Source: Porphyra umbilicalis
Taxonomy: Eukaryota > Rhodophyta > Bangiophyceae > Bangiales > Bangiaceae
Assembly: GCA_002049455.2 (NCBI GenBank)
Contig: KV918790.1
Location: 365,721-429,720 of the forward strand
Reading direction: 5' to 3'
DNA length: 64,000 bases
Numbering within the stretch: position 1 is the first letter of the stretch; each line of letters opens with the position of its first letter. A program made the translations under genes and the position numbers. A model generated the notes under the pieces. The model was not told the DNA's origin and made no database searches. It saw nothing but the letters and a program-made list of their open reading frames with translations. Below are positions 1 through 64,000 of this stretch, one piece after another.

Positions 1-2
1 AC

Positions 3-866
3 AGGACGTACTTCGTGATCCGCCGTCAACTGACGTATACGCCTAAAGAGGCACAGCGGTCGCACCGTCTCAACAAACGTTTGGACGGAGCGTTCCATGG
101 GCAACAGCCATTCACGGGAGCCCTGCCCTTGGGCATCTTCACGTTCTTGACGACCTTTCGCCGCGCGTGCGACGCGGCTGGGCTGACGCACGGTCAAGCC
201 CTTCCGCTTATGTTCTTTCGACTAGCCGGCAACACCAAGATGGCCTTCTCCGGCGCGCTTAACAGCACCCTCGGACGTAAGCGTTACGCCATCCGTACCT
301 ACGGAGATGCCGTCAACTGGCTTCTTTCGAAGTATGCGACACACGCAACCATGGCTAACGCCTATCAAGACATCATTACGATGAGGCAACAAGACAATGA
401 GGCGCCCACGGCCTTTGGTCATCGCGTGGAAACGCAATGCGACCTCCTGAACGGTTTGTTTGACATCCAAGACGTTAAGGACGTCTTCATCACTGGTCTT
501 TCGGACCTTGTGCAAGCGCACGTCCGGGTACTGAACGACCAGTTCCCCGACCGAACCCTGTCCGAGACAGTCGCCACCGCCCAGATGTACTGGGACGGCA
601 CCAACAAGTTGCGTTTGCAACTCAAGATTACCCGCCCAACGGCGATCAAAGTCGCTTACGCGGCACAAGACCAGCGGACGACGACGGAACGACCATTCAC
701 ACCGGTTCGCACCTCGCCGCCCCCTCGGGCCGCCGTCCCCAAGCCAATCGGGCTGACATCTGTTACAACTGTAACAAGCCGGGGCACTTCGCCGCACAGT
801 GTGCCGAGCCTTATCGCCCCCGCGAGCGTCGGCAACCGCCTATCGGCGTTCCCTTGCCGACGGTAA
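3..866 (+). pseudogene. gag: gag capsid region of the chromovirus, frameshifted before the zinc knuckle
   Basis: The frame is open from the window edge, so the true start is unseen; the first candidate at 15 is GTG. The capsid-like part includes an acidic helical stretch around 350-600. The nucleocapsid CCHC knuckle (C-x2-C-x4-H-x4-C, bases 761-802) is not in this frame but in the frame two bases on. The capsid frame instead ends at a TAA at 864-866. A third frame carries an acidic stretch just before 925. This fits one or more indels between about 620 and 750. A programmed frameshift is possible but I see no slippery site. Gag would package element RNA in cytoplasmic particles. Confidence 0.75.
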
Positions 867-3800
867 CGTCGAGGAAGACGAGGTCGAGCATCCGGCCGAC
901 GCCGTGGACGACTCGAAAAACGTCTAGGCCGGGTGCCCGACTTGGGGTTGCCCGGCGGAACGCGAGAGCGTACGGTGACAAGACTCTTACGTCGTGCCCT
1001 TCGGCGCTATGAGATCGCAGCCACGTTAGGCCCATGCCTGCGCATAATGCGAAGTTGCCGCCCTGTCTTAGACACGGGCGCCGGGGTGAACATAGTGCGA
1101 ACTAGTGTTCTCCCTTCGAACTGGATGGCTTACGCCGAAGAGTTGACTACGCTTCCGCGCATCCGAGATGCAAACAACAATCGTCTCGTGACGAAGTATG
1201 CCATACATCTGTATGTAGACACCGGAGGTGTGCGTCTATTTGACCGATTCCTCGTTGCCGACAACTTGTCAGTCCCGTGCATTCTTGGCACCGAGTTCAT
1301 TGAACAAAACATCGAGGGCATTCTGCCGCGCTTGCGCAAGATCGTCTGGCAAGAGCACGTGCGATGCACGGAAGAGCAACCTCGGCCAACTCCGATCTTA
1401 GCTTGTCTTAACGACAGCGCGTGGGACCGCCACTGGCAAGATACACCCGCTCGGGTTCGAGCCTGCAAACAGGTGCGTGTCAACGGACACAAGGAGGAGT
1501 GGATCATGGCCACGTGCGACACGCCTGGTATGGTTATCATCACACCGAACATTCGGTTGTGCCGACACAAGTCCATGGCAGTCGCCCGCGGCATCGCCAT
1601 CGTCAAACCGGACGAACCATTCCTGGTCAAGTTACGCAACTTCGGCAAGGACCAAGTCATTGTTCGCAAGAACTCTACCTTGGGGTTTGCAGAACCCTAC
1701 CAAGAGCCGATGCTTTCCGCCGTCTTGGATGACAACACCCCAAAGGGTGGAACCGATAATTCATCGGACGACGCAAGTCGTGACCCACTCGAGGACCTCG
1801 ACCTCAGTGAGGCACCCGAGTACCTGCACAAGCAGATTCGAGACATGCTGAAGACGCATTCGTCTATGTGGGATGGAACCCTTGGCGTCATCCGTGCTAC
1901 GGAGCACGCCATCGTCACTCCTCCCGACGCTCTGCCCATACGGGCCCAGCCCTACCGCACCGGGCCGTTCAAACGGCAGATCATCGCTGATCAGATCAAC
2001 AAAATGTTGAAGCTCAACGTCATTGCTCCTAGCCATAGTGCTTGGGCAAGCCCCGTGGTAATTGTACCAAAGAAGAACGGCAAAGCCCGGTTCTGTGTCG
2101 ACTATCGTCGGTTAAACAACATCACCAAGAAGGATGCTGATCCCTTGCCTCGGATGGAGGACTGCCTCGACTCCTTGGGAGATGCCCAGGTGTTCACGTC
2201 TCTCGACTGCACCGCGGGGTACTGGCAAGTACCCTTACGCAAGGACGACCAAGAGAAGACGGCGTTCACGACGCACTGTGGTATATACCACTGGTTATCC
2301 ATGCCTTTCGGCTGGACGAATGCGCCCGCTACCTTTCAGCGCGCGTTGGATATTATCCTCTCGGGTTTGAAGTGGCAGATATGCCTCGTCTACTTAGACG
2401 ATGTCATCATCTTCTCCGCCAACGCGAAACAACACGACAAAGACGTTGACACGGTTCTTCACCGTCTCCGTGAAGCCGGGGTCACCCTCAACTTGGAAAA
2501 GTGTACGTGGTTCTCCGATGAGGTCGAGTACCTAGGACACATTGTCCGCCCCGGGCAACTGCACGTGCACAACAAGAACGTGGATGCTCTGAAGCATGCC
2601 AAGTTCCCAACCACAAAGACCCAGATGAAAAGCTTCTTGGGAATGTGCAACGTCTATCGACGGTTTGTCAAAGACTTTGCCAAACGAGCAAAGCCCCTGA
2701 ACGCCCTGACTAGGGCCGAGATCCCACCGGATTTACCACCACCGACGGACGTGGCTATCGCCGCCTTCGAGGACCTTCGCAACGCACTGTTGTGCCCACC
2801 GGTACTTGCCTTGCCGAAGGCCAATCGGAAGCTCGTCGTTGACGTGGACGCATGCGCCGACCAAGTTGGTTGTACCCTCCTCCAAGAGGAGCCGGGCGAA
2901 CTGCTTCACCCTGTCGGGTTTTGGAGCCGAGGACTCACTGCTGCAGAGCAAAACTACTCCACCACGGAGTGAGAATGCCTCGGCGTTGTGTGGGCTGTCC
3001 TCAAGTTGAGGCACTTCCTCGACGGACAACGGTTCCTCATCCGAACGGATCACCAAGCACTTAGCTGGATCTACAGCACCACCGACTCAAGCGGACGCTT
3101 GATGCGATGGCGACTTCGCCTCTCCGAATACACATTCGATATGGTTTATAAACCAGGTGCATCGCACCACTTGCCCGACTTCCTGTCGCGCGCCTCTACG
3201 GTGGCTCCGCCAGAGGATATCCATGATGATATACCTTGTCTGGCATTGGCCGAGACGGCCAACGGCTTAAGAACGGGGAGGTACACGGGTACCGACACAC
3301 CGGAACCGGTGGAGTTCGACGATGTTGTCGAAGCACAACAAACAGACGACTTTTGCGTCGAGATGTCCACTCGCGTGGAGCGCGGAACGGCCAAGGCCTT
3401 CTTCCGCGATGAGCATCACGCTCTGTACCGCCGTGCGCCTTTCGGCAATCAACTGGTTATTCCAAAGTCGCTACGCGAACGCGTGTTGACCCTCGAGCAC
3501 CACGCAACCGTGGCCGCCCATCCCGGTATGAACCGGATGTATTACACCATGCGCAAGGCATACTACTGGCCTTCAATGGTGACGGATATTCATTCGACCA
3601 TCACCAAATGCACAACGTGTGCGCAAAACCGCCTCGCCTTGCGGCGACACACCACGCCCTTGACCCTGTTCCAGGCTACCGAGCCTCTCACGGAGCTATC
3701 CGTTGACATCTTTGGGCCCATCCCGGCCTCCAAGAAGGGCAACCGCTTCATCTTGGTTATCACCGACCGCTTCGCCAAGCTCACCAAGTGCGTCGCCTTG

Positions 3801-5396
3801 CGGCGAATCACGGCTATGTCAGTGGCGTCAGCCATCATCGACGCGTGGGCGTCAGCCTACGGGCCACCGGACCGGATCCTATCGGACCAAGGGCCCCAGT
3901 TCATGTCGAACTTCTTCATCGCTGTGATGAAAATGCTTGGCATTGAAACGGTTCGCACCACGGCGTATCATCCCCAAACCAATGGGCAAGTTGAACGGTA
4001 CAACCGTACCATGGCTACGCAGCTGCGACACTACGTCGCCGACGACCCATCACGATGGGATGAGCTACTCCCGGTAATCACCATGGCGTATAATAGCCAA
4101 CCACATCGGTCGACGGGCATCGCCCCATTTGAGCTTGTTATCCCAAGGCGGATCCCCAACCTCACGGTTCGCAACTTGCCCCCGGGCACTCCGCTTACCA
4201 ATAAGGGAACGCTCAAGGATGGGTCACCCCTAGCTCGCAAGCGCGAGTTCATGGCCCGCCTGCGCAAGCAGATCCCCATCGTGGTCGAGGCCTTGCGTAA
4301 GACGCAACAACGTTACAAACGTAACTTTGACCATCGGGTCGCAACCCGCAATGCGGACGTCAAGATCGGCGACTACGTATACACGACCAACCACGATCGG
4401 CAAAACAAGCTGCAAAGCAAAGCCATTGGCCCCTTCGTGGTCGTCGACGCGGACGCGGACGCCTCCACGTTTGTCATTGACATTGACGGCGAGGAGAAAC
4501 GCGTCAGCAGTGACCATGTCACCCCAGCTCCTCGTCCAACGACGACGGACAAGGTTCCACACCCCTTGCTAGATGGTCTAGACCAACGCAAGTCAACCCC
4601 GGCAACTGCCGATGAGTATGTGATCGACAAACTCCTAGGCTTACGCCATACGGGTGACAGCTATAGCGCTAAAGTGCGCTGGTTCGACTACGGGTCGAAA
4701 GACGACACCTGGGAACCCCTGGAGAACCTCCCCCGCAACCTGGTGGTGCGTTTCCTTCGACAGAAGAAGAAGCATGTACCGGGGTACGAGTGGCAAACGC
4801 CAACGCGACGAAGTCGCCGACAGGCCGGGCTCACAACCGTGGCCAACATCGTCATGGACTCCACGTGGATACCCACTATCCAACATGTCCATGTTACCGG
4901 TGACGGAGTTATCCATGCCGATGTCTCTTGGACAGAGTCAAGTACCGACGTTGCAATTAAGGAAGTAATTCCTGTGGCGTGGCTCAAGTCCACTCTGCCG
5001 TCCATGACGCGCAACTTTGCGTATGACCCCCAACTTGCCTTGCGGCATTTCTCTCGGCTGAACCGTGTTTACGGCCCGTACACATATGTGTGGCCGAAAT
5101 CCACACAGGCGACACTCATCGGGAGCGATCCCCCCGTACCAGTGCTCCCCAACGGGTTTCTGGTACCTCCGGTGCAACACTTGGACTCAGTCCTTCGACG
5201 CTTGGTAACAACCACAGAAGAAGCAACCGTGGTAATACCACAATGGACCAACGCCAGTTGGTACGCTACTGCCATACGTGCATGTTTCGAGTACGAAGTG
5301 CTTTTATCAGCAGACTCAAGTGATACAAATCCCACAACATGGGCCATGATGGCCTGCCACTTCCTTCATCGCTATGACGATAAACAGAAAAACTGA
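867..5396 (+). pseudogene. pol: pol polyprotein (PR-RT-RNaseH-IN-chromodomain), interrupted by an in-frame stop
   Basis: The frame opens after the gag TAA at 864-866; no ATG start is evident and the GTG at 933 is not a credible start. The protease motif LDTGA lies near 1071. RT has the FTSLDCTAGYWQ block and the YLDD active site at 2391. RNase H begins near 2830. A TGA at 2970-2972 interrupts RNase H, and the same frame continues to 5396. Numbering from 2988, integrase has an HHCC finger (about H172, H178, C208, C211) and the catalytic triad D240, D300, E336, giving the D-x35-E spacing. A chromodomain occupies about residues 543-593. Roughly 200 further residues follow it, longer than usual. 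The stop is the only break I see in pol. Confidence 0.93.
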
Positions 5397-5538
5397 GAAG
5401 TGGATACGAACATGTCAAACGACAAACAACAACAAGACGAAGAAACATCAACACCCTAAAAAGGCGTAAGACCCCGACATTGTCAACCCCACCCCCCCAC
5501 CGGGGTCAACCGAGCAAGTCACTGAGCAGTGAACCTCG

Positions 5539-7497
5539 CTACTCCTCGTCGTCACGACGACGCGAGTCCCGACGGGAATCGCGGCTCGCGCCAACACTGG
5601 CCGCCGACTCCTGCGAGACACTACGCGCACGCGTGTTGCGCGCCGAGTGCGGAACCCCCGTCGACGGGCCTCCGCCCTCGTGGGTCCGACGACCAAGGAT
5701 GCTCTGCGCGTTGAAGCGCGCCGGCGCGGCCTCCTCCTCTGGCTGTATAGCCTCGAGGTGCTGGGCGAAGCGCCCGTAGTTGGCCTCGCCGTCAACGGCG
5801 CGAGCCACGGCATGTCCAATATTGGACAAAGCCGACTCGACACCCCGTCCGTCCGCGCGCTCAACAGCGGTACGCAAGCCTGCGATCTGCTCGACCCAGG
5901 CGCTAGCCACCGCCGACAAGGCTGCCCCTCGGGGCGCGCGAACGCGTACATCGCGCGCGCGCGCCGACCCAAACAAGGCAACCGCCGCGGTTGACGACGC
6001 GCGGGTCGGCCAAGTGGCATCCACCGACCGTGGCGGAGATGGCGAGCGATCGCGCCGCGGTGAACGCGGGCGGTAGCGGCCCTCGCGGGCGTCGCCAAGG
6101 GCGTGAGCCCAGGTTCGACGACCACGACGCCACACCCCGGGATGTTTCGAAGTAATTCGAGCCATCGGGAGTGGCGCGTTCGGGTCCAACGCCCAGTCGA
6201 AATCGACACAAGGGTCGCGCAGGCAAAAGCCGTATTCCTTGGTCGGGTCGACCGTGACCCGCACCTGCCGGGCTTCCCCGGAGTCGCGGTCGCGCCAGAC
6301 GACGTCCTTAAGGACCTCCCGCCAGGGAAACGCCGTCACGGCTTGACGCATCTTGCCGTACAAGACGTACTTGGCCTCGCCGTCGGGCGCGTCCTTCAAC
6401 TTGGACGTATCCAACGCGTCGAAATGACGAAGCGTCTTCGTGTCCAAGTGGACGAAGAGTTTGTCCTCCTGCAGGGTGTGAACCCACGCAGCAACTGAGT
6501 TGCAGTAGTACTCGGAGTACACCTCCTGCCAGACGGAGCTGTAGGCGTTGCGCAACGCGTCCGCCATGTAGGACACCACCACGAAGGTCGCCACCCACAA
6601 CCCCGTGTGGGGCTCCCAGTCCGGGATAGGCGGAAGCCAACGGGACAAGTCGAACGCCCGTGGCGCACGGAGAAATCCAGCCGCCCACGCGGTAGGCATC
6701 AACTCGCGACCGCGAAAGAAGCGCGTGTCAGCGGCCCGAAGGTGGTCGGATGGGAACATCGGCAGCCGAAAGGGGTTCGGCAACCCGGTGACCCGCGGAC
6801 TGCGGTCATCTTCGACATTGTCGTTCTCCTCGTGCTTCACCAGCGCAAGCTGCTCGAGGTACGGCTCCAGACCGGAGTCGTGCCCGAACGGGACCGAAAG
6901 GTCCTCGGCGAGAGCCCTCTTGAGGAAGACGGCCTTCGGCCAGTTGCGCAGCAAGCGACAAAACGAGTTGGCCGCTGCCTCGATCGACTCTGTACCCTTC
7001 ACAGGGAACATAAGCGCATTGGCGTACACCAAGCGGTGGAACGGGTGCAACGGCAGTTGGTACCGCACGACCTCGTTGCAAAACGACATCACCTCGTATA
7101 CACAGCGCTGAGGTCCCTGGTTCCCGAAGTACGGGTCCCCATGGACCTCGGCCACGCGGTCGCCCGCGTGGTCCGGCAACCCGGCTTGCGCCATCACGTC
7201 GATGAAGTCGGGCAACGCCTCGTAGTGAGCGTAAACACGGCGCGTATGCGCACGAGCGCGATTGCGTACGCACATCTCGTACAGGCGGTTGTCGGTGACC
7301 CGCGGGACCCCATCGACCACCTCTACAGGGTTGGCGTGCACGTAGTACGAGCCACGAGGCCGAAACTGGCACAAGACCTCTGGGTCCGCGGAGCAATCCA
7401 CTTCCGGATGGCCACCCGCGGCGGCATGCGCCCCGTCGATGGCCTCACCGCCACCGGCAACGCCGACGTCCACCGCCATCGCGGCGGAATCCGCCAT
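5539..7497 (-). CDS. Unrecognised 652-residue ORF, convergent with the chromovirus pol
   Basis: I do not recognise this protein. The first ATG in a frame open from about 7971 is at 7497. The central half (about residues 40-420) has the mixed composition of a folded protein, with many aromatic residues, W and H. The C-terminal third is arginine/serine-rich and acidic at the end, with RRDSRRDSRRRDDEE as its last residues. No membrane segment or signal peptide is obvious. It ends 142 bp from the pol stop, on the opposite strand. That position resembles the extra antisense ORFs that some plant Ty3/Gypsy elements carry between pol and the 3' LTR; this is inference only. A free-standing host gene or another element's gag-like gene are alternatives. 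Confidence 0.55.
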   Translation of the reverse strand: MADSAAMAVDVGVAGGGEAIDGAHAAAGGHPEVDCSADPEVLCQFRPRGSYYVHANPVEVVDGVPRVTDNRLYEMCVRNRARAHTRRVYAHYEALPDFIDVMAQAGLPDHAGDRVAEVHGDPYFGNQGPQRCVYEVMSFCNEVVRYQLPLHPFHRLVYANALMFPVKGTESIEAAANSFCRLLRNWPKAVFLKRALAEDLSVPFGHDSGLEPYLEQLALVKHEENDNVEDDRSPRVTGLPNPFRLPMFPSDHLRAADTRFFRGRELMPTAWAAGFLRAPRAFDLSRWLPPIPDWEPHTGLWVATFVVVSYMADALRNAYSSVWQEVYSEYYCNSVAAWVHTLQEDKLFVHLDTKTLRHFDALDTSKLKDAPDGEAKYVLYGKMRQAVTAFPWREVLKDVVWRDRDSGEARQVRVTVDPTKEYGFCLRDPCVDFDWALDPNAPLPMARITSKHPGVWRRGRRTWAHALGDAREGRYRPRSPRRDRSPSPPRSVDATWPTRASSTAAVALFGSARARDVRVRAPRGAALSAVASAWVEQIAGLRTAVERADGRGVESALSNIGHAVARAVDGEANYGRFAQHLEAIQPEEEAAPARFNAQSILGRRTHEGGGPSTGVPHSARNTRARSVSQESAASVGASRDSRRDSRRRDDEE

Positions 7498-7528
7498 CGC
7501 GTTGGCCGTCCGGGGGGTGTTTACCCTG

Positions 7529-7684
7529 GCCGTCGCCGCCGGGCTGGCCGCGCTTGCCGCCCTTGCCGCCGTCGCCGCCGGGCTGGCCGCGCTTGCCGCC
7601 CTTGCCGCCGTCGCCGCCGGGCTGGCCGCGCTTGCCTCCCTTGCCGCCGTCGCCGCCGGGCTGGCCGCGCTTGCCGCCCTTGCC
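7529..7684. repeat. Four tandem 39-bp units
   Basis: Units start at 7529, 7568, 7607 and 7646 and are nearly identical GCC/GTC/CTT-rich sequence. On the minus strand they lie just upstream of the ATG of the unrecognised ORF, in an open frame. They could encode 13-residue repeats if translation starts further upstream. Confidence 0.9.
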
Positions 7685-9440
7685 GCCGCGCTCGCCGCCC
7701 TTGCCGCCCTTGCCGCCGGGCTTGCCGCCTTGCCGCCGTGCGCGCCGCCCCCCCCACTCCGCGCAAACCCACACTCACCGGGCCCAACACCTCGCGGTGT
7801 GCCACCTTGCGGCGACGCACCCCTACTCAACCTTGCCGTTAGGCAGCGACCTGTGCGCGAGCACGAAGACACGGGATGGCCCCGTGCCGATAACAACGCG
7901 GACCCGCACCCCGGCTTCCGCCGTGTCGTCGGGGGAGTCAACACCCCGACGAGGGCGGCGCCTGCCGTCACGACGACAACCAGCTGGTGCTACCCCGCGC
8001 GCCCGACTCGGTGCTAACCGGCCTGGAGGTGTGAACCCCACACCCACGCTCGGCACCACGGACCCGCGCCCCGGCTTTCGCCGTGTCGTCGGGGTAGTCA
8101 AACTCCCGACGAAGGAGGCGCCACTCGGCGCCGACGACGGCTGTCCCAACGCGTGTTGCACGACGCACCCGCGCACCAACGGGTCTTAACCCCGACGCTG
8201 GTCGCCTGTCAACCGGCCGTTTGGCCACCACGCCGACGCCGACGCCGACTCCCCTGCGAGGGCGCGTGTACGCGCAAGCGCCGGTCGGATCCGCAGCGTC
8301 AGCTGCCCGCCACCCACGCCCGCGCATGTGTGGCGGGACGGTCGCGACCGACGACGGCGAACCGCCACCGCCCCCCAATCGGGATTGGGCGGCGCGCCCC
8401 CCACGGCTCCCACCGCCTGGGCGGTTGCGCCCGCGCGGGCCCGTAAGGGGCCGCGATCGCCCAATCGGGTTTCACCATCCTCGGATCTCACCGGGACGGT
8501 TCGAATCTCGCGTTGGAGGTATGTAGCATATCTCTGCTACCAATTGGCAATTAGCCACGAGTAGCCCCCTTGACTGGCCGAATCCGCGGATGTGTGTGAC
8601 TCGGCTAGTGGCACGCCCTTTGGGGGGTTACTTCCGCATTGTTTATTTTTTAATTGCTTGTTTGCTTGCCTGTCTTATCTGTCTGCCGGCACTCATTACG
8701 ATCGCTTGATCGGATGGTCGATCGACCAGTGCCGTTGTTTGTACTAAACCACCGTGGGTCCGGGGTCGCCGTCGTGGGCACCACCCGGCTCCCCATCGGA
8801 TGCCCTTCAACAAAAGGTCTTCTTCCTCGCCGCGACGGCGATAGAACTCGCTTTATTGCTTGGCTACGGTCGGTCTCAGTACACTGGTAATTGAACTAAC
8901 GTTATTAATACCACAGGACGCGCCAAAAAAAGTGCCACAGGTCGAGTTTCTCTCCTTTTTGGATGCACCGAAGTTCTCCCATGCGTAAACAGACCGCGCT
9001 GGGTTCATTTCTGGTGTCAGAAAAGACGCCAGACGCTGGGCAGCTCTTGAAAACGCGTGCCGAAAAAGAGGATCAAATGATCCTAAAAGGATCAAATGAT
9101 GCTGTTGGTAGAATATACACTAGGACTTACCCCAGGAAACACTGCACAGGCGCCCCCATGGAGCGTGCGGGGCGCCCAAAAAGTGCGCCCTACATCAGGC
9201 GCGCAGCGCCCTATATGGAGGCGGTGGGGGCGTAGCGGAGGTAGGGGGCGTGCACGCCCTGATAGCCGCACGCCCTGATAGCGCCTGGCTTCTTTGCGGG
9301 CGATCCGAGGTTCGAACCCGCGGCTTTTTTGCCACACGCTCTCTTAGCACACCATTAGTGGTACCTAATACACGATCCAACCCCAACTACACGATTCAAC
9401 CCTACTAATCCACAATCCAACCCTGGCATTACCGGTACTC
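7685..9440. other. Gene-poor GC-rich stretch with a 62-bp direct duplication
   Basis: No gene is supported here. A 62-bp segment at 7901-7962 recurs at 8061-8122, 160 bp away, in the same orientation. From about 8560 the sequence becomes less GC-rich. A run of about three 20-bp units (cacgatccaacccc-type) lies at 9361-9427. The 3' LTR of the chromovirus, if it survives, should be sought here. Confidence 0.6.
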
Positions 9441-9449
9441 GGCGTCCGT

Positions 9450-9511
9450 AAGGCGTCTTATCCGTCGCACGCCCGTGACGCCCCCGAAATAGGGGCGTCG
9501 TGTGCAACCCT
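9450..9511 (+). repeat. 62-bp dispersed repeat, copy 1
   Basis: It matches 35169-35230 in inverted orientation with about four differences. It contains a short palindromic core (gacgcccc...ggggcgtc). It is probably an end fragment of a dispersed element; I see no coding capacity. Confidence 0.7.
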
Positions 9512-9549
9512 AATCACGAAGGAGCCGATTCCCCGGTCACGGACCACCC

Positions 9550-9834
9550 GAACTGCCGGCGGCGATCAAGTGCTTCAACGACGCCGCGTTCCCCATGGAT
9601 GACGGGGTGCTGCGGCTCACGGTGGTCAATGCCAGAGGCCTCAAGGTCATGGCGTTGTATAGGAAAACGCTCGGCGCGGCAGATGCCATTGGTGACGTCG
9701 TCGATGGCATGGAAGGCGCTGGCCATGAGGCGGTGGTCGCCTCCATTGGCCGCTTCCGAGTCCCCCGTCCACATGCTCGTACCAGAGGAAGGTCTGCCCG
9801 GCGGCCTGGCCAAGCGCGCGTTGGCCGCCCGCTA
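9550..9834 (+). pseudogene. Possible coding fragment, unrecognised
   Basis: One plus frame reads as ordinary mixed-composition protein across about 9550-9780, including an ATG at 9595 and the stretch VLRLTVVNARGLKVMALYR. It has no convincing start upstream and then runs into arginine-rich nonsense. I do not recognise it. It may be a remnant of an element gene or of an exon. Confidence 0.25.
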
Positions 9835-10616
9835 ACGCATGTGGTTGTGAGAAGCACTGCCTGGAGCAATGTGACTCCCTGGGGGCTGACTGCTCCAACA
9901 CCGAGCCGAGGTCGGCCGCAGCGACCAAAGGTGGAAAGGGGTGGTGCGTGGTACAACGGCCAAGCTGCCTCCCGCGCGTGAAGCCTCGACGAGCCAGAAT
10001 AATGGCTGAGGAGGGCATGGTGCGAAAGCTCCATGCTGCCGCGTTTGTGGCCGTGATACAGTACGTAATTTCAGTACTTCGATGTTCAAGGAGAGTAACT
10101 TGTAAATTCATAGACCAATCAGCACCGCGAGAGGCTCGTCTTCGGACGGCCGCAGTCACGTGATACTGTAAGACAGGGGGGCTACAGTCTCGCCGGTAGG
10201 GCTTTGCCTCCAGACACGTCGCCCGGGCGATCGAGAGGCGCCTCCAACAGCCGCCCCTTGAGAGGTTTTCCCGTGGCACAGTGCACGGAACCGCACCCAC
10301 CCACAACCTCCTGACGGCAGAGCCACGGCTCGCCGCGCACCCCCCCCGCGCCTGCTGTCGTCGTGCGGCGCGCCGCCGCCTGCGGCACCCGCAGCATCTC
10401 GGTGCGCCCCGCCGCCCCGCCGGCCGTCCTCCACCTCACCTGGCTGCGCCTGATTGTTCCCGCATGCTTTCCGCCACGGCAGCGACCGTCGCGACTCTCT
10501 GTCTGCTGCATCCGCCAACGCTGTCGCCGCCGCCGCTGCTGCCGCTCTGCCGAGTGGCGCGGTGACCCGTTTGTCCTTTTCCTTCTTCTCCACTCCTTCC
10601 TCCCCCCTCTGTAACA

Positions 10617-13600
10617 ATGGCGTCGCCGTCGGCGAGCTTCCCCGTTCCCGACGGCGACGCCCCCCACCTGTACCCATCGACCTCTGAGTTTGCCTCCTTC
10701 TCCTCCTACGTCCTGAAGGCGGAGAACCTGTATGGCGCGTCGACGGGAATGGTGATTGTGCACCCACCAGCCGGCTGGGCGCCGCGCCAGGACCTCTCTT
10801 ACGCGGACATTATGGACATGACCGTCAGCCGGCCCATCCGACAGCAGGTGGTCGGCGGCCGCGGCATATTTTTCGAGGTGCTCGTCGAGCAGCGGAGCCG
10901 GAGCGTCGACGAATTTCGCGCCGACTGCACCAAGTACGACGCGACGTACCTGACCGCACCGCCTGAGCCGCTCGAGGACGGGGAGCAGGGGGTGGCAGGG
11001 GTGTTCCCAGGGTCCAGAATGGTCGAAGCCGCAGCGGCGCGGAAGGCGGCGGCGGCTGCCTCGGCGATGGTGGGGCGGTCGGCGACCACGGCCGCCACGA
11101 CGGAGACTGCCACGTCGTCGGCGGTAGCGGGACGGGGAGTCCCCGGCACCGTCTGTGAGGCAGGTTCCGACGATACTACCCCGGCGCAGGCGGGGTGTGC
11201 CGATGCTGAGGACGATAGTGGCGATAGTGCTGCCGTGGAGGCGGAGCAACCCCACCTGCCGGCAGAGTGCCTGCCTTCGCCTGACGATAGCGGTCTCAAC
11301 GGCGCGTCGGCAGAGTCGCGTGCCGCCAGTGCCGCCCGCGAGCGGCGGGTGGCGTGCGACACGGGCGGCATGACGCTGCGCCAAGTCGAGCGCCTCTACT
11401 GGCGGGGCGTGCCGACGCGGACGCCAACGTACGGTGCCGACTCGCCCGGCTCCCTCTTTGAGCAGCCCCTCGCGGGGATGTGGGACCTCTCCCGCTTGCC
11501 CACTCTCCTACGGGCCGTGCCGTACTCCATCCCCGGCGTGACGACGCCGTTTCTCTACTTTGGCACCTTTGGCGCGACGTTTGCGTGGCACACGGAAGAC
11601 GCCGACCTACACGGTATCAACTACATCCACGCCGGGTCGCCCAAGACGTGGTATGCCATTCCCCCGGCGGACCGCCCCCGCTTTGAGCGCCTCGCCGCCA
11701 ACATGTACGCTGGCCACGCGGGCGGCTGCCGCCAGTTTCTCCGCCACAAGCAATGCCTGCTGACGCCAGAATTCCTGGCCCGCCATGGCGTCGACGTGGT
11801 GCGGGCCACTCACCCGGCGGGGACGTTTGCGGTCGTCTTTGCCGGCGTTTACCACGCGGGCTTCAACCACGGGTGGAACGTTGCTGAGTCGGTCAACTTT
11901 GGGAGCGTCAGCTGGCTCCGCGGCGTCGGCCGGGCGGCGGTGGCCTGTCGCTGCCGCGTCGACTCGGTGTCGTTGGACTTGGACGCCCTCGAGGCGGTCG
12001 TGTGGCCGGTTCTCGGCAGGCGCGGCAAGCGAGGCAAACGCCGGAAGGCCATTGGCGCCGTCGCCTCTGCCACTGGCGCCAGCGATGACGATGGCGACGC
12101 GCACGGCGACGGCGGTGGGGGCAGCGGCAGTGGCGGCGCTCGGCGGCCGTCTGGGGGTGGCCCCCCGCGGCGGCGACGGCCGCCTCCGCCGCCCCCCCTG
12201 TCTACTGCCGACGACGCGGCGGACATCCGGGAGTTGGCGGCGGAGGTGGCCGACCTCCAGCGTATGCTCGCGGGCTTTAACGCACTGGCGGCGGCTGCCA
12301 TTGAGGGCGGCGGCGGGGTGCCGTGGCCGGTCGGACCGGTGCCCCCACCGCCGCCCAACCGCCTGCAGCGGGGGGAGGTGGCCCCGCCCCTGGGAGCAGG
12401 CAGCCCGTCGTCGCCGTCAGCCGCTGAGCCCGAGGTGGCCAACTCTGACGGTTGCGCCGTCAATGGTGCAGCAGCAGCCGACACCGACGGCGACGCTGCA
12501 GCGTCACCGGCGCTCGGCTCGCCTCGCGGGCCGAGTACGCCCCCGCCTCTGGCCGGGTCCTCTCCCAACACTGCCAAGGACGACGGCGTGCCTCCGACGT
12601 CGGGTTCGCCGGTTTCGATCGCGTCTGCTGGCTCTCCCACGGCAGACCCGCCATCGTATGGGGCAGCCGCGGCGCTCTTCCCGGCCGTCGGCGACGCTGC
12701 CGATGGTGGGGATGGCGAAGCCGCTCGCGAGGATCCGTCGCTGGTCACTTGTGGGGCGCTGCGCGAACGCGCCGCCGCCAACTTGCTGCGCCTATCCACC
12801 CGCGTGTCGCGGTTGGAGACGGCCATCCTTGCCCGCCGACCGGCGTCGCGGCGGGCGCGTCCGCGAGGGCTTCCCGCATTGGGCGACGTGGCCGTCGCGC
12901 GGCTGGCGCGCGCGTCTCGCGTGGCCATCCTGTCGGCGAAGCGCCCGCCGCGGCCGTCGGCGCCCGACGGCGTCGGTGGTGGCGGCTGCGGCACTGTTGC
13001 TGGCGGCGACGACCGCGGTGCGGTGCGGATGCTTCCGCGCCCGCCGCCCGCGCGGCGCCTCGAGTCCATGACGGCCTACTCGGTCCCGCTCGGCGGCAAC
13101 CTCAGCGGCGACTGGGACGCTGAAGACGCGTACGATGCGGACCCGGTGTTGGCCGCCGCGCACACGGCGCTCGCGGCTCTCGTCGACGGGCTTGCCGACC
13201 TCCGCTGGGCACTCGCATCCGTGCGGCGACTGACGGTGGTGCCGACCACGACGGGGGAGGGCGGGTCTGTGTATGACACGGCGTTGACAGCGGCCATGGA
13301 TGCCAAGGCGGCGGCGGTCGCCGCTCTCCCGGGCGACGCCGCCACTCCCGCTCCCGCTGCAGTCTCAGACGTGGCTGCGGGCAATGGCATGGTAAGTGCC
13401 ACTGCCAGGGTGGCCGCGACCGCCGGTTTCAATTCGATGGTGGCTGCCGCTGGCACTTCGGCGACTGCGGCTGTTGCGCGTGTAGCCGCTGGTGCTGGGG
13501 CGGGTGCTGCTGCTGCTGCGGGTGGCCCGTCCCCTGTTTGTGCGCGCGTCGCCGCGCCAGCGGTTAGCGTCGGTGGGGGGAGCGGGGCACTCGCTGCTTG

Positions 13601-15206
13601 CCCGGTCGCGTCTTGCGTGGTGGCGCCCGTGGTCTCTGCCGACACCGCTGCGAATCCTGCCATCCCCGGCGTCTCCTCTGCGCTCTCTGTTGCCCCCCCT
13701 CCGCGTGCGCCGGCCGCGGCTGCTCCGACGGGCGGTTCGAGCGGCTCTCCCGCCCGCCCGCCCAGCCGCTCCCGGCCGACGACGACGCTGGTCGCCGCCC
13801 GGCGGCACGCGTCGTCGACGGGGGCGGCCAACCGACTCTCTCGGCGGCTGATGGGGTGGCAAGCCGCCCTCTTTTTTCGCACGCCGCCGACGCCGGCGCT
13901 GGCGCCGCCCGGTCGCCGCCGGGGGGGGTGCGGGGTGGAAGTGGGGTCCCGCAAGCGTCCGCGACAGGCGTCTGCCGCTGTGACGACGGCGTTGGCGGGC
14001 AGAGGGGGAGATGCCAGCGCAACGACTGTGGGCGGCGACGGCGGCGGGGCTGCCATGGGGCGGCTGCCACCGCCGCCTCGGCGGCTGCTTCCGCCGCCGG
14101 GGCGGGGGTCGACGGGGGTGCCTCCGGGAAGCCGCGGTGGTGTGGCACTGGCGACGGCGTTGTCAACGATGGCGACAGTAGCAAATGCCACCGCTTCGGA
14201 ACGGCCGCCGTTGTCGGGCCATGGGGGTGTGGTGCCGCCCACCGCCTGCTGGCCTGGGGTGACCGCGGCGCGGCTCACTCCCGCCAAGCGGCCGCTGTCG
14301 GTGGCTGCAACGCCGTCGGGCAGCGGGTTGGCACGGCCGACCGCCGTTGCGCCGCCGCCGCCGCCTGCTCGCCGGCTGGTCGGGGCGGCCGCCGCTGCGG
14401 TAGCGGCCGCGACCAGGCGACGAGAGGCTGCCGCGGCCGCGGCAGTGGCGGCAGCGTCGGCAGCACGTGTCGCTGACAAACAAGCGCCTGCTCCAACGCC
14501 GTTCCCGGCGCGTGCCATTGTGCCGCTGCTACAGGCGTACCCTCAGCGGCCGCTGCCGCCGCCACACCGTGGGCCCGCGACGACGGCCGCCGCTTTGCCC
14601 AACGTTGCCCCGGCGGCCGTGCCGCCAGTGCGGCGGGCTGCGCCGGTGGGGTGTGGCCAGCCACCCCCGCCGCCGCCGTCGCGGCGCCCATTAGGGGCTG
14701 TGCCGACGGTAGCAGCACTAGTCGCAGACCCAGTGCGGCCGGCAGAGCCGCCCGGGGCAGCGGCGCCCCCCCCCCAGCCGCCGCTAGCGGGGCGAATTGC
14801 CCATTCAGCCGCGTCGGCGTCGCCGGCGGCGGGTTTGCCGGGCCGGCCCGCATCGCCGCCGCCGCCACCACCACCGCCGGGGCGGCGTGGCCCGCCCGTG
14901 GCAGCTGGTCGACCGCTGTTGGCCAGCCCCCGGGGGTGGCCGACCCCGCCACCACCGCCGCCGCCGCCGCGGCCGGCGGTGGCGGCGGTGGCGGTGGGAC
15001 CAGCGGCGGACGTGACGCCTGGACAGGCCGCCCTCCCGGTAGTGCCGCCACTGGTGGCGGTGCCGCCACTGGCCCCCATGTCGCCGAAAGCCGCGCCGCC
15101 GCCATTGGCGTCGCCGCCGTTAGCGACGTCGTCGGCGCTGACCCCATCGTCCGTGCCGTCCCCGGCCGCGCCGTCGCCGCCGGTGCAACTGCTTATGCGA
15201 TTGTGA
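10617..15206 (+). CDS. KDM4-like JmjN/JmjC histone lysine demethylase
   Basis: This protein would remove methyl groups from histone lysines in the nucleus, using Fe(II) and 2-oxoglutarate. JmjN lies at about residues 14-55 and JmjC at about 290-450. The iron ligands are visible as H325-T-E327 and H418 (in GFNHGWN), with the 2-oxoglutarate lysine in SPKTWYAIP. A cysteine-histidine pair in GGC...LRHK and a late C-x-C match the zinc site of KDM4 demethylases, pointing to H3K9/H3K36 substrates by family knowledge. About 1,080 further residues are Ala/Pro/Gly/Val-rich and probably disordered; no PHD or Tudor domain is seen. The start ATG follows GTAACA. It is a single exon of 1,529 residues, convergent with the TRAPPC2L-like gene. 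Confidence 0.93.
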   Translation: MASPSASFPVPDGDAPHLYPSTSEFASFSSYVLKAENLYGASTGMVIVHPPAGWAPRQDLSYADIMDMTVSRPIRQQVVGGRGIFFEVLVEQRSRSVDEFRADCTKYDATYLTAPPEPLEDGEQGVAGVFPGSRMVEAAAARKAAAAASAMVGRSATTAATTETATSSAVAGRGVPGTVCEAGSDDTTPAQAGCADAEDDSGDSAAVEAEQPHLPAECLPSPDDSGLNGASAESRAASAARERRVACDTGGMTLRQVERLYWRGVPTRTPTYGADSPGSLFEQPLAGMWDLSRLPTLLRAVPYSIPGVTTPFLYFGTFGATFAWHTEDADLHGINYIHAGSPKTWYAIPPADRPRFERLAANMYAGHAGGCRQFLRHKQCLLTPEFLARHGVDVVRATHPAGTFAVVFAGVYHAGFNHGWNVAESVNFGSVSWLRGVGRAAVACRCRVDSVSLDLDALEAVVWPVLGRRGKRGKRRKAIGAVASATGASDDDGDAHGDGGGGSGSGGARRPSGGGPPRRRRPPPPPPLSTADDAADIRELAAEVADLQRMLAGFNALAAAAIEGGGGVPWPVGPVPPPPPNRLQRGEVAPPLGAGSPSSPSAAEPEVANSDGCAVNGAAAADTDGDAAASPALGSPRGPSTPPPLAGSSPNTAKDDGVPPTSGSPVSIASAGSPTADPPSYGAAAALFPAVGDAADGGDGEAAREDPSLVTCGALRERAAANLLRLSTRVSRLETAILARRPASRRARPRGLPALGDVAVARLARASRVAILSAKRPPRPSAPDGVGGGGCGTVAGGDDRGAVRMLPRPPPARRLESMTAYSVPLGGNLSGDWDAEDAYDADPVLAAAHTALAALVDGLADLRWALASVRRLTVVPTTTGEGGSVYDTALTAAMDAKAAAVAALPGDAATPAPAAVSDVAAGNGMVSATARVAATAGFNSMVAAAGTSATAAVARVAAGAGAGAAAAAGGPSPVCARVAAPAVSVGGGSGALAACPVASCVVAPVVSADTAANPAIPGVSSALSVAPPPRAPAAAAPTGGSSGSPARPPSRSRPTTTLVAARRHASSTGAANRLSRRLMGWQAALFFRTPPTPALAPPGRRRGGCGVEVGSRKRPRQASAAVTTALAGRGGDASATTVGGDGGGAAMGRLPPPPRRLLPPPGRGSTGVPPGSRGGVALATALSTMATVANATASERPPLSGHGGVVPPTACWPGVTAARLTPAKRPLSVAATPSGSGLARPTAVAPPPPPARRLVGAAAAAVAAATRRREAAAAAAVAAASAARVADKQAPAPTPFPARAIVPLLQAYPQRPLPPPHRGPATTAAALPNVAPAAVPPVRRAAPVGCGQPPPPPPSRRPLGAVPTVAALVADPVRPAEPPGAAAPPPQPPLAGRIAHSAASASPAAGLPGRPASPPPPPPPPGRRGPPVAAGRPLLASPRGWPTPPPPPPPPRPAVAAVAVGPAADVTPGQAALPVVPPLVAVPPLAPMSPKAAPPPLASPPLATSSALTPSSVPSPAAPSPPVQLLMRL

Positions 15207-15715
15207 TGCGCGTGGGCGCAGATCGCCCTGGTCATGTTGTACAAGCGTGCAGGGTGTCGCAATGCTACCGTTCGATTGCCGTACTCTTTTGTTTCTTTGC
15301 ACTTCTCCCTTTTCTGGCTACCCCGTGTGCCAGTGTTCATAGACTCCAACTTGATGTTTCCTGCTGTGTCCTCTACCAAGTGCCGAAGGGTGCCACTCGG
15401 TGCGCCACCCAGACAGCACGAAGAGAGCAACATCATGTATATGATGTACGTGATGAAGGACGACCCACTCACGCGTGGTGGTTCGTTCGGCAGATTGCGG
15501 TCTTTGTCTTCTCAACGACGCCATGCCGTGGCACGCACGTCCGACTGCGTCCGCTCAACGTGGCCCGCCTCAGCGGCGCGCCGATCGCCGTCGCCTCACC
15601 TCCCTGACGTGACCGCCACGCGAGCCCTCGGGCCCGACGCCCAGCGCTGCTCAACTGCGCTCCGTTGGCCAAGGCACTCCGTCGCACTCGTCGGCCACTG
15701 CACGGGGTGGAGCGC

Positions 15716-17000
15716 TCACCCAAACCGCCGCGCAATCTCGTCGACGCGTGCCTCAAAGCCCGCCGACACAATCGGCGCATCGGGCAGAGTAAAGGGGTTG
15801 AGGAAGGCCCCAATGACAGCGGCGTGGAGCTTGCGAAAAAGCTGCGTCCGTGGGCGGCAATGCCAGCGGGTGGGCAATCAACGTCGAGCCAGAAGCAGGG
15901 GACACTCAAAGCACGCAGAGCAGTGTGAGCCATTGGACGACAGAGGACGCAGGCACTTCGCGAGCACGTGTAGACACAACGGGGCGCCAAGGGACAGGCG
16001 CCAACGGAAACACAAAGAGCGCAAGCCACCCAAGAGCCGCCGCAACATACCGCCTTCACTGTCGAGTCTTTGTAGTCGTGGGGACCCGTCGACCGCAACG
16101 CAATGATGAATTTCAGGTGGGTGTTGGTCACAAAGCCGTACAGTGACATAGGCCCGACCACCGCCAAGCAGCCGAGGAATCCATCATTGTCTCGGGCCGA
16201 CTGGGCGCGGAGCGCCACCACTGTGCCGCCAGACGGTACCGAGGCCCGTCAAGGCCAGGAGACAACGGGGGGGGGAAAACGCGTGATGTACGAAACAACA
16301 CGACAAGTCACAGCTGTGTCAGTAAGCACAGCACACAAATGAGCAGGCAGGCGCAGCACGCTGGAGCAAGGAAACAGGACCACACGACCGACGTCTGCAA
16401 AAGTAGTCAAGCTACGCACTGGCTCGCCAAACGGTAGCAGTAGCGCACCCAGGCCAACGAGCAGAAGTCACGGTCCCTCTCGGCAGGGTTCTCGAATGCA
16501 ACAGACCGATAGCGCAGCGCTCCAGACGTACGTCGCTCCTCAACCACATCCAGGGAGTTGTAAACGACCTCGTGCATTTGCATGCGCACCACGGCATCGG
16601 TCTGGCGAGGCAGCGAGCCGGCAGCGTCCTTAAACACTTTCAAAAACAGCGGCGCATTCTGTCACACACACAAGCAAGCAGAGAGGAGCAACAGGACGAA
16701 AGAGAGCCAATGGCAGGGCCGGGGCTGGTGTCGGTTGTTGGTCAGCACAGCGCTCTAGACCAAGCAGCACCGCAACAGCCAGGCAGCGCTGTTCTATAGC
16801 AAGAGACCACAAGTGGGAACAATCACAACACCTCCCATCCCTCCGCGCACCGCGCACCCGACAAGCACATGCCCAGCGCAACGCACATTGTGGTTGATGA
16901 CAGCGGCGCAGGCGACCCTTCCGACGGGCCGAGAGCCGCTTCCCACCCCTGCCCCGGAGCGAGAGGTGCTGGTCACCCCCGCCCCGGATGACGTGGCCAT
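15716..17000 (-). CDS. TRAPPC2L: TRAPPC2L-like TRAPP complex subunit, four exons
   Basis: This is a longin-fold subunit of the TRAPP tethering complex, which acts in ER-Golgi and Golgi traffic as part of a Rab exchange factor. No single ORF covers it. I assembled exons 17000-16887, 16658-16532, 16220-16051 and 15841-15716. The introns (228, 311 and 209 bp) start GTGCGT, GTACGT and GTATGT and all end CAG. Phases match, giving 178 residues. Family landmarks line up at the same spacing as in animal TRAPPC2L: VACAAVINHN, NSLDVVEE, YGFVTNTHLKF, LFRKLH and FLNPF near the end. About 28 Ser/Gly-rich residues precede the conserved start. It is the most intron-rich gene here, and its stop lies 510 bp from the convergent JmjC gene's stop. 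Confidence 0.9.
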
Positions 17001-18525
17001 CCCAGGAGCGAGCCTCGACACGCACAACCGTCGAAGGGCTGATGGGGCCGTGCGGCAGAAGGCGGGGCCGGAGCGGGTGACGAAGACGACGCACAACAGG
17101 TCTCTGGTCAAACAAATTAGTACACGAAATTTATTTAGTGTGTGCACTTGACCAAGACACTCAAGGTAGCTCGTGCAAGGACCTTTCTTCGGGAATATGT
17201 ATACCCGGACGCTTGACTTTTACTCAACTGAAGGCACGTTCGTGCAAATACCCTGGCCCAAACTTGTTTATCTCTCGGACATGCTCTAAGTAGATACACG
17301 ACGCCCACGCCTGCCACCTGGTCGAGAACACCAGACAAATGAGCCATCCGGCCGCGACTCCCGCAGTTTGTCAGTCACCCACCACTCCACGCATCGCTCT
17401 CAGTGGCGCCGTCCCACTCGTCACGTCGCGCGCCTCGCGTGGACCTCTGCTTTCAAGCGTTCGACTGCAAATAAACGTCATCAGAGCCGTCTGAGACCGC
17501 CGCTCGCAAAGTACCATCGACATTACTCTGTGCCACACCGCCAGAGGGCCCCGTAGACCGCGCACCCCGCCTGGCGACCCTTTCTATCCAGCTTCTTGCG
17601 CTATGAACACTGTCGCGAACCGTACGCGCGAGCAAGACCTCCCCATGGCGTCCCACGTGGTACGAGGCACCCGACCACCCGTACCAACGTTCCAAGTGCG
17701 AAGAAACGGTTGCGAAACTTTCAGGGGCTGCAGAGAAGGATGTGTTTTTTTTCGGTTTCAACAAGTACTCCCGCAACGTGCACTAGCTCTCAAATAAGAG
17801 AAAAACGGTCTTCACCATGTTGGTAGATACCCTGACCTAAAGGCCAGGGAAAAAGAGAATGTACACGACGCTCATATTTCACTCATTCGAAAGCACGCTT
17901 GGGGTGACCCTGCCCGCGGCGGCCCGGTGGTGGCGCGCGCCGCCACCCGCCCCGCCTCCGCCGCCGCCCCTGCCCGGGCAGGGGCGGCGGCGGACGCGCC
18001 CCCTGTGCGTGGCGAGGACGGGGCGGCGACGGCAAAGGGAAGGGCGGGGGGGGGGGGGGTGCGCACCCGCGTCCCTGACGCGACCGCCCATCGCCCCGCC
18101 GCCGCCGTCGGGCGGCGCGGCGCGCGGCGCGCGCCCCCACCCGCACGCGGGGTGGTGGTGGGTGGCGGCATCCCCCCCCCCCCCCCCCCCCCCCCGCGCC
18201 ACGCGCGGCGGCCCCCCCCCAGCGGTGCGACGACGGTGCGGCTGGCGGCGTCCCGCCAGCGGCCGCCGCCGCTGCGGCAGCGGCGCCCGCGGCCGCGGCC
18301 GCCGGCGCACGGCGGCCGCCGCCCGCCGCGCCCGCCGCGCGCACCGGCGGCGGGGCGGCCGTCGGGGGGGGCGCGCCCTCGCCGCCCCCGCAACGGGGCC
18401 GGCCAGATAGACGGCGGGCGCGCGCGCCCGCCGCCGCCGCCGACGCCATCGGCGGCGGGCGGCTGCGGCCGCCCCCGCTCGGCAGCAGCGGCGCACGACG
18501 CGGGGGGGGGGGGTGGCGCGTGGCG

Positions 18526-18560
<35 letters not shown>

Positions 18561-19613
18561 CGTGGCGCTGGGGGCGCGCCCGCCGCCGCTGCGCGCGGTA
18601 CGGCGGCGGCGGCGGCGCGCGCGGCGCCGTCGGTCTGCCCGCCAGCCGCCCCCGCGCGGCGGGGGAGGGCGCCGCGGCGGCGGCGGCGGCTGCGGCGGCG
18701 GCGACGGCGGGACCGCCGCCGTGCGCCGAGGCCGCCGACGCGGGGCGGCGGCGGCGGCGACGGTGCGCGGCGGGGGGGGCGGGGGGGCGCCCCTGGGGGG
18801 CGCCGCGCGGAGGGGGGAGGGGGGGGGGGGGGCGGGGGGGCACCCGCCGTGGACGCCGACGCGCGCGCGGGCGGCGGGCGCGGCGGCGGGGCGGGGCGGG
18901 GGGCGCGGCGCGCGCCTGGCGGGGGTGGCGCCGCGGCGCGGGCGGCGGCGGCGCGCGCGACGGCGCCGAGGGCGACGGACGTCCACGTTTTTTTTTTTTT
19001 TTTTTTTTTTGTAGGGTGTGCCGTTTTTGGTCGCCGTTTTTTTCTGTGGCGGAACGGACACTACTTTTTTTTTTTTTTTTTTTTTTTTCCGCTGCCGCCC
19101 CGGTGCGCCGCGCGGCCGCGCGGGGGTGCCGCCGCCCGCGCTGCGGGCGCGCGCGGCGCGACGCGCGGCGCGCGCGGTGCGCGGGCGCCGACCGCCCCCT
19201 TTTTCGGGCCGGTGCGCCCAGCGGCGGGGGCGGTGCGCAGCCGCCGCAGCCGCCGCGGGTGCGCGCGCGCCGCCGCCGCCCTGGATTGGGAACCGCCGTG
19301 CCGCCCCCGCCCACCGGGTTGGTGGGCGCAGCAGGTGGTGCGACCGTTTACCGCTACCGCGGGGCGGTGTGTTGCCCCAGCCGCCACTGCGGTCTGGGGG
19401 TCGACCCCGCCCCCTACATACGTCACCGTCACGTTGCACATACCCCTTCCACAAAGCCGAGCACACCCCGCCAGCGACGCCCACCCCACCCAGCAGCGCC
19501 CCGCCCGCCGCACACAGGTGACCCGCACCGGCACGGCCACCAAACTCGGGCACTTCCTCCCAGGCAGCCGCCAACGAGCCCTCCCCCCCCCCCCACGTGG
19601 GGTTGGGAGTCCA
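17001..19613. other. Intergenic low-complexity sequence without a supported gene
   Basis: From 17001 to about 17860 the sequence is ordinary and I see no gene. From about 17930 to 19330 it is almost pure G/C with long homopolymers, so all six frames stay open by composition alone. Two oligo-T tracts of over 20 T occur at about 18987-19012 and 19065-19088. I do not support any of the long Ala/Arg/Pro ORFs here. Confidence 0.7.
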
Positions 19614-19946
19614 TCAGCGGCGCTTGCCGCACACCGCGCCCTTGTAGTAGGTGGCATTACTGAAACGGATCCCCCCCTTCTTCAGGAAGCAGGTGCCCTG
19701 GTTCCACGTAAAGTGGGTGCAGCCCCTCGTGTTGGCGCACAAGCCGCCACAGTCTTTGCCCCTCGTCAAGTAGTGCACGAAGTCTTTGCCGTAAAAGTCG
19801 CAGTCGAGGGCGTAGTAGACGCGGCCGCCTGAGCCGATTTTCCAGCGGAACGCCGAGGTGGGGCACGCCATGACAGCCACTACTGCGACGGCAACGGCCA
19901 CCATCAGGCGGAGGACGACGACAAAGGAGCGGGCGGACGGTGCCAT
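19614..19946 (-). CDS. Small secreted cysteine-rich PAN/apple-like protein
   Basis: This 110-residue protein starts with a clear signal peptide (hydrophobic core VVVLRLMVAVAVAVVAVMA, cleavage likely near residue 32). One compact domain follows, with six cysteines at about residues 49, 66, 70, 76, 86 and 105. The block CGGLCANTRGCTHFTWNQG is typical of PAN/apple folds, which bind carbohydrate or protein ligands outside the cell. The start at 19946 was preferred over an upstream open frame because it begins the signal peptide and has a TATA box at a sensible distance. Function is unknown; a cell-wall or extracellular binding role is an inference. Confidence 0.8.
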   Translation of the reverse strand: MAPSARSFVVVLRLMVAVAVAVVAVMACPTSAFRWKIGSGGRVYYALDCDFYGKDFVHYLTRGKDCGGLCANTRGCTHFTWNQGTCFLKKGGIRFSNATYYKGAVCGKRR

Positions 19947-20115
19947 GGCGGCGGAGAGAGCGGGCGGAGGGAGAGACGCGCAGCGACAGAGGGAGACGAC
20001 GCGCTCGCACTTGGCGGTGGGCGACGGGGGGTGGGTGGGCAGTAGCAGTGCCAGTGGGGTGGGTGGTGGTGGTGGATGGCGAGTGTGTTGACGCCCCACA
20101 TGGCCACCCGCGCTG

Positions 20116-20125
20116 CCTTTTTATA
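20116..20125 (-). promoter_or_regulatory. TATA box of the PAN-like gene
   Basis: On the minus strand the sequence reads TATAAAAAGG in a GC-rich setting. It lies about 170 bp upstream of the PAN-like start codon. Transcription would start about 25-30 bp downstream, near 20090. It is the clearest TATA box I noticed in the window. Confidence 0.65.
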
Positions 20126-20762
20126 CTCATGGGGCGGCACCCATGGGTGGACCTCGGCTGTCGCCTCACGATGTGGGTGGTGCCGCCGCGCACGCCCACA
20201 GAGGCGCCGGCATCACGCAAACAGGGGGGGCGTAGGGACGCCCGTGGGGAGCATTGCATCGACAGACCTCTGGTGTTTGGCAACAGCGCTGACCGACCGA
20301 CGACCGTTCGCGGTCGCCGACCCCCTCGCCATGGCCGGCGGCTCGCGTCGGGCCTGGCAAGTGCTACAGCTGTGGATGCCAGTGGTGCGGCGCGGCGTCC
20401 GCTTGGGCGCCCACGTACCCCGATTGCGCCCCCTCAGCCGGCCCACTCCGCCGTCACGGCGTAGGCACTGATGCCGGCAAAGTCACGGCCGGTGCTGACC
20501 GCTCTTTCAGTGGCCGCCGTCTGTCAGGAGCGGGGTAGCCCCCTGCTCGGGGCCAGTCGGCCGCGGTACGCAAAGGGGATTGCCGACGGTGCTATTGCGT
20601 CTTTTTTTTTTTTTTTTCAGTGCACTCCCTCCCACAATGGTTTCCCAAACAGGCGGGAATCGGGGTGGCGTGGAGTCGGCGCACGTGCCATGCGGGCGTG
20701 GCGCAGGGAAAGCCCCGCACCCTCGCGTGTTTTCCCGAGACACATATGCGTCAGATCAATTG

Positions 20763-20954
20763 TGTAGCGGACCCCTGTATCGAATGAGAGAGGGGAAGCG
20801 GAAGGGGGGTGGACGCGGTCCTCGTCGGACGCGTTCGCTCGCCGTACGGCGAACGGCCACTAGCGGACACCTGTATCGAATGAGGGAGGGGAAGCGGAAG
20901 GAGGGCTGACGTGGTCCGCGTCGGACGCGTCCACTCGTTGTACGGCGAGCGGCC
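20763..20954. repeat. Tandem duplication, two 96-bp units
   Basis: Units 20763-20858 and 20859-20954 both begin tagcggac and end gcggccac, with about a dozen differences. The unit sits in a gene-free stretch between the PAN-like gene and GCN5. No coding role is evident. Confidence 0.9.
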
Positions 20955-21612
20955 ACGAATAGCTCTGTCGGCCAGGCCGGCGGACAGTTGCTCGCACGGG
21001 GCGCGGCTCCCACGATGTCAGTTGGCAGCGGGTCGAGCGACGTGCAGCTAGACGAAGTGGCCGATACCGTATTTGCACACGCGTGCGAAAAGAGGAGCCT
21101 GGTGGAGGGGGCACCAATGCGCCTGAACACACGGCGGCGATGTGGTGGACCGAGCGTCACGAGCAGTGACTCAGCCGACTGCGGCCGCATCGCGAGCCCC
21201 GCTGGTGCTGTGCGTCGTACAGCAACGAACAAGACATACCCGAACGACATGGAGTTCTCTTGCGAAGCTTCTGTACGAACCGAAAGGCTGGGCATGAAAA
21301 GCGCCGATCGTGGTGTGTTAAACATGGATGGAAATACATGTCCACTTTTTAGTACTGAAGTCGATATGTCGACCGATTGATGAAATGAATATCGATTTCC
21401 AAACTAGCAAGTGATTGTTTTACCGTCTCCGAACTTGACGGTGAGCTGTCCAAGAAGTAGTTAACGTTCAAGCCCCGTGAGTGAGTCACAAGTTACGTGG
21501 CAAGCTCTACTTGTCGGAGAGGGCGTTGCTGGCCGTGGCGCGCCATCGTGCTGGCTGCATGGTGTGGTGGCCGTGTCTGTTGCGGTCGACATCCGCGACG
21601 CAGCATGCTGCC
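20955..21612. other. Upstream region of GCN5
   Basis: I see no gene here. The strand-plus frame of GCN5 is open from about 21481, but the residues before the ATG at 21613 do not look conserved. Promoter elements were not recognised. Confidence 0.5.
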
Positions 21613-23190
21613 ATGGCGCGAGGCGTGACCGGCAAACGCAAGGAGCCAGAGCCGGACAGCCGTCCCTTTGTTGGTGGTAGCGGTGGTGCTTCTGCATCTG
21701 GCGCGGCCGGCGCTCTTCCCCCCCCTCCTCCCTCCGGCAGTAGCCGCAACGGAACGGTCGGCGGCGCGTTGGCGTCCGCTGGCGTGTCCTCCTTCCCCGG
21801 CACCTCGAATGGCGCGGCCGGTAGCATCTGCGGCGGCTCTGCGGCTGCGACGACTGCCGCCCCCGTGAACGATGTTCCCCCCCCTATCGACCTTGCCACC
21901 GTGCTGCGGTCAGTAAATGATGCGCCGCTTGTAGGTCCCGTTGGCGACGATGACGTTTACTACCTGCAACCGCGCCAGGCAGTCCCGGTTAGCAAGCGGC
22001 CGCGCCCGCCTCCGCCTGGGGCATGGACGCAGTCGACCAAGGACATCCTCGGGCCGGACTCGCAACACGCCTACGTGCAGCGGTGGGTGCGGATGACGCA
22101 GCTCGAGGCCAAGGGCGACGTCTCCTTTCGGGTCGTTGTCAATGACGGTTCCAAGGACGCGCTCCTCAACTTGCTGGGGCTGAAGAACGTGTTCATCAAG
22201 CAGCTGCCGAACATGCCGCGCGCGTACGTGTCTCGCCTAGTTTTTGACCGCAAGCACGAGTCCCTGGCGCTGATGAAGCCGGGTGCCACCCCTGTCGGCA
22301 GCGGCTCCGCGGCTGCGGGCGGCCAGACCGTGATTGGCGGCTGCTGCTATCGGCCTTTCCGGGAGCAAAAGTTTGCGGAGGTGGCCTTTTTGGCCATCTC
22401 CCAAACGGAGCAGGTACTCGGGTACGGGACGCGGTTGATGGCACAGGTCAAGGAACGGGCCAAACGCAGTGGCCTCACCCACTTGCTGACGTGTGCCGAC
22501 AATAACGCGGTGCCTTACTTCAAGAAACAGGGCTTCTCCAAGAAAATCACGCTGCCGTTTCCGCTGTGGCAAGGCCGCATCAAGGACTACGAGGGGGTGC
22601 TGCTGATGGAGTGCAAGTTGCACGCGCAGGTGGACTACCTCAACATGCCGATGCTGCTCAAGGCCCAAAAGTGCTGCCTGGTAGAGAAGCTCAAGGAGGT
22701 GAGCCTCAGCCACGTGGTCTACCCGGGCTTGGATGTGCCGGCCATGCGCAAGCCTGTGCGATTGGAGAACATCCCTGGACTTGCCGAGATTTCGTGGCGC
22801 AAAGACGGCCGTAGCGGCGCCGCTCCTTCCACCCGTGGTGGTGCCGCGTCGGGCGCCGCGCCACGCGACGAGGTCTCGCTCCAAGCGCTCAAGGCGCACC
22901 TGCAATCGGTGCTCGACCAGATCAAGGCGCACGGCAGTGCGTGGCCCTTCCTTGAGCCAGTCAACCCCAAGGAGACTGGCGCCATTGACTACTATGATGT
23001 GATCAAGAACCCGGTCGACCTCAGCTCCATCCAGACCAAGCTCACCGCCGGTGGGTTCTATGTGACGAAGGAGATATTTTTGGCGGACTTGAAGCGGATG
23101 GTGGAGAACTGTCGTACGTACAATGGCAAGACTCACTACGTGACAGACCTGGCGTGCCAGCTGGAACGGTTGTTCCAGAGCAAGTTGTAG
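21613..23190 (+). CDS. GCN5: GCN5/PCAF-type histone acetyltransferase with bromodomain
   Basis: This is the catalytic subunit of SAGA/ADA-type coactivators, acetylating histone H3 tails from acetyl-CoA. The start at 21613 sits in ccATGG and gives 525 residues; an ATG at 21559 is possible. The first 140 residues are low-complexity. The GNAT domain (about 175-345) shows the catalytic glutamate (about E256, in AEVAFLAI), the acetyl-CoA loop QVLGYGT and the ADNNAVPYFKKQGF helix typical of GCN5. A bromodomain fills the C-terminus (about 420-520), with PVNPKETGAIDYYDVIKNP and the acetyl-lysine asparagine in ENCRTYN. It is a single exon; the PCAF N-terminal domain is absent, as in yeast and plants. 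Confidence 0.96.
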   Translation: MARGVTGKRKEPEPDSRPFVGGSGGASASGAAGALPPPPPSGSSRNGTVGGALASAGVSSFPGTSNGAAGSICGGSAAATTAAPVNDVPPPIDLATVLRSVNDAPLVGPVGDDDVYYLQPRQAVPVSKRPRPPPPGAWTQSTKDILGPDSQHAYVQRWVRMTQLEAKGDVSFRVVVNDGSKDALLNLLGLKNVFIKQLPNMPRAYVSRLVFDRKHESLALMKPGATPVGSGSAAAGGQTVIGGCCYRPFREQKFAEVAFLAISQTEQVLGYGTRLMAQVKERAKRSGLTHLLTCADNNAVPYFKKQGFSKKITLPFPLWQGRIKDYEGVLLMECKLHAQVDYLNMPMLLKAQKCCLVEKLKEVSLSHVVYPGLDVPAMRKPVRLENIPGLAEISWRKDGRSGAAPSTRGGAASGAAPRDEVSLQALKAHLQSVLDQIKAHGSAWPFLEPVNPKETGAIDYYDVIKNPVDLSSIQTKLTAGGFYVTKEIFLADLKRMVENCRTYNGKTHYVTDLACQLERLFQSKL

Positions 23191-23382
23191 GTAGGGGTAT
23201 GTGGAAGCACATGTACAGTGTCTCCCCCTTTTTTTTTAACACCCTCCAGCCAATCACGATGCGCTTGACAGGTCACACTGGCGCAACGCGCATCTCAGCC
23301 TTCACTGCACCGCCTGCTTGGACCCATCATTTTTTTCTGCTGCACAACACTGCTGGGTACTATGTCGTGTCTGAGTTCAGCT

Positions 23383-23740
23383 CTATCCTCGTGCCCAACT
23401 TTCCACGCCCTTAAAGCGGCTGAGGGACTCGAGCATCGCCTGCGACGGCCCGCCTCCCCCGTCGCCGTGGCCGTAGAGGAGCATGGAGCCATTGACCCGC
23501 GGGGCCGTCTGGTTGCCAGTGACGCTCTTGACGAGGTCCCCGGCCTCGGCCGTCGGGCAGTAATTGCCGGCGGGCGGGCAGTGCGTCAGCAGCCGGGAGC
23601 CGTCGAGTCCCACCCACCAAAAGGAGCTGTGGGGGAGGTTGGTCCACCGGTTCCAGCCCAGCTTTTGGGTGAGGAAGCGGCCAATGCCCGCCGACGCGGC
23701 CAACTGCGGCAGCTGTGGGGCGTAGCCAAAAGAGCAGGCG
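23383..23740 (-). pseudogene. Fragment of a GH38 alpha-mannosidase (Ams1/MAN2C1 type)
   Basis: On the minus strand a short open stretch reads SFGYAPQLPQLAASAGI, then FLTQKLGWNRW, SSFWWVGLDGS and LLYGHGDGGGGPSQAMLESL. These blocks occur in this order in the catalytic domain of class II (GH38) alpha-mannosidases of the vacuolar/cytosolic type. Only about 110 residues are present, without the start or the rest of the enzyme. It is fused in frame behind a protein kinase fragment at about 23733-23745 and then meets a stop. It is a captured or rearranged fragment, not a working gene. Confidence 0.8.
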
Positions 23741-24360
23741 CAAACGAGCAGGCGCCCCTTGTAGAGCTCGTAGAGCACCGCCGCGACCGCCCACACGTCC
23801 GCGGGGGGGCCCGCGGCAGCCGCAGCGCAATGTCGGGCGCGCGGTAAAAGTGGGAGACGAGGAAGGGGGTGGTCGAGGAGGCGGCGCCGGCGGCGGCGCC
23901 GGCCGACACGCCGGGCACCGGGGGAGGCGGGGGGGGGGGCGCCCCCGCCGCTGGGGGGCTCCCGCCGCCCCCACCGCCGCGGCCGCCTCCGCCACCTCTA
24001 CCCCCACCGCCGCCGCCGTGCGCGTCGCCCCCGCCGAGGGCGCCCCCCCACCCCCCCCCCAGGGGCGGCGCCTCCACCCACGCCCCAAAATCCGCGAGCG
24101 TCACCGTCTGCCGGTCGGCCGACAGCAACACATTGTCCGGCTTGATGTCCCCGTGGACGACGCGCGCGGCGCGGGGTGTGCCGAGCGCCGTAAATAGCTG
24201 GCGCCCATACACGCGGGTGGCGGCGAGGGCCAACCCCACCCCCGCCCCGTACGCCTCGAGGGCGTCGCGGAGGGAGCGGTCGGCGAGGGGAAAGACGAGC
24301 GCCAGGTGGCCCCGGTGGGTAAACGAACGACTCGACCATATCGGCCAAGACGGTCGCATG
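23741..24360 (-). pseudogene. PRP4-like protein kinase fragment
   Basis: The fragment contains HLALVFPLADRSL, the catalytic loop VHGDIKPDNVLL, ADFG, and FLVSHFYRAPDIAL then DVWAVAAVLYELYKG. These are closest to PRP4/PRPF4B splicing kinases by motif recall. The glycine loop and catalytic lysine are missing. The frame shifts near VESFVY (about 24330) and again at a G7 run (23803-23809, plus strand) between APDIALRL and DVWAV. About 60 Gly/Ala/Pro-rich residues are inserted between DFG and the TPFLVS segment. The kinase stops after YKGRLL and is replaced by mannosidase sequence. It is non-functional as it stands. Confidence 0.78.
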
Positions 24361-24439
24361 GATGGGCGACCTCCCGGGCGTCACCGCCGTTGACGCGGAC
24401 TCGGTCGGCCACGGCGACGCGCCAGCCCCGACGGCCATG

Positions 24440-24830
24440 ATGGCCACCGCCGCCGTCCGACGCAGCTCGCCTCCTTATTTTTGGCCCCTGGACCGGGTCA
24501 ACCAGCACGACCTCCCCTTCGACGGCATCACGAGCTCGTCGGCGTGCTACCCCGCCCGCGGCGCGGGCGTCCTCGTCCTCGTTGCCGACAGGGGCATCGC
24601 CGCCGGCCACACCGAGTTTGGCTCTCGCGCCATTGCCGTGCCTGGCCCCGGCTCGCCCTACCGCTCTGACAATGACGGCGATGGGCACGGCACCCACGCG
24701 ACCAGCATTGCGGTCGGGGTGACCGCCACGCTCATGACCGTCAAGATTCTGGATGCGCACGACACGGGCACCGGCGCCGACCTCATCGCCACGCTCGCGC
24801 TCGACTACGCGGCTGCTCTCAAAGATAGAG
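24440..24830 (+). pseudogene. Truncated subtilisin/proteinase K-like serine protease fragment
   Basis: The plus frame reads YFWPLDRVNQHDLPFDG, GAGVLVLVADRGI, and DGDGHGTHATSI, then VKILDAHDTGTGADL. These are the N-terminal part of an S8 peptidase domain: the catalytic Asp lies in ADRGI (usually D-T/S-G) and the catalytic His in GHGTH. Homology ends abruptly near 24825 and the serine-bearing half is absent. It begins head-to-head with the kinase fragment. There is no signal peptide or convincing start. Confidence 0.8.
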
Positions 24831-25108
24831 ATGTCCTCGCTTCAAAGAAAAGATTGCGATGCAATGAACTTTCGGGACTGAAATCGCGTACGCGAAAACA
24901 CCCTGGCCTGGAGTTATGGTGCTTTTCCAAACTTTGCCATGTCCGCGGGAGTGAACGTTTGACCATGACCATACCCCAGCACCCCCTCTGAGTACCTCAA
25001 AGTCGACTGTCTCTCGACACGGCCCACAGACACAAATGAGCACTCGTGTTCAAATCGTGGCCTGATCGAGACCAAACGACGAAAGATCGAGACTATTTGA
25101 TGGCTGGG

Positions 25109-26452
25109 CAGGGTTGTCAGCGTTTGGTTTGGTTTGCCAAACATGAACGGAATTCAACCTGATTCACTTGAATGCTGGAGCGTTCAGGTTGAACGCAACA
25201 TGTCAAAGAGCGTACTTGTTCCGCGCAATACTTAGTGTGCCACGTTTCATGTAGTTGAGATTGTGCTTGGGGAAGTCGGGTTGTCTGACTCGAGCTCCAT
25301 CGAGCTTGAGTCGCCAAGCCGATGTAGCGTGTGCATAGCAGGCCTGCTGCAGTCCCGGCGACAGAGCCCTGCTTGCCTGTCCCACCACCGCGACACAATC
25401 CAAACGACTGGTACGAGCCGACGCCGGGGCGACGACGTTGACAACCGCCAGGGCCTCCGCGCAGTAACGGAGACGGGGGGACCAAACAGAAAGGACCAAA
25501 CACCGATACGTGTAGACGGGGCGTTGAGGGCGAGTGGATGCCCCGTTGTCTGAGAAGCAGCTTGCTGCACTCCACGCAATCCTCGGTGCGACCACGACCC
25601 ATCCATCCTCCAGCCAAAAAGGCTATGATTCACACCATGGTTGGCAAAAATGAAAAATTCTGGCCGAGGACTTGCAATAATGCATAGATTAATCTATAAA
25701 AAGTGTAAAATTTGCATTAATTTATCATTTTATCTGATTTAATCAACTGTCCAACAGCCACTGTGGCCGCCGACGTCGCGGCTGTTCCTGTCACGCCCAC
25801 CAGCTTCCCCTCCACAGCGCGAAACCCCTCTTCTCTGCTGCGGCGTGCATGACGCTGCGGTTCTCCCACTCCCACCATCCCCGAAGTAGCGGCGGATCCC
25901 GTGGCGCTGCGGCTCCCCCTCCCCCTACCACTCTGCCTCCTCCAAGTCGGCCTTGGGGCCATTTGGCGTTTGACCAAGACACGGCCGCTCCGGTGCCACC
26001 ATGCAAAAATGCAAAAATGCAATAAAATGCATGAAGTCGTCAATGCATTAATGGTAGATTATTCATACATTAATTAGATTTAATATAATGTATCATTTTA
26101 ATCGATGCCAACCATGATTCACACACATGTTGACAGCAGATGAATCGATCTACGTACTCAGCGCCTAGGGTGCTACACAGCCGATTGGCAACAGTTGACA
26201 TGAAGCAGGGTCTGGGAGCAGAACTCTCCGCGCGACTGACCTGTAGGGGGTATGGCAACGAGGCAGTCAGAGCGGCCGCACAGCGCCGAACCACCTCGCT
26301 AATCAATTTGAAGTGGTCATCGAAAGCTCCTGTCTGCCCGGGCAATCAATCATAAATACAACCAAGTCGTTTGTCTTTTGATTTGGTTCGTTTCTTGAAA
26401 TCAACCTGATTCATCGAACCATCTGTAGATTCAACATGAACTTACAACCCTG
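25109..26452 (-). mobile_element. hAT-like non-autonomous transposon, copy 1
   Basis: The termini are CAGGGTTGT and its inverse. The element is flanked by a perfect 8-bp target duplication TGGCTGGG (25101-25108 and 26453-26460). 8-bp duplications and CAGGG-type ends are typical of hAT elements. Without the nested insertion it is 855 bp, exactly the length of the inverted copy at 54921-55775. No transposase domain is recognised, so it must be mobilised in trans. Confidence 0.93.
25636..26116. mobile_element. AT-richer MITE nested inside hAT-like copy 1
   Basis: The 481-bp insert is bounded by perfect 11-bp inverted ends CATGGTTGGCA...TGCCAACCATG and an 8-bp duplication ATTCACAC (25628-25635, 26117-26124). 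The second hAT-like copy lacks it, giving the empty site. It is markedly AT-richer than the surroundings and has no coding capacity. 8-bp duplications again suggest hAT-type mobilisation. Confidence 0.92.
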
Positions 26453-26460
26453 TGGCTGGG

Positions 26461-29400
26461 AAGTGGTCCAGTGGACGGATCACGCTCTGACGGACACTCT
26501 GATGGCCCTTGACCCGACTTGTACTGCCCCGTCCGAGGCCCGTCCACGCTCCATCCGAAATGGCTTTCAAACCCCTTCGGCCCAGGCCAATTCTGATTGC
26601 GCTGTCTAATACAGAGGCTCTCCTGGGCCCTGTGCGCCTGTCATGAAAATTACCGAATCCTGCAGCGCCCGGGGGACTCCCCTGATGACGAAATGGCCCG
26701 CAAACACCTTCCTTATGAGATGACCGTATACCGCGGCGGAACTAGGAGTCGTTCCATTGGTCCACGCACATCCGGTGGTTGGTAATGTGGATCGGATCCT
26801 CTGGCGGCTGCCAGTGCCCCCCAGGAACGAGAAAAGGAGTCAGCACTCGTGTCTGGTAAATTCTGTCGTTGAACAGAGAGGGACCCCCTCGTGCCTCCCG
26901 CAATTACCGCCGCACCTTGTCCCTGAGGCAGAAACTGTTGGCGCGTTCAGTACATCGTCCACCCGAGGGTGCCTTTCTCTCGTGGCACCTCGTGCCCTTT
27001 GCAGAATGAGTTGCGCTGGGACGGCGGCGACCACATGCGTGGCGAAGCGGGTGCGTGGGATGCCACTGTGAGCTGCACCACAGGCTTGAACGCCGCCGCC
27101 GTCGAGAGTAGTGGCGCGTCCGCGACTGTCGCCCTCGTTTTAGCGGACTGTCGCAGAGCGGTAGGCATCGCGCTGCTCATGGCGAGGGGAGGGTGAGAGG
27201 GGGGCGGGGAATGTCGTGTCACCCTTGCCCGTGCAGGCAAGGGTGACACACGGCGGCGGTGCGATGGCCGCCGGCCGCCGCCCCTCCCATCGTGGGACGC
27301 TCGCCTGTTGGCTCCCACTTCGCGGCTGGTCTGTGCCCGCCTTCTGCGGTGGTGGCGGCGGCGGCGGCCGCTCTTTGCTCAGCGACCACGGCCGCGCCGT
27401 CCGCCGCGGCTGCGGCCGGCATTGACCACGGCTGCGGCGCGGGCCGAGGCCGCGGAAGAGGGTCCGGCTGTTTCGCCGCCGGGGGCGCTTTCTGCCCCCG
27501 CGCTTCTCGTCGCGGCCGGCGCGGCCGCTGCCGCGAATCATGCCGCGGCTGCGTGCAGATTTGTCGCTGGAGCTGCCGGCGGTGGCGGCGGCGGCCCCGG
27601 GTATGCGGCGGTGACGGCCCGGCGGCAGGGAAGGGCGTCAATCGGAGCCATGCCGCCGACGGGGCGGGCTGGGGCGGAGCCGTAAGACCCCCTCCCCCCC
27701 CTCTGGCTCGACTCGTGGCCGGCGTGGCAGCAGCGGCGGTGGCGGCGGCGGCGGCGGCGGCGGGGCCCGCGGCCGGGGTGCAACAGCCGCGACCTGGATG
27801 TGGACTGAGGTCACCACCCAGTCCTGGCGGGATGGCCGCGCGGCCCGGAGCACCACGGCCGCCACTGACGCGACCTAGGCCGCGGAGGTGGCTGATGGCG
27901 ACGGCCGCGCCGCCGTGGCCAGCCGTGCGGCCACGCGCGTCAGTCACTGGCGGTCGGCGGGGGTGGCGCGCTGATGGTGACTCGTCCGCCCCCCGCCCCC
28001 TTGCTCCTCGATCTTCTGTCTCGCCCCCGGCCGTCGCGGCCTTTGGCACCAACATAGCCGCCGGCACCGAGTGACGCACCGGCTCAGCTGGCCGACACCG
28101 GCCTGTCGGCTGTGCCGTCGTCCCGTGCGGGAGTCCCCGTCCGACAAGGTGGGGAACAGCCGCGTCGGCGGTAGCGACGGCCGCATTTCCTGGGCGGCGG
28201 GGTACGTCGCCATCTAAAAATATGCCATAGAGAGAGATGGAAACCGACATCCCACTCAGACCCGCCGGTCAGGTTCGTTGGGGGCCCCGGCGGCGGCGGG
28301 GGGTGGTAGTGCCCCAGAGGACGCTAAATGTGTGGGAAAGGGTGCGGCCCCACCTCCAGAAGCGAGTGTTGGAGACGCGCGGCGGTGACGCAACGGACGG
28401 AGGACAGGGTAGCGGCGACGGCACGTGACGGACGCGGGACGTGGCGGCGGCGGTGGTGGCGGTACGACATGGCGGCAGCGGGTGAGGCATGCAGCGGCTT
28501 CAGTGGTGGGCGTTGGAGGCGTTGAAGGCTCCGCCGTCGTTGTCGCCTTCTTCGCCGTAGGAGTTCGTGGCAGTGACGGCGGCGGTAACGGCGAGCGCCT
28601 TGGCGGTAGAGGCCGGCAATAAAAGAAGTCAGCACCACTCGATGGGATTCGACGCCGTTCTCTTGAAAAGCGACCGATGACTCCGACACCTGCCACTCCA
28701 CCGATCCCATGCTATTCCGCGTGCACAGGGACGATCTCCTTCTGCATTTCTGATTGGCCGAGCAAATGACTGCCCACCGTAAAAACGCCTTCACCAATGA
28801 TCGTCGAGCTAGATCGGTGAATAGAGAAATATTTTTGTAAAAATGTTGATGCAGAAGTGACCGATGGGTGCCCGAGTGCGCTCCTCCAGTCATTTGACGT
28901 TCGGCTGACCGCGACGGGTCGTGATGACGTGGAGGCGGCAACCAGGGCCCGCTCCTGAGGATTCCTGGCGAGGATGAGCGCTTCACGGCAACGAGCGGCG
29001 GCCTTTCGCGGCGGATGCTCTCCGTTTTGTTCGAGACCCACACGGTACGTCGCTCTCCCGCTCGCCCCCTCGTCAAATTTGCTTTGAAGGGGATGGAGAT
29101 GATGCGCATCGTTGCTGCTCGTTGCTGCTCGCCGCTGCGCGCTGCCGGGTGCGGACAACGCCCCACATCCGGGATGCATTTCTCATGCAGTCACAGTCCG
29201 GCACCCCACGGTGGCGCCGACACCTTCTGTGTCCACGTGGCTTCACCCCGACCGGTCTACAGCCAATGCGCCGTGTGAGTGGTGTCGTTCGCCGTCGGCG
29301 ACTGCCCACGCACGTGGCCGGTCGTCCCCCCCACCTCCCGCGGTGCCCCTCTCTTGGTGCAGCATTGTCCTTTTCTTTTTTCGTCGCCTCGTCGTGTTCG

Positions 29401-29509
29401 TTCACAGTGCGTATCCCCTTTGTGTCGTGGCGTGTTTGCTGGTCATTTCTCTTGCTGCGCATGCGCCACAACGTCCTCCACGCAGCCGCTGGAAGCTGGC
29501 CGTCTCGAA
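26461..29509. other. About 3 kb without a supported gene
   Basis: Several long ORFs on both strands between 27.2 and 28.3 kb are Ala/Pro/Arg-rich and look compositional. One minus frame near 26950-27180 starts with an ATG and reads as mixed sequence (about 77 residues) but is unrecognised. A perfect hairpin is annotated separately at 27216. No other structure was identified. Confidence 0.5.
27216..27249. repeat. Perfect 14-bp stem-loop
   Basis: Arms gtgtcacccttgcc and ggcaagggtgacac flank a 6-nt loop cgtgca with no mismatch. It has no T-run, so it is not a classical terminator. It could be the core of a short inverted-repeat element, a regulatory hairpin or a protein-binding palindrome. Confidence 0.9.
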
Positions 29510-29851
29510 ATGGCTGCTCTATGCCTGTCTTGCGGCGCGACGTCAACACCGATGTGGCGGTCTGGGCCTGAGGGTCCCCGCACTCTTTGCAACGCGTGCG
29601 GCCTGCGGCGCCGTAACCACCCTTCCGCGACTCGGGAGGGCTGCGCGTCATCAGGCGCCACCGTGCAGCAATCGGGCAAGCGCGGAAGGGACTCGAGTAC
29701 GTCTTCCTCTTCGAGTCTGTGTCGTCTGTCCAAGGCGCGTGGGAGCTCGTTGGCGAGTCGTGCAGCAGCCGCAGACGCGGCGACAAGCCGTGAGGCTTGT
29801 CGCCCGGTCTGTCCTGGACCGCTGCCGACGCTATCGTCCCCGCGAAGGTGA
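29510..29851 (+). CDS. GATA-type zinc finger protein
   Basis: The ATG at 29510 starts [17 protein letters not shown], directly giving a class IV zinc finger C-x2-C-x18-C-x2-C with the [10 protein letters not shown] helix. GATA fingers bind (A/T)GATA(A/G) in DNA. The 113-residue frame then becomes Ser/Arg-rich and ends at 29851. A neighbouring frame from about 29797 carries two KxEP-like acidic motifs (VKQEPEP, IKQED) resembling sumoylation sites, so the true C-terminus may be lost to a frameshift. LTR sequence begins only 160 bp further on and may have disrupted the 3' end. The frame is open upstream to 29279 but without conserved sequence. Confidence 0.75.
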
Positions 29852-30009
29852 AGCAAGAGCCCGAGCCAGCCGCTGTCATCAAACAGGAGGATGTGGCGGT
29901 CGGGGGTCCCCCAGTTGGAAGGGGCGTGGCCCCTCAGCTGTGGACAGCACACCCCCGGGGGCCGTCCCAAAATATCCCGATCCGGGCCAGCAAAGGAATG
30001 ATCTGTACA

Positions 30010-30412
30010 GATCTCGGGGAGATTGGAGTCGGTCGGGGGCGGGGCTTTTCCCCAGTGGTTTTCCCAGCCCCCCTACTACTTGTTTGAACTTTTCGCTTTG
30101 GAGGGATTTATCAGTTTGACGCATTTAGGGAGGCTACTTTGGCCGCCGGCGTTCGGGTTTGGGAGGGGTTTATTGAGAGCGGGAACGCCGTCCCAGTCGC
30201 CGTTTGATAAAACCAACTGTGCTTTGGACTACGATTCCCCCCTGGGCTTCGCCGTGATCCTCTCCTCCCGTTGGGGGAAGGCTGGGCTGTGGGTCGATTT
30301 CCGGGGCAGTTCCTTCGACGGACCGAGCTGATCAAGAGGTCACTTCGGCCGGACGACGAACCACCGTGGTGGTGCCTAGAACCGCTACAATTCCTGGTGG
30401 AGCAGCAGGGGA
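30010..30412 (+). mobile_element. Solo LTR of a second Gypsy family
   Basis: This 403-bp unit is about 98% identical to 32218-32619 in the same orientation, and part of it recurs inverted at 33109-33288 joined to integrase sequence. That association identifies it as LTR. Flanks share an imperfect ggaatga(t/c)ctgt(a/c)cagatc sequence on both sides. No internal element sequence adjoins it on the right. Confidence 0.8.
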
Positions 30413-32217
30413 ATGACCTGTCCAGATCGTCTGCAAAGTGGGGCGCATGCTGATTTGCTGTACTGGCGCCGGTACCCACAATTTTCAAATTGCCTCCGAA
30501 CGCGTCCAGTACAGGCTGAAAGGGCATGAACTAGGCCATATTCGACCCCCCTCCACACTGCAAAACTTCCAATATAGTATAGAAACGATATTCGCGTTTT
30601 AGACCGCGGCGCTTCTCTGCACGCGCCCAGTATAATACACTGCGTCCACAACGCGCCTGGCTGCCACTCCACGGCACCGACACTGCTCAGATATCGCGTA
30701 CGCGGGGGTCTTCCCGACGCTGGGTGGGGACACGTAGAACTCGCAGGACATCCCGGGATCAAGAAGCGTAACGCGGCACTTACAAACGGCGATCTATCAC
30801 GCTTCCCTTGCGGGCTGTCGTGAGGCTGTTTGTTGGTCTGCAGGGGGGCCGTTTTTGCCTCGTCTCATGCTTTTTTTCTTTGGCTGCGCTTCCTCTGCAA
30901 ACACTGCATAACATGTCAAGCAGAGTCCAGGCCAGAAAAAACGACCAAGAATTAAAACTAAAGCAGAGGTCACACCGTCCCGGCTTGATCTCAGGCTGGA
31001 CCCCCGCGTGCCCTGCTGAGTGCGTCAATGCAATAGAAACGAGTAGACCAGCGTCGAATGCAGAAAATCCAGAAAGAGATAAACACGTAGCCAATCACGA
31101 GCAGCAAAGAGATCGACGAGCAACACGGAAACGCGAGACGCGCGTCAGTACAATGATACAAAAACTCAGTACGCCCGCGAGACCCGCACACACATAGCCA
31201 ATCACGAGAAGCAAAGAGATCGACGAGGAACACGGAAACGCGAGACGTGGGTCAGTACAATGATACAAAAACCCAGTACGTCCGTGAGACCCTCACCGGC
31301 ACCCACAAAGTGCGCAGGTACAAGACGCCACTGAATTGTATTACTCTGAGAAGCTGCACGACGAAGCATCCGCCTCACGGCACGTACCGAGGAGCCTGCG
31401 GCAGATCGGAGACGGATCGAGGGGGTGGCGAACGACGGCGACGCCGGCGTGGCGTCGGACGACGCCAGAAGGGTGGGCGAGGGCGTCGGTCTCGACCCGA
31501 CTTGACGACCTGTGCCAAAGCCTCAGAGACGCCGCCCTCGCGGTCACGTTGGCTCTTATGAGGCGAGCACACTGTTTTTCGACCCTCTCAGACGCACCGA
31601 GAGGGCGCATTGTGCGCGGTCCGCCCAGCCTCTTTCGACTCAGTGTGCAGCTGCGCGCTGTCGTTTACGACTCATACGTGATGTGTTCCATGGAACACAG
31701 CGATAGCCTCCCTGTCAGCTCTCGACAGCAATGCTGTGTCATCAAACTGTGTGCACGTATCTGATTGGGCAACGATAGCTTTTCGGTTGGAAATTTGACC
31801 GGTATCCACCTTCGTTGCTCGTTTTGATACGTGCTGAACGCTGGTGGTCTCTGGCAGTCCGGGGACGCCCGACATAGATTGATGCGTGACAAACCGTCCT
31901 GACCGGCCCTGGCAGGCTACGAAACGACGAAGACACACCCGATTTCCTTGTGAGCGGGTCACTTGTAGCATGCTTCAGCAGGGGCTACAAGCCCACGAAT
32001 CTGGCCCGATTTACCTGGTACACCCCACGGGGCCAGCACGTGGGACTCGTAGCCCACGTTCTGGACCCCCCCCCCTCCCAGATGACGTGCGTTCGGCCCT
32101 CCCCCCACGGCCGCCGCTCCGAATTGATGCCAGTAAGGCAATCGGGCCTGCAGTACATGAAATTTAGCCTAGTACGTGTCTTAGTACACGTCTAGTATGC
32201 GCCCCACTTTCCCGACG
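30413..32217. other. Inter-LTR stretch, no gene recognised
   Basis: The 1.8 kb between the two LTRs contains no recognisable gag or pol, so they are not the two ends of one intact element. It holds the 107-bp tandem duplication annotated separately. A minus frame at 31672-31971 (99 residues) reads as mixed protein but I do not recognise it. Confidence 0.55.
31083..31296. repeat. Tandem duplication, two 107-bp units
   Basis: The segment around tagccaatcacgag...gatcgacgag...gtcagtacaatgatacaaaaa is repeated at a period of 107 bp, starting at about 31083 and 31190, with roughly ten differences. No coding role is apparent. Confidence 0.88.
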
Positions 32218-32619
32218 ATCTCGGGGAGATTGGATTCGGTCGGGGGCGGGGCTTTTCCCCAGTGGTTTTCCCAACCCCCCTACTACTTGTTTGAACTTTT
32301 CGCTTTGGAGGGATTTATCAGTTTGACGCATTTAGGGCGGCTACTTTGGCCGCCGGCGTTCGGGTTTGGGAGGGGTTTATTGAGAGCGGGGACGCCGTCC
32401 CAGTAGCCGTTTGATAAAACCAACTGTGCTTTGGACTACGATTCCCCCCTGGGCTTCGCCGTGATCCTCTCCTCCCGTTGGGGGAAGGCTGGGCTGTGGG
32501 TCGATTTCCGGGGCAGTTCCTTCGACGGACCGAGCTGATCAAGAGGTCACTTCGGCCGGACGACGAACCACCGTGGTGGTGCCTAGAACCGCTTCAATTT
32601 CTGGTGGAGCAGCAGGGGA
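32218..32619 (+). mobile_element. 5' LTR of a truncated second-family Gypsy element
   Basis: It is about 98% identical to 30010-30412. It is followed by a leader of about 120 bp and an ATG-initiated gag-like frame, so it behaves as a 5' LTR. I could not assign the primer-binding site. Confidence 0.8.
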
Positions 32620-32740
32620 TTCAGGCCGTTGCCACGCCCGTACCGGGTAGCCGGTTCTCCGATTGTTTGTTGGTTTGTTGAGTTCAAGACGACATGGATC
32701 TCCGCGTCGGTCTGAAGTCAATTACCGCACGGCCACTACG

Positions 32741-33118
32741 ATGGCGTCGCACCCCGACCTTCTCAAGCTGGACGCGATCGCTAGCGGCATGCCGGCGGGT
32801 ACATCCGAGGTGACTTCAGCGGTGGCTGCGACACGGGAATCCGCGGGTGGATCAGGGATTCCCTTCACTTCGCCTCGGCCATTGGCGGACCTCGTAAGCG
32901 AAACGGTTCGGTGGTTCCCCCCGGGGGCCGATGCCCTTCTTCCTCTACGTCACGACGAACGGACGGGATTGGAGGATGAAGGTCAGGGTCTGGCGACGTC
33001 TCTTGCGATGGCAGATTTGGACACGGCGCTGTCGACGTTCCGCGAGTCATTATTGGCCGACGTTTCTCGGGTCATCGCTGCGAGCCCCGCGGGTTCTGCT
33101 CAAGATGTCCCCCGCTGA
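32741..33118 (+). pseudogene. Truncated gag-like N-terminus
   Basis: From ATG 32741 a 125-residue frame (begins MASHPDLLKLDAIASGMP) has the acidic, helical make-up of a retroelement gag leader and follows the LTR. It ends where the sequence switches to inverted LTR at about 33109. I infer gag from position; no capsid motif is seen. Confidence 0.5.
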
Positions 33119-34086
33119 TCCACCAGAAAATGTAGCGGTTCTAAGCACGACCACGGTGGTTCGTCGTCCGGCCGAAGTGACCTCTTGATCAGCTCGGTCC
33201 GTCGAAGGAACTGCCCCGGAAATCGACCCACAGCCCAGCCTTCCCCGGATGGGAGGAGACGATCACGGTAAAGCCTAGGGGAAATCGTCTGCGGGTGGTA
33301 CGTCGTGGAGTACCGGTTGGAGATCCCGAGGAGCGAGCAAACCCCTTGGAAGAACGTGGAGCGGAGCTTGGGGCCATTGTCCGATAACACCGTTGCCGGG
33401 GGTCCGTACGCCGCCACCCAGTTGTCCAAAAAGGCTGCCGCGATGGTCTCCGCGTCAATCCTCTGGAGGGGGATGGCCCGCGTCATCTTGGAGAAGCGGT
33501 CCACGATGACCAACAGGTGTTCGTTTCCCGCCGCCGTCCGGGGGAGGGGGCCGAGCAGGTCCATACACAGATCTGTCAGCGGTTCCGTCAGGGGAAAGGT
33601 CTTGAGGTAGTTGGTCTTGCGTCGCTTGCCGACGCGGTTCCTCGCGCACTGCGTGCAGTTGGCCACGAAGGCGTAGACGTCCACCACCATTGATTCCCAA
33701 TAAAACAACCGTCGCATCGACGTGTACATCTTGATCGCCCCAGGGTGCCCGGCTTGCGGGGGGTAGTGCTCCCACATCATCACCCCGTAGCGCATGTGAG
33801 TCGGCACGTAGACTTGCGCGGCCCCATCCAACGGCGCCGTGCGCACCAACAGGCCATTCGGGTCCTCGTGGAACCGCGACTTGTCGTTGCCGTCCATTAC
33901 CGCGCGAACATCCTTGCACCGTCCGTCCTCCGCTGCCCCTCGAGGAGCTTGGCGAGCGTCAGGGGGGCTAGGAGTCCGGCGGTAACTGCGACGCGGCCGA
34001 CGAGTTGGGCAAAGCCAGACAGGGTACCGCGTCCGGTATCGTGAGAGCTTGCTGGTCTGGACAGACAGTCGCGAGTTGGTACGCAT
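33109..34086 (-). pseudogene. Gypsy integrase fragment fused to LTR sequence
   Basis: On the minus strand the frame contains the HHCC finger (EHYPPQAGHPG ... NCTQCARNR) and the first two catalytic aspartates in CMDLLGPL and VLSDNGP. It stops after TTYHPQT, before the third catalytic residue. At about 33288 it switches into LTR sequence (33109-33288) in the same frame. The piece is inverted relative to the LTR and gag at 32218-33118. The whole is a collapsed head-to-head rearrangement and cannot encode an active integrase. Confidence 0.88.
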
Positions 34087-34242
34087 TTTATTTGTCCCTT
34101 CCGAGCGTGCTGCAAAAAGGTTTTGACCAGGAAAACTGGGTTGCGTAAAATCGTCAATTGGCCGATTTCTTGGGCGTCTGAGTATCTACGAACTAAAATT
34201 TTCGCGCGTATACGCACTTTCTTGGTACGCTTGGGAACCCCT

Positions 34243-34934
34243 GATGTCTATCGGGAGCCCATGGAGCCAAATCGGGGGGCATTGAGCTATAGCCATCGCC
34301 ATATTTGCACGGGATGGCTTTCTGTTTGGCGATCGCCAAAGCGATAGCCATATGACAGTGCCAATCATATGCCTTCCATCTCGCGAGATCCGGGAAGTTC
34401 TCATATGATCGGTTCGAACTTGTCCGGCAGCGAGTCCCTCTGTGGCAAGTATTGAACTGGGATAGCGTAGACGCCGCCGTCGATCCCACCGCAGGGCGTT
34501 AACAGGCCCACCACGCGCATCTCAAGCCATGCATTCCACAGAGACCCAGTGCGCAACAGCATTCTCCCTATCCCCCCCCGGGCGTCTCGTTGGTCGGGCG
34601 CATGCAGCGGCGGGCCATGCATTGGTGGCGACCCTGTGCCAGGTGCAGTCCAGCACCAGTCCCTGATCACCTCGTGGGGGGCGGTTGCTGCAGCGCACCG
34701 TGCCACCCTGCAGCAATGAGCGTGGTGGGTGCTGTCTCGCATTCAACAACAAGCGGCACCGGCGGCGAATGGAACCGGTTGGGGGAACGGACGCGCTATC
34801 CTGCTATGGGATTTGGAGGACTGCGAGGATGAAGTGCGACATGGAAGCGAATTGACCGATAGACATGCGCACGAGCGATAGCCCAAATATGTAGCGATAT
34901 GACGATCGCATTTGGCGCACCGATAGACGAGCTC
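34243..34934 (-). mobile_element. Harbinger-like non-autonomous element, truncated copy
   Basis: It is homologous over most of its length, in inverse orientation, to 35232-35978. Its intact end is GAGCTCGTCTATCGGTGCGC read from 34934 leftwards. The opposite end stops near gatagacatc, so the terminal repeat is lost. No transposase is encoded. Confidence 0.75.
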
Positions 34935-34936
34935 TG

Positions 34937-35109
34937 TTGCTGTCTTCCCAATTTTGGCCGATGTGGTCGAAATCAAGACAGGGTCTCGGTCAACTGCCCA
35001 TTGGTCAAAACGGCTTTATCCGGCTGAATGGATGGCTAAGAAAGTGTTTCGCACAGTTGATCACCCCTCTTGACATCGACAGCATCGGCCAAAATTGGGA
35101 AGACAGCAA
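34937..35109. mobile_element. Short element with perfect 27-bp inverted ends
   Basis: The arms 34937-34963 and 35083-35109 are perfect inverse complements over 27 bp and enclose 119 bp. It lies between two oppositely oriented Harbinger-like copies. I see no clear target duplication. The transcript could fold into a long hairpin. Confidence 0.8.
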
Positions 35110-35168
35110 TAATACCCTTCCTTCTTGACTCTGACGCAGCGTCAGCCCGACTCATCGAGCTCACGACG

Positions 35169-35230
35169 AGGGTTGCACACGACGCCGCTATATCGGGGGC
35201 GTCAGGGGCGCGCGACGGATAAGACGCCTT
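35169..35230 (-). repeat. 62-bp dispersed repeat, copy 2
   Basis: This is the inverted partner of 9450-9511. It abuts the left end of the Harbinger-like element, so that element probably inserted into or beside it. Confidence 0.7.
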
Positions 35231-35231
35231 A

Positions 35232-35978
35232 GAGCACGTCTATCGGTGCGCCAAATGCCATCGCCATATCGCCATATATTTTGGCTATCGCTCGTGCGCA
35301 TGTCTATTGGTCAATTCCCATCCATGGCGAACTTCATTCTCACAGTCCTCCGAATCACAGAGCAGGACAGCGCGGCCGTTCCATCAGCCGGCTCCATCGG
35401 CCGCCTGTGTCGCATGTTTTTGACTGCGATACAGCACCCACCACGCTCGCTGTAGCACGGTGGCACAGTGTGCTGCAGCCACCCTCCCTTTTGACGTGAT
35501 CAGCGACAGGTGGTGCATTGAACCTGGCACTGGCTCGCCATCTTTTTGTTGCCCGCCGCTGTACGCGCCCGACCGCACGCGGTCCCTGTCGCTGCGCTGG
35601 TGCCGCACGTCCACCCCCCCCCCCCGTCCACACATTGTGCTTCTATCCTTGTTCCCCCCCCCCGCGTGCGCGTGGTGGGTTCTTCGGCGCCGTGCGACAG
35701 GATTGACGACGACGTCCGCATTCTCCGAGTTCAATGCTTGCCACTATGCGAGGCGCTGCTTGACAAGTCCGACCCGATCTCAAGAAAACTACTCGTATCT
35801 CGCGCAATCGAAAGCATATGATTGGCTCTTGCATATGGCTATCGCTTTGGCGATCGCCAAACAGAATGCAAATTTGGCGATGGCTATGGCTCAATGCCCC
35901 CCGATATGGCTCAATGGGTTCCCGATAGACATGCCCTTAGCTATAATGTGGCGATTTGGCGCACCGATAGACGTGCTC
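35232..35978 (+). mobile_element. Harbinger-like MITE with 3-bp TTA duplication
   Basis: The 747-bp element has terminal inverted repeats starting GAGCACGTCTATCGGTGCGC and ending in the exact inverse. It is flanked by TTA on both sides (35229-35231, 35979-35981). A 3-bp T-W-A duplication and GAGCA-type ends fit the PIF/Harbinger superfamily. Internal subterminal motifs such as ggctatcgctttggcgatcgcc occur near the end. There is no transposase. Confidence 0.85.
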
Positions 35979-35981
35979 TTA

Positions 35982-36909
35982 CTGATGCCCTATTAGGCAG
36001 CCAGAACGCCCTCAGGACGCCCCAAGTAGCACCCTCAATATTCGCAATATAAGTCAAGTGGCACCCACACTATGCTTTCATATGTAATGTTTGCATCAAG
36101 ACTGGGTGCCTGTCCCCAACTAAGGTGCACAGCCGCCACCTGCTGAATTATGTAGACCCCCCTGAACAATTTCTCTTCGCGACGCCTTGCGGACGCCCTT
36201 TTGAGTTGGGGCGTTAGGGGCGCACGACGCCCAAATGACGCCCTAGTGGCGCCCTCAACGACGCCCGTAACGAGGCCCCGGGCGTTCTGAGCAACAGTAC
36301 TTAGCATGTTACCTGAGCCTCATTCTGGGCCTAGGGCATGGACAAGGATTTACACAAAGGATGCAGCATCAATTGGATATGAGAAGAATCTTGTGGCACC
36401 TCGAACGCCACCAAGGGCCACGAGCACCTCACATCTTGCCCGACTTGATCGATGGTGTCGCGGACCTGTGACATGGGGTCGTGCACGGGAGCTCGAGGGG
36501 ACGCGTCACCCCGACTGCGGGGCCACGCGGTGGCCCCAGAACTCCCGCCACTGCCAGCCTCACCGGCTCGACTGTGGTCCGCGGTCTTTTGCACACCACC
36601 CAAGGCTTCTGCAAGTGGCAGCTGCCCCCAATCGTCTGGTGAGGTGCCGAGCGATGGGAGGAGACTGACCGGCGGTCGCACAACCCGTACCAACCTCTGG
36701 TTTCCGGGACTGTGAGGTGCCGTCGAGGGCCCGGGGAGGGTGGGGCAGAGCATCGGTAGTACATAGGCCAGTCGCCGCACGCCGCGCGGGACATCGTGCT
36801 GTTGCCCCGCGGAGGGCAATTGCGAGGCGACGGCGTGTCGAAGCGGCAGAGGATCAAGGGGAAGAGGTAACGCGGGCTATCCGGGCTCACGCACGCGTGG
36901 GCACCCACG
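35982..36909. other. Intergenic, no gene recognised
   Basis: Around 36180-36290 there is a cluster of gacgccc/ggcgcc-type short repeats. The rest has open frames on both strands without recognisable motifs. The 3' part is the presumed promoter of the GT4 gene. Confidence 0.5.
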
Positions 36910-39050
36910 ATGAATCGCGTTTCATCATTTCTCCAGCTCGCCGAGGCTGCCAAGGGCAATGCTGACCTCCCGGCCGGCGCGGACCCGTATGAGGACTTCG
37001 ACTTCTCGCCGTACTTGAGCGCGGAGCAGACAGAGGAGGATCTACGCAAGACATGGAGGGTGTTCACCAAGGTCAAGGTACGTTGCTCTGATGCCTTTTA
37101 TCGCATGGAGATTCTTTCGTCATCCTTGTTGAACATTGTAGCCATAGGAGAGAGTGGCCCGTCGGTTTGGCGCCCGCTTGAGTCTGCCGTCCCGCCATAG
37201 CGTCGCCGAGTTGTGAGAGAAGCTCCTGTTCTCTTGCTGACAGTGGTGACCGTGCCTTTTTCTGGCCTCTTTCACGCTGTGTGCTTTTTTTCCTGCAGGA
37301 CGTCCTCGATGATGGCCGTCGCCTGGAGAACGCGTCGTGGCGCCTGTGGTTCCGCGAGCGCAACAAGGCCACGGCGGCAGCTGCCAGCGAGGGGTTGGAT
37401 GGGGCCCCTAGCGGCATCCGGAAGCCCTCATCGGTCCCCACCGAGGCGGAGAGTGCCGCTGCCTTGAACAACTTGCAGATGAAAGACCTCAGCCTGGAGA
37501 AGTCGCTCGCCCGTGCGGAGAACAACACGCAACGGATGGTCGGTGACATGTTTGGCGGCGGCTCTGGCGGCGGCGCGAGCAAGGATGGTGTGGAGGCGGC
37601 CAACGCAGAGATGCGTGCCAAGGTGGAGCGCACTCGCCGCCTGCTGTCGTTGCTGTCCAAACACGCCCTTGGCGATGACCCTGCGCTTGTCGACGACCTG
37701 CTCGCGTGGGTGCACATCGATGTGCTGTCGTCGGCGGAGGTCAAGACCACCACCACCGCGCCCAAGGCCAAGGACGGGTCGGCAGACGTTGTCGCAGCCG
37801 CTGAGGCAATCCTCCCCCGCGATGCGGCAGCTGCCCGCGAGTTCCTGAGCAACTCAGGCGTGCAGGCCCGCAAGCGGGCGGCGGCCTTTGGCCATTCGCT
37901 GGAGCGCAATGGCGCCAATAACTTCCTTCTGTACCTGCTCCGCGAGCTCCGCGACGACCTGTCCTTCGACGTGTTTTCACCCAAGGACGGTCCAATGCGC
38001 GGGGACTACGCCTCACTGGGTATTGCTGTACGCGTCCTTGACTCCAAGGCCACTGACTACCCGCAACAGCTGCGTACGGCACTGTCGGATTATGACTACG
38101 TCGTGGCCAACACGATCATGTCTGCGCCGGTGGTGAACGTGGCGGCCATGATGAAGCTGCCGACCCTGACCGTCATCCACGAGGCGTGGCGGCCTAAGGA
38201 GATGGACTACTATGCCAAGGAGGTGTTCCTCATGCCCCATCTCGGCAAGGCGGAGATTACCGCGGCCTTTAGTGCTGCTTCCCGGATCGTGTTTCCTGCA
38301 GAGGTCCAGAAGCGGTGCTACGACGGGCTCTACACGGAGGAGGCGGCCTCGGTCGTGTACAACGGTATTCCCTTGAAGTCCATCAACGCCTTCCGCAAGG
38401 TGCAGTCGCGTGCGTCGGTTCGTGCCGGCCTCGGCTACAATGCTGATGACATGGTGCTTGTCCAGCTTGGCACCGTGTGCAAGCGCAAGGGCCAGCTGGT
38501 CACGGCCCAGGCTTTCTCCAAGCTGAATCAGTCGATCGGCGCGAGCTGTGGCAAACAACTGAAGTTGCTCATGGTCGGTGCGCGCTACATCCGCCAGCAC
38601 GAGATTGACTACATCGACTCGATCAAGGAAGAGCTTGAGTCGTCGGGCTGTCTGGATGCGGTGACCATCCTGGACGTCAAGAAGAACGTGCTGCCCTATT
38701 ATCTGGCCGCCGACATGATCCTGTGCCCTTCCCTGAACGAGGTGCTCCCGCTGGTCATTTGCGAGGCGATGGCCTTTGAGCGTCCGGTTATCGCCACGGC
38801 CATTGACGGCATCCCCGAGGCGCTTGACGACGGCGTTGAAGGCTTCCTCATTCCCCCAGACAACGCCGGCGCCCTCACCGAGGCCATGGCCAAGCTGGTC
38901 TGCGATGAGGACTTGAGAAGGGATATGGGTCAGCGTGGCCGCGCCCGCGTCCTCTCCCAGTTCTCGTTTGAGACGATGTCTTCCCGCTACCGGGACATCA
39001 TCAAGTCGGACCTGGGCAGCCTGGAGGCCCCACCGCTGGCGCTCGAGTAG
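36910..39050 (+). CDS. GT4-family glycosyltransferase with N-terminal RLENxSWRLW domain, two exons
   Basis: Exon 1 is 36910-37077 and exon 2 37299-39050. The 221-bp intron begins GTACGT, ends TTTCCTGCAG and keeps phase 0, giving 639 residues. Near the exon joint the block GRRLENASWRLWFRE matches the short N-terminal domain (DUF1752 type) seen in fungal GATA-like regulators. The C-terminal half is a GT-B retaining glycosyltransferase: MKLPTLTVIHEAW, QLGTVCKRKGQ, and the donor-binding E-x7-E in NEVLPLVICEAMAFE, followed by GIPEALDDGVEGFL. It would transfer a sugar from a nucleotide sugar; acceptor unknown. No signal peptide is seen, so cytosolic action is inferred. A mainly helical linker separates the two parts. 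Confidence 0.9.
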
Positions 39051-39461
39051 ATTTGGGCTGGTCACGGGATTGGGGTGGTGGACTCAGGGTCACAGGTTGG
39101 CGTCTTTTGGGACGCGATGTACCCTGCTCGAGTGCTTGTGTATAATGAGGGGATGCTGCAGTGAGCTGTGTGCAGATGACTGCTCCCAATGCGCGGTCTC
39201 CACTGTGTTGGGCAGGTAAATCACGATTGGTGGTTGCCCATCCAGGTAGGCTCTTTCTTGTCCTTATTCACGAACGGTCGCGCACAAGTGCAATCAACAG
39301 AGCAACGACGCTGCTCACCCCTGCAAGGAATGCAGCGCCGGCAACAGAACACAACAAGCACAATCGACGACACAGTGCCGGCTTGCTCCACTTATATACA
39401 CGGGCCAAGCTGCTCCGACGCATGCCGATCGTGGGCACACAAGACGGTGAGCAGTCATGCA
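39051..39461. other. Intergenic between convergent genes
   Basis: This is the shared 3' region of the GT4 gene and the minus-strand membrane protein gene. No gene, repeat or hairpin was recognised. Confidence 0.5.
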
Positions 39462-41009
39462 CTACCACCCCGCAAAGAAACCCCCCCGCCGCCGGCTGCT
39501 CGATCGGAGTGCCTGCGACGCCGGGTGGCGCGCCCAGGTGCGGCCAGGCGCGTCGCGGTCGCTGACGAGGTCCCGCCCCCGCTCCACCTCGTCGTCCGAG
39601 CCATCGGTCACCGATCGGTCACTGCCTGCAAAGGCCGACTCGAACGGCTCGTCCTCCTCATCCTCCATGGACACCTTGACCGACGGGGCGGGTAGCGGAG
39701 GAGGGGCCATGGCAAAGCCGCCCTTGCCGCCAAAGTCGTCCAGCGCAGCGGCCTTGTCCGCCGCCGCCACTGCCTCCGCCTCGGCAGACGATCGCGAGTA
39801 GGCAAACGACGCAAACAGGCACGCGTAGGTTACGTAGTAGAGGAAGACGCAGCTGGGCAACTCGTCCTCGGTCCAAATGGGTGCCCACACCTTCATGTAC
39901 GCGTGTTGGCCGACGACAACGACGCTGAACGCCTCGCCCGCCGATGACAGCCTCGCGTCCGTGGCGAGCAGCAGGCGGAGCAGCACGACGACCGCAAAGG
40001 CGACGAGCACGACCAGCTGGAAGACAATGAACACGGCCTCGGCGCGCTCCCGCATCAGCGGCAGCGGGTCCCGCAGCAGCACCGCGTACCAGCCCGCCAG
40101 GAGGGCCCAGAGGCCCGCAAAAAAGATGTCGCCCGCCAGCACCAGCAGGCCGACGCTCAGCCGCCCGCGGAGGCGCTTGATCAAGTCCACGAGCAACGAC
40201 CCGGCCGTGACGATAAACGCGTACACGGTCAGCGAGACGGTGATGGACGTGAGCGCGTTGGTGTGCGCCATGCGGCCGCGAAAGTACAGGGCCGACTGCA
40301 GCTCCCGCTCCAGCGGCGGCAGCAGCGCGTGGACGGTGCGGTTGAACACCGCGTGCGGCAGCGGCCCGAGCTCCTCCGTCCGCGCGTCGAGGACGTCATA
40401 AATCGACGGGTGCGCGTACTGCGCCTCGGTGCGCTCATTCTCCTTGCGGACCGCCTCGAGTTGGGAGGTCAGGCCAGCCACCTCCTTGCGCAGCTCCTCA
40501 ATGCGCCGCAGCATCCGCGCCTTTTTCTGCTCCTTGTCAACGAGCACCGTCTGGGCGAGCCGCAGCTCCTCCTCCCGGCGCTCCTTTTGGCGGAGCTCCC
40601 AGTCGCGCCCGCGCTCCAAGCGGCGCACTTCCATCTCTGCCGCGTGGCGCTCCGACGACAGCTTCTCCGACCGGCTCCGCAGAGCCGCAATGGTCTTGTC
40701 CGCCACCACGTTTTCCTCCCGCAGCTGCCGCTCAATGGCGGTGAGGGCGTCCAAGCTCAGCGTGTCGAGCGCCGCGTCCATGGCGACGCGCGGGTCGGGG
40801 CCACCGCCGCCACCAGCGTCACCACCACCGCCGCCAGCGTCGTTTCCGAGCACGTCTTCGGCGCCATCGTCGCCACCCCCGTCGGCGCCGCCGCCGTCCG
40901 TCTGGGCGGCGCCGCCGGCGGGCAGGGCGAGCGCCACCGCCGCGACGCACAGGCCGCACAGCAGGGCAAACGCGAGCGCCGTCACCGTCGCCCGCCGCGA
41001 CCGCGCCAT
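39462..41009 (-). CDS. Coiled-coil multi-pass membrane protein, unrecognised
   Basis: From ATG 41009 the protein has 515 residues. A signal peptide (ALLCGLCVAAVALALPAGGAA) is followed by an acidic Gly-rich spacer, then a heptad-rich coiled coil of about 130 residues (ERQLREENVV ... EAVRKENERTEAQ). Four or five hydrophobic membrane segments follow, including SITVSLTVYAFIVTAGSLLV, VFIVFQLVVLVAFAVVVLLRL and CVFLYYVTYACLFASFAY. The tail is acidic and serine-rich. This order suggests a lumenal or extracellular coiled coil and a cytosolic tail. I do not recognise the family. A longer open frame upstream to 41045 lacks an earlier ATG-based signal peptide. Confidence 0.8.
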   Translation of the reverse strand: MARSRRATVTALAFALLCGLCVAAVALALPAGGAAQTDGGGADGGGDDGAEDVLGNDAGGGGGDAGGGGGPDPRVAMDAALDTLSLDALTAIERQLREENVVADKTIAALRSRSEKLSSERHAAEMEVRRLERGRDWELRQKERREEELRLAQTVLVDKEQKKARMLRRIEELRKEVAGLTSQLEAVRKENERTEAQYAHPSIYDVLDARTEELGPLPHAVFNRTVHALLPPLERELQSALYFRGRMAHTNALTSITVSLTVYAFIVTAGSLLVDLIKRLRGRLSVGLLVLAGDIFFAGLWALLAGWYAVLLRDPLPLMRERAEAVFIVFQLVVLVAFAVVVLLRLLLATDARLSSAGEAFSVVVVGQHAYMKVWAPIWTEDELPSCVFLYYVTYACLFASFAYSRSSAEAEAVAAADKAAALDDFGGKGGFAMAPPPLPAPSVKVSMEDEEDEPFESAFAGSDRSVTDGSDDEVERGRDLVSDRDAPGRTWARHPASQALRSSSRRRGGFFAGW

Positions 41010-42522
41010 AGCAGAGGAGGAAGGGTGGGAAGAACAAGGAGGCACGCGGCTACTGGGAAGGCATCAAAGGGCGGCAGCACGAGACGGAGAATGCTGGGGG
41101 GGGGCACCGACCACAAAAGGGGCGACGCACGGCGAGCCCTACCTCGCCACCCAGGCCAGAGCGTGTGGGGTTAGCAAGCCTGCCCCATGGACCGCCTGTG
41201 ACAGACCGCGCAGGCACCGCGTGGGGGCCTGGGCAGCAGCGGCCGACGCGCAGGGGCGGATGGGCGGCGCCGCGGCAGGTGGCGCGTCTCCCGCTTACGG
41301 CGGCTGGCTCAGCGCCGACAGTCCGGAGGCCGGGTCGGCACAGGCTGGGACCGGTACAGCCGCAGCCAGCAGCTCCATTGTAGTAAGGCCGCGCAGTTGA
41401 GCCACGACAGTGGGTGTGGGGATGGGGCGCGGAGTGACTGGGGCAGCAGTCAAGGCGTCCGCGGTGAAGGCGACATCCACGTCCGCCGAGACATGGAATT
41501 TGACAACTCGAATTCTACAGGTGTGGTTTGTAAAAACTCTTTTCGTTCCGCTATGTATTTGTGTATTTGATCCGATAAGAAGGCCCGCCAATTGTGGTTC
41601 CTTGAAAGGGCAGGAAGAGACGCCAACGCGAGCCGTGAACCCACCACGCGCTGGCCTCAGGGCGACGCTACGAACACACCCTTGCCAAGCGTCCACGTGC
41701 CGCCGCCGCGTTTGTCAAGCGCACACAGATCAGTCGGGGTCGTCTTGCTGTCAAGCGGTCGCCACCCACCACGGTCCCGAATGCGGTCCGTCTAAAAGAC
41801 CACAGCGAGCTTGTTGGTTGAAGCCTGTGGCGGACACGCGCATCACACGGAGGAACTACCCATACGCTTTGCTCTCGCAGGCGCTGCACGGCCTACGTGT
41901 CTCGATTGCGTCGGTGCTCGCGCGTCCCCTGGTTCGGGTGCTGTTGCATCATCACTGCGCGAGCCATCCCGTCTCTCACAACGGCGGTGACAAGATAGAG
42001 ATGATGCGTACACGGTCTAACGAGTGCGGGACCGGTGGCGCGCGGTCTCCGTCACGCACCGGAGCTCCATCGGCATTGCGATTCTCTACGTCGCTTTGTT
42101 TTCCCATCGCAATGCGTTGGCGGGCGTGCTCGCCGAGAATCCGCGCGTCGAGCCGGGCGGGCGGCCAAGCGGGGAAGGTCAACGTAGGACACTCCTGGAG
42201 GGGCCCCTCGGCTCGTTTCCAGAGGGGGCCCTCGTCGCAGCTGCGGCCTCCCCGCTAAATCGAATCCTGCACGGCGTCCCACACTACACCGGCGGCCGCC
42301 CGCCCTGCGCTCGTGCCCGGTCGGGCTTCCGCGCCCGCCGGCTGGTCGTCGATAAAGGCCCCCAGCACGTGCCTCGCCACGGACGCGACAAGCCACCAGC
42401 ACCGCAACGCGAGCAGGCGATCCCCCGGTACGCCCTCGTCCACGGCAGCATCGCGACGCCGCGCACAGACGAGCACCTGCTTCGGCACCCTCCACCCCCC
42501 GCCCGCCCGCCCCTCCACCACC
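41010..42522. other. Intergenic, divergent promoter region
   Basis: About 1.5 kb between two divergent genes. Open frames at 41410-42258 and on the opposite strand are Arg/Pro-rich and unrecognised. I support no gene. Confidence 0.5.
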
Positions 42523-43836
42523 ATGGCTCATCGCGCGGCGACCAAGGCGACCGCCCTGCTCCTCGCCGTCGCCACCGCCGCGTCGGCGGCGTTCGGCCAA
42601 GAGGCGCTGCTGCTGCCGTCCCCCCCGGCGGCCACCGCCGGAGCCACCGAGCCGCCGCCCGTCGTCGAGCCGCTGCCGCTCCTCCCCCCCGAGATGACGG
42701 GCGAGGCGGACGCGTCGGCCGAGCCGACGGAGCCCCTCGAGTCCCCCGACGTGGACGGCGGTTGGGGGTTGCCGCCGTCACCGACACCGCCCCCGCCGCC
42801 GCCGCCGCTGCTGCCGCCGCTGCAGACGCCGTTTGTGCTGCCACCGTCACCGCCGCCGCTGCCGTCGCTACCGCCGCTGCCGACGCTGGCAGTGCTACCG
42901 CCGCTGCCGCCGCTGCCGCCACTGCCGCCGATGCCGACGCTGGCAGTGCTATCGCCGCCGCCGCCGCTGCCACCACTGCCGCCGATGCCGACGCTGGCAG
43001 TGCTATCGCCGCCGCCGCCGCCGCCGCTGCCGCCTCTGCCGACGGCCTTGGTGCTGCCGCCGGCCGGTGCGGCGCCGCTACCGACGATGGCGGGTGGCGT
43101 TCCACTGGCGCTACCAACCCTGCCGCCGCCGAGCGGGGCCGTGCCAGCACCATTGACGGTGCCGCGCCCAGTGGCGGGCGTGCAGACGCCACCGCCCCCG
43201 TCCACGGTCGGCACGCCGGCCACCACCGTGGCACCCGTGGCACCCGCCAGCGTCTCGACGGTGCCGCCGGCCGCCACGGCTGGCGCGGCGGCGCCGGCCG
43301 CCCCCGGCGCGGCGGTTCCGCCGCCGCCACCGCCACCCGCCGCCGCCCCCCCCGCTCCCCGCAACGCGTCGGCGGCCCGCAGCGTTCCGTCAATCACTGA
43401 TGGCCTCGAGCCGACCGGTGAGTGGTTCCGCCTCGCCGCCGCCGGCGGCGCCCTCACCGCCACCGCCGACGGCGGGGCGTCGTGCGTCTTGGCACCCGCC
43501 GGCGGCGGCGGCGGCGGCGACGGCGGCGGCAGGCGGCCGCGCCTCGCCGCCCCGCCGCTCGTGTGGGGCCCACCGGGGGGTGGCGGCGCCCGCACGGCGG
43601 TGGCGGCGCTCCGTCGGCGGGCGGGGTGTGTCCTGACCGGCGGTGTGGCGTGGGGCGCCGACGTGAACGTGCGCGTCGTGGGCGGGCGGGCGGTGGTGGC
43701 GGTGACGGGTGGCGGCGGGTGCGACCTCGGGTCCGCCGTGCGCGTGCGGCGGGTGGGCGTGCGGCGGGTGGAGGGGGGGGTACGCGTGGCCGCCACCCTG
43801 TACTGGGCGGCGGCGTGTGTGCTGCGGCCGGCGTGA
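42523..43836 (+). CDS. Secreted proline-rich, extensin-like protein
   Basis: The ATG at 42523 (ccaccATGG) begins a signal peptide, KATALLLAVATAASAAFG, cut near QEA. About 250 residues follow that are dominated by Pro, with imperfect repeats of LPPLPPMPTLAVLSPPPP type, then an Ala/Pro/Val spacer. The last 140 residues form a different, Gly/Val/Arg-rich domain with four cysteines (in SCVLAPAG, GCVLTGGVAWG, GCDLGS and ACVLRPA), possibly two disulfides. The layout suggests a cell-wall or extracellular-matrix protein with a stalk and a small globular head. No enzyme motif is visible. Total 437 residues, single exon. Confidence 0.7.
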   Translation: MAHRAATKATALLLAVATAASAAFGQEALLLPSPPAATAGATEPPPVVEPLPLLPPEMTGEADASAEPTEPLESPDVDGGWGLPPSPTPPPPPPPLLPPLQTPFVLPPSPPPLPSLPPLPTLAVLPPLPPLPPLPPMPTLAVLSPPPPLPPLPPMPTLAVLSPPPPPPLPPLPTALVLPPAGAAPLPTMAGGVPLALPTLPPPSGAVPAPLTVPRPVAGVQTPPPPSTVGTPATTVAPVAPASVSTVPPAATAGAAAPAAPGAAVPPPPPPPAAAPPAPRNASAARSVPSITDGLEPTGEWFRLAAAGGALTATADGGASCVLAPAGGGGGGDGGGRRPRLAAPPLVWGPPGGGGARTAVAALRRRAGCVLTGGVAWGADVNVRVVGGRAVVAVTGGGGCDLGSAVRVRRVGVRRVEGGVRVAATLYWAAACVLRPA

Positions 43837-44488
43837 GGGGGGAGTGGGGGGGGTGGGTGGGGCTGCGGACGTCACCAGGTGAGATAGAAGGAAAGTCCTC
43901 GGTCTCGTACGTGCTGCGGGTGCTCCTCTCCGAGGGGGCCACGCGTCCTCGCGGGATGGTCACGGCTTGGTGCACAGCTGAAGCGCCTCACCGTGGTCGT
44001 CCGACGGCCACGCAAAGCACGAGGGTGTGATGGGAGGTTGAAGCCACGGTACCCATCATCGTACCACTGGCTTGCTGCACTCCCTGGATCCGTCCGGGGC
44101 GGCCCTGTGCCCTTGCAATGTCACCGCCACCGGCTTTCACGTCAAGAAGATGACCCCGTGGTAGCAGCCGCCAAGCACGACGACAAGTCGGGGATCAACG
44201 CGGACTTGACCAGAATCCCCACCTCACAAGTGGTGGCGCTTTTGCAGCCACGGATCCGCGGATCTGACAACGACCGCCACCGACACCTCTCTATCGTCAG
44301 AGCGAGCCAGCGCAGCCTGCAGGCTCGAGCCTGCAGCTGAGCGGAGCGCTCCGCTGCGCAGTGCATCGCCAGCACAGACCAACTCAAGTCCGCCCCTCCG
44401 CCTCGCCGACGCACACGGTGCCTTGAGGCGACCGCCGGGTGCACGGTCCTTTGTCTACCACCCGCGTGGAGGCTGTTCCCCCCGCGGG
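43837..44488. other. Intergenic upstream of the sugar transporter
   Basis: No gene is supported. Two adjacent perfect palindromes occur at 44317-44336 and 44340-44355 (annotated separately), about 130-170 bp upstream of the transporter ATG. Confidence 0.5.
44317..44355. promoter_or_regulatory. Paired perfect palindromes upstream of the transporter
   Basis: CTGCAGGCTCGAGCCTGCAG (44317-44336) and AGCGGAGCGCTCCGCT (44340-44355) are both perfect and only 3 nt apart. A dimeric regulator site is possible; a relic of an inverted repeat is an alternative. Confidence 0.4.
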
Positions 44489-46354
44489 ATGGTTGCTTTT
44501 CTCTCCCCCGCAAGCGCCGTTGTTGGTGCGGTGTGCCTTGGTGGCGGCTCGCCCGACTCCCGCTGCGGCCGCCGTCCCCCGTGCGGGGGGCGGGGGGGTT
44601 TGTTTGGCCGGCGGGTGGCGACGAGGGCGGCGACGGCGGCGGCGACGGCAACAGCGGCTTCCCGGCAGACGGCGACGACTATGGCGACCGGCTCGGATAC
44701 CCCCAATGCGGACGCCGCCGACCCGCGGCTGCAAGCCAGTGGCGGCGGCGGCGGCGGCAGCGCCGACAACGACGCGCCGCCGCCGTCACGCTTCCCCCTG
44801 TGGCTCCCCGCCTTTGTCACCGCCGCCGCCGGTGGCCTCCTCTTTGGCTACGACATTGGCAGCGTGTCGGGCGTCGTGCGGGTGCTGTCGAGCCCCGCCA
44901 CGGCGGCGGCGGGCGCGGGTTCCCCCTTTGGCTCCCTCACCTCCCTCGGCGCGCTGTCCGCGGCGCAGCTCGGCGCGGTGGCGTCTGCGTCGCTCGCCGG
45001 CGCGCTCGCCTCCTCCGCTGCCATGTTCCGCTACGGCGACGACCTCGGGCGGCGCAAGGAGATGGCGCTCGCCGGCGCCGCCTACCTCACCGGCACCGCC
45101 CTCCAAGCCGCCGCCCCGTCGGTTGGGGTGCTCCTCGCGGGGCGCCTCGTGTATGGGCTGGGGATTGGGCTGGCGATGCACGCGGGGCCGCTGTACATTG
45201 CCGAGACGGCGCCTGCGCGCCTGCGCGGCCTCCTCGTCAGCGCCAAGGAGGCGGCGATTGTGGCGGGCATCCTCGGGGGCTACCTGGCGGGTGCGGCCTT
45301 CCAGCCCGACTGGCGCACCATCTTTGCCGTCGCCGCCGCCGTCGAGGTGCCGTTTGCCGCGTCGGCGGCGCTCGGATGGGTGCCCGAAACGCCCCGCTGG
45401 CTGCTCCTCCGCGCCGCCGCGTTGGAGGGGGGGCAAGCGGGCCAGCCCGACGCGGCCGGCACGGCGGAGCGGGTGGCGGCGCTCCGCGCGGCCGCCGTCT
45501 CGGCGGTCGCCAAGCTGGAGGGTCTCGCCCCCGCCGACGCCCACCCACGCGTCGACGCCATGGCGACCGCCGTGGCCGACACGTGCCTCGACGCGTCGGG
45601 CCGCGTCGCGCGCGCGTCCATCTCCTCCCTGTACGCCGACCCCGCGTCGCAGGCGGCGCTCGCCGTCGGCCTCGGGTGTGTGGTGCTGCAGCAAATCACG
45701 GGGCAGCCGTCGGTGCTCTACTATGCCAACCAGCTGTTTGAGGCGGCGGGCTTTGGCTTTGCCGCCGCCGTCGGCCTCGGCGCGTGGAAGCTCCTCGTCA
45801 CGGGCGTCGCGGCGGCGTACGCGGACAAGGCGGGGCGGCGGCCGCTGCTGCTCGTCGGCACCGCAGGGATGACCGTCGCGCTCGTGGCGCTCGCGGCGGG
45901 CTTTTGGGGCGTCGACGGTGGGGGGGCGGCCGCGGCGGCGGCGGGGGGGGGGGCCGCCACCCTGACGGGCGCCCGCCAGACGGTCGTGCTCGGCAGCATC
46001 CTGCTGTACGTGGGCGCGTATCAGCTCGGCTTTGGGCCAGTCACGTGGCTGCTGCTCTCCGAGTTGTTCCCGCTGCGCGTGCGCTCCGCGGCGATTAGCA
46101 CGGGCGTGTTGGTGAATTTCGGCACGAACTTTGTCGTGACGGCCGCCTTCGAGTCGGGCCGCCAGACGCTCGGCTCGGGCGGCCTCTTTGCCGTCTTTGC
46201 GGCGCTGTGCGGCGCGTCGGTGGCGTTTGTCGCGGCCAAGGTGCCCGAGACCAAGGGGCTCTCCCTCGAGGAAATCGAGGCGCAGCTGCAGGGCGAGAGC
46301 GGGGCCGACGAGCGCCAGGCGCTGATGGGCGACGACGGGCGGCGGGAGCGGTGA
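44489..46354 (+). CDS. Plastid-type MFS sugar/H+ symporter (xylose-proton symporter-like)
   Basis: The protein belongs to the sugar porter family of the major facilitator superfamily and would move hexose or pentose across a membrane, probably with protons. Family signatures are GGLLFGYDIGSVSG in helix 1, DDLGRRKEM after helix 2, PETPRWLLLR, QQITGQPSVLYYANQ in helix 7, GRRPLLLVG and the terminal PETKGLSLEEIE. By recall it is closest to the chloroplastic xylose-proton symporter-like proteins of plants (ILLYVGAYQLGFGPVTWLLLSELFP). The first ATG, at 44489, gives about 65 Ala/Arg/Thr-rich, acid-poor residues, plausible as a plastid transit peptide; a second ATG follows at MATGSD. Total 621 residues, one exon. 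Confidence 0.92.
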   Translation: MVAFLSPASAVVGAVCLGGGSPDSRCGRRPPCGGRGGLFGRRVATRAATAAATATAASRQTATTMATGSDTPNADAADPRLQASGGGGGGSADNDAPPPSRFPLWLPAFVTAAAGGLLFGYDIGSVSGVVRVLSSPATAAAGAGSPFGSLTSLGALSAAQLGAVASASLAGALASSAAMFRYGDDLGRRKEMALAGAAYLTGTALQAAAPSVGVLLAGRLVYGLGIGLAMHAGPLYIAETAPARLRGLLVSAKEAAIVAGILGGYLAGAAFQPDWRTIFAVAAAVEVPFAASAALGWVPETPRWLLLRAAALEGGQAGQPDAAGTAERVAALRAAAVSAVAKLEGLAPADAHPRVDAMATAVADTCLDASGRVARASISSLYADPASQAALAVGLGCVVLQQITGQPSVLYYANQLFEAAGFGFAAAVGLGAWKLLVTGVAAAYADKAGRRPLLLVGTAGMTVALVALAAGFWGVDGGGAAAAAAGGGAATLTGARQTVVLGSILLYVGAYQLGFGPVTWLLLSELFPLRVRSAAISTGVLVNFGTNFVVTAAFESGRQTLGSGGLFAVFAALCGASVAFVAAKVPETKGLSLEEIEAQLQGESGADERQALMGDDGRRER

Positions 46355-46490
46355 GGGGGGTGTGGAGGCGGGAGCGGTGAGGGGGGTGGGGAGGCGGGAG
46401 CGGTGAGGGGGGTGGGGAGGCTGGAGCGGTGGAAGGGGTGGGGAGGCGAAAGCGGTTGAAGCAGAGAGCGGTTGGAGGGGGCAGCGGTGA
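46340..46490. repeat. Minisatellite of about 26-bp units downstream of the transporter
   Basis: Units of the form ggaggcgggagcggtgaggggggt repeat about four times and then decay (gaagc, gttgga variants). It begins at the transporter stop codon, so it lies in the 3' UTR. Confidence 0.85.
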
Positions 46491-46752
46491 GGATGGCCAC
46501 GCCTACAGGTCCCCATGGAGGGTGGTTGCGGGGGGAGTACGTGCAGACGTTCGCGTACCCATACCGTAGGGTAGAAAGGCAATGGAGAAAAAGTACAGTG
46601 AGCAGCTCAGCTAAGAACGGTAGACAAGCAGCTCGCCAACAACAGACCGCAACTGAGGCCACTAGAAAGCACCTAGGCACGCCCTGAAGTGCAGGCTACC
46701 GCACGCATGGTACAAAAAGATGAAGTACAGAGATGTACCCACTAAGTGGGCT

Positions 46753-47886
46753 CTATTCCGCCTTCATCGCATACGCTTCTTCCCGCTGCTCGTCGAACAG
46801 AGCCGACGTCAGGTAGCGCTCGCCAAACGAAGGCGCAATGAACACAATGTTCTTGCCCTGCATCTCGGGGCGCTTCCCCACCTCGAGCGCCGCGGCCAGC
46901 GCCGCGCCCGTCGAGATACCCGACAGGAGGCCCTCTTCCACCGCAATGCGGCGCGCCATCGTAATGCTCTCTGCCGACGTGACGGACACGACCTCGTCGT
47001 ACACGGTCGTGTCCAGGATGGCCGGTACAAAGCCGGCGCCAATGCCCTGGATCTTGTGGGGACCGGGCTTGCCGCCCGACAGAACCGGCGACTCGACGGG
47101 CTCGACGGCAACGACGAGCGTCTCTGGGTTCTTCTCCTTGAGGTAGCGCCCCGCGCCGGTGATGGTGCCGCCCGTGCCGACGCCCGACACGAACACGTCG
47201 CAGTCGATAGCGTTGGCAATCTCGGGGCCAGTCGTCTCGTAGTGGGCCTTGGGGTTGGACGGGTTGGCAAACTGCTGCAGGATGTACGAGTCGGCCGTCT
47301 CAGCGGCAATGGCTTCCGCCTTGGAAACCGCCGCCTTCATCCCACCAGCGGCGGGAGTCAGCACCACCTCGGCGCCAAAGGCGCGGAGCACCATACGGCG
47401 CTCAATCGACATTGAATCTGGCATGGTCAGGATGAGCTTGTAGCCCTTGGACGCAGCGATAAACGCGAGCGCAATGCCCGTGTTGCCCGACGTCGGCTCC
47501 ACGAGGACGGTCTTACCCGGGGTGATCTTGCCCTCCGCCTCGGCATCCATGATCATGCCGCGGCCGATGCGGTCCTTGACCGAAGAGCATGGCTCCATGG
47601 ACTCGAGCTTGGCATAGATGTTGGCAACGCAGCCCGCCGCGTCGGGGATCTTGTGCAGCTGCACGAGGGGGGTGTTGCCAATCAGGCCGGTAGCGTCCGT
47701 GACCGGCGCTTTCTTGTTCATGGCCGCAGCCGACATCATGGCGGCCGACATACCGGCGGCAACCGCGCAAGGAGGCGACGGAGCAATGACGGGGGTGCCG
47801 GTGGCAAACGTGGAGCGAGCGCCGCACAGCGCGGGTGATGGGGATCGGCCGAGAACGGCGGGGCTCGCGGTGGACACGAAAGCCAT
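46753..47886 (-). CDS. Cysteine synthase (O-acetylserine (thiol)lyase), plastid-type
   Basis: The enzyme makes cysteine from O-acetylserine and sulfide with pyridoxal phosphate. The PLP lysine is K104 in SSVKDRIG, the phosphate and substrate loop is [12 protein letters not shown], and the PLP-phosphate loop is [10 protein letters not shown]. The family sequence [20 protein letters not shown] is present. The ATG at 47886 gives 377 residues, of which the first 55 or so are Ser/Ala/Pro-rich, without acids, and look like a plastid transit peptide. The frame is open upstream but only through a TTG. The catalytic core is complete, so sulfide assimilation in the plastid is the likely role. Single exon. 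Confidence 0.95.
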
Positions 47887-48726
47887 CAAAGACAGGCGCG
47901 GGCACAACGGGGGTCAAAAGGAGAGACGAAAGAAGGAGCGTTGGACAAGGAGGACAGTGTATCCGTTCGGGCGTGGAACTGGAGTGACTGGAGGGTACCA
48001 AGAATGAGCACTGCGGCCGCGTGACAGGCAACAGCCGAGTTTTGTGAAAAGCACGCAGGGGTGCCAGAGCACTTTGATCGAGCGGGGGGACTCCTTTGCT
48101 GGAGCCAGGGCCAGAGAGAATCGCCACGCTAACGCAGTCCAATCTCCAACTGACGGGGACTCTGAACGCGCGCTCTGGTTGGTCAAAGAAAGATCTCACA
48201 GAGCAAGGCAGAGACCTGGTGGGCCGGCGAGAGATATTTCTTTGACCTTAAAACGTGGTTCTTTTCTGTTGGCTGATCACCGCCAGCCACGTTTCTACTT
48301 CTCCATGTTTCTTAGAGAAAACCGCTTGTGGATTTCAAAAGATTCGGTGCCCTGGAAAAAGGTAGCCACAGCAGATGGCGGAACACGCGTGCGGATATCC
48401 ATGTCCATGCCTCTTGCGCTGGCGACACTGAGCCCATGTTGTGAAACTCCAGACATTCACCCTCGCCACAACTACACGCTGGGTTTCAAAGAGGAGACTG
48501 TGGACGTCAGCGAGTCGAAGCCGGGCCGTGGCGAGCTCCGCGTCATGGTGGTGCTGTTGTTGGACGAGCGCGGTTTAGTGTCTGGAACTGCTTCCCTGTT
48601 GGTGCGCGAAGACGTATTATACTGCAATGCACCCGGTGGCTTGATGAGCTCGTTTCCGGGCGCTTCTGGAAGCCACTTTCGGCAACCCACAGGTCTACGG
48701 AACGATGCCAGAATTGAGAAAAACGG
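47887..48726. other. Intergenic; a 254-residue plus ORF here is not supported
   Basis: This is the 5' region of cysteine synthase. A plus-strand frame at 48044-48808 has no recognised motif and overlaps the tRNA gene, so I treat it as chance. Confidence 0.5.
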
Positions 48727-48731
48727 AAAAA
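48727..48731 (-). terminator. Pol III terminator of the tRNA gene
   Basis: A run of five T on the minus strand starts three nucleotides after the end of the tRNA. Confidence 0.8.
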
Positions 48732-48733
48732 GA

Positions 48734-48819
48734 AGGCACAACTGGGACTTCCGTTTCATGCTTCGAACCCAGGATCTTATCATTACGAGTGACACGCTTT
48801 ACCCCTAAGCCATTGCGCC
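48734..48819 (-). tRNA. trnT: tRNA-Thr(CGU) with a 14-nt ectopic intron in the T loop
   Basis: Read on the minus strand, acceptor GGCGCAA pairs with TTGTGCC (one G-U), the D arm is GCTT/AAGC, and the anticodon arm TGTCA/TGATA encloses CTCGTAA, giving anticodon CGT. The T stem CTGGG pairs with CCCAG only if 14 nt (48748-48761, gcatgaaacggaag) are removed; this restores the standard loop TTCGAAT. A one-base shift of the intron is equally possible on sequence alone. The body closely resembles eukaryotic tRNA-Thr(CGU), including TGGCTTAG, AGATCCTGGGTTCGA and discriminator T. There is no intron at the usual position 37/38. The intron splits the B-box promoter before its last CC. Confidence 0.9.
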
Positions 48820-49082
48820 TGTCGTTGCAATGCCGCACCTTGTACCAAAATTTATTCCCGTTTTGTACGAACCCGTCCGGGTGCGCGTTCCACCCCGCTT
48901 CAACTCATTGCGTGCGCGCCCTCCTTCGCTGGCCACTTGTCCTTCCGCCGTCCTCCTCGCCCCCCCGCCATCCCTGCCACCCCTCTCCGTCCCTCTGACG
49001 GCCGACCCCCATTGCCGCACGCGCTACCGCCCTCCCCGCTCACAACCCCCCTGCCGCCCCCCCCCCGACGCGCGTCGCTGCC

Positions 49083-50137
49083 ATGGCCGCCGCCTTTGCC
49101 GCCCCGTCCGCGGTCGCCGTGCGCCGCCCGACGGCGGCCGCCACAACGACCGCCCGCCCCGCCGCGCCGCTCGGCACGTGCGCCTTTACCCCCGCCGCGG
49201 GCGCCGCCCGCTTGGCGGCGGCGGTGGCGCGGCCCGCTGGTCCCCCCCCCCCCCCTCGGGGCCGACCGCGCCCGTCTGCGACGGGACGGTCACTTTCCCG
49301 TCCGACTTGGACGGCACCAAGCTCCGCGTCGGTATCGTGTCGGCGCGCTGGCGCGATGATTTGACGGGGCCGATGGTGGCTGACGTCCTCAAGGGCCTCG
49401 CCGAGCGGTCGGTCAAGGACGACAACATTGTGCAGATGGAGGTGCCGGGCTGCGGGGAGCTGCCGGTCGCCGCGCGGCTGATGATGGCCACCCAAAAGGT
49501 CGACGTGGTCATTGCCGTTGGCGTGTTGATTGACGGCGCCACCGACGGGTACACGTTTATGTGCGAGGCGGTGTCCAACGGGCTGATGAACGTACGTTGT
49601 TTTGGGGTGGGGCGACCCCGCGTGGGTGCCCCGGGGGCCTGCTGTTGCTGACCATTGCGCTGAGGGGTTGTGATCGGGCGCGCTGGCCCGTGCGGAGTGC
49701 TCCCTTTGCCTGTCGGCCCCGCGGCGCGACCAAGTCGACGTCGTGATCGACACGGTCAGCGTCCGCGGTCGTGTGTGTCAATAGCCGACTAACCCGTCCT
49801 GCAACCCCCCTCGTCCATTGCCATTTTGACCGCGTGCCTCGCCCTCTTCCACCCATTGTACGCGCCCACGGGTCACGCATCTCTGCACCTTTCCTCCCTC
49901 CCATCGGCGTCGCCCCCCCCCGCACCGTGGCCCCGCCCACAGCTCCAACTAACGGCGGCCATCCCCGTCATCTTTGGGGTGCTCACATGCGCCACGCCCG
50001 AGCAAGCCGAGGCGCGCGCGACGGGCGACAAGAGCCACGCCGTCGACTGGGCGGCGACGGCGGTGGAGATGGGCGTCCTCCGCAGCAGCCAGATTGGCAA
50101 CTCGGCGCGCGCCAAGGCGTCGGTCGGCTTCTCCTAG
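49083..50137 (+). CDS. 6,7-dimethyl-8-ribityllumazine synthase (riboflavin pathway), one intron, poly-C frame break
   Basis: The enzyme condenses 5-amino-6-ribitylaminouracil with dihydroxybutanone phosphate, the penultimate riboflavin step. Exon 1 is 49083-49591 and exon 2 49943-50137 (intron GTACGT...CCCACAG, phase 0). The core reads LRVGIVSARW, NIVQMEVPGCGELPVAA, VDVVIAVGVLIDGAT, then across the joint LMNLQ and IPVIFGVLTCATPEQAEARA, most like fungal-type lumazine synthases. The first 55 residues, from ATG 49083, resemble a transit peptide. They are joined to the core only if the C14 run at 49242-49255 changes by one base. At 49541-49552 the sequence reads T-D-G-Y where the family has T-x-H-[YF]; the catalytic histidine is therefore absent. 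Confidence 0.85.
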
Positions 50138-50452
50138 GTCACCCGCCGATCGGGCGCTCCCCCCCGCACTGGGGGAGCGGGGGGGAGGGAGGGGGGGGGA
50201 CGGGGAGGACCATGAGTGGCGAGCAGCGCTCCTTGGCTGGCGGCGTCGCCGCTCGACTTTCTTGTGCATAGCCGACCTTGGGGGGTACCGCCCATAATAT
50301 TTCAACTGCGGTGCGACGATCCCACCCCGCGGCGGGCCGCGCGGCCGCCCCCCCCGCAGGGACCGTGGGCAGTCCCCCACCCCGCCAAACCCCGCGCGCA
50401 CGGCAGGGAAACAGTGCGGCGGCTCTCCGCCCCCCCGACGGCCGCCGCCCGG
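50138..50452. other. Short convergent intergenic region
   Basis: This is the 3' region shared by lumazine synthase and the minus-strand low-complexity gene. Nothing else was recognised. Confidence 0.4.
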
Positions 50453-50708
50453 TCAGTCGGACGCCAGCGGGTCGGCGTCAGACGCCCACGGGTCGGCCAC
50501 GCCCGCGTGCCGCCGCCGCCGCCGGTCGGCGACGGCGCGGTGGGCGGCCGCCGCCGCCGCCGCCGCCGTGGCGGCAGCCGCCGCCGCGGCGGCGGCGGCA
50601 GCGGGCGACGCGGGCGCTCCCCCGGCCGCCCACCCCCCCCCGGCCGCCGCCCCCACCCCCATCCCAGCAATGGCCGCGTCGACGCGGCGTGCGCGGGCGG
50701 CCGCGTCG

Positions 50709-50743
<35 letters not shown>

Positions 50744-51083
50744 AGCGGCCGGCGCGGCAGACGGCGGGCCGCCCCCAGCCGCCGCCGCGGGTGCCGCCGC
50801 CGCCGCCGCCGCGGCCGCGCGGCGGCGCCGCTTGGCACGCCGCCCGTCGACGGCGACGGCGGCGGCGGCGGCGGCGGACCCCGGCGACGGCAGCGTGCGC
50901 GCCGCCGGCGCCGGCGCAGGCGCCGGCGCCGGCGCCACCGCCCCCGCCCCCACCAATGGCGGCGACGGCGGCGCGCGGCGGCGCTTGGCGCCCCGCCGCC
51001 GCTCCGCCTCGCCCGACCGCCGGCGGTCGCCGTCGGCCGCGCGCCGCGGCGGCGTGGCGGCGGGCGCCGCGACGGCGGCGGCA

Positions 51084-51114
<31 letters not shown>

Positions 51115-51453
51115 GCGCGGCGGCGCCGCCCGCCCCCAGCGGCGTCGGCGCGAGCAGCGGCGGCGGCGGCGGCGGCGGCGGCCGCCGCGGCCGCACCCGC
51201 AGCTCCCCGTCCGACGCGACCGCGTCGGCGCACCCATTGGCCGCCGCGATGGCGCGGAGGGATTTGGTCCACGCGTCGTCGGGGGGGGGGGGGGGGGGGG
51301 GGGGGAGGGGGAGGGCGCCCGCAGCGCCACCGCGCTGGTGGGAGGCGCGGGCGCCGGTGCTGCCGCGGCGGCGGCAATGGCGGCGGTGGCCGTCCCATTG
51401 TCGGCCGCCCCCGACGCGGCGATGGTGGCGGCGGCGGGGGGGGCGGTGCTCGC

Positions 51454-51498
<45 letters not shown>

Positions 51499-51559
51499 AT
51501 CATGGACCGCCGCGGGTGGTGCGAGCGGCGGGGTGGCGCGCGCAGCGGCCGGCGCGACG

Positions 51560-51591
<32 letters not shown>

Positions 51592-52120
51592 CGCCGCCGC
51601 CGCCGCTGCGGCGGCGGCGGCGCCCACCGCCGCCGTCGTCAGAGGCACCGTCGCGGCCGCGCCCGTCGGCGACGGTCGCGCGGGCGTCGCTGCCGCCGCC
51701 GCCGCCGTCGCCGCCGCCCGCCGCGTCGGCCGAGGGAGGAACACGGGCGGCGGCGGCAGCGGCGGTGGCGGCGGCGGCGGGCACGCCGCGGCCGCCGTCG
51801 ACGGCGCCGCCGCTGCCGCCGCCTCGCCGTCGCTGTCAGACGGCGACGGTGTGTGCGGCGGCGGCGGCGGTGGCGGCGACGGTGGCGGCAACTGTCGAGC
51901 CCCCGCCGCCATCCCCGACGGCACCGTCGCTGCCGCCCCCGCTGCAGCCGCCGGCGTCACGGCGGCCGCCGCCGCTGCCGCCGCCGCCCGCCGCGTCGTC
52001 CGCCGACGGGCGGCCGACGGCGGCGTCGGCGGTGGCGGCGTCGTCGACGGTGGTGGCGCACCCGCCGCCGCGGGTGGGAGCGTCACGGCGGCCGCCGCCG
52101 CGGGTGGCGGCGTCACGGCG

Positions 52121-52162
<42 letters not shown>

Positions 52163-52508
52163 CGCCGCATCGTCCGCCGACTGGCGGCGGCCGACGGCGG
52201 CGTCGGCGGCGGTGGCATCGTCAATGGCGGGGGTGCACCCGCCGCCGCGGGTGGCGGCGGCGTTTGCGGCGGCGGCGGCGCCGTCGCCGGCCGCGCCGAC
52301 GGCGGCGGCGGCACGGCGCGGGCGCCACCACCCGCGGCCGCCGGGGGCGGCCGCCGCGCCCGCGGCGGCGCAACGTGCCGCGGCGACCGGCGCGGGGGGG
52401 GCGGGCACCCCGCCGGCCGCCGGCGCGCCGCGTCCTCCGCGTCCAAGCCCGCCAGGTCGGCGGCGAGCTCCGCCTCGCGCGCCGGCGACAGGCGGGCGAG
52501 GGCGGGCA

Positions 52509-52550
<42 letters not shown>

Positions 52551-54399
52551 CGCCGCCGTCGCCGCCGCCGCCGTCGCCGCCGCCGCCGCCGTCGCCATTG
52601 CCGCCGCCGGCGGGCGACGGTGGCGTCGGCGACGGCGGCGGTGACGGGGGCGACGGGTTGGCCTCGTCGGCCGCGGCGGCCGCCGCCGCTGCCTCCGCCG
52701 CCTCCCCCCCGTCATCGTCGGGGCTGTCGCCGTCGGCGCGGGCGGCGGCGGCGGCGGCGGCGACGGCGGCGGCGGCGGCGGCCGCAGAGGCGGTCGACGC
52801 CCGCGTGTCGTCAGTGTCGGGGCTCCCGGCGGCGGCGGCGGCGCCGCCGCCGCCGCGGCCGCCGGCGGGGTGCGTCGGCACTTGCGTGTGAAAGGGCGGG
52901 CTCCCCCGCCGCTCGTCGTCGGCGGCGGCGGGGCTGGGAGCGGCCGCGGCGGTCGGTGCGGCGGCAGCGGCGTGTGGGGCGCCCGCGGGGGCGGCCGCCG
53001 CGTCGGGCGAGCTCGGTGCCGGGGGGGTGGACCCGTCCACAGGGGGGGTGGACCCCTCCGCGGGGGAGGTGGACCCCTCCGCGGGGGGCGTCGACCCATC
53101 CGCGGGGGAGGCGGACCCTCTCGCAAGGGAGTTGGACCCGTCCGTGGGGGGGGGCGACCCGTCCACAGGGGAGGCGGACCCGTCCGTGGGGGGGGCCGAC
53201 CCGTCGGCAGGGGCAGAGCGTCGCCGTCGACTCGCCCTCCCGGCCGCCGCCGGCCCCGCTCCCTCTGCGTCCGCCGCAAGCGCCGTCTCTGCCGCCCCCC
53301 CCCCCCCCCCCCCCCCCCCCTACACGCGTCGGAGCTCCCCGTCGACGGCGGCACCTCGAGCAGCGAGTTGACCACCGCCTCCTGGTCCGCCCACTCGCCG
53401 CCGCCGCCGGCCACGTCCCCCTCCCCCCCCCCCCCGCCCCCGGCGGCGGCGGCACCCCCCCCCCCCCCCCCCCCCCCCAGGGTGCGCACCATGCGCCACC
53501 GCCGACGACGCTTCGGCGGCACCGCCGCACTCGCCGTCGCCGCCGACCGTGACCAGCGCGCCGACGTACGCTTGGGTGGGGCCAAAGAGGTCGGCGGTCG
53601 CCGCGCCGTCGGCGGCCCCGCCGGGGGGGAGCAACCCCTCCTCCCCTGCGCACACGTCGGGGGGGGGGGGGGGGGGCGCCGCCGCCGGCGCCGCCACCGC
53701 CCCACCGTCGGCGGCGGCAGCGGCGGCGGCGGCGGCGGCGGCGGGGGGGGGGGGGGGGCGGCGGCCGCCGCCACGCCGCCGCTGCGGCCGGCGGGGGTGC
53801 CCGCCCCCGACGCGCGCGCCGCGCGCGCGCGCTTGGCGGCGGACCGCTTGCGGCGGCGCCGCGCGTCGCTGTCGGCGCCGCCGCGGGGCGTTGCCCCCGC
53901 CGCCCGGTCAGCGTCGGGCGCCCCCCCCCCCCCCCCACCGTCGCCGGCGCCCCCCCCCCACCGCCGCCGCCGCCGCCTCTGCATCCGCCGCTGCCGCCGC
54001 CGCGGCCGCGGCCTCTGCCGACGCCGGTCGGTGCCCCTCGGGCGTCCCCCACACCTCTTGCGCGTCCGTGTCGGCCGCGTCTTCCTCCCCAGACCCAGAG
54101 GGGGCGCCACCCCCCCCCCCCCCCCCCCGCCCCCCCCCCGGCCGGCGGCGTGCCGCTCGACGGCGGCGCGCCCGGCGGCCGCACCACCGCCGGCGGGGGT
54201 TGGGCAGAGAGGGAGAGCGGCGGTGGGCGCCCGCCGGGCGTGGTCGACCAGGGGGGGGGGGGGGGGAGCCCCACCGCCGGGGGGGGGCGCCGAGCAACAC
54301 GCGCCGCGCGGCTTCGCCCTCGGGGGCCGTCTGCGTCGCCGCGGGGGGGTCCTCGTCGTCGTCTGCGGCCGCGTCGACAAAGGCGGGGGGGGGGTCCAT
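50453..54399 (-). CDS. Probable large Ala/Pro/Gly-rich nuclear-type protein, frame broken at homopolymers
   Basis: No single ORF covers this, but islands of ordinary protein occur in order on the minus strand. They are MDPPPAFVDAAADDDEDPP (start 54399), EEDAADTDAQEVWGTPEGH, a basic KRSAAKRARAARA, DLFGPTQAYVGALVTVGGD, ADQEAVVNSLLEVPPS, an eight-residue DGSTPPAE-type repeat (53.0-53.2 kb), LSPAREAELAADLAGLDAED, DDAWTKSLRAIAAANGCAD and the end HAGVADPWASDADPLASD before the stop at 50453. They lie in different frames separated by long C or G runs, for example G25 at 51281-51305. I infer one gene with indels in homopolymers or unseen introns. Basic clusters suggest a nuclear protein. No domain is recognised. 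Confidence 0.45.
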
Positions 54400-54920
54400 C
54401 GTTGATGGGGGGGGGACGGGCGCGACGGGCGCGACGGTAGGAGGGGGGGGGGGTGACGGTAGGAGGGGGGGGGGCTGACGGCAGGAGGGGGGGGGGGGTG
54501 ACGGCAGGAGGGGGGGGGGCTGACGGCAGGAGGGGGGGGGGGTGACGGCAGGAGGGGGGGGGGGGTGACGGCAGGAGGGGGGGGGGGTGACGGCAGGAGG
54601 GGGGGGGGGTGACGGCAGGAGGGGGGGGGGGGTGACGGCAGGAGGGGGGGGAGGGTGACGGCCAGAGGGGGGGGGGAGGGCGGGGAGCACCCGGCCAGGG
54701 GGCACGGCGCGGTCGTCGGCGAGGGGGCCCTGGGGGATTCTCGGGCGCGCCGCGGGCGCGCGCGACCGCCGCGGGTCGGCGCGCCACGGCGCGGGTGCGC
54801 GCGGCTTTGGTTTTGAAAAAAAAAAACCGGCGGGTGTCAGACACTTATGCGCTTATCCTGTCGGCCGATGCAGTTGGAGCTGGGGTTCGCAGTAGCGCCC
54901 CTATGTGAGGGGCGTGGGGC
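54400..54920. other. Upstream region of the low-complexity gene
   Basis: Most of it is the G-rich minisatellite annotated separately. From about 54840 the base composition drops to normal. No gene was recognised. Confidence 0.5.
54432..54680. repeat. G-rich minisatellite, about eleven 22-23 bp units
   Basis: Units of gacggcaggag plus a run of 8-13 G and gt or ct are repeated about eleven times. It lies directly upstream of the minus-strand gene start, so it may sit in its promoter. The G strand could form quadruplexes. Confidence 0.92.
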
Positions 54921-55775
54921 CAGGGTTGTAAGTTCATGTTGAATCTACAGATGGTTCGATGAATCAGGTTGATTTCAAGAAACGAACCAAACCAAACGAC
55001 AAACGACTTGGTTGTATTTATTCCTAATTGCCCGGGCAGACAGGAGCTTTCGTTGACCACTTCATATTGATCAGCCAGGTGGTTCGGCGCTGTGCGGCCG
55101 CTCTGACTGCCTCGTTGCCATACCCCCTGCGGGTCAGTCGCGCTGAGAGTTCTGCTCCCAGACCCTCCTTCATATCAACTGTTGCCAATCGGATGTGTAG
55201 CACCCTAGGCCCTGAGTACGTAGATCGATTCATCTGCTGTAAACGTGTGCGTGAATCATAGCCTTTTTGGCTGGAGGATGGATGGGTCGTGGTCGCACCC
55301 AGGATTGAGTGGAGTGCAGCAAGCTGCTTCTCCGACAACGGGGCATCCACTCGCCCTCAACGCCCGGTCTACACGTATCGGTGGTTGGTCCTTTCTGTTT
55401 GGTCCCCCCGTCTCCGTTACTGCGCGGAGGCCCAGGCGGTTGTCAACGTCGTCGCCCCGGCGTCGGCTCGTACCAGTCGTTTGGATTGTGTCGCGGTGGT
55501 GGGGCAGGAAAGCAGGGCTCTGTCGCCGGGACTGCAGCAGGCCTGCTATGCACACGCTACATCGGCTTGGCGACTCAAGCTCGATGGAGCTCGAGTCAGA
55601 CAACCCGACTTCCCCAAGCACAATCCCAACTACATTAAACGTGGCATACTAAGTATTACGCGGAACAAGTATGCCCTTTGACATGTTGCGTTCAACCTGA
55701 ACGCTCCAGCGTTCGAGTGAATCAGGTTGAATTCCGTTCATGTTTGGCAAACCAAACCAAACGCTGACAACCCTG
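54921..55775 (+). mobile_element. hAT-like non-autonomous transposon, copy 2
   Basis: This 855-bp copy has ends CAGGGTTGT and ACAACCCTG and is homologous over its full length to 25109-26452, inverted, without the nested insert. The flanking 8-mers (CGTGGGGC left, GTGCTGGG right) do not match, so the target duplication is missing, perhaps through later rearrangement. No transposase is encoded. Confidence 0.92.
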
Positions 55776-56637
55776 GTGCTGGGCACCAGGTAATCATGAA
55801 CTTGAAATAGTGGAATTATCCATGCTCTATGCGCGCTCTATCCGCGCCTCGGCGTCGAGGGACGCGGGGCGTTAACAGCGCCCTAACAGCGCCCTAACAG
55901 CGCCTTAACAACGCCCCTCAATAGCGCCCCGGGCGCTCTTCCCAACCCTAAAGTTTGAGCCGAGCCTCGGGGCGCCCTCGAGGTTGATTGGCTCTCTCCG
56001 CGCTTGGCCGGATCTGCCCGTGACGCTGCCACAGCGGTTGTGGCCGCCAGCCCACCGCGGTTGTGCGCCGCGGATCCCGGCCTTGGCCCGCCGCGCGGCC
56101 TGTGCCGGCATGACCGCCGCGCCGCCTCGCGCGGTCCGTCTCGCCACACGCCGCACCCGTGCAGGCGGCGTCGGGCGGTCGCATGGGGATCGGCGGCCGG
56201 GCCCGCACGCCCCCCGCGTCGGGCTGACTGCGACGCGCGTGCGAGCGGCGCCCGCCGCCGCGACCGACCACGACGCGCCACTGTCGGGGTGGAGGCGCGG
56301 CGAGCTGCCGCCCGCTGGGCACCGCCCGTGCTGGCTCTCCTCCGTGTGGGGCGCGAGCGCCGTACACGCAGCAGGTGTGGCTGCCACGACCGCCACTTTG
56401 ACCGAGCAGACCGTCTTGCGTGTCCTACTCCAACGTTGCTTGCCCAATTGTCCCTCCACCTGCTCCCCCTCCGCCTTTGGTCTTCTCCATCCCTCTTGTC
56501 TTGCCCTCCTCCCCCGCTCTCCTCTTACCTCCCCCATTATCCTCCTGCTCTCTCGCTCTCTTGAGCCCCTTCTGCTCGCCCCTCCTCCCCCATATCTCCC
56601 CCTTCGTCTGCCACTGTTTTCTCGACACGCTGGGACC
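55776..56637. other. Upstream region of the acid phosphatase
   Basis: An 11-bp unit (aacagcgccct) is repeated about four times at 55871-55914. The acid phosphatase frame is open upstream to 55984, but that part is not like a signal peptide. A pyrimidine-rich leader (56450-56620) precedes the ATG. Confidence 0.5.
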
Positions 56638-58356
56638 ATGACGCCACGGTACCACCCCTGCCGGCGATGCGGCACGCCCCGCCTGGCCACCGCAGCTGTC
56701 GTCGCGGCGGCGACCCTGCTCGTTGGCTCCGCTTCCCCCTCGAGTGCCGAGCTGATTCAACTGCAGGTCATCCATCGGCACGGCGCTCGGACGCCCTTGA
56801 ACAAGGACGCGGGGCTGTCGGTGGCGGGCTTTGAGGGCGGCGCGCAGCTGCTCGGCGAGGGCGTCGAGCAGCTGGAATTGCTCGGCAAAACCGTCCGTAA
56901 CGTGTACCTGCTCGACACGCAGTCGGCAATTGTCGGCGAGACGTTTAAGGACGGGGCGGTACTGGCAGGCGCCACCGGCGCGTATAAGCGGCCGACCGAC
57001 TTTCGCGCCGTGTCCTCTGCGCTCGACCGCACGCTCGCCTCGTCGCGCGCGTTTGTCGCCGGCCTCTACCCCGCCGATGAGACGCGGGTGCCGACCTACA
57101 TGTTCCACAACGACCCAGACGACTACCTACTGCGGGGACACGCGCTGTGTCCGTCGCACGCGGCCAAGGTGCGGTCGTGGTACGGGAGCGACGAGTTTCG
57201 GGACGAGGAGGAGCGGAGCGCCGCCCTCCGCACCAAGTGGGCGGCGCTCGCCGGCGTGGAGGACGACAGTTTGGCCAACTGGTTCAACGTGTACGACCGG
57301 GTGTTCCTCCATCAGTACGGTTTGAAGAAGAGCAGCGGGCTGCCGACACAGGTGCCCAGCAACGAGTTTGAGGCCATCCAGCGGCTGGCCTCGTGGCTCG
57401 AATCCAACAAGTACGGGCCGGTCAATGACGGGCACCTGGTCGCCTCTGCCCTTCTTGGGGAGGTGCTCGAGCGGGCAAACGCCGCCGACGCCGCGGCGCC
57501 GAGCCTCTCCCGTCCCGACGATGAGAGCGACGCGGCGGCTGTGGCGGCGACGGTCAGCGATGGCGACGCGGGGGTGGCGCAGGACAATGACCTCCCCCGC
57601 GTGCACCGGCTGATCGAGTACTCGGCACACTATCCGACGCTCCTCGGCCTCCTGACCGCCCTCGGCATCCCCCTCTCCGAAGTGGAGCCGGATGGGGCGT
57701 TGCCCAACTTTGGGGCGGCCCTCCTCCTCGAGCTCCACCGCTCCCCCAACGAGCGCACCACGCTCGCCGCCCGCTGGTACGGGGGCGGTGTGCGGACGCC
57801 ACGGCCGGGACTGACCTATGACCATTTCCTGACCAATGTCAGCAACGCGGCCTTGTGTGGGGACGGGGCGCCCCGCGACGGGCGGTGCCCCCTCACCGAA
57901 GTCGCCGGCCGCACCGCGGCCCGCGTGGCTTCCTCCGCCGCCGAGTGGTGCGCGGCGTGTGGCAACACGGACGAGTCGCCGCTGTGCTTTGCCGCCGCAC
58001 GCGGCGTGGCATCGTCTGCAGACCGTGCGGACCGGGGCGGCGGCGGCGACGACGACGACGGCGGCGGGGGGGGGCTCGCGCGGGGGGTGGTGGCCGTGGT
58101 GGCGTTTGTGGGGGGGGTGGTCGTTGCCCTCGCGGCCGTGATGGCGGTCACATGGCTCCGCGGCCGCCGCGTGCGGCAGTCGTGGGCGGCGGGCGCCGCG
58201 CCGATGGGTGCGGCGGGGGCGGCCAAGGAGGGCGAGGGGGGGGTGGGCTGCCGCATGGGCGGCGGGCTGGAGGGGGGGATGGGCGCCGCGGGGGGGGCGG
58301 CGGTGGGCGTGGTCGCCCCGCGCTCCTTCCGCGGCGATGTGCCGGTGGCGTTGTGA
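56638..58356 (+). CDS. Membrane-anchored histidine acid phosphatase
   Basis: The enzyme hydrolyses phosphomonoesters through a phosphohistidine. The active-site motif is RHGARTP (residues 47-53), with the nucleophile at H48, and the second histidine is probably H331 in EYSAHYPTLLGLL. The ATG at 56638 gives a signal peptide (LATAAVVAAATLLVGSASPSSA), so the catalytic domain is lumenal or extracellular. About 20 hydrophobic residues near the C-terminus (VVAVVAFVGGVVVALAAVMAV) followed by RGRRVR form a type I anchor with a short Gly/Ala-rich tail. Several cysteines cluster late in the ectodomain. Total 572 residues, one exon. The animal lysosomal and prostatic acid phosphatases have the same plan. 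Phosphate scavenging at the cell surface is an inference. Confidence 0.92.
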   Translation: MTPRYHPCRRCGTPRLATAAVVAAATLLVGSASPSSAELIQLQVIHRHGARTPLNKDAGLSVAGFEGGAQLLGEGVEQLELLGKTVRNVYLLDTQSAIVGETFKDGAVLAGATGAYKRPTDFRAVSSALDRTLASSRAFVAGLYPADETRVPTYMFHNDPDDYLLRGHALCPSHAAKVRSWYGSDEFRDEEERSAALRTKWAALAGVEDDSLANWFNVYDRVFLHQYGLKKSSGLPTQVPSNEFEAIQRLASWLESNKYGPVNDGHLVASALLGEVLERANAADAAAPSLSRPDDESDAAAVAATVSDGDAGVAQDNDLPRVHRLIEYSAHYPTLLGLLTALGIPLSEVEPDGALPNFGAALLLELHRSPNERTTLAARWYGGGVRTPRPGLTYDHFLTNVSNAALCGDGAPRDGRCPLTEVAGRTAARVASSAAEWCAACGNTDESPLCFAAARGVASSADRADRGGGGDDDDGGGGGLARGVVAVVAFVGGVVVALAAVMAVTWLRGRRVRQSWAAGAAPMGAAGAAKEGEGGVGCRMGGGLEGGMGAAGGAAVGVVAPRSFRGDVPVAL

Positions 58357-58956
58357 GCGGCGCCGGTGTTTGCCGGGTAGGGGCTCGGGTGAACGGCACG
58401 GATTTTGTGAGGCACTGCGCGTATAGCTGTATACCGCTAACCCTTTTTTTTTTTTTTTACTGCACCTTTTGGCCGTCGCTTGGACAGGGGCAGGACGGCT
58501 CGGCTGCGTCCCCAGTGCTTGCCGCATGTTGCCGTTCACGACGGCGCACTATGTAGAAAAGAGATGCCACACGCAATCGGCTGTGGGCGTCTTCACGGCC
58601 TTTTTTCTCATCCAGGCAACACGCTGCGTTCGGATCAAGACAAGGATCATCAGAAACCTGTGCCCACCGTCAGACCGTCCATCAATATTCTCGACCGGCG
58701 GTTGGCGGTTCTGACCGGCATCTCAACCGGGCTGTTGACCGGCCGGTTGGATGAGCGTTTTGATTAGCGAAGCTTCTATGCTGCTGTCGGAACACGTGGC
58801 GTTTTGCCCCCGGATGGCAAACGTTGATTGGCGCAAAGGGTGGGCCGAATCTTTAAAAGTATTGGCTGTCGGCTAGATCAGGACCGCATCATGCTTGCTG
58901 GCGAGGCAGCGCACGTGGCGCCTGTTGGATGGTGTGTCCAGCAGTACAGTGGGTCT
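58357..58956. other. Intergenic, no gene recognised
   Basis: A T14-15 run lies near 58445. Open frames on the plus strand (for example 58469-58767) have no recognised motif. Confidence 0.5.
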
Positions 58957-58958
58957 TA

Positions 58959-59195
58959 CAGTCAATATCCGCTTATATGGCACCCTTGTGCACTTTGTAG
59001 CCCACCTTGTGTTTCAAGAAAAATATTCTTTGACGAAGGCTACTTCCTGTCGTTTCCTGGATCGGGCCAATGATATGCGTTGTTTCCGCACAATCGTCCG
59101 CTGCTGCTCTCTGGTGCGTCCTCAGCGATCGCGATCCTCCCAGTTATATGGCAGGGTGCCATATAACTGGGACGCATATAACCGGATATTGACTG
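58959..59195. mobile_element. Tc1/mariner-like MITE 1 with internal palindrome
   Basis: The 237-bp element is bounded by CAGTCAATATCCG and its inverse and flanked by TA on both sides (58957-58958, 59196-59197). TA targets and CAGT ends are typical of Tc1/mariner. It contains a 16-bp perfect palindrome with a 3-nt loop at 59138-59172. No coding capacity. Confidence 0.85.
59138..59172. repeat. Perfect 16-bp stem-loop inside MITE 1
   Basis: Arms tcccagttatatggca and tgccatataactggga flank ggg. Its ttatatggc core also occurs next to the left MITE end. Confidence 0.92.
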
Positions 59196-59249
59196 TACCA
59201 GCCAGGTTTCCTGGTTGGAGTTTGCCTCCAACATACCCCCACCCCCCCT

Positions 59250-59951
59250 TCACACGGTGTCTTTTTCCCCGCAGAACCCCGGGCATTTTGACAGGCATGT
59301 GAACGATTCGAGCGCCTTGGACAGGTCCGGAAACTGGGAGAAGGAACACATGATGATGGCGTGGCCCCCCTGACGAACGCTGGACGTCACATAGTCACAC
59401 AGGACCCCGCGGTCGCCGTCGTTGAAGACGTCGTGGTCAGAGTTGTCATTGCCAGCGACACGCCGCGTGTTCCACGGAATGTCCGTCAACAGCAGCTGGA
59501 CGCGCAGCTGGAGGCGGAATATGAGGAACCACCAAAAGTCGACCTCGAACGTGTGGCACTCCCGTGCCAGAGCCCGGTCGACCACCTTGAAGGCGTCACG
59601 CTCCGCGTCACTCAAGCCGGCCACCAGCCCGACGGAGGTGTCTGTCGGTAGGGCCCCTTCCGGCGCGACGGGGGCACTCGCAGGGTCGGCGGGGCCCACC
59701 TCGACCGGCAAACGCAGCTGCTTCAGGTAGCTCGTCAAGACGGGCGCCAGCCCACCCACCAGCACGCGCCGGGGTCGAAGGAAGGACGCGCCGGTCAAAC
59801 GCCCAATGTCGGCTCGCAGGGACAGCGGGTTGTAGGCGTCCGACCAAACGTCCTTGCGTTGGAAACGGCAACGATGTGCTCGACGAAGCTGGCGCGCCAA
59901 AAATGGACCTCCCGGCGCCATCCTGCCATCCCGACATCGGCGACGGACCAT
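59250..59951 (-). pseudogene. Methyltransferase-like fragment, probably element-derived
   Basis: The minus frame (233 residues) carries VQLLLTDIPWNTRR followed by a conserved-looking stretch ending RQGGHAIIMCSFSQF. That pairing resembles a class I methyltransferase with a D-x-P-[WY] catalytic motif and the GG-x-x-[IL] strand behind it, as in DNA adenine methyltransferases. Methyltransferase domains of this kind are carried by some DIRS-like and other retroelements, which would fit the repeat-rich setting. The substrate-binding N-terminal part and a convincing start are missing. The assignment is tentative. Confidence 0.4.
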
Positions 59952-60248
59952 CGCGTCGCGCGAAGTGGCGCTCGGCGCACTTAGAGCGCGCTTGCGCTCG
60001 ATCGCTAGCTAATGTGGGATACGGGCATGTGATTGGTCAACCAGGTTTGCGTACATTGATCCCCAGTTCGGGCCTGGGAAAGGTCGCGGTCGGGCCCGAA
60101 ATATGCGACCTGCGCGGGTAAGGTTCCTGGGGCACCCCTGAACTAAATTCGCCTAATCCTTCGGGCCCAATGTTTCCCGAGCCATAATAACCTGTAGTTG
60201 ACCGGTGGGAACAGGTTTTTGAAGATGGTGGTCTGCGACCCGCAGCTA

Positions 60249-60676
60249 CAGTCAATCCCCGACCTTGTCACACCCGGTACAGTCGTTATGCATTTTCATG
60301 GCAGGGGTGCGCCACAAAAGTAGCACCCTCTTTCACTCCGAGATCGCGAGAGATCGCGGTCCTGAGGCTCTGGGGGCCATTCACTTGTAGAGCATGCTCT
60401 CCAAGTGAATGGCACATAAGCGAATAATGACTGTATAGGCCCAGGTGGGCCTTTAACGAGTCGACCGACGATCGCCCCCAGAGAGGCGATCAAGGCACAT
60501 TCTCACGTCGCGCAAGGCTCTGAGCACCATTTCAGAGACCGACCTGCATTGATCGCATCAGGAGGGCAGCTTCTGGTCACGATTGTTGATGAAGTAGCCT
60601 TCCAAACTGGCTGTGGCAATAGTGCTGGCAGGTACAATTCGTGCCGTAGGGGTGGGCCATCATCGAGGATTGACTG
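60249..60676. mobile_element. Tc1/mariner-like MITE 2 (outer)
   Basis: Ends CAGTCAATCCCCGA and the near-perfect inverse of CAGTCAATCCTCGA are flanked by TA (60247-60248, 60677-60678). The element is 428 bp and contains MITE 3. Its terminal CAGTCAAT is shared with MITE 1. Confidence 0.75.
60280..60433. mobile_element. Tc1/mariner-like MITE 3, nested in MITE 2
   Basis: Ends CAGTCGTTAT and the inverse of CAGTCATTAT are flanked by TA (60278-60279, 60434-60435). The 154-bp element encloses a near-perfect hairpin at 60376-60413 (gccattcacttg...caagtgaatggc with a gagcatgctc centre). Confidence 0.72.
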
Positions 60677-61093
60677 TATGGAAGGGGGCCGGCCACGGGC
60701 GGACCATCTGTGATGGCGTGCAGCCTGATGGCTTGATCTTCTGCGCGAATTGGCGACGCTCCTTCGAAGCATCGCCTCTGTGCGCGTCCGAGTGTGTCTT
60801 CTGGCCGCCATCCACTGCACATGGACGCTGAGTTCCATAGCTGGGGTCAGAACAGGCGGATCGAGTTGGGCGTGCGGCGCGGCCGGTAGCTGCGTTTCTG
60901 TGCACCGCCAAGCTCTACTCCTTTCTCTTTGCGAGTACAAGAGGGCGCACCACTCTTGGTGGGGACAGCCAGCCCGTCGAGTACCACCAGCGTTGACTCC
61001 CGTCCACCCCAACGCGCTCTTTCCCACTCTCTTCTCCAAGTTCTCCCCCCAACCACACCCACTCAAGCCTCCTGCCGCGACGCAACCGCCGCC

Positions 61094-61714
61094 ATGAAGC
61101 TGCTGTACTTTGACACGGCCGGCCGCGCCGAGATGATCCGCCTGGCCTTCCACGCCGGCGGCGTCGACTTTGAGGACGAGCGCGTGCCCCAAGACCAGTG
61201 GCCGGTGGTCAAGCCGACGACGCCCCGCGGGCAGGTGCCGACGCTGACCCTCGACGACGGCACCGTCCTGACCGAGTCGGGCGCGCTGCTGCGCTACGCG
61301 GGCGCCATTGGCAGCCCGCGGCTGTACCCCGAGGACCCCACGGCGGCGGCGCGCGTCGATGAGGTTGGCGACGTGATTTATGACATGGCCCGCGCCCTCG
61401 AAGCCGCCGTCCACCAGCCGCCAGAGGTGACGGCGACGCAGGTCAAGGCGCTGCTCGCGCCCGGCGGGGCGGTGGCCACGTCGCTGGCCTGGTTGAACGA
61501 GCGTGCCGCGGCGGCCGGCTCGGGCCACCTCGTCGGCAACGCCCTGAGCATTGACGATTGCGCCATGAAGGCGATCACCGGGTGGTTGACGGTCGACATA
61601 GCGGGGGGGGCGTTTGCCGACGCCCTCGCGCCCTACCCGGCGCTGGCCAAGAGCGTCGCGGCCACGTCGGCGGTGCCCGCCATTGCGGCGTACGAGGCGT
61701 CGCTGAAAAAGTAG
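61094..61714 (+). CDS. Glutathione S-transferase, sigma-like
   Basis: The 206-residue protein conjugates glutathione to electrophiles in the cytosol. The start MKLLYFDTAGRAEMIRLAFHAGGVDFED is the N-terminal thioredoxin fold of sigma-type GSTs, with the catalytic tyrosine at Y5. PRGQVPTLTL supplies the cis-proline and TESGALLRY the glutathione-contacting Glu-Ser. The helical C-terminal domain contains LVGNALSIDDCAMK, the usual N-capping region (normally G-x-x-x-S/T-x-x-D). ATG at 61094 sits in gccgccATGA and is the only sensible start. Stress detoxification is the family role; no targeting signal is seen. Single exon. Confidence 0.93.
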   Translation: MKLLYFDTAGRAEMIRLAFHAGGVDFEDERVPQDQWPVVKPTTPRGQVPTLTLDDGTVLTESGALLRYAGAIGSPRLYPEDPTAAARVDEVGDVIYDMARALEAAVHQPPEVTATQVKALLAPGGAVATSLAWLNERAAAAGSGHLVGNALSIDDCAMKAITGWLTVDIAGGAFADALAPYPALAKSVAATSAVPAIAAYEASLKK

Positions 61715-62296
61715 GCGCCACAGGGCAAGTGTGGGTGTCGCGGAGAGCCAGTTGCCGTGCGGGGCGCGCCGGCGTGTAGGTAGTCGTGCGGGGCGCGCCG
61801 GCGCGCGGGGAGGCGCGCGGGGCGCGCCGGCGGGGAACCGTGGCGAGGCGACGCGCGCGTGGGCGTGGTGGTGGGGGGGGGCGGCGGCGATCCGAAGCAA
61901 AGGCGGGACCCGCAGACCGCGAATCCCTCGAATCCCGCTGCGATACAATTACGTGCGTCTAAAATACAGTCAGCACGGACCGCGCGTCCGCGCGCGCTCG
62001 CGACGGGGTTTGAATTCAGGTTTCAGTGACGCCACCGCCGGTGCGCGCGCGCGCGCCTTTGCGTCCTCCCGACCAAGGCATCGGCGTTGCCGTGGGGCCG
62101 CCGTCAACCCCGTCTTGCTCTACCGTCCCGCGGCGGTCGGCTCGTGGGCGCCACAGTGGCGCCGGTCGCTTCACCCACCCCTGCACTGTGTGCGGGTGAC
62201 GGTGCGTGGCGCCCCCCCCCCCCCCCCCCGCCTGCATCACGCTCACCGACGGTCCGCGCACCCCGCGGGCGCCGGCGGCGGGTGCCCGGTCCACGA

Positions 62297-62328
<32 letters not shown>

Positions 62329-62394
62329 GCCCCTGGCCGCCCCCACGGCGCCGACGTCGCCTCGCGGTCCGTCACACCCCCCCCCCCCCCCCCC
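61715..62394. other. Intergenic, no gene recognised
   Basis: Near 61760-61830 a ggggcgcgccggcg-type motif recurs three times. Long C runs precede the next gene. Nothing else was seen. Confidence 0.5.
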
Positions 62395-64000
62395 ATGGCT
62401 TCCTCCACCGACGCGCAGCTGCCGGCGGTGCCGCCCGCCGTCCCCGACGCGCCGACCGTCGACGGCGGGCCGGCGGCGACGGTGCCGACGGGGGCGGCGG
62501 CGGCGGCCGCCGCCGCCGCCGCCGCCCCGCCGCTGCCGGTCGACTTTGTGTCTGCCGCCGCCGACGCGCCAGCCGCGGCGGCGGCGGCGGCGGCTCCCAT
62601 GCACGACGTGGCGCCGTACGCGGCTGACGCGCCGGTCGCTGGCGCGTCGCCCGCGTCGCCCGCGTCGCCCGCGTCGCCCGCGGCGGCCGCCGCCGACCCG
62701 GTTGCTGGCGCGTCGCCCGCGTCGCCCGTGGCTGCCGCTGCCCCCGCGATGGCCGCCGCCCACGACGGTGCCCCTGCCATGGTCACCGCCCACGACGGTG
62801 CCCCCGCGATGGCCGCCGCCCCCGACGGCGCCCCTGTCATGGCCACCGCCCCCGACGGCGCCCCTGCCATGGCCACCGCCCACGACGGTGCCCCTGCCAT
62901 GGTCACCGCCCACGACGGTGCCCCCGCGATGGCCGCCGCCCCCGACGGTGCCCCTGCCATGGCCACCGCCCACGACGGTGCCCCTGCCATGGCCGCCGCC
63001 CCCGACGGTGCCCCTGCCATGGTCACCGCCCACGACGGTGCCCCCGCCATGGCCGCCGCCCCCGACGGCGCCCTTGCCATGGCCACCGCCCACGACGGTG
63101 CCCCTGCCATGGTCACCGCTCCCGACGGTGCCCCCGCCATGGCCGCCGCCGCCGACGGCGCCCCCGCAATGGCCGCCGCTCCCGACGGTGCCCCCGCCAT
63201 GGCCGCCGCCCCCGACGCGGTCGCCGTCGCGCTGACGGCGCCGCTGGGGGCGGCGCCCACCCCCACCGCCGCCGCGCCGACGCCGCCCCCCGCCGCCACC
63301 ACGGACGACGAGGACGCGGCAGCCGCCGCCGCCGCGCGGGCGGCGGCCGCCGCCGCCACCGCCGCCGCCGACGCGGTCCTCTCTGCCCACGCGCCCGTGG
63401 TGGTCGACGCGGCGGCGGCGGCCGCCGCCGCCGCCGCCCACCCGCAAACGCCCGCGTCGGCCGCCGCGGCGGGCGCCGCCGCGGCGGCCGCGGCGGCGGC
63501 GGCGGCCGCCGCCGCCGCGGCGGTGGCGGGCGGCGGCGGTGGCGGCGGGGGCGCCCCCCCCCCCACGCCCTCGCCGTGATGCGGGCGCCCGGCGAGGCGC
63601 CGCGCCCGCCCCGCACGCGCGAGCAGGCGACGGCGTTGCTCGCCACCTACCACGCGCTGCGCACGCCCGGGGGGCGGCGGGACCGCCGCGAGGAAAACCG
63701 CCGCAACTACTTGCGGCGCCTCGCGCGGCGCGCGGCGGCGGCGGCGGCGGCGGCCGACCCGTCGGGGACGGTGGTCGTGGCGGGGCCGGCGAGTGAGGGG
63801 GGGGGCGGGGGGGGGAGGTCCCCGCCGTGACCGGGGAGGGGGGGGAGGACGCGGACGGCGTCGAGGTGATTCCCATGGCGGGCGTCGTGGGGGGGGGGTG
63901 CCCGCGGGCAGCGCCGCCGGCAGCGCCGACGATGGCGAGTGGGAAAGCGGCGGCGGCAGCGGCAGTGGCGGCGGTGGGGACGGTAGTGGGGGTGGTGGGG
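62395..64000 (+). CDS. Ala-rich decapeptide-repeat protein, frame broken at C/G runs, cut by right edge
   Basis: ATG 62395 starts MASSTDAQLPAVPPAVPD. After Ala-rich spacers come fifteen ten-residue repeats of DGAPAMAAAP type, then acidic and Ala-rich segments, and the frame stops at TGA 63578. One base more in the C11 run at 63554-63564 would join it to a basic, helical segment (TREQATALLATYHALR ... REENRRNYLRRLARRA). Later frames separated by G runs read GEDADGVEVIPMAG and SADDGEWESGG before the window ends. I infer one gene with homopolymer indels. The basic helix could bind nucleic acid, for instance as part of a bZIP-like region, but no leucine zipper is visible. The family is unrecognised. 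Confidence 0.5.
62743..63213 (+). repeat. Coding minisatellite, fifteen 30-bp units
   Basis: Units of exact 30-bp length encode the pattern P-A-M-[AV]-[AT]-[AT]-A-[HP]-D-G-A. Neighbouring units differ by few bases, and variants such as GTCACC/GCCACC and CAC/CCC recur in a mixed order, which suggests unequal exchange. Phase is kept throughout. Confidence 0.92.

Follow-up and report, generated by a model that had tools for sequence, protein, structure and literature searches.

A tRNA-Thr(CGU) gene with a probable ectopic T-loop intron in the red alga Porphyra umbilicalis

The window analysed here, a stretch of 64,000 nucleotides of Porphyra umbilicalis DNA, contains a tRNA-Thr(CGU) gene with 14 additional nucleotides in its T loop, which raises the question of whether this is a working gene with an intron at an unusual position or something else. 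We consider it highly probable that this nuclear gene, denoted C30, is functional in its host, a Bangiales red alga, and that its T loop carries an ectopic tRNA intron at 59/60, which is spliced via a bulge-helix-bulge (BHB) structure. The gene and its main parts are:

48734..48819, minus strand: tRNA-Thr(CGU) gene including U73, 72 nt of exon and 14 nt of intron (from the sequence and from identical exons in C14, C30 and C420)
48785..48787, minus strand: anticodon CGU (from the sequence)
48748..48761, minus strand: 14-nt T-loop intron GCAUGAAACGGAAG, between positions 59 and 60 (from the uninterrupted paralogue C14 and the pairing register)

C30 consists of 85 nt (48735-48819, minus strand) plus the discriminator U73 at 48734, and is flanked on its two sides by open frames with a PLP-dependent enzyme domain (46756-47913, minus) and a lumazine synthase domain (~49322-49597, plus). 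As claimed in the sequence-only reading of this DNA, the acceptor (GGCGCAA/UUGUGCC), anticodon (UGUCA/UGAUA, enclosing CUCGUAA) and T (CUGGG/CCCAG) stems close, the discriminator being U; the D stem (GCUU/AAGC) closes as well. Before splicing, the T loop comprises 21 nt, UUCGAA-GCAUGAAACGGAAG-U, and the intron splits the B box after GGUUCGAA; removal of the 14 nt leaves 72 nt with the T loop UUCGAAU. The gene was missed by ARAGORN and by Rfam at the gathering cut-off, the score with the Rfam tRNA model being 20.5 bits, below the cut-off of 29. The window by itself does not define where the insert begins and ends, as other 14-nt removals leave a plausible 7-nt loop (by hand); these alternatives are ruled out by the sequence of C14, which fixes the junction at 59/60.

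A DNA search of the genome with the C30 gene identified four tRNA-Thr(CGU) places, three of them interrupted at one and the same junction and one empty. The paralogues recovered by this search are:

C14:353878-353949: tRNA-Thr(CGU) gene with no insert, T loop UUCGAAU
C420: tRNA-Thr(CGU) gene with an 18-nt insert at 59/60
C187: tRNA-Thr(CGU) gene with a 16-nt insert at 59/60

Spliced C30 equals C14 over all 72 bases, that is, a complete tRNA is restored, which bears out the earlier identification of a tRNA-Thr(CGU) with 14 nt in the T loop. The tRNA in C30 is not a chance likeness: C14 has the same 72 exon nucleotides without a break, and in two further copies, C420 and C187, this junction holds an insert. 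C30, C420 and C14 are identical over the 72 exon bases, and C187 differs at 2 of 72, one of the changes turning a U-A pair of the T stem into U-G; the free exon decay expected of a tRNA pseudogene is not observed in the four copies (0-2 differences of 72). The inserts share only 9/18, 11/17 and 11/19 identical aligned columns in pairwise comparison. From these alignments, the combination of kept exons and diverging inserts is the apparent footprint of selection for the spliced product. In the flanks, C30 and C420 have CATTGCAAC in common just upstream (flanks L031, L032, L033 and L034; by eye), and C14 and C187 share CGAACGATG about 30 nt downstream (by eye), hinting at two duplication pairs and a loss of the intron in C14.

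The sequence-only reading held that the rules of the splicing endonuclease do not apply directly to an intron so far from the anticodon. They can apply, given that U54-G57, next to the T stem, are paired with part of the insert, with a 3' bulge of 3 nt left over. The two strands of this helix are:

48764..48767, minus strand: 5' strand of the central helix, U54 U55 C56 G57 (minimum-energy fold of the T arm)
48750..48753, minus strand: 3' strand of the central helix, intron CGGA, followed by the 3' bulge AG^U (minimum-energy fold; pairing register)

When the T arm of C30 is folded on its own, the minimum-energy structure prolongs the T stem by U54-G57/CGGA, with AGU as the 3-nt 3' bulge, and places the 5' site AA^G in a 10-nt apical loop. 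The BHB structure that had been proposed as a check is therefore present in part: the 4-bp helix and the 3' bulge AG^U are found, but the second flanking helix is absent, which makes this a relaxed bulge-helix-bulge, a kind that also occurs at 37/38. The T arm of C187 folds with the same 4-bp helix, a bulge CG^U and, additionally, a small hairpin within the intron. The T-loop introns of C420 and of the Asn, Asp and Pro genes described below form 3 of 4 pairs each, and their minimum-energy T-arm folds differ from the assumed register; by hand, a one-base shift for C420 and a 60/61 boundary for the Asn gene both gave fewer pairs and were rejected. When whole precursors are folded, the helix is kept in C30 and lost in C187, but this is a weak test, because the uninterrupted C14 also yields no cloverleaf.

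The intron of C30 is very likely removed by the BHB route. Under the mechanism that we propose, RNA polymerase III would transcribe the gene into a precursor whose T stem (49-53/61-65) is prolonged by the 4-bp helix between U54-G57 and intron CGGA. The Sen2/Sen34 endonuclease would make both cuts, the 3' cut in the 3-nt bulge (AG^U) and the 5' cut in the apical loop (AA^G) of the relaxed structure, and a ligase, possibly the encoded RtcB, would rejoin the halves to form the T loop UUCGAAU, yielding a tRNA that would be used in translation. The C30 intron is one member of a genome-wide set located at 20/21 (D loop), 37/38 and 59/60 (T loop).

This set was compiled from an Rfam tRNA family search run twice (63 of 1261 candidates scored), from DNA queries and from reading of the loci, so that the resulting census of 56 nuclear tRNA genes covers those recovered by the searches rather than the entire tRNA complement. 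Wherever an uninterrupted paralogue was available, it guided the manual assignment of intron ends; for Arg, none was found. An insert is present in 35 of the 56 genes and 21 are uninterrupted; 6 have a T-loop intron, 16 a D-loop intron, 10 an intron at 37/38, and 3 combine D-loop and 37/38 introns, so that a D- or T-loop intron is found in 25 genes, among several isoacceptors. All inserts, as assigned, fall at 20 or 20a/21, 37/38 or 59/60. Apart from the three Thr genes, T-loop introns occur in Asn C365 (16 nt), Asp C137 (11 nt) and Pro C50 (26 nt); the six reside on six contigs, with six different inserts at one junction. The D-loop (20/21) introns belong to Asp, Asn, Arg, Lys, Glu and Pro genes. 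Within families, paralogues can serve as mutual empty sites, as in Asn, where the sole intron of C432 lies in the D loop and that of C365 in the T loop. Among the Pro genes, C50 has the T intron, C196 the D intron, and C285 and C25 none, and among the Asp genes, C137 has the T intron and eight others the D intron. The Lys and Glu genes that combine a D-loop intron with one at 37/38 are:

C350:12610-12785 (L115)
C85:160-335 (L116)
C448:15910-16050 (L114)

The 56 genes include both of two Val genes with identical flanks on C515. Excluded from the count are tRNA-like repeats on C62, C60, C77, C3 and C141 (a C62 member with a CGU loop being treated as a repeat); a truncated Lys gene (C425:49745); organelle- or bacterial-like tRNAs on C115, C409 and C10; 11 Asp copies lacking a normal 5' acceptor on C394, C271, C36, C24 and C628; Ile-like repeats (C57, C507), two uninterrupted Pro-like genes (C547) and mirror copies (C27, C350); as well as unread matches at C271:5832, C271:30098, C457:13399 and C147:46287 and all tRNAs of the plastid contig. 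That plastid-like contig, C665, encodes a SecY with 95% identity to a cluster named for Bangia fuscopurpurea and no more than 68% to the remaining 119 of the 120 proteins listed (8,000 scored), which places the genome in a Bangiales red alga. In genome searches run without a positive control, a combined probe covering Trp, Phe, Tyr, Gln, Cys and His gave no match, and one for initiator Met, Ser, Leu and Ala matched initiator Met alone.

Some of the excluded sequences appear to be parts of repeats. Pieces of tRNA-Asp recur every ~5-16 kb on C394, C36, C24, C271 and C628 (L074-L087, L101, L102), some with a normal 5' acceptor and others with a common sequence ending in GATAAACT, or near it, directly before the D arm. 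Among the nine normal copies, six match the L076 repeat in the downstream flank only and three in neither flank; in the seven altered copies that were compared, both flanks match it. This arrangement looks like a repeat element inserted within tRNA-Asp genes. An open frame across one Asp piece (L079) matches a copia-type gag, and 9 further frames tested gave no match. In another tRNA-like family (L040, L043, L045, L057, L058), some members are truncated at the T loop and adjoin GC-rich sequence; these are possibly tRNA-derived repeats. Repeated units on C57 and C507 (L089, L095-L098, L103) have an Ile(AAU)-like tRNA core, for which an ectopic intron and a repeat are both possible readings.

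Pairing was also counted over the whole set. In the predicted register, the six T-loop introns, which represent four isoacceptor families, form 20 of 24 pairs (shuffle mean 11.9; 20 pairs reached by 5 and 3 of 20,000 shuffles in two runs), the 19 D-loop introns 59 of 76 (mean 37.1; reached by 0 of 20,000), and the 13 anticodon-loop introns, that of Gly C27b having been trimmed by hand to 11 nt, 43 of 52 (mean 22.4; 0 of 20,000), although these shuffle counts overstate independence because introns within a family are related by descent, two Arg genes being almost identical. When the register is slid by -2 to +3, pairs fall to 9-12 for the T-loop and 14-39 for the D-loop introns; for the anticodon-loop introns, a shift of +3 leaves the count high, at 36 of 52. 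Transposition of intron sequences between isoacceptors receives weak support from sequence similarity: 12 of 300 shuffled sets also attained the best cross-family score, 11 (Arg C475 vs Asp C188), and the mean over 523 cross-family pairs is 3.98 vs 3.80 for shuffled sequences. Taken together, the empty-site paralogue, the near-identical exons with diverged inserts, the pairing in the BHB register and the genome-wide recurrence at fixed sites support the original interpretation of the insert as an intron.

For some isoacceptors, ectopic splicing appears to be indispensable. Spliced Asp, Asn and Arg(ACG) queries gave 30 matches in a loose first-look search of the genome, of which 0 covered the whole tRNA without a gap or break and 4 partial ones are unread. 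Uninterrupted genes for Asp(GUC), Asn(GUU) or Arg(ACG) did not turn up, so that, given a complete assembly and search, splicing has to take place at sites other than the anticodon loop; judging from the genes at hand, it is very probably needed to decode Asp, Asn and Arg(ACG) codons. The same does not follow for Thr(CGU), because C14 is uninterrupted and C30 could be dispensable.

Putative Pol III signals lie on either side of C30:

48727..48731, minus strand: T5 run, a probable RNA polymerase III terminator (enrichment of T4 or longer)
48847..48856, minus strand: AATAAATTTT at -37 to -28, a possible TATA-like element (AT enrichment)

A run of T4 or longer lies within 30 nt downstream of 34 of 43 tRNA genes, including all 6 with T-loop introns, against 50 of 1026 background 30-mers, and the mean AT content in 5-nt bins from -50 to -26 is 0.63-0.73 over the 43 genes, against a background of 0.40. 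The genome also encodes candidate splicing machinery. The catalytic domain of the tRNA-splicing endonuclease (PF01974) is found above the cut-off at two loci, C104 and C7, which, by eye and from known motifs, we take to be Sen34-like and Sen2-like, respectively, and an RtcB ligase gene is present at C294 (PF01139; two matching pieces in a single open frame, the best at 396.8 bits).

Several other explanations of the insert have to be weighed. C30 could be a pseudogene that was damaged by a short insertion and is silent or gives an unusable tRNA, with C14 supplying the tRNA; an intact intron-free tRNA-Thr(CGU) gene elsewhere had indeed been named beforehand as part of what would point to a pseudogene, and the identical C14 is such a gene. 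Precedent is on the same side: according to PMC4090602, a eukaryotic tRNA gene with an insertion in the D or T arm mostly has many synonymous copies and is presumed to be a pseudogene. This explanation is nevertheless outweighed and appears unlikely: three Thr paralogues are cut at one junction and yet retain 70-72 of 72 exon bases while their inserts have diverged, Asn, Asp and Pro genes have inserts at this T-loop site as well, C30 is followed by a T5 run, and the spliced-query genome search found no uninterrupted Asp, Asn or Arg(ACG) gene.

It is harder still to accept that the insert is retained and that the tRNA works with a T loop enlarged to 21 nt, even if all four stems of C30 are able to close with the insert in place. 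Such a loop would lose the contacts between the D and T loops, and the T-loop inserts, which vary from 11 to 26 nt with little sequence conservation, do not resemble a kept part of the molecule. An assembly or sequencing artefact, conceivable insofar as one genome was examined, has a negligible chance of producing six different inserts at an identical junction in genes that each lie on a separate contig. Self-splicing of the group I or group II type was rejected, the inserts of 10-35 nt being too small for a ribozyme.

The functional gene with a spliced T-loop intron thus stands as the preferred reading, and the genome-wide pattern suggests that the tRNA splicing enzyme of P. umbilicalis is not bound to the usual anticodon site. 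We lean, with only slight preference, towards a broader scenario in which the enzyme of the seaweed lineage was freed from the anticodon, introns were rapidly gained and lost among paralogues at 20/21, 37/38 and 59/60, the Asp, Asn and Arg-ACG families came to rely wholly on ectopic splicing, and this state may be ancestral to red algae instead of being a quirk of Cyanidiophyceae. If true, the range of ectopic tRNA introns, which takes in nucleomorphs and a single-celled red alga of hot springs, would widen to an order of seaweeds, and the standard tRNA annotation of such genomes is incomplete. The coexistence of paralogues with and without the insert in a single genome makes intron gain, loss and recognition directly testable. 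In the open-licence PMC literature, we found no report of ectopic tRNA introns in Bangiales. A codon-usage study that relied on default tRNAscan-SE reports that the major tRNA gene for Thr in Porphyra umbilicalis is Thr(CGU), with tRNA introns unmentioned in its section 10 (PMC10496412); hidden introns could account for the gaps that are linked there to C. merolae and C. yangmingshanensis.

Among known systems, introns at 37/38, standard in eukaryotes, are also present in P. umbilicalis (13 read), and the same endonuclease presumably acts on both kinds; the C30 intron differs by its position in the T loop, far from the anticodon, where it splits the B box. The non-canonical tRNA introns of Crenarchaeota, as described in PMC4090602, share the two ectopic sites, 20/21 and 59/60, and the pairing rule, but are archaeal, whereas the introns described here belong to a eukaryotic nucleus with Pol III-like signals. 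The nucleomorph of Guillardia theta (Kawach et al. 2005, via PMC4090602 and PMC3978253), the remnant of an algal nucleus, likewise has D- and T-arm introns, the excision of which was observed by RT-PCR according to the review; these are 3-24 nt long and many are described as lacking a defined BHB, in contrast to the 10-35 nt and the BHB-register pairing at the D and T sites here. The closest counterpart is the red alga Cyanidioschyzon merolae, to which the sequence-only reading aptly pointed: its nuclear tRNA genes (Soma et al. 2007, 2013, via PMC3978253, PMC4090602 and PMC9602550) have short introns in the D, anticodon and T arms with BHB-type junctions, some genes contain several introns, and the catalytic Sen subunits are encoded. 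In these sources, however, the C. merolae sites are scattered over the cloverleaf (e.g., 12/13, 53/54 and 55/56, the latter two being those given for the T arm), whereas here only 20(a)/21, 37/38 and 59/60 are assigned, and intron-bearing and uninterrupted paralogues occur together in an 83.8-Mb Bangiales genome. C30 is best read as having a real ectopic tRNA intron of a kind already known from C. merolae and archaea; what is new is that the host belongs to the Bangiales, that the introns are restricted to three loop sites, and that paralogues with and without them occur side by side.
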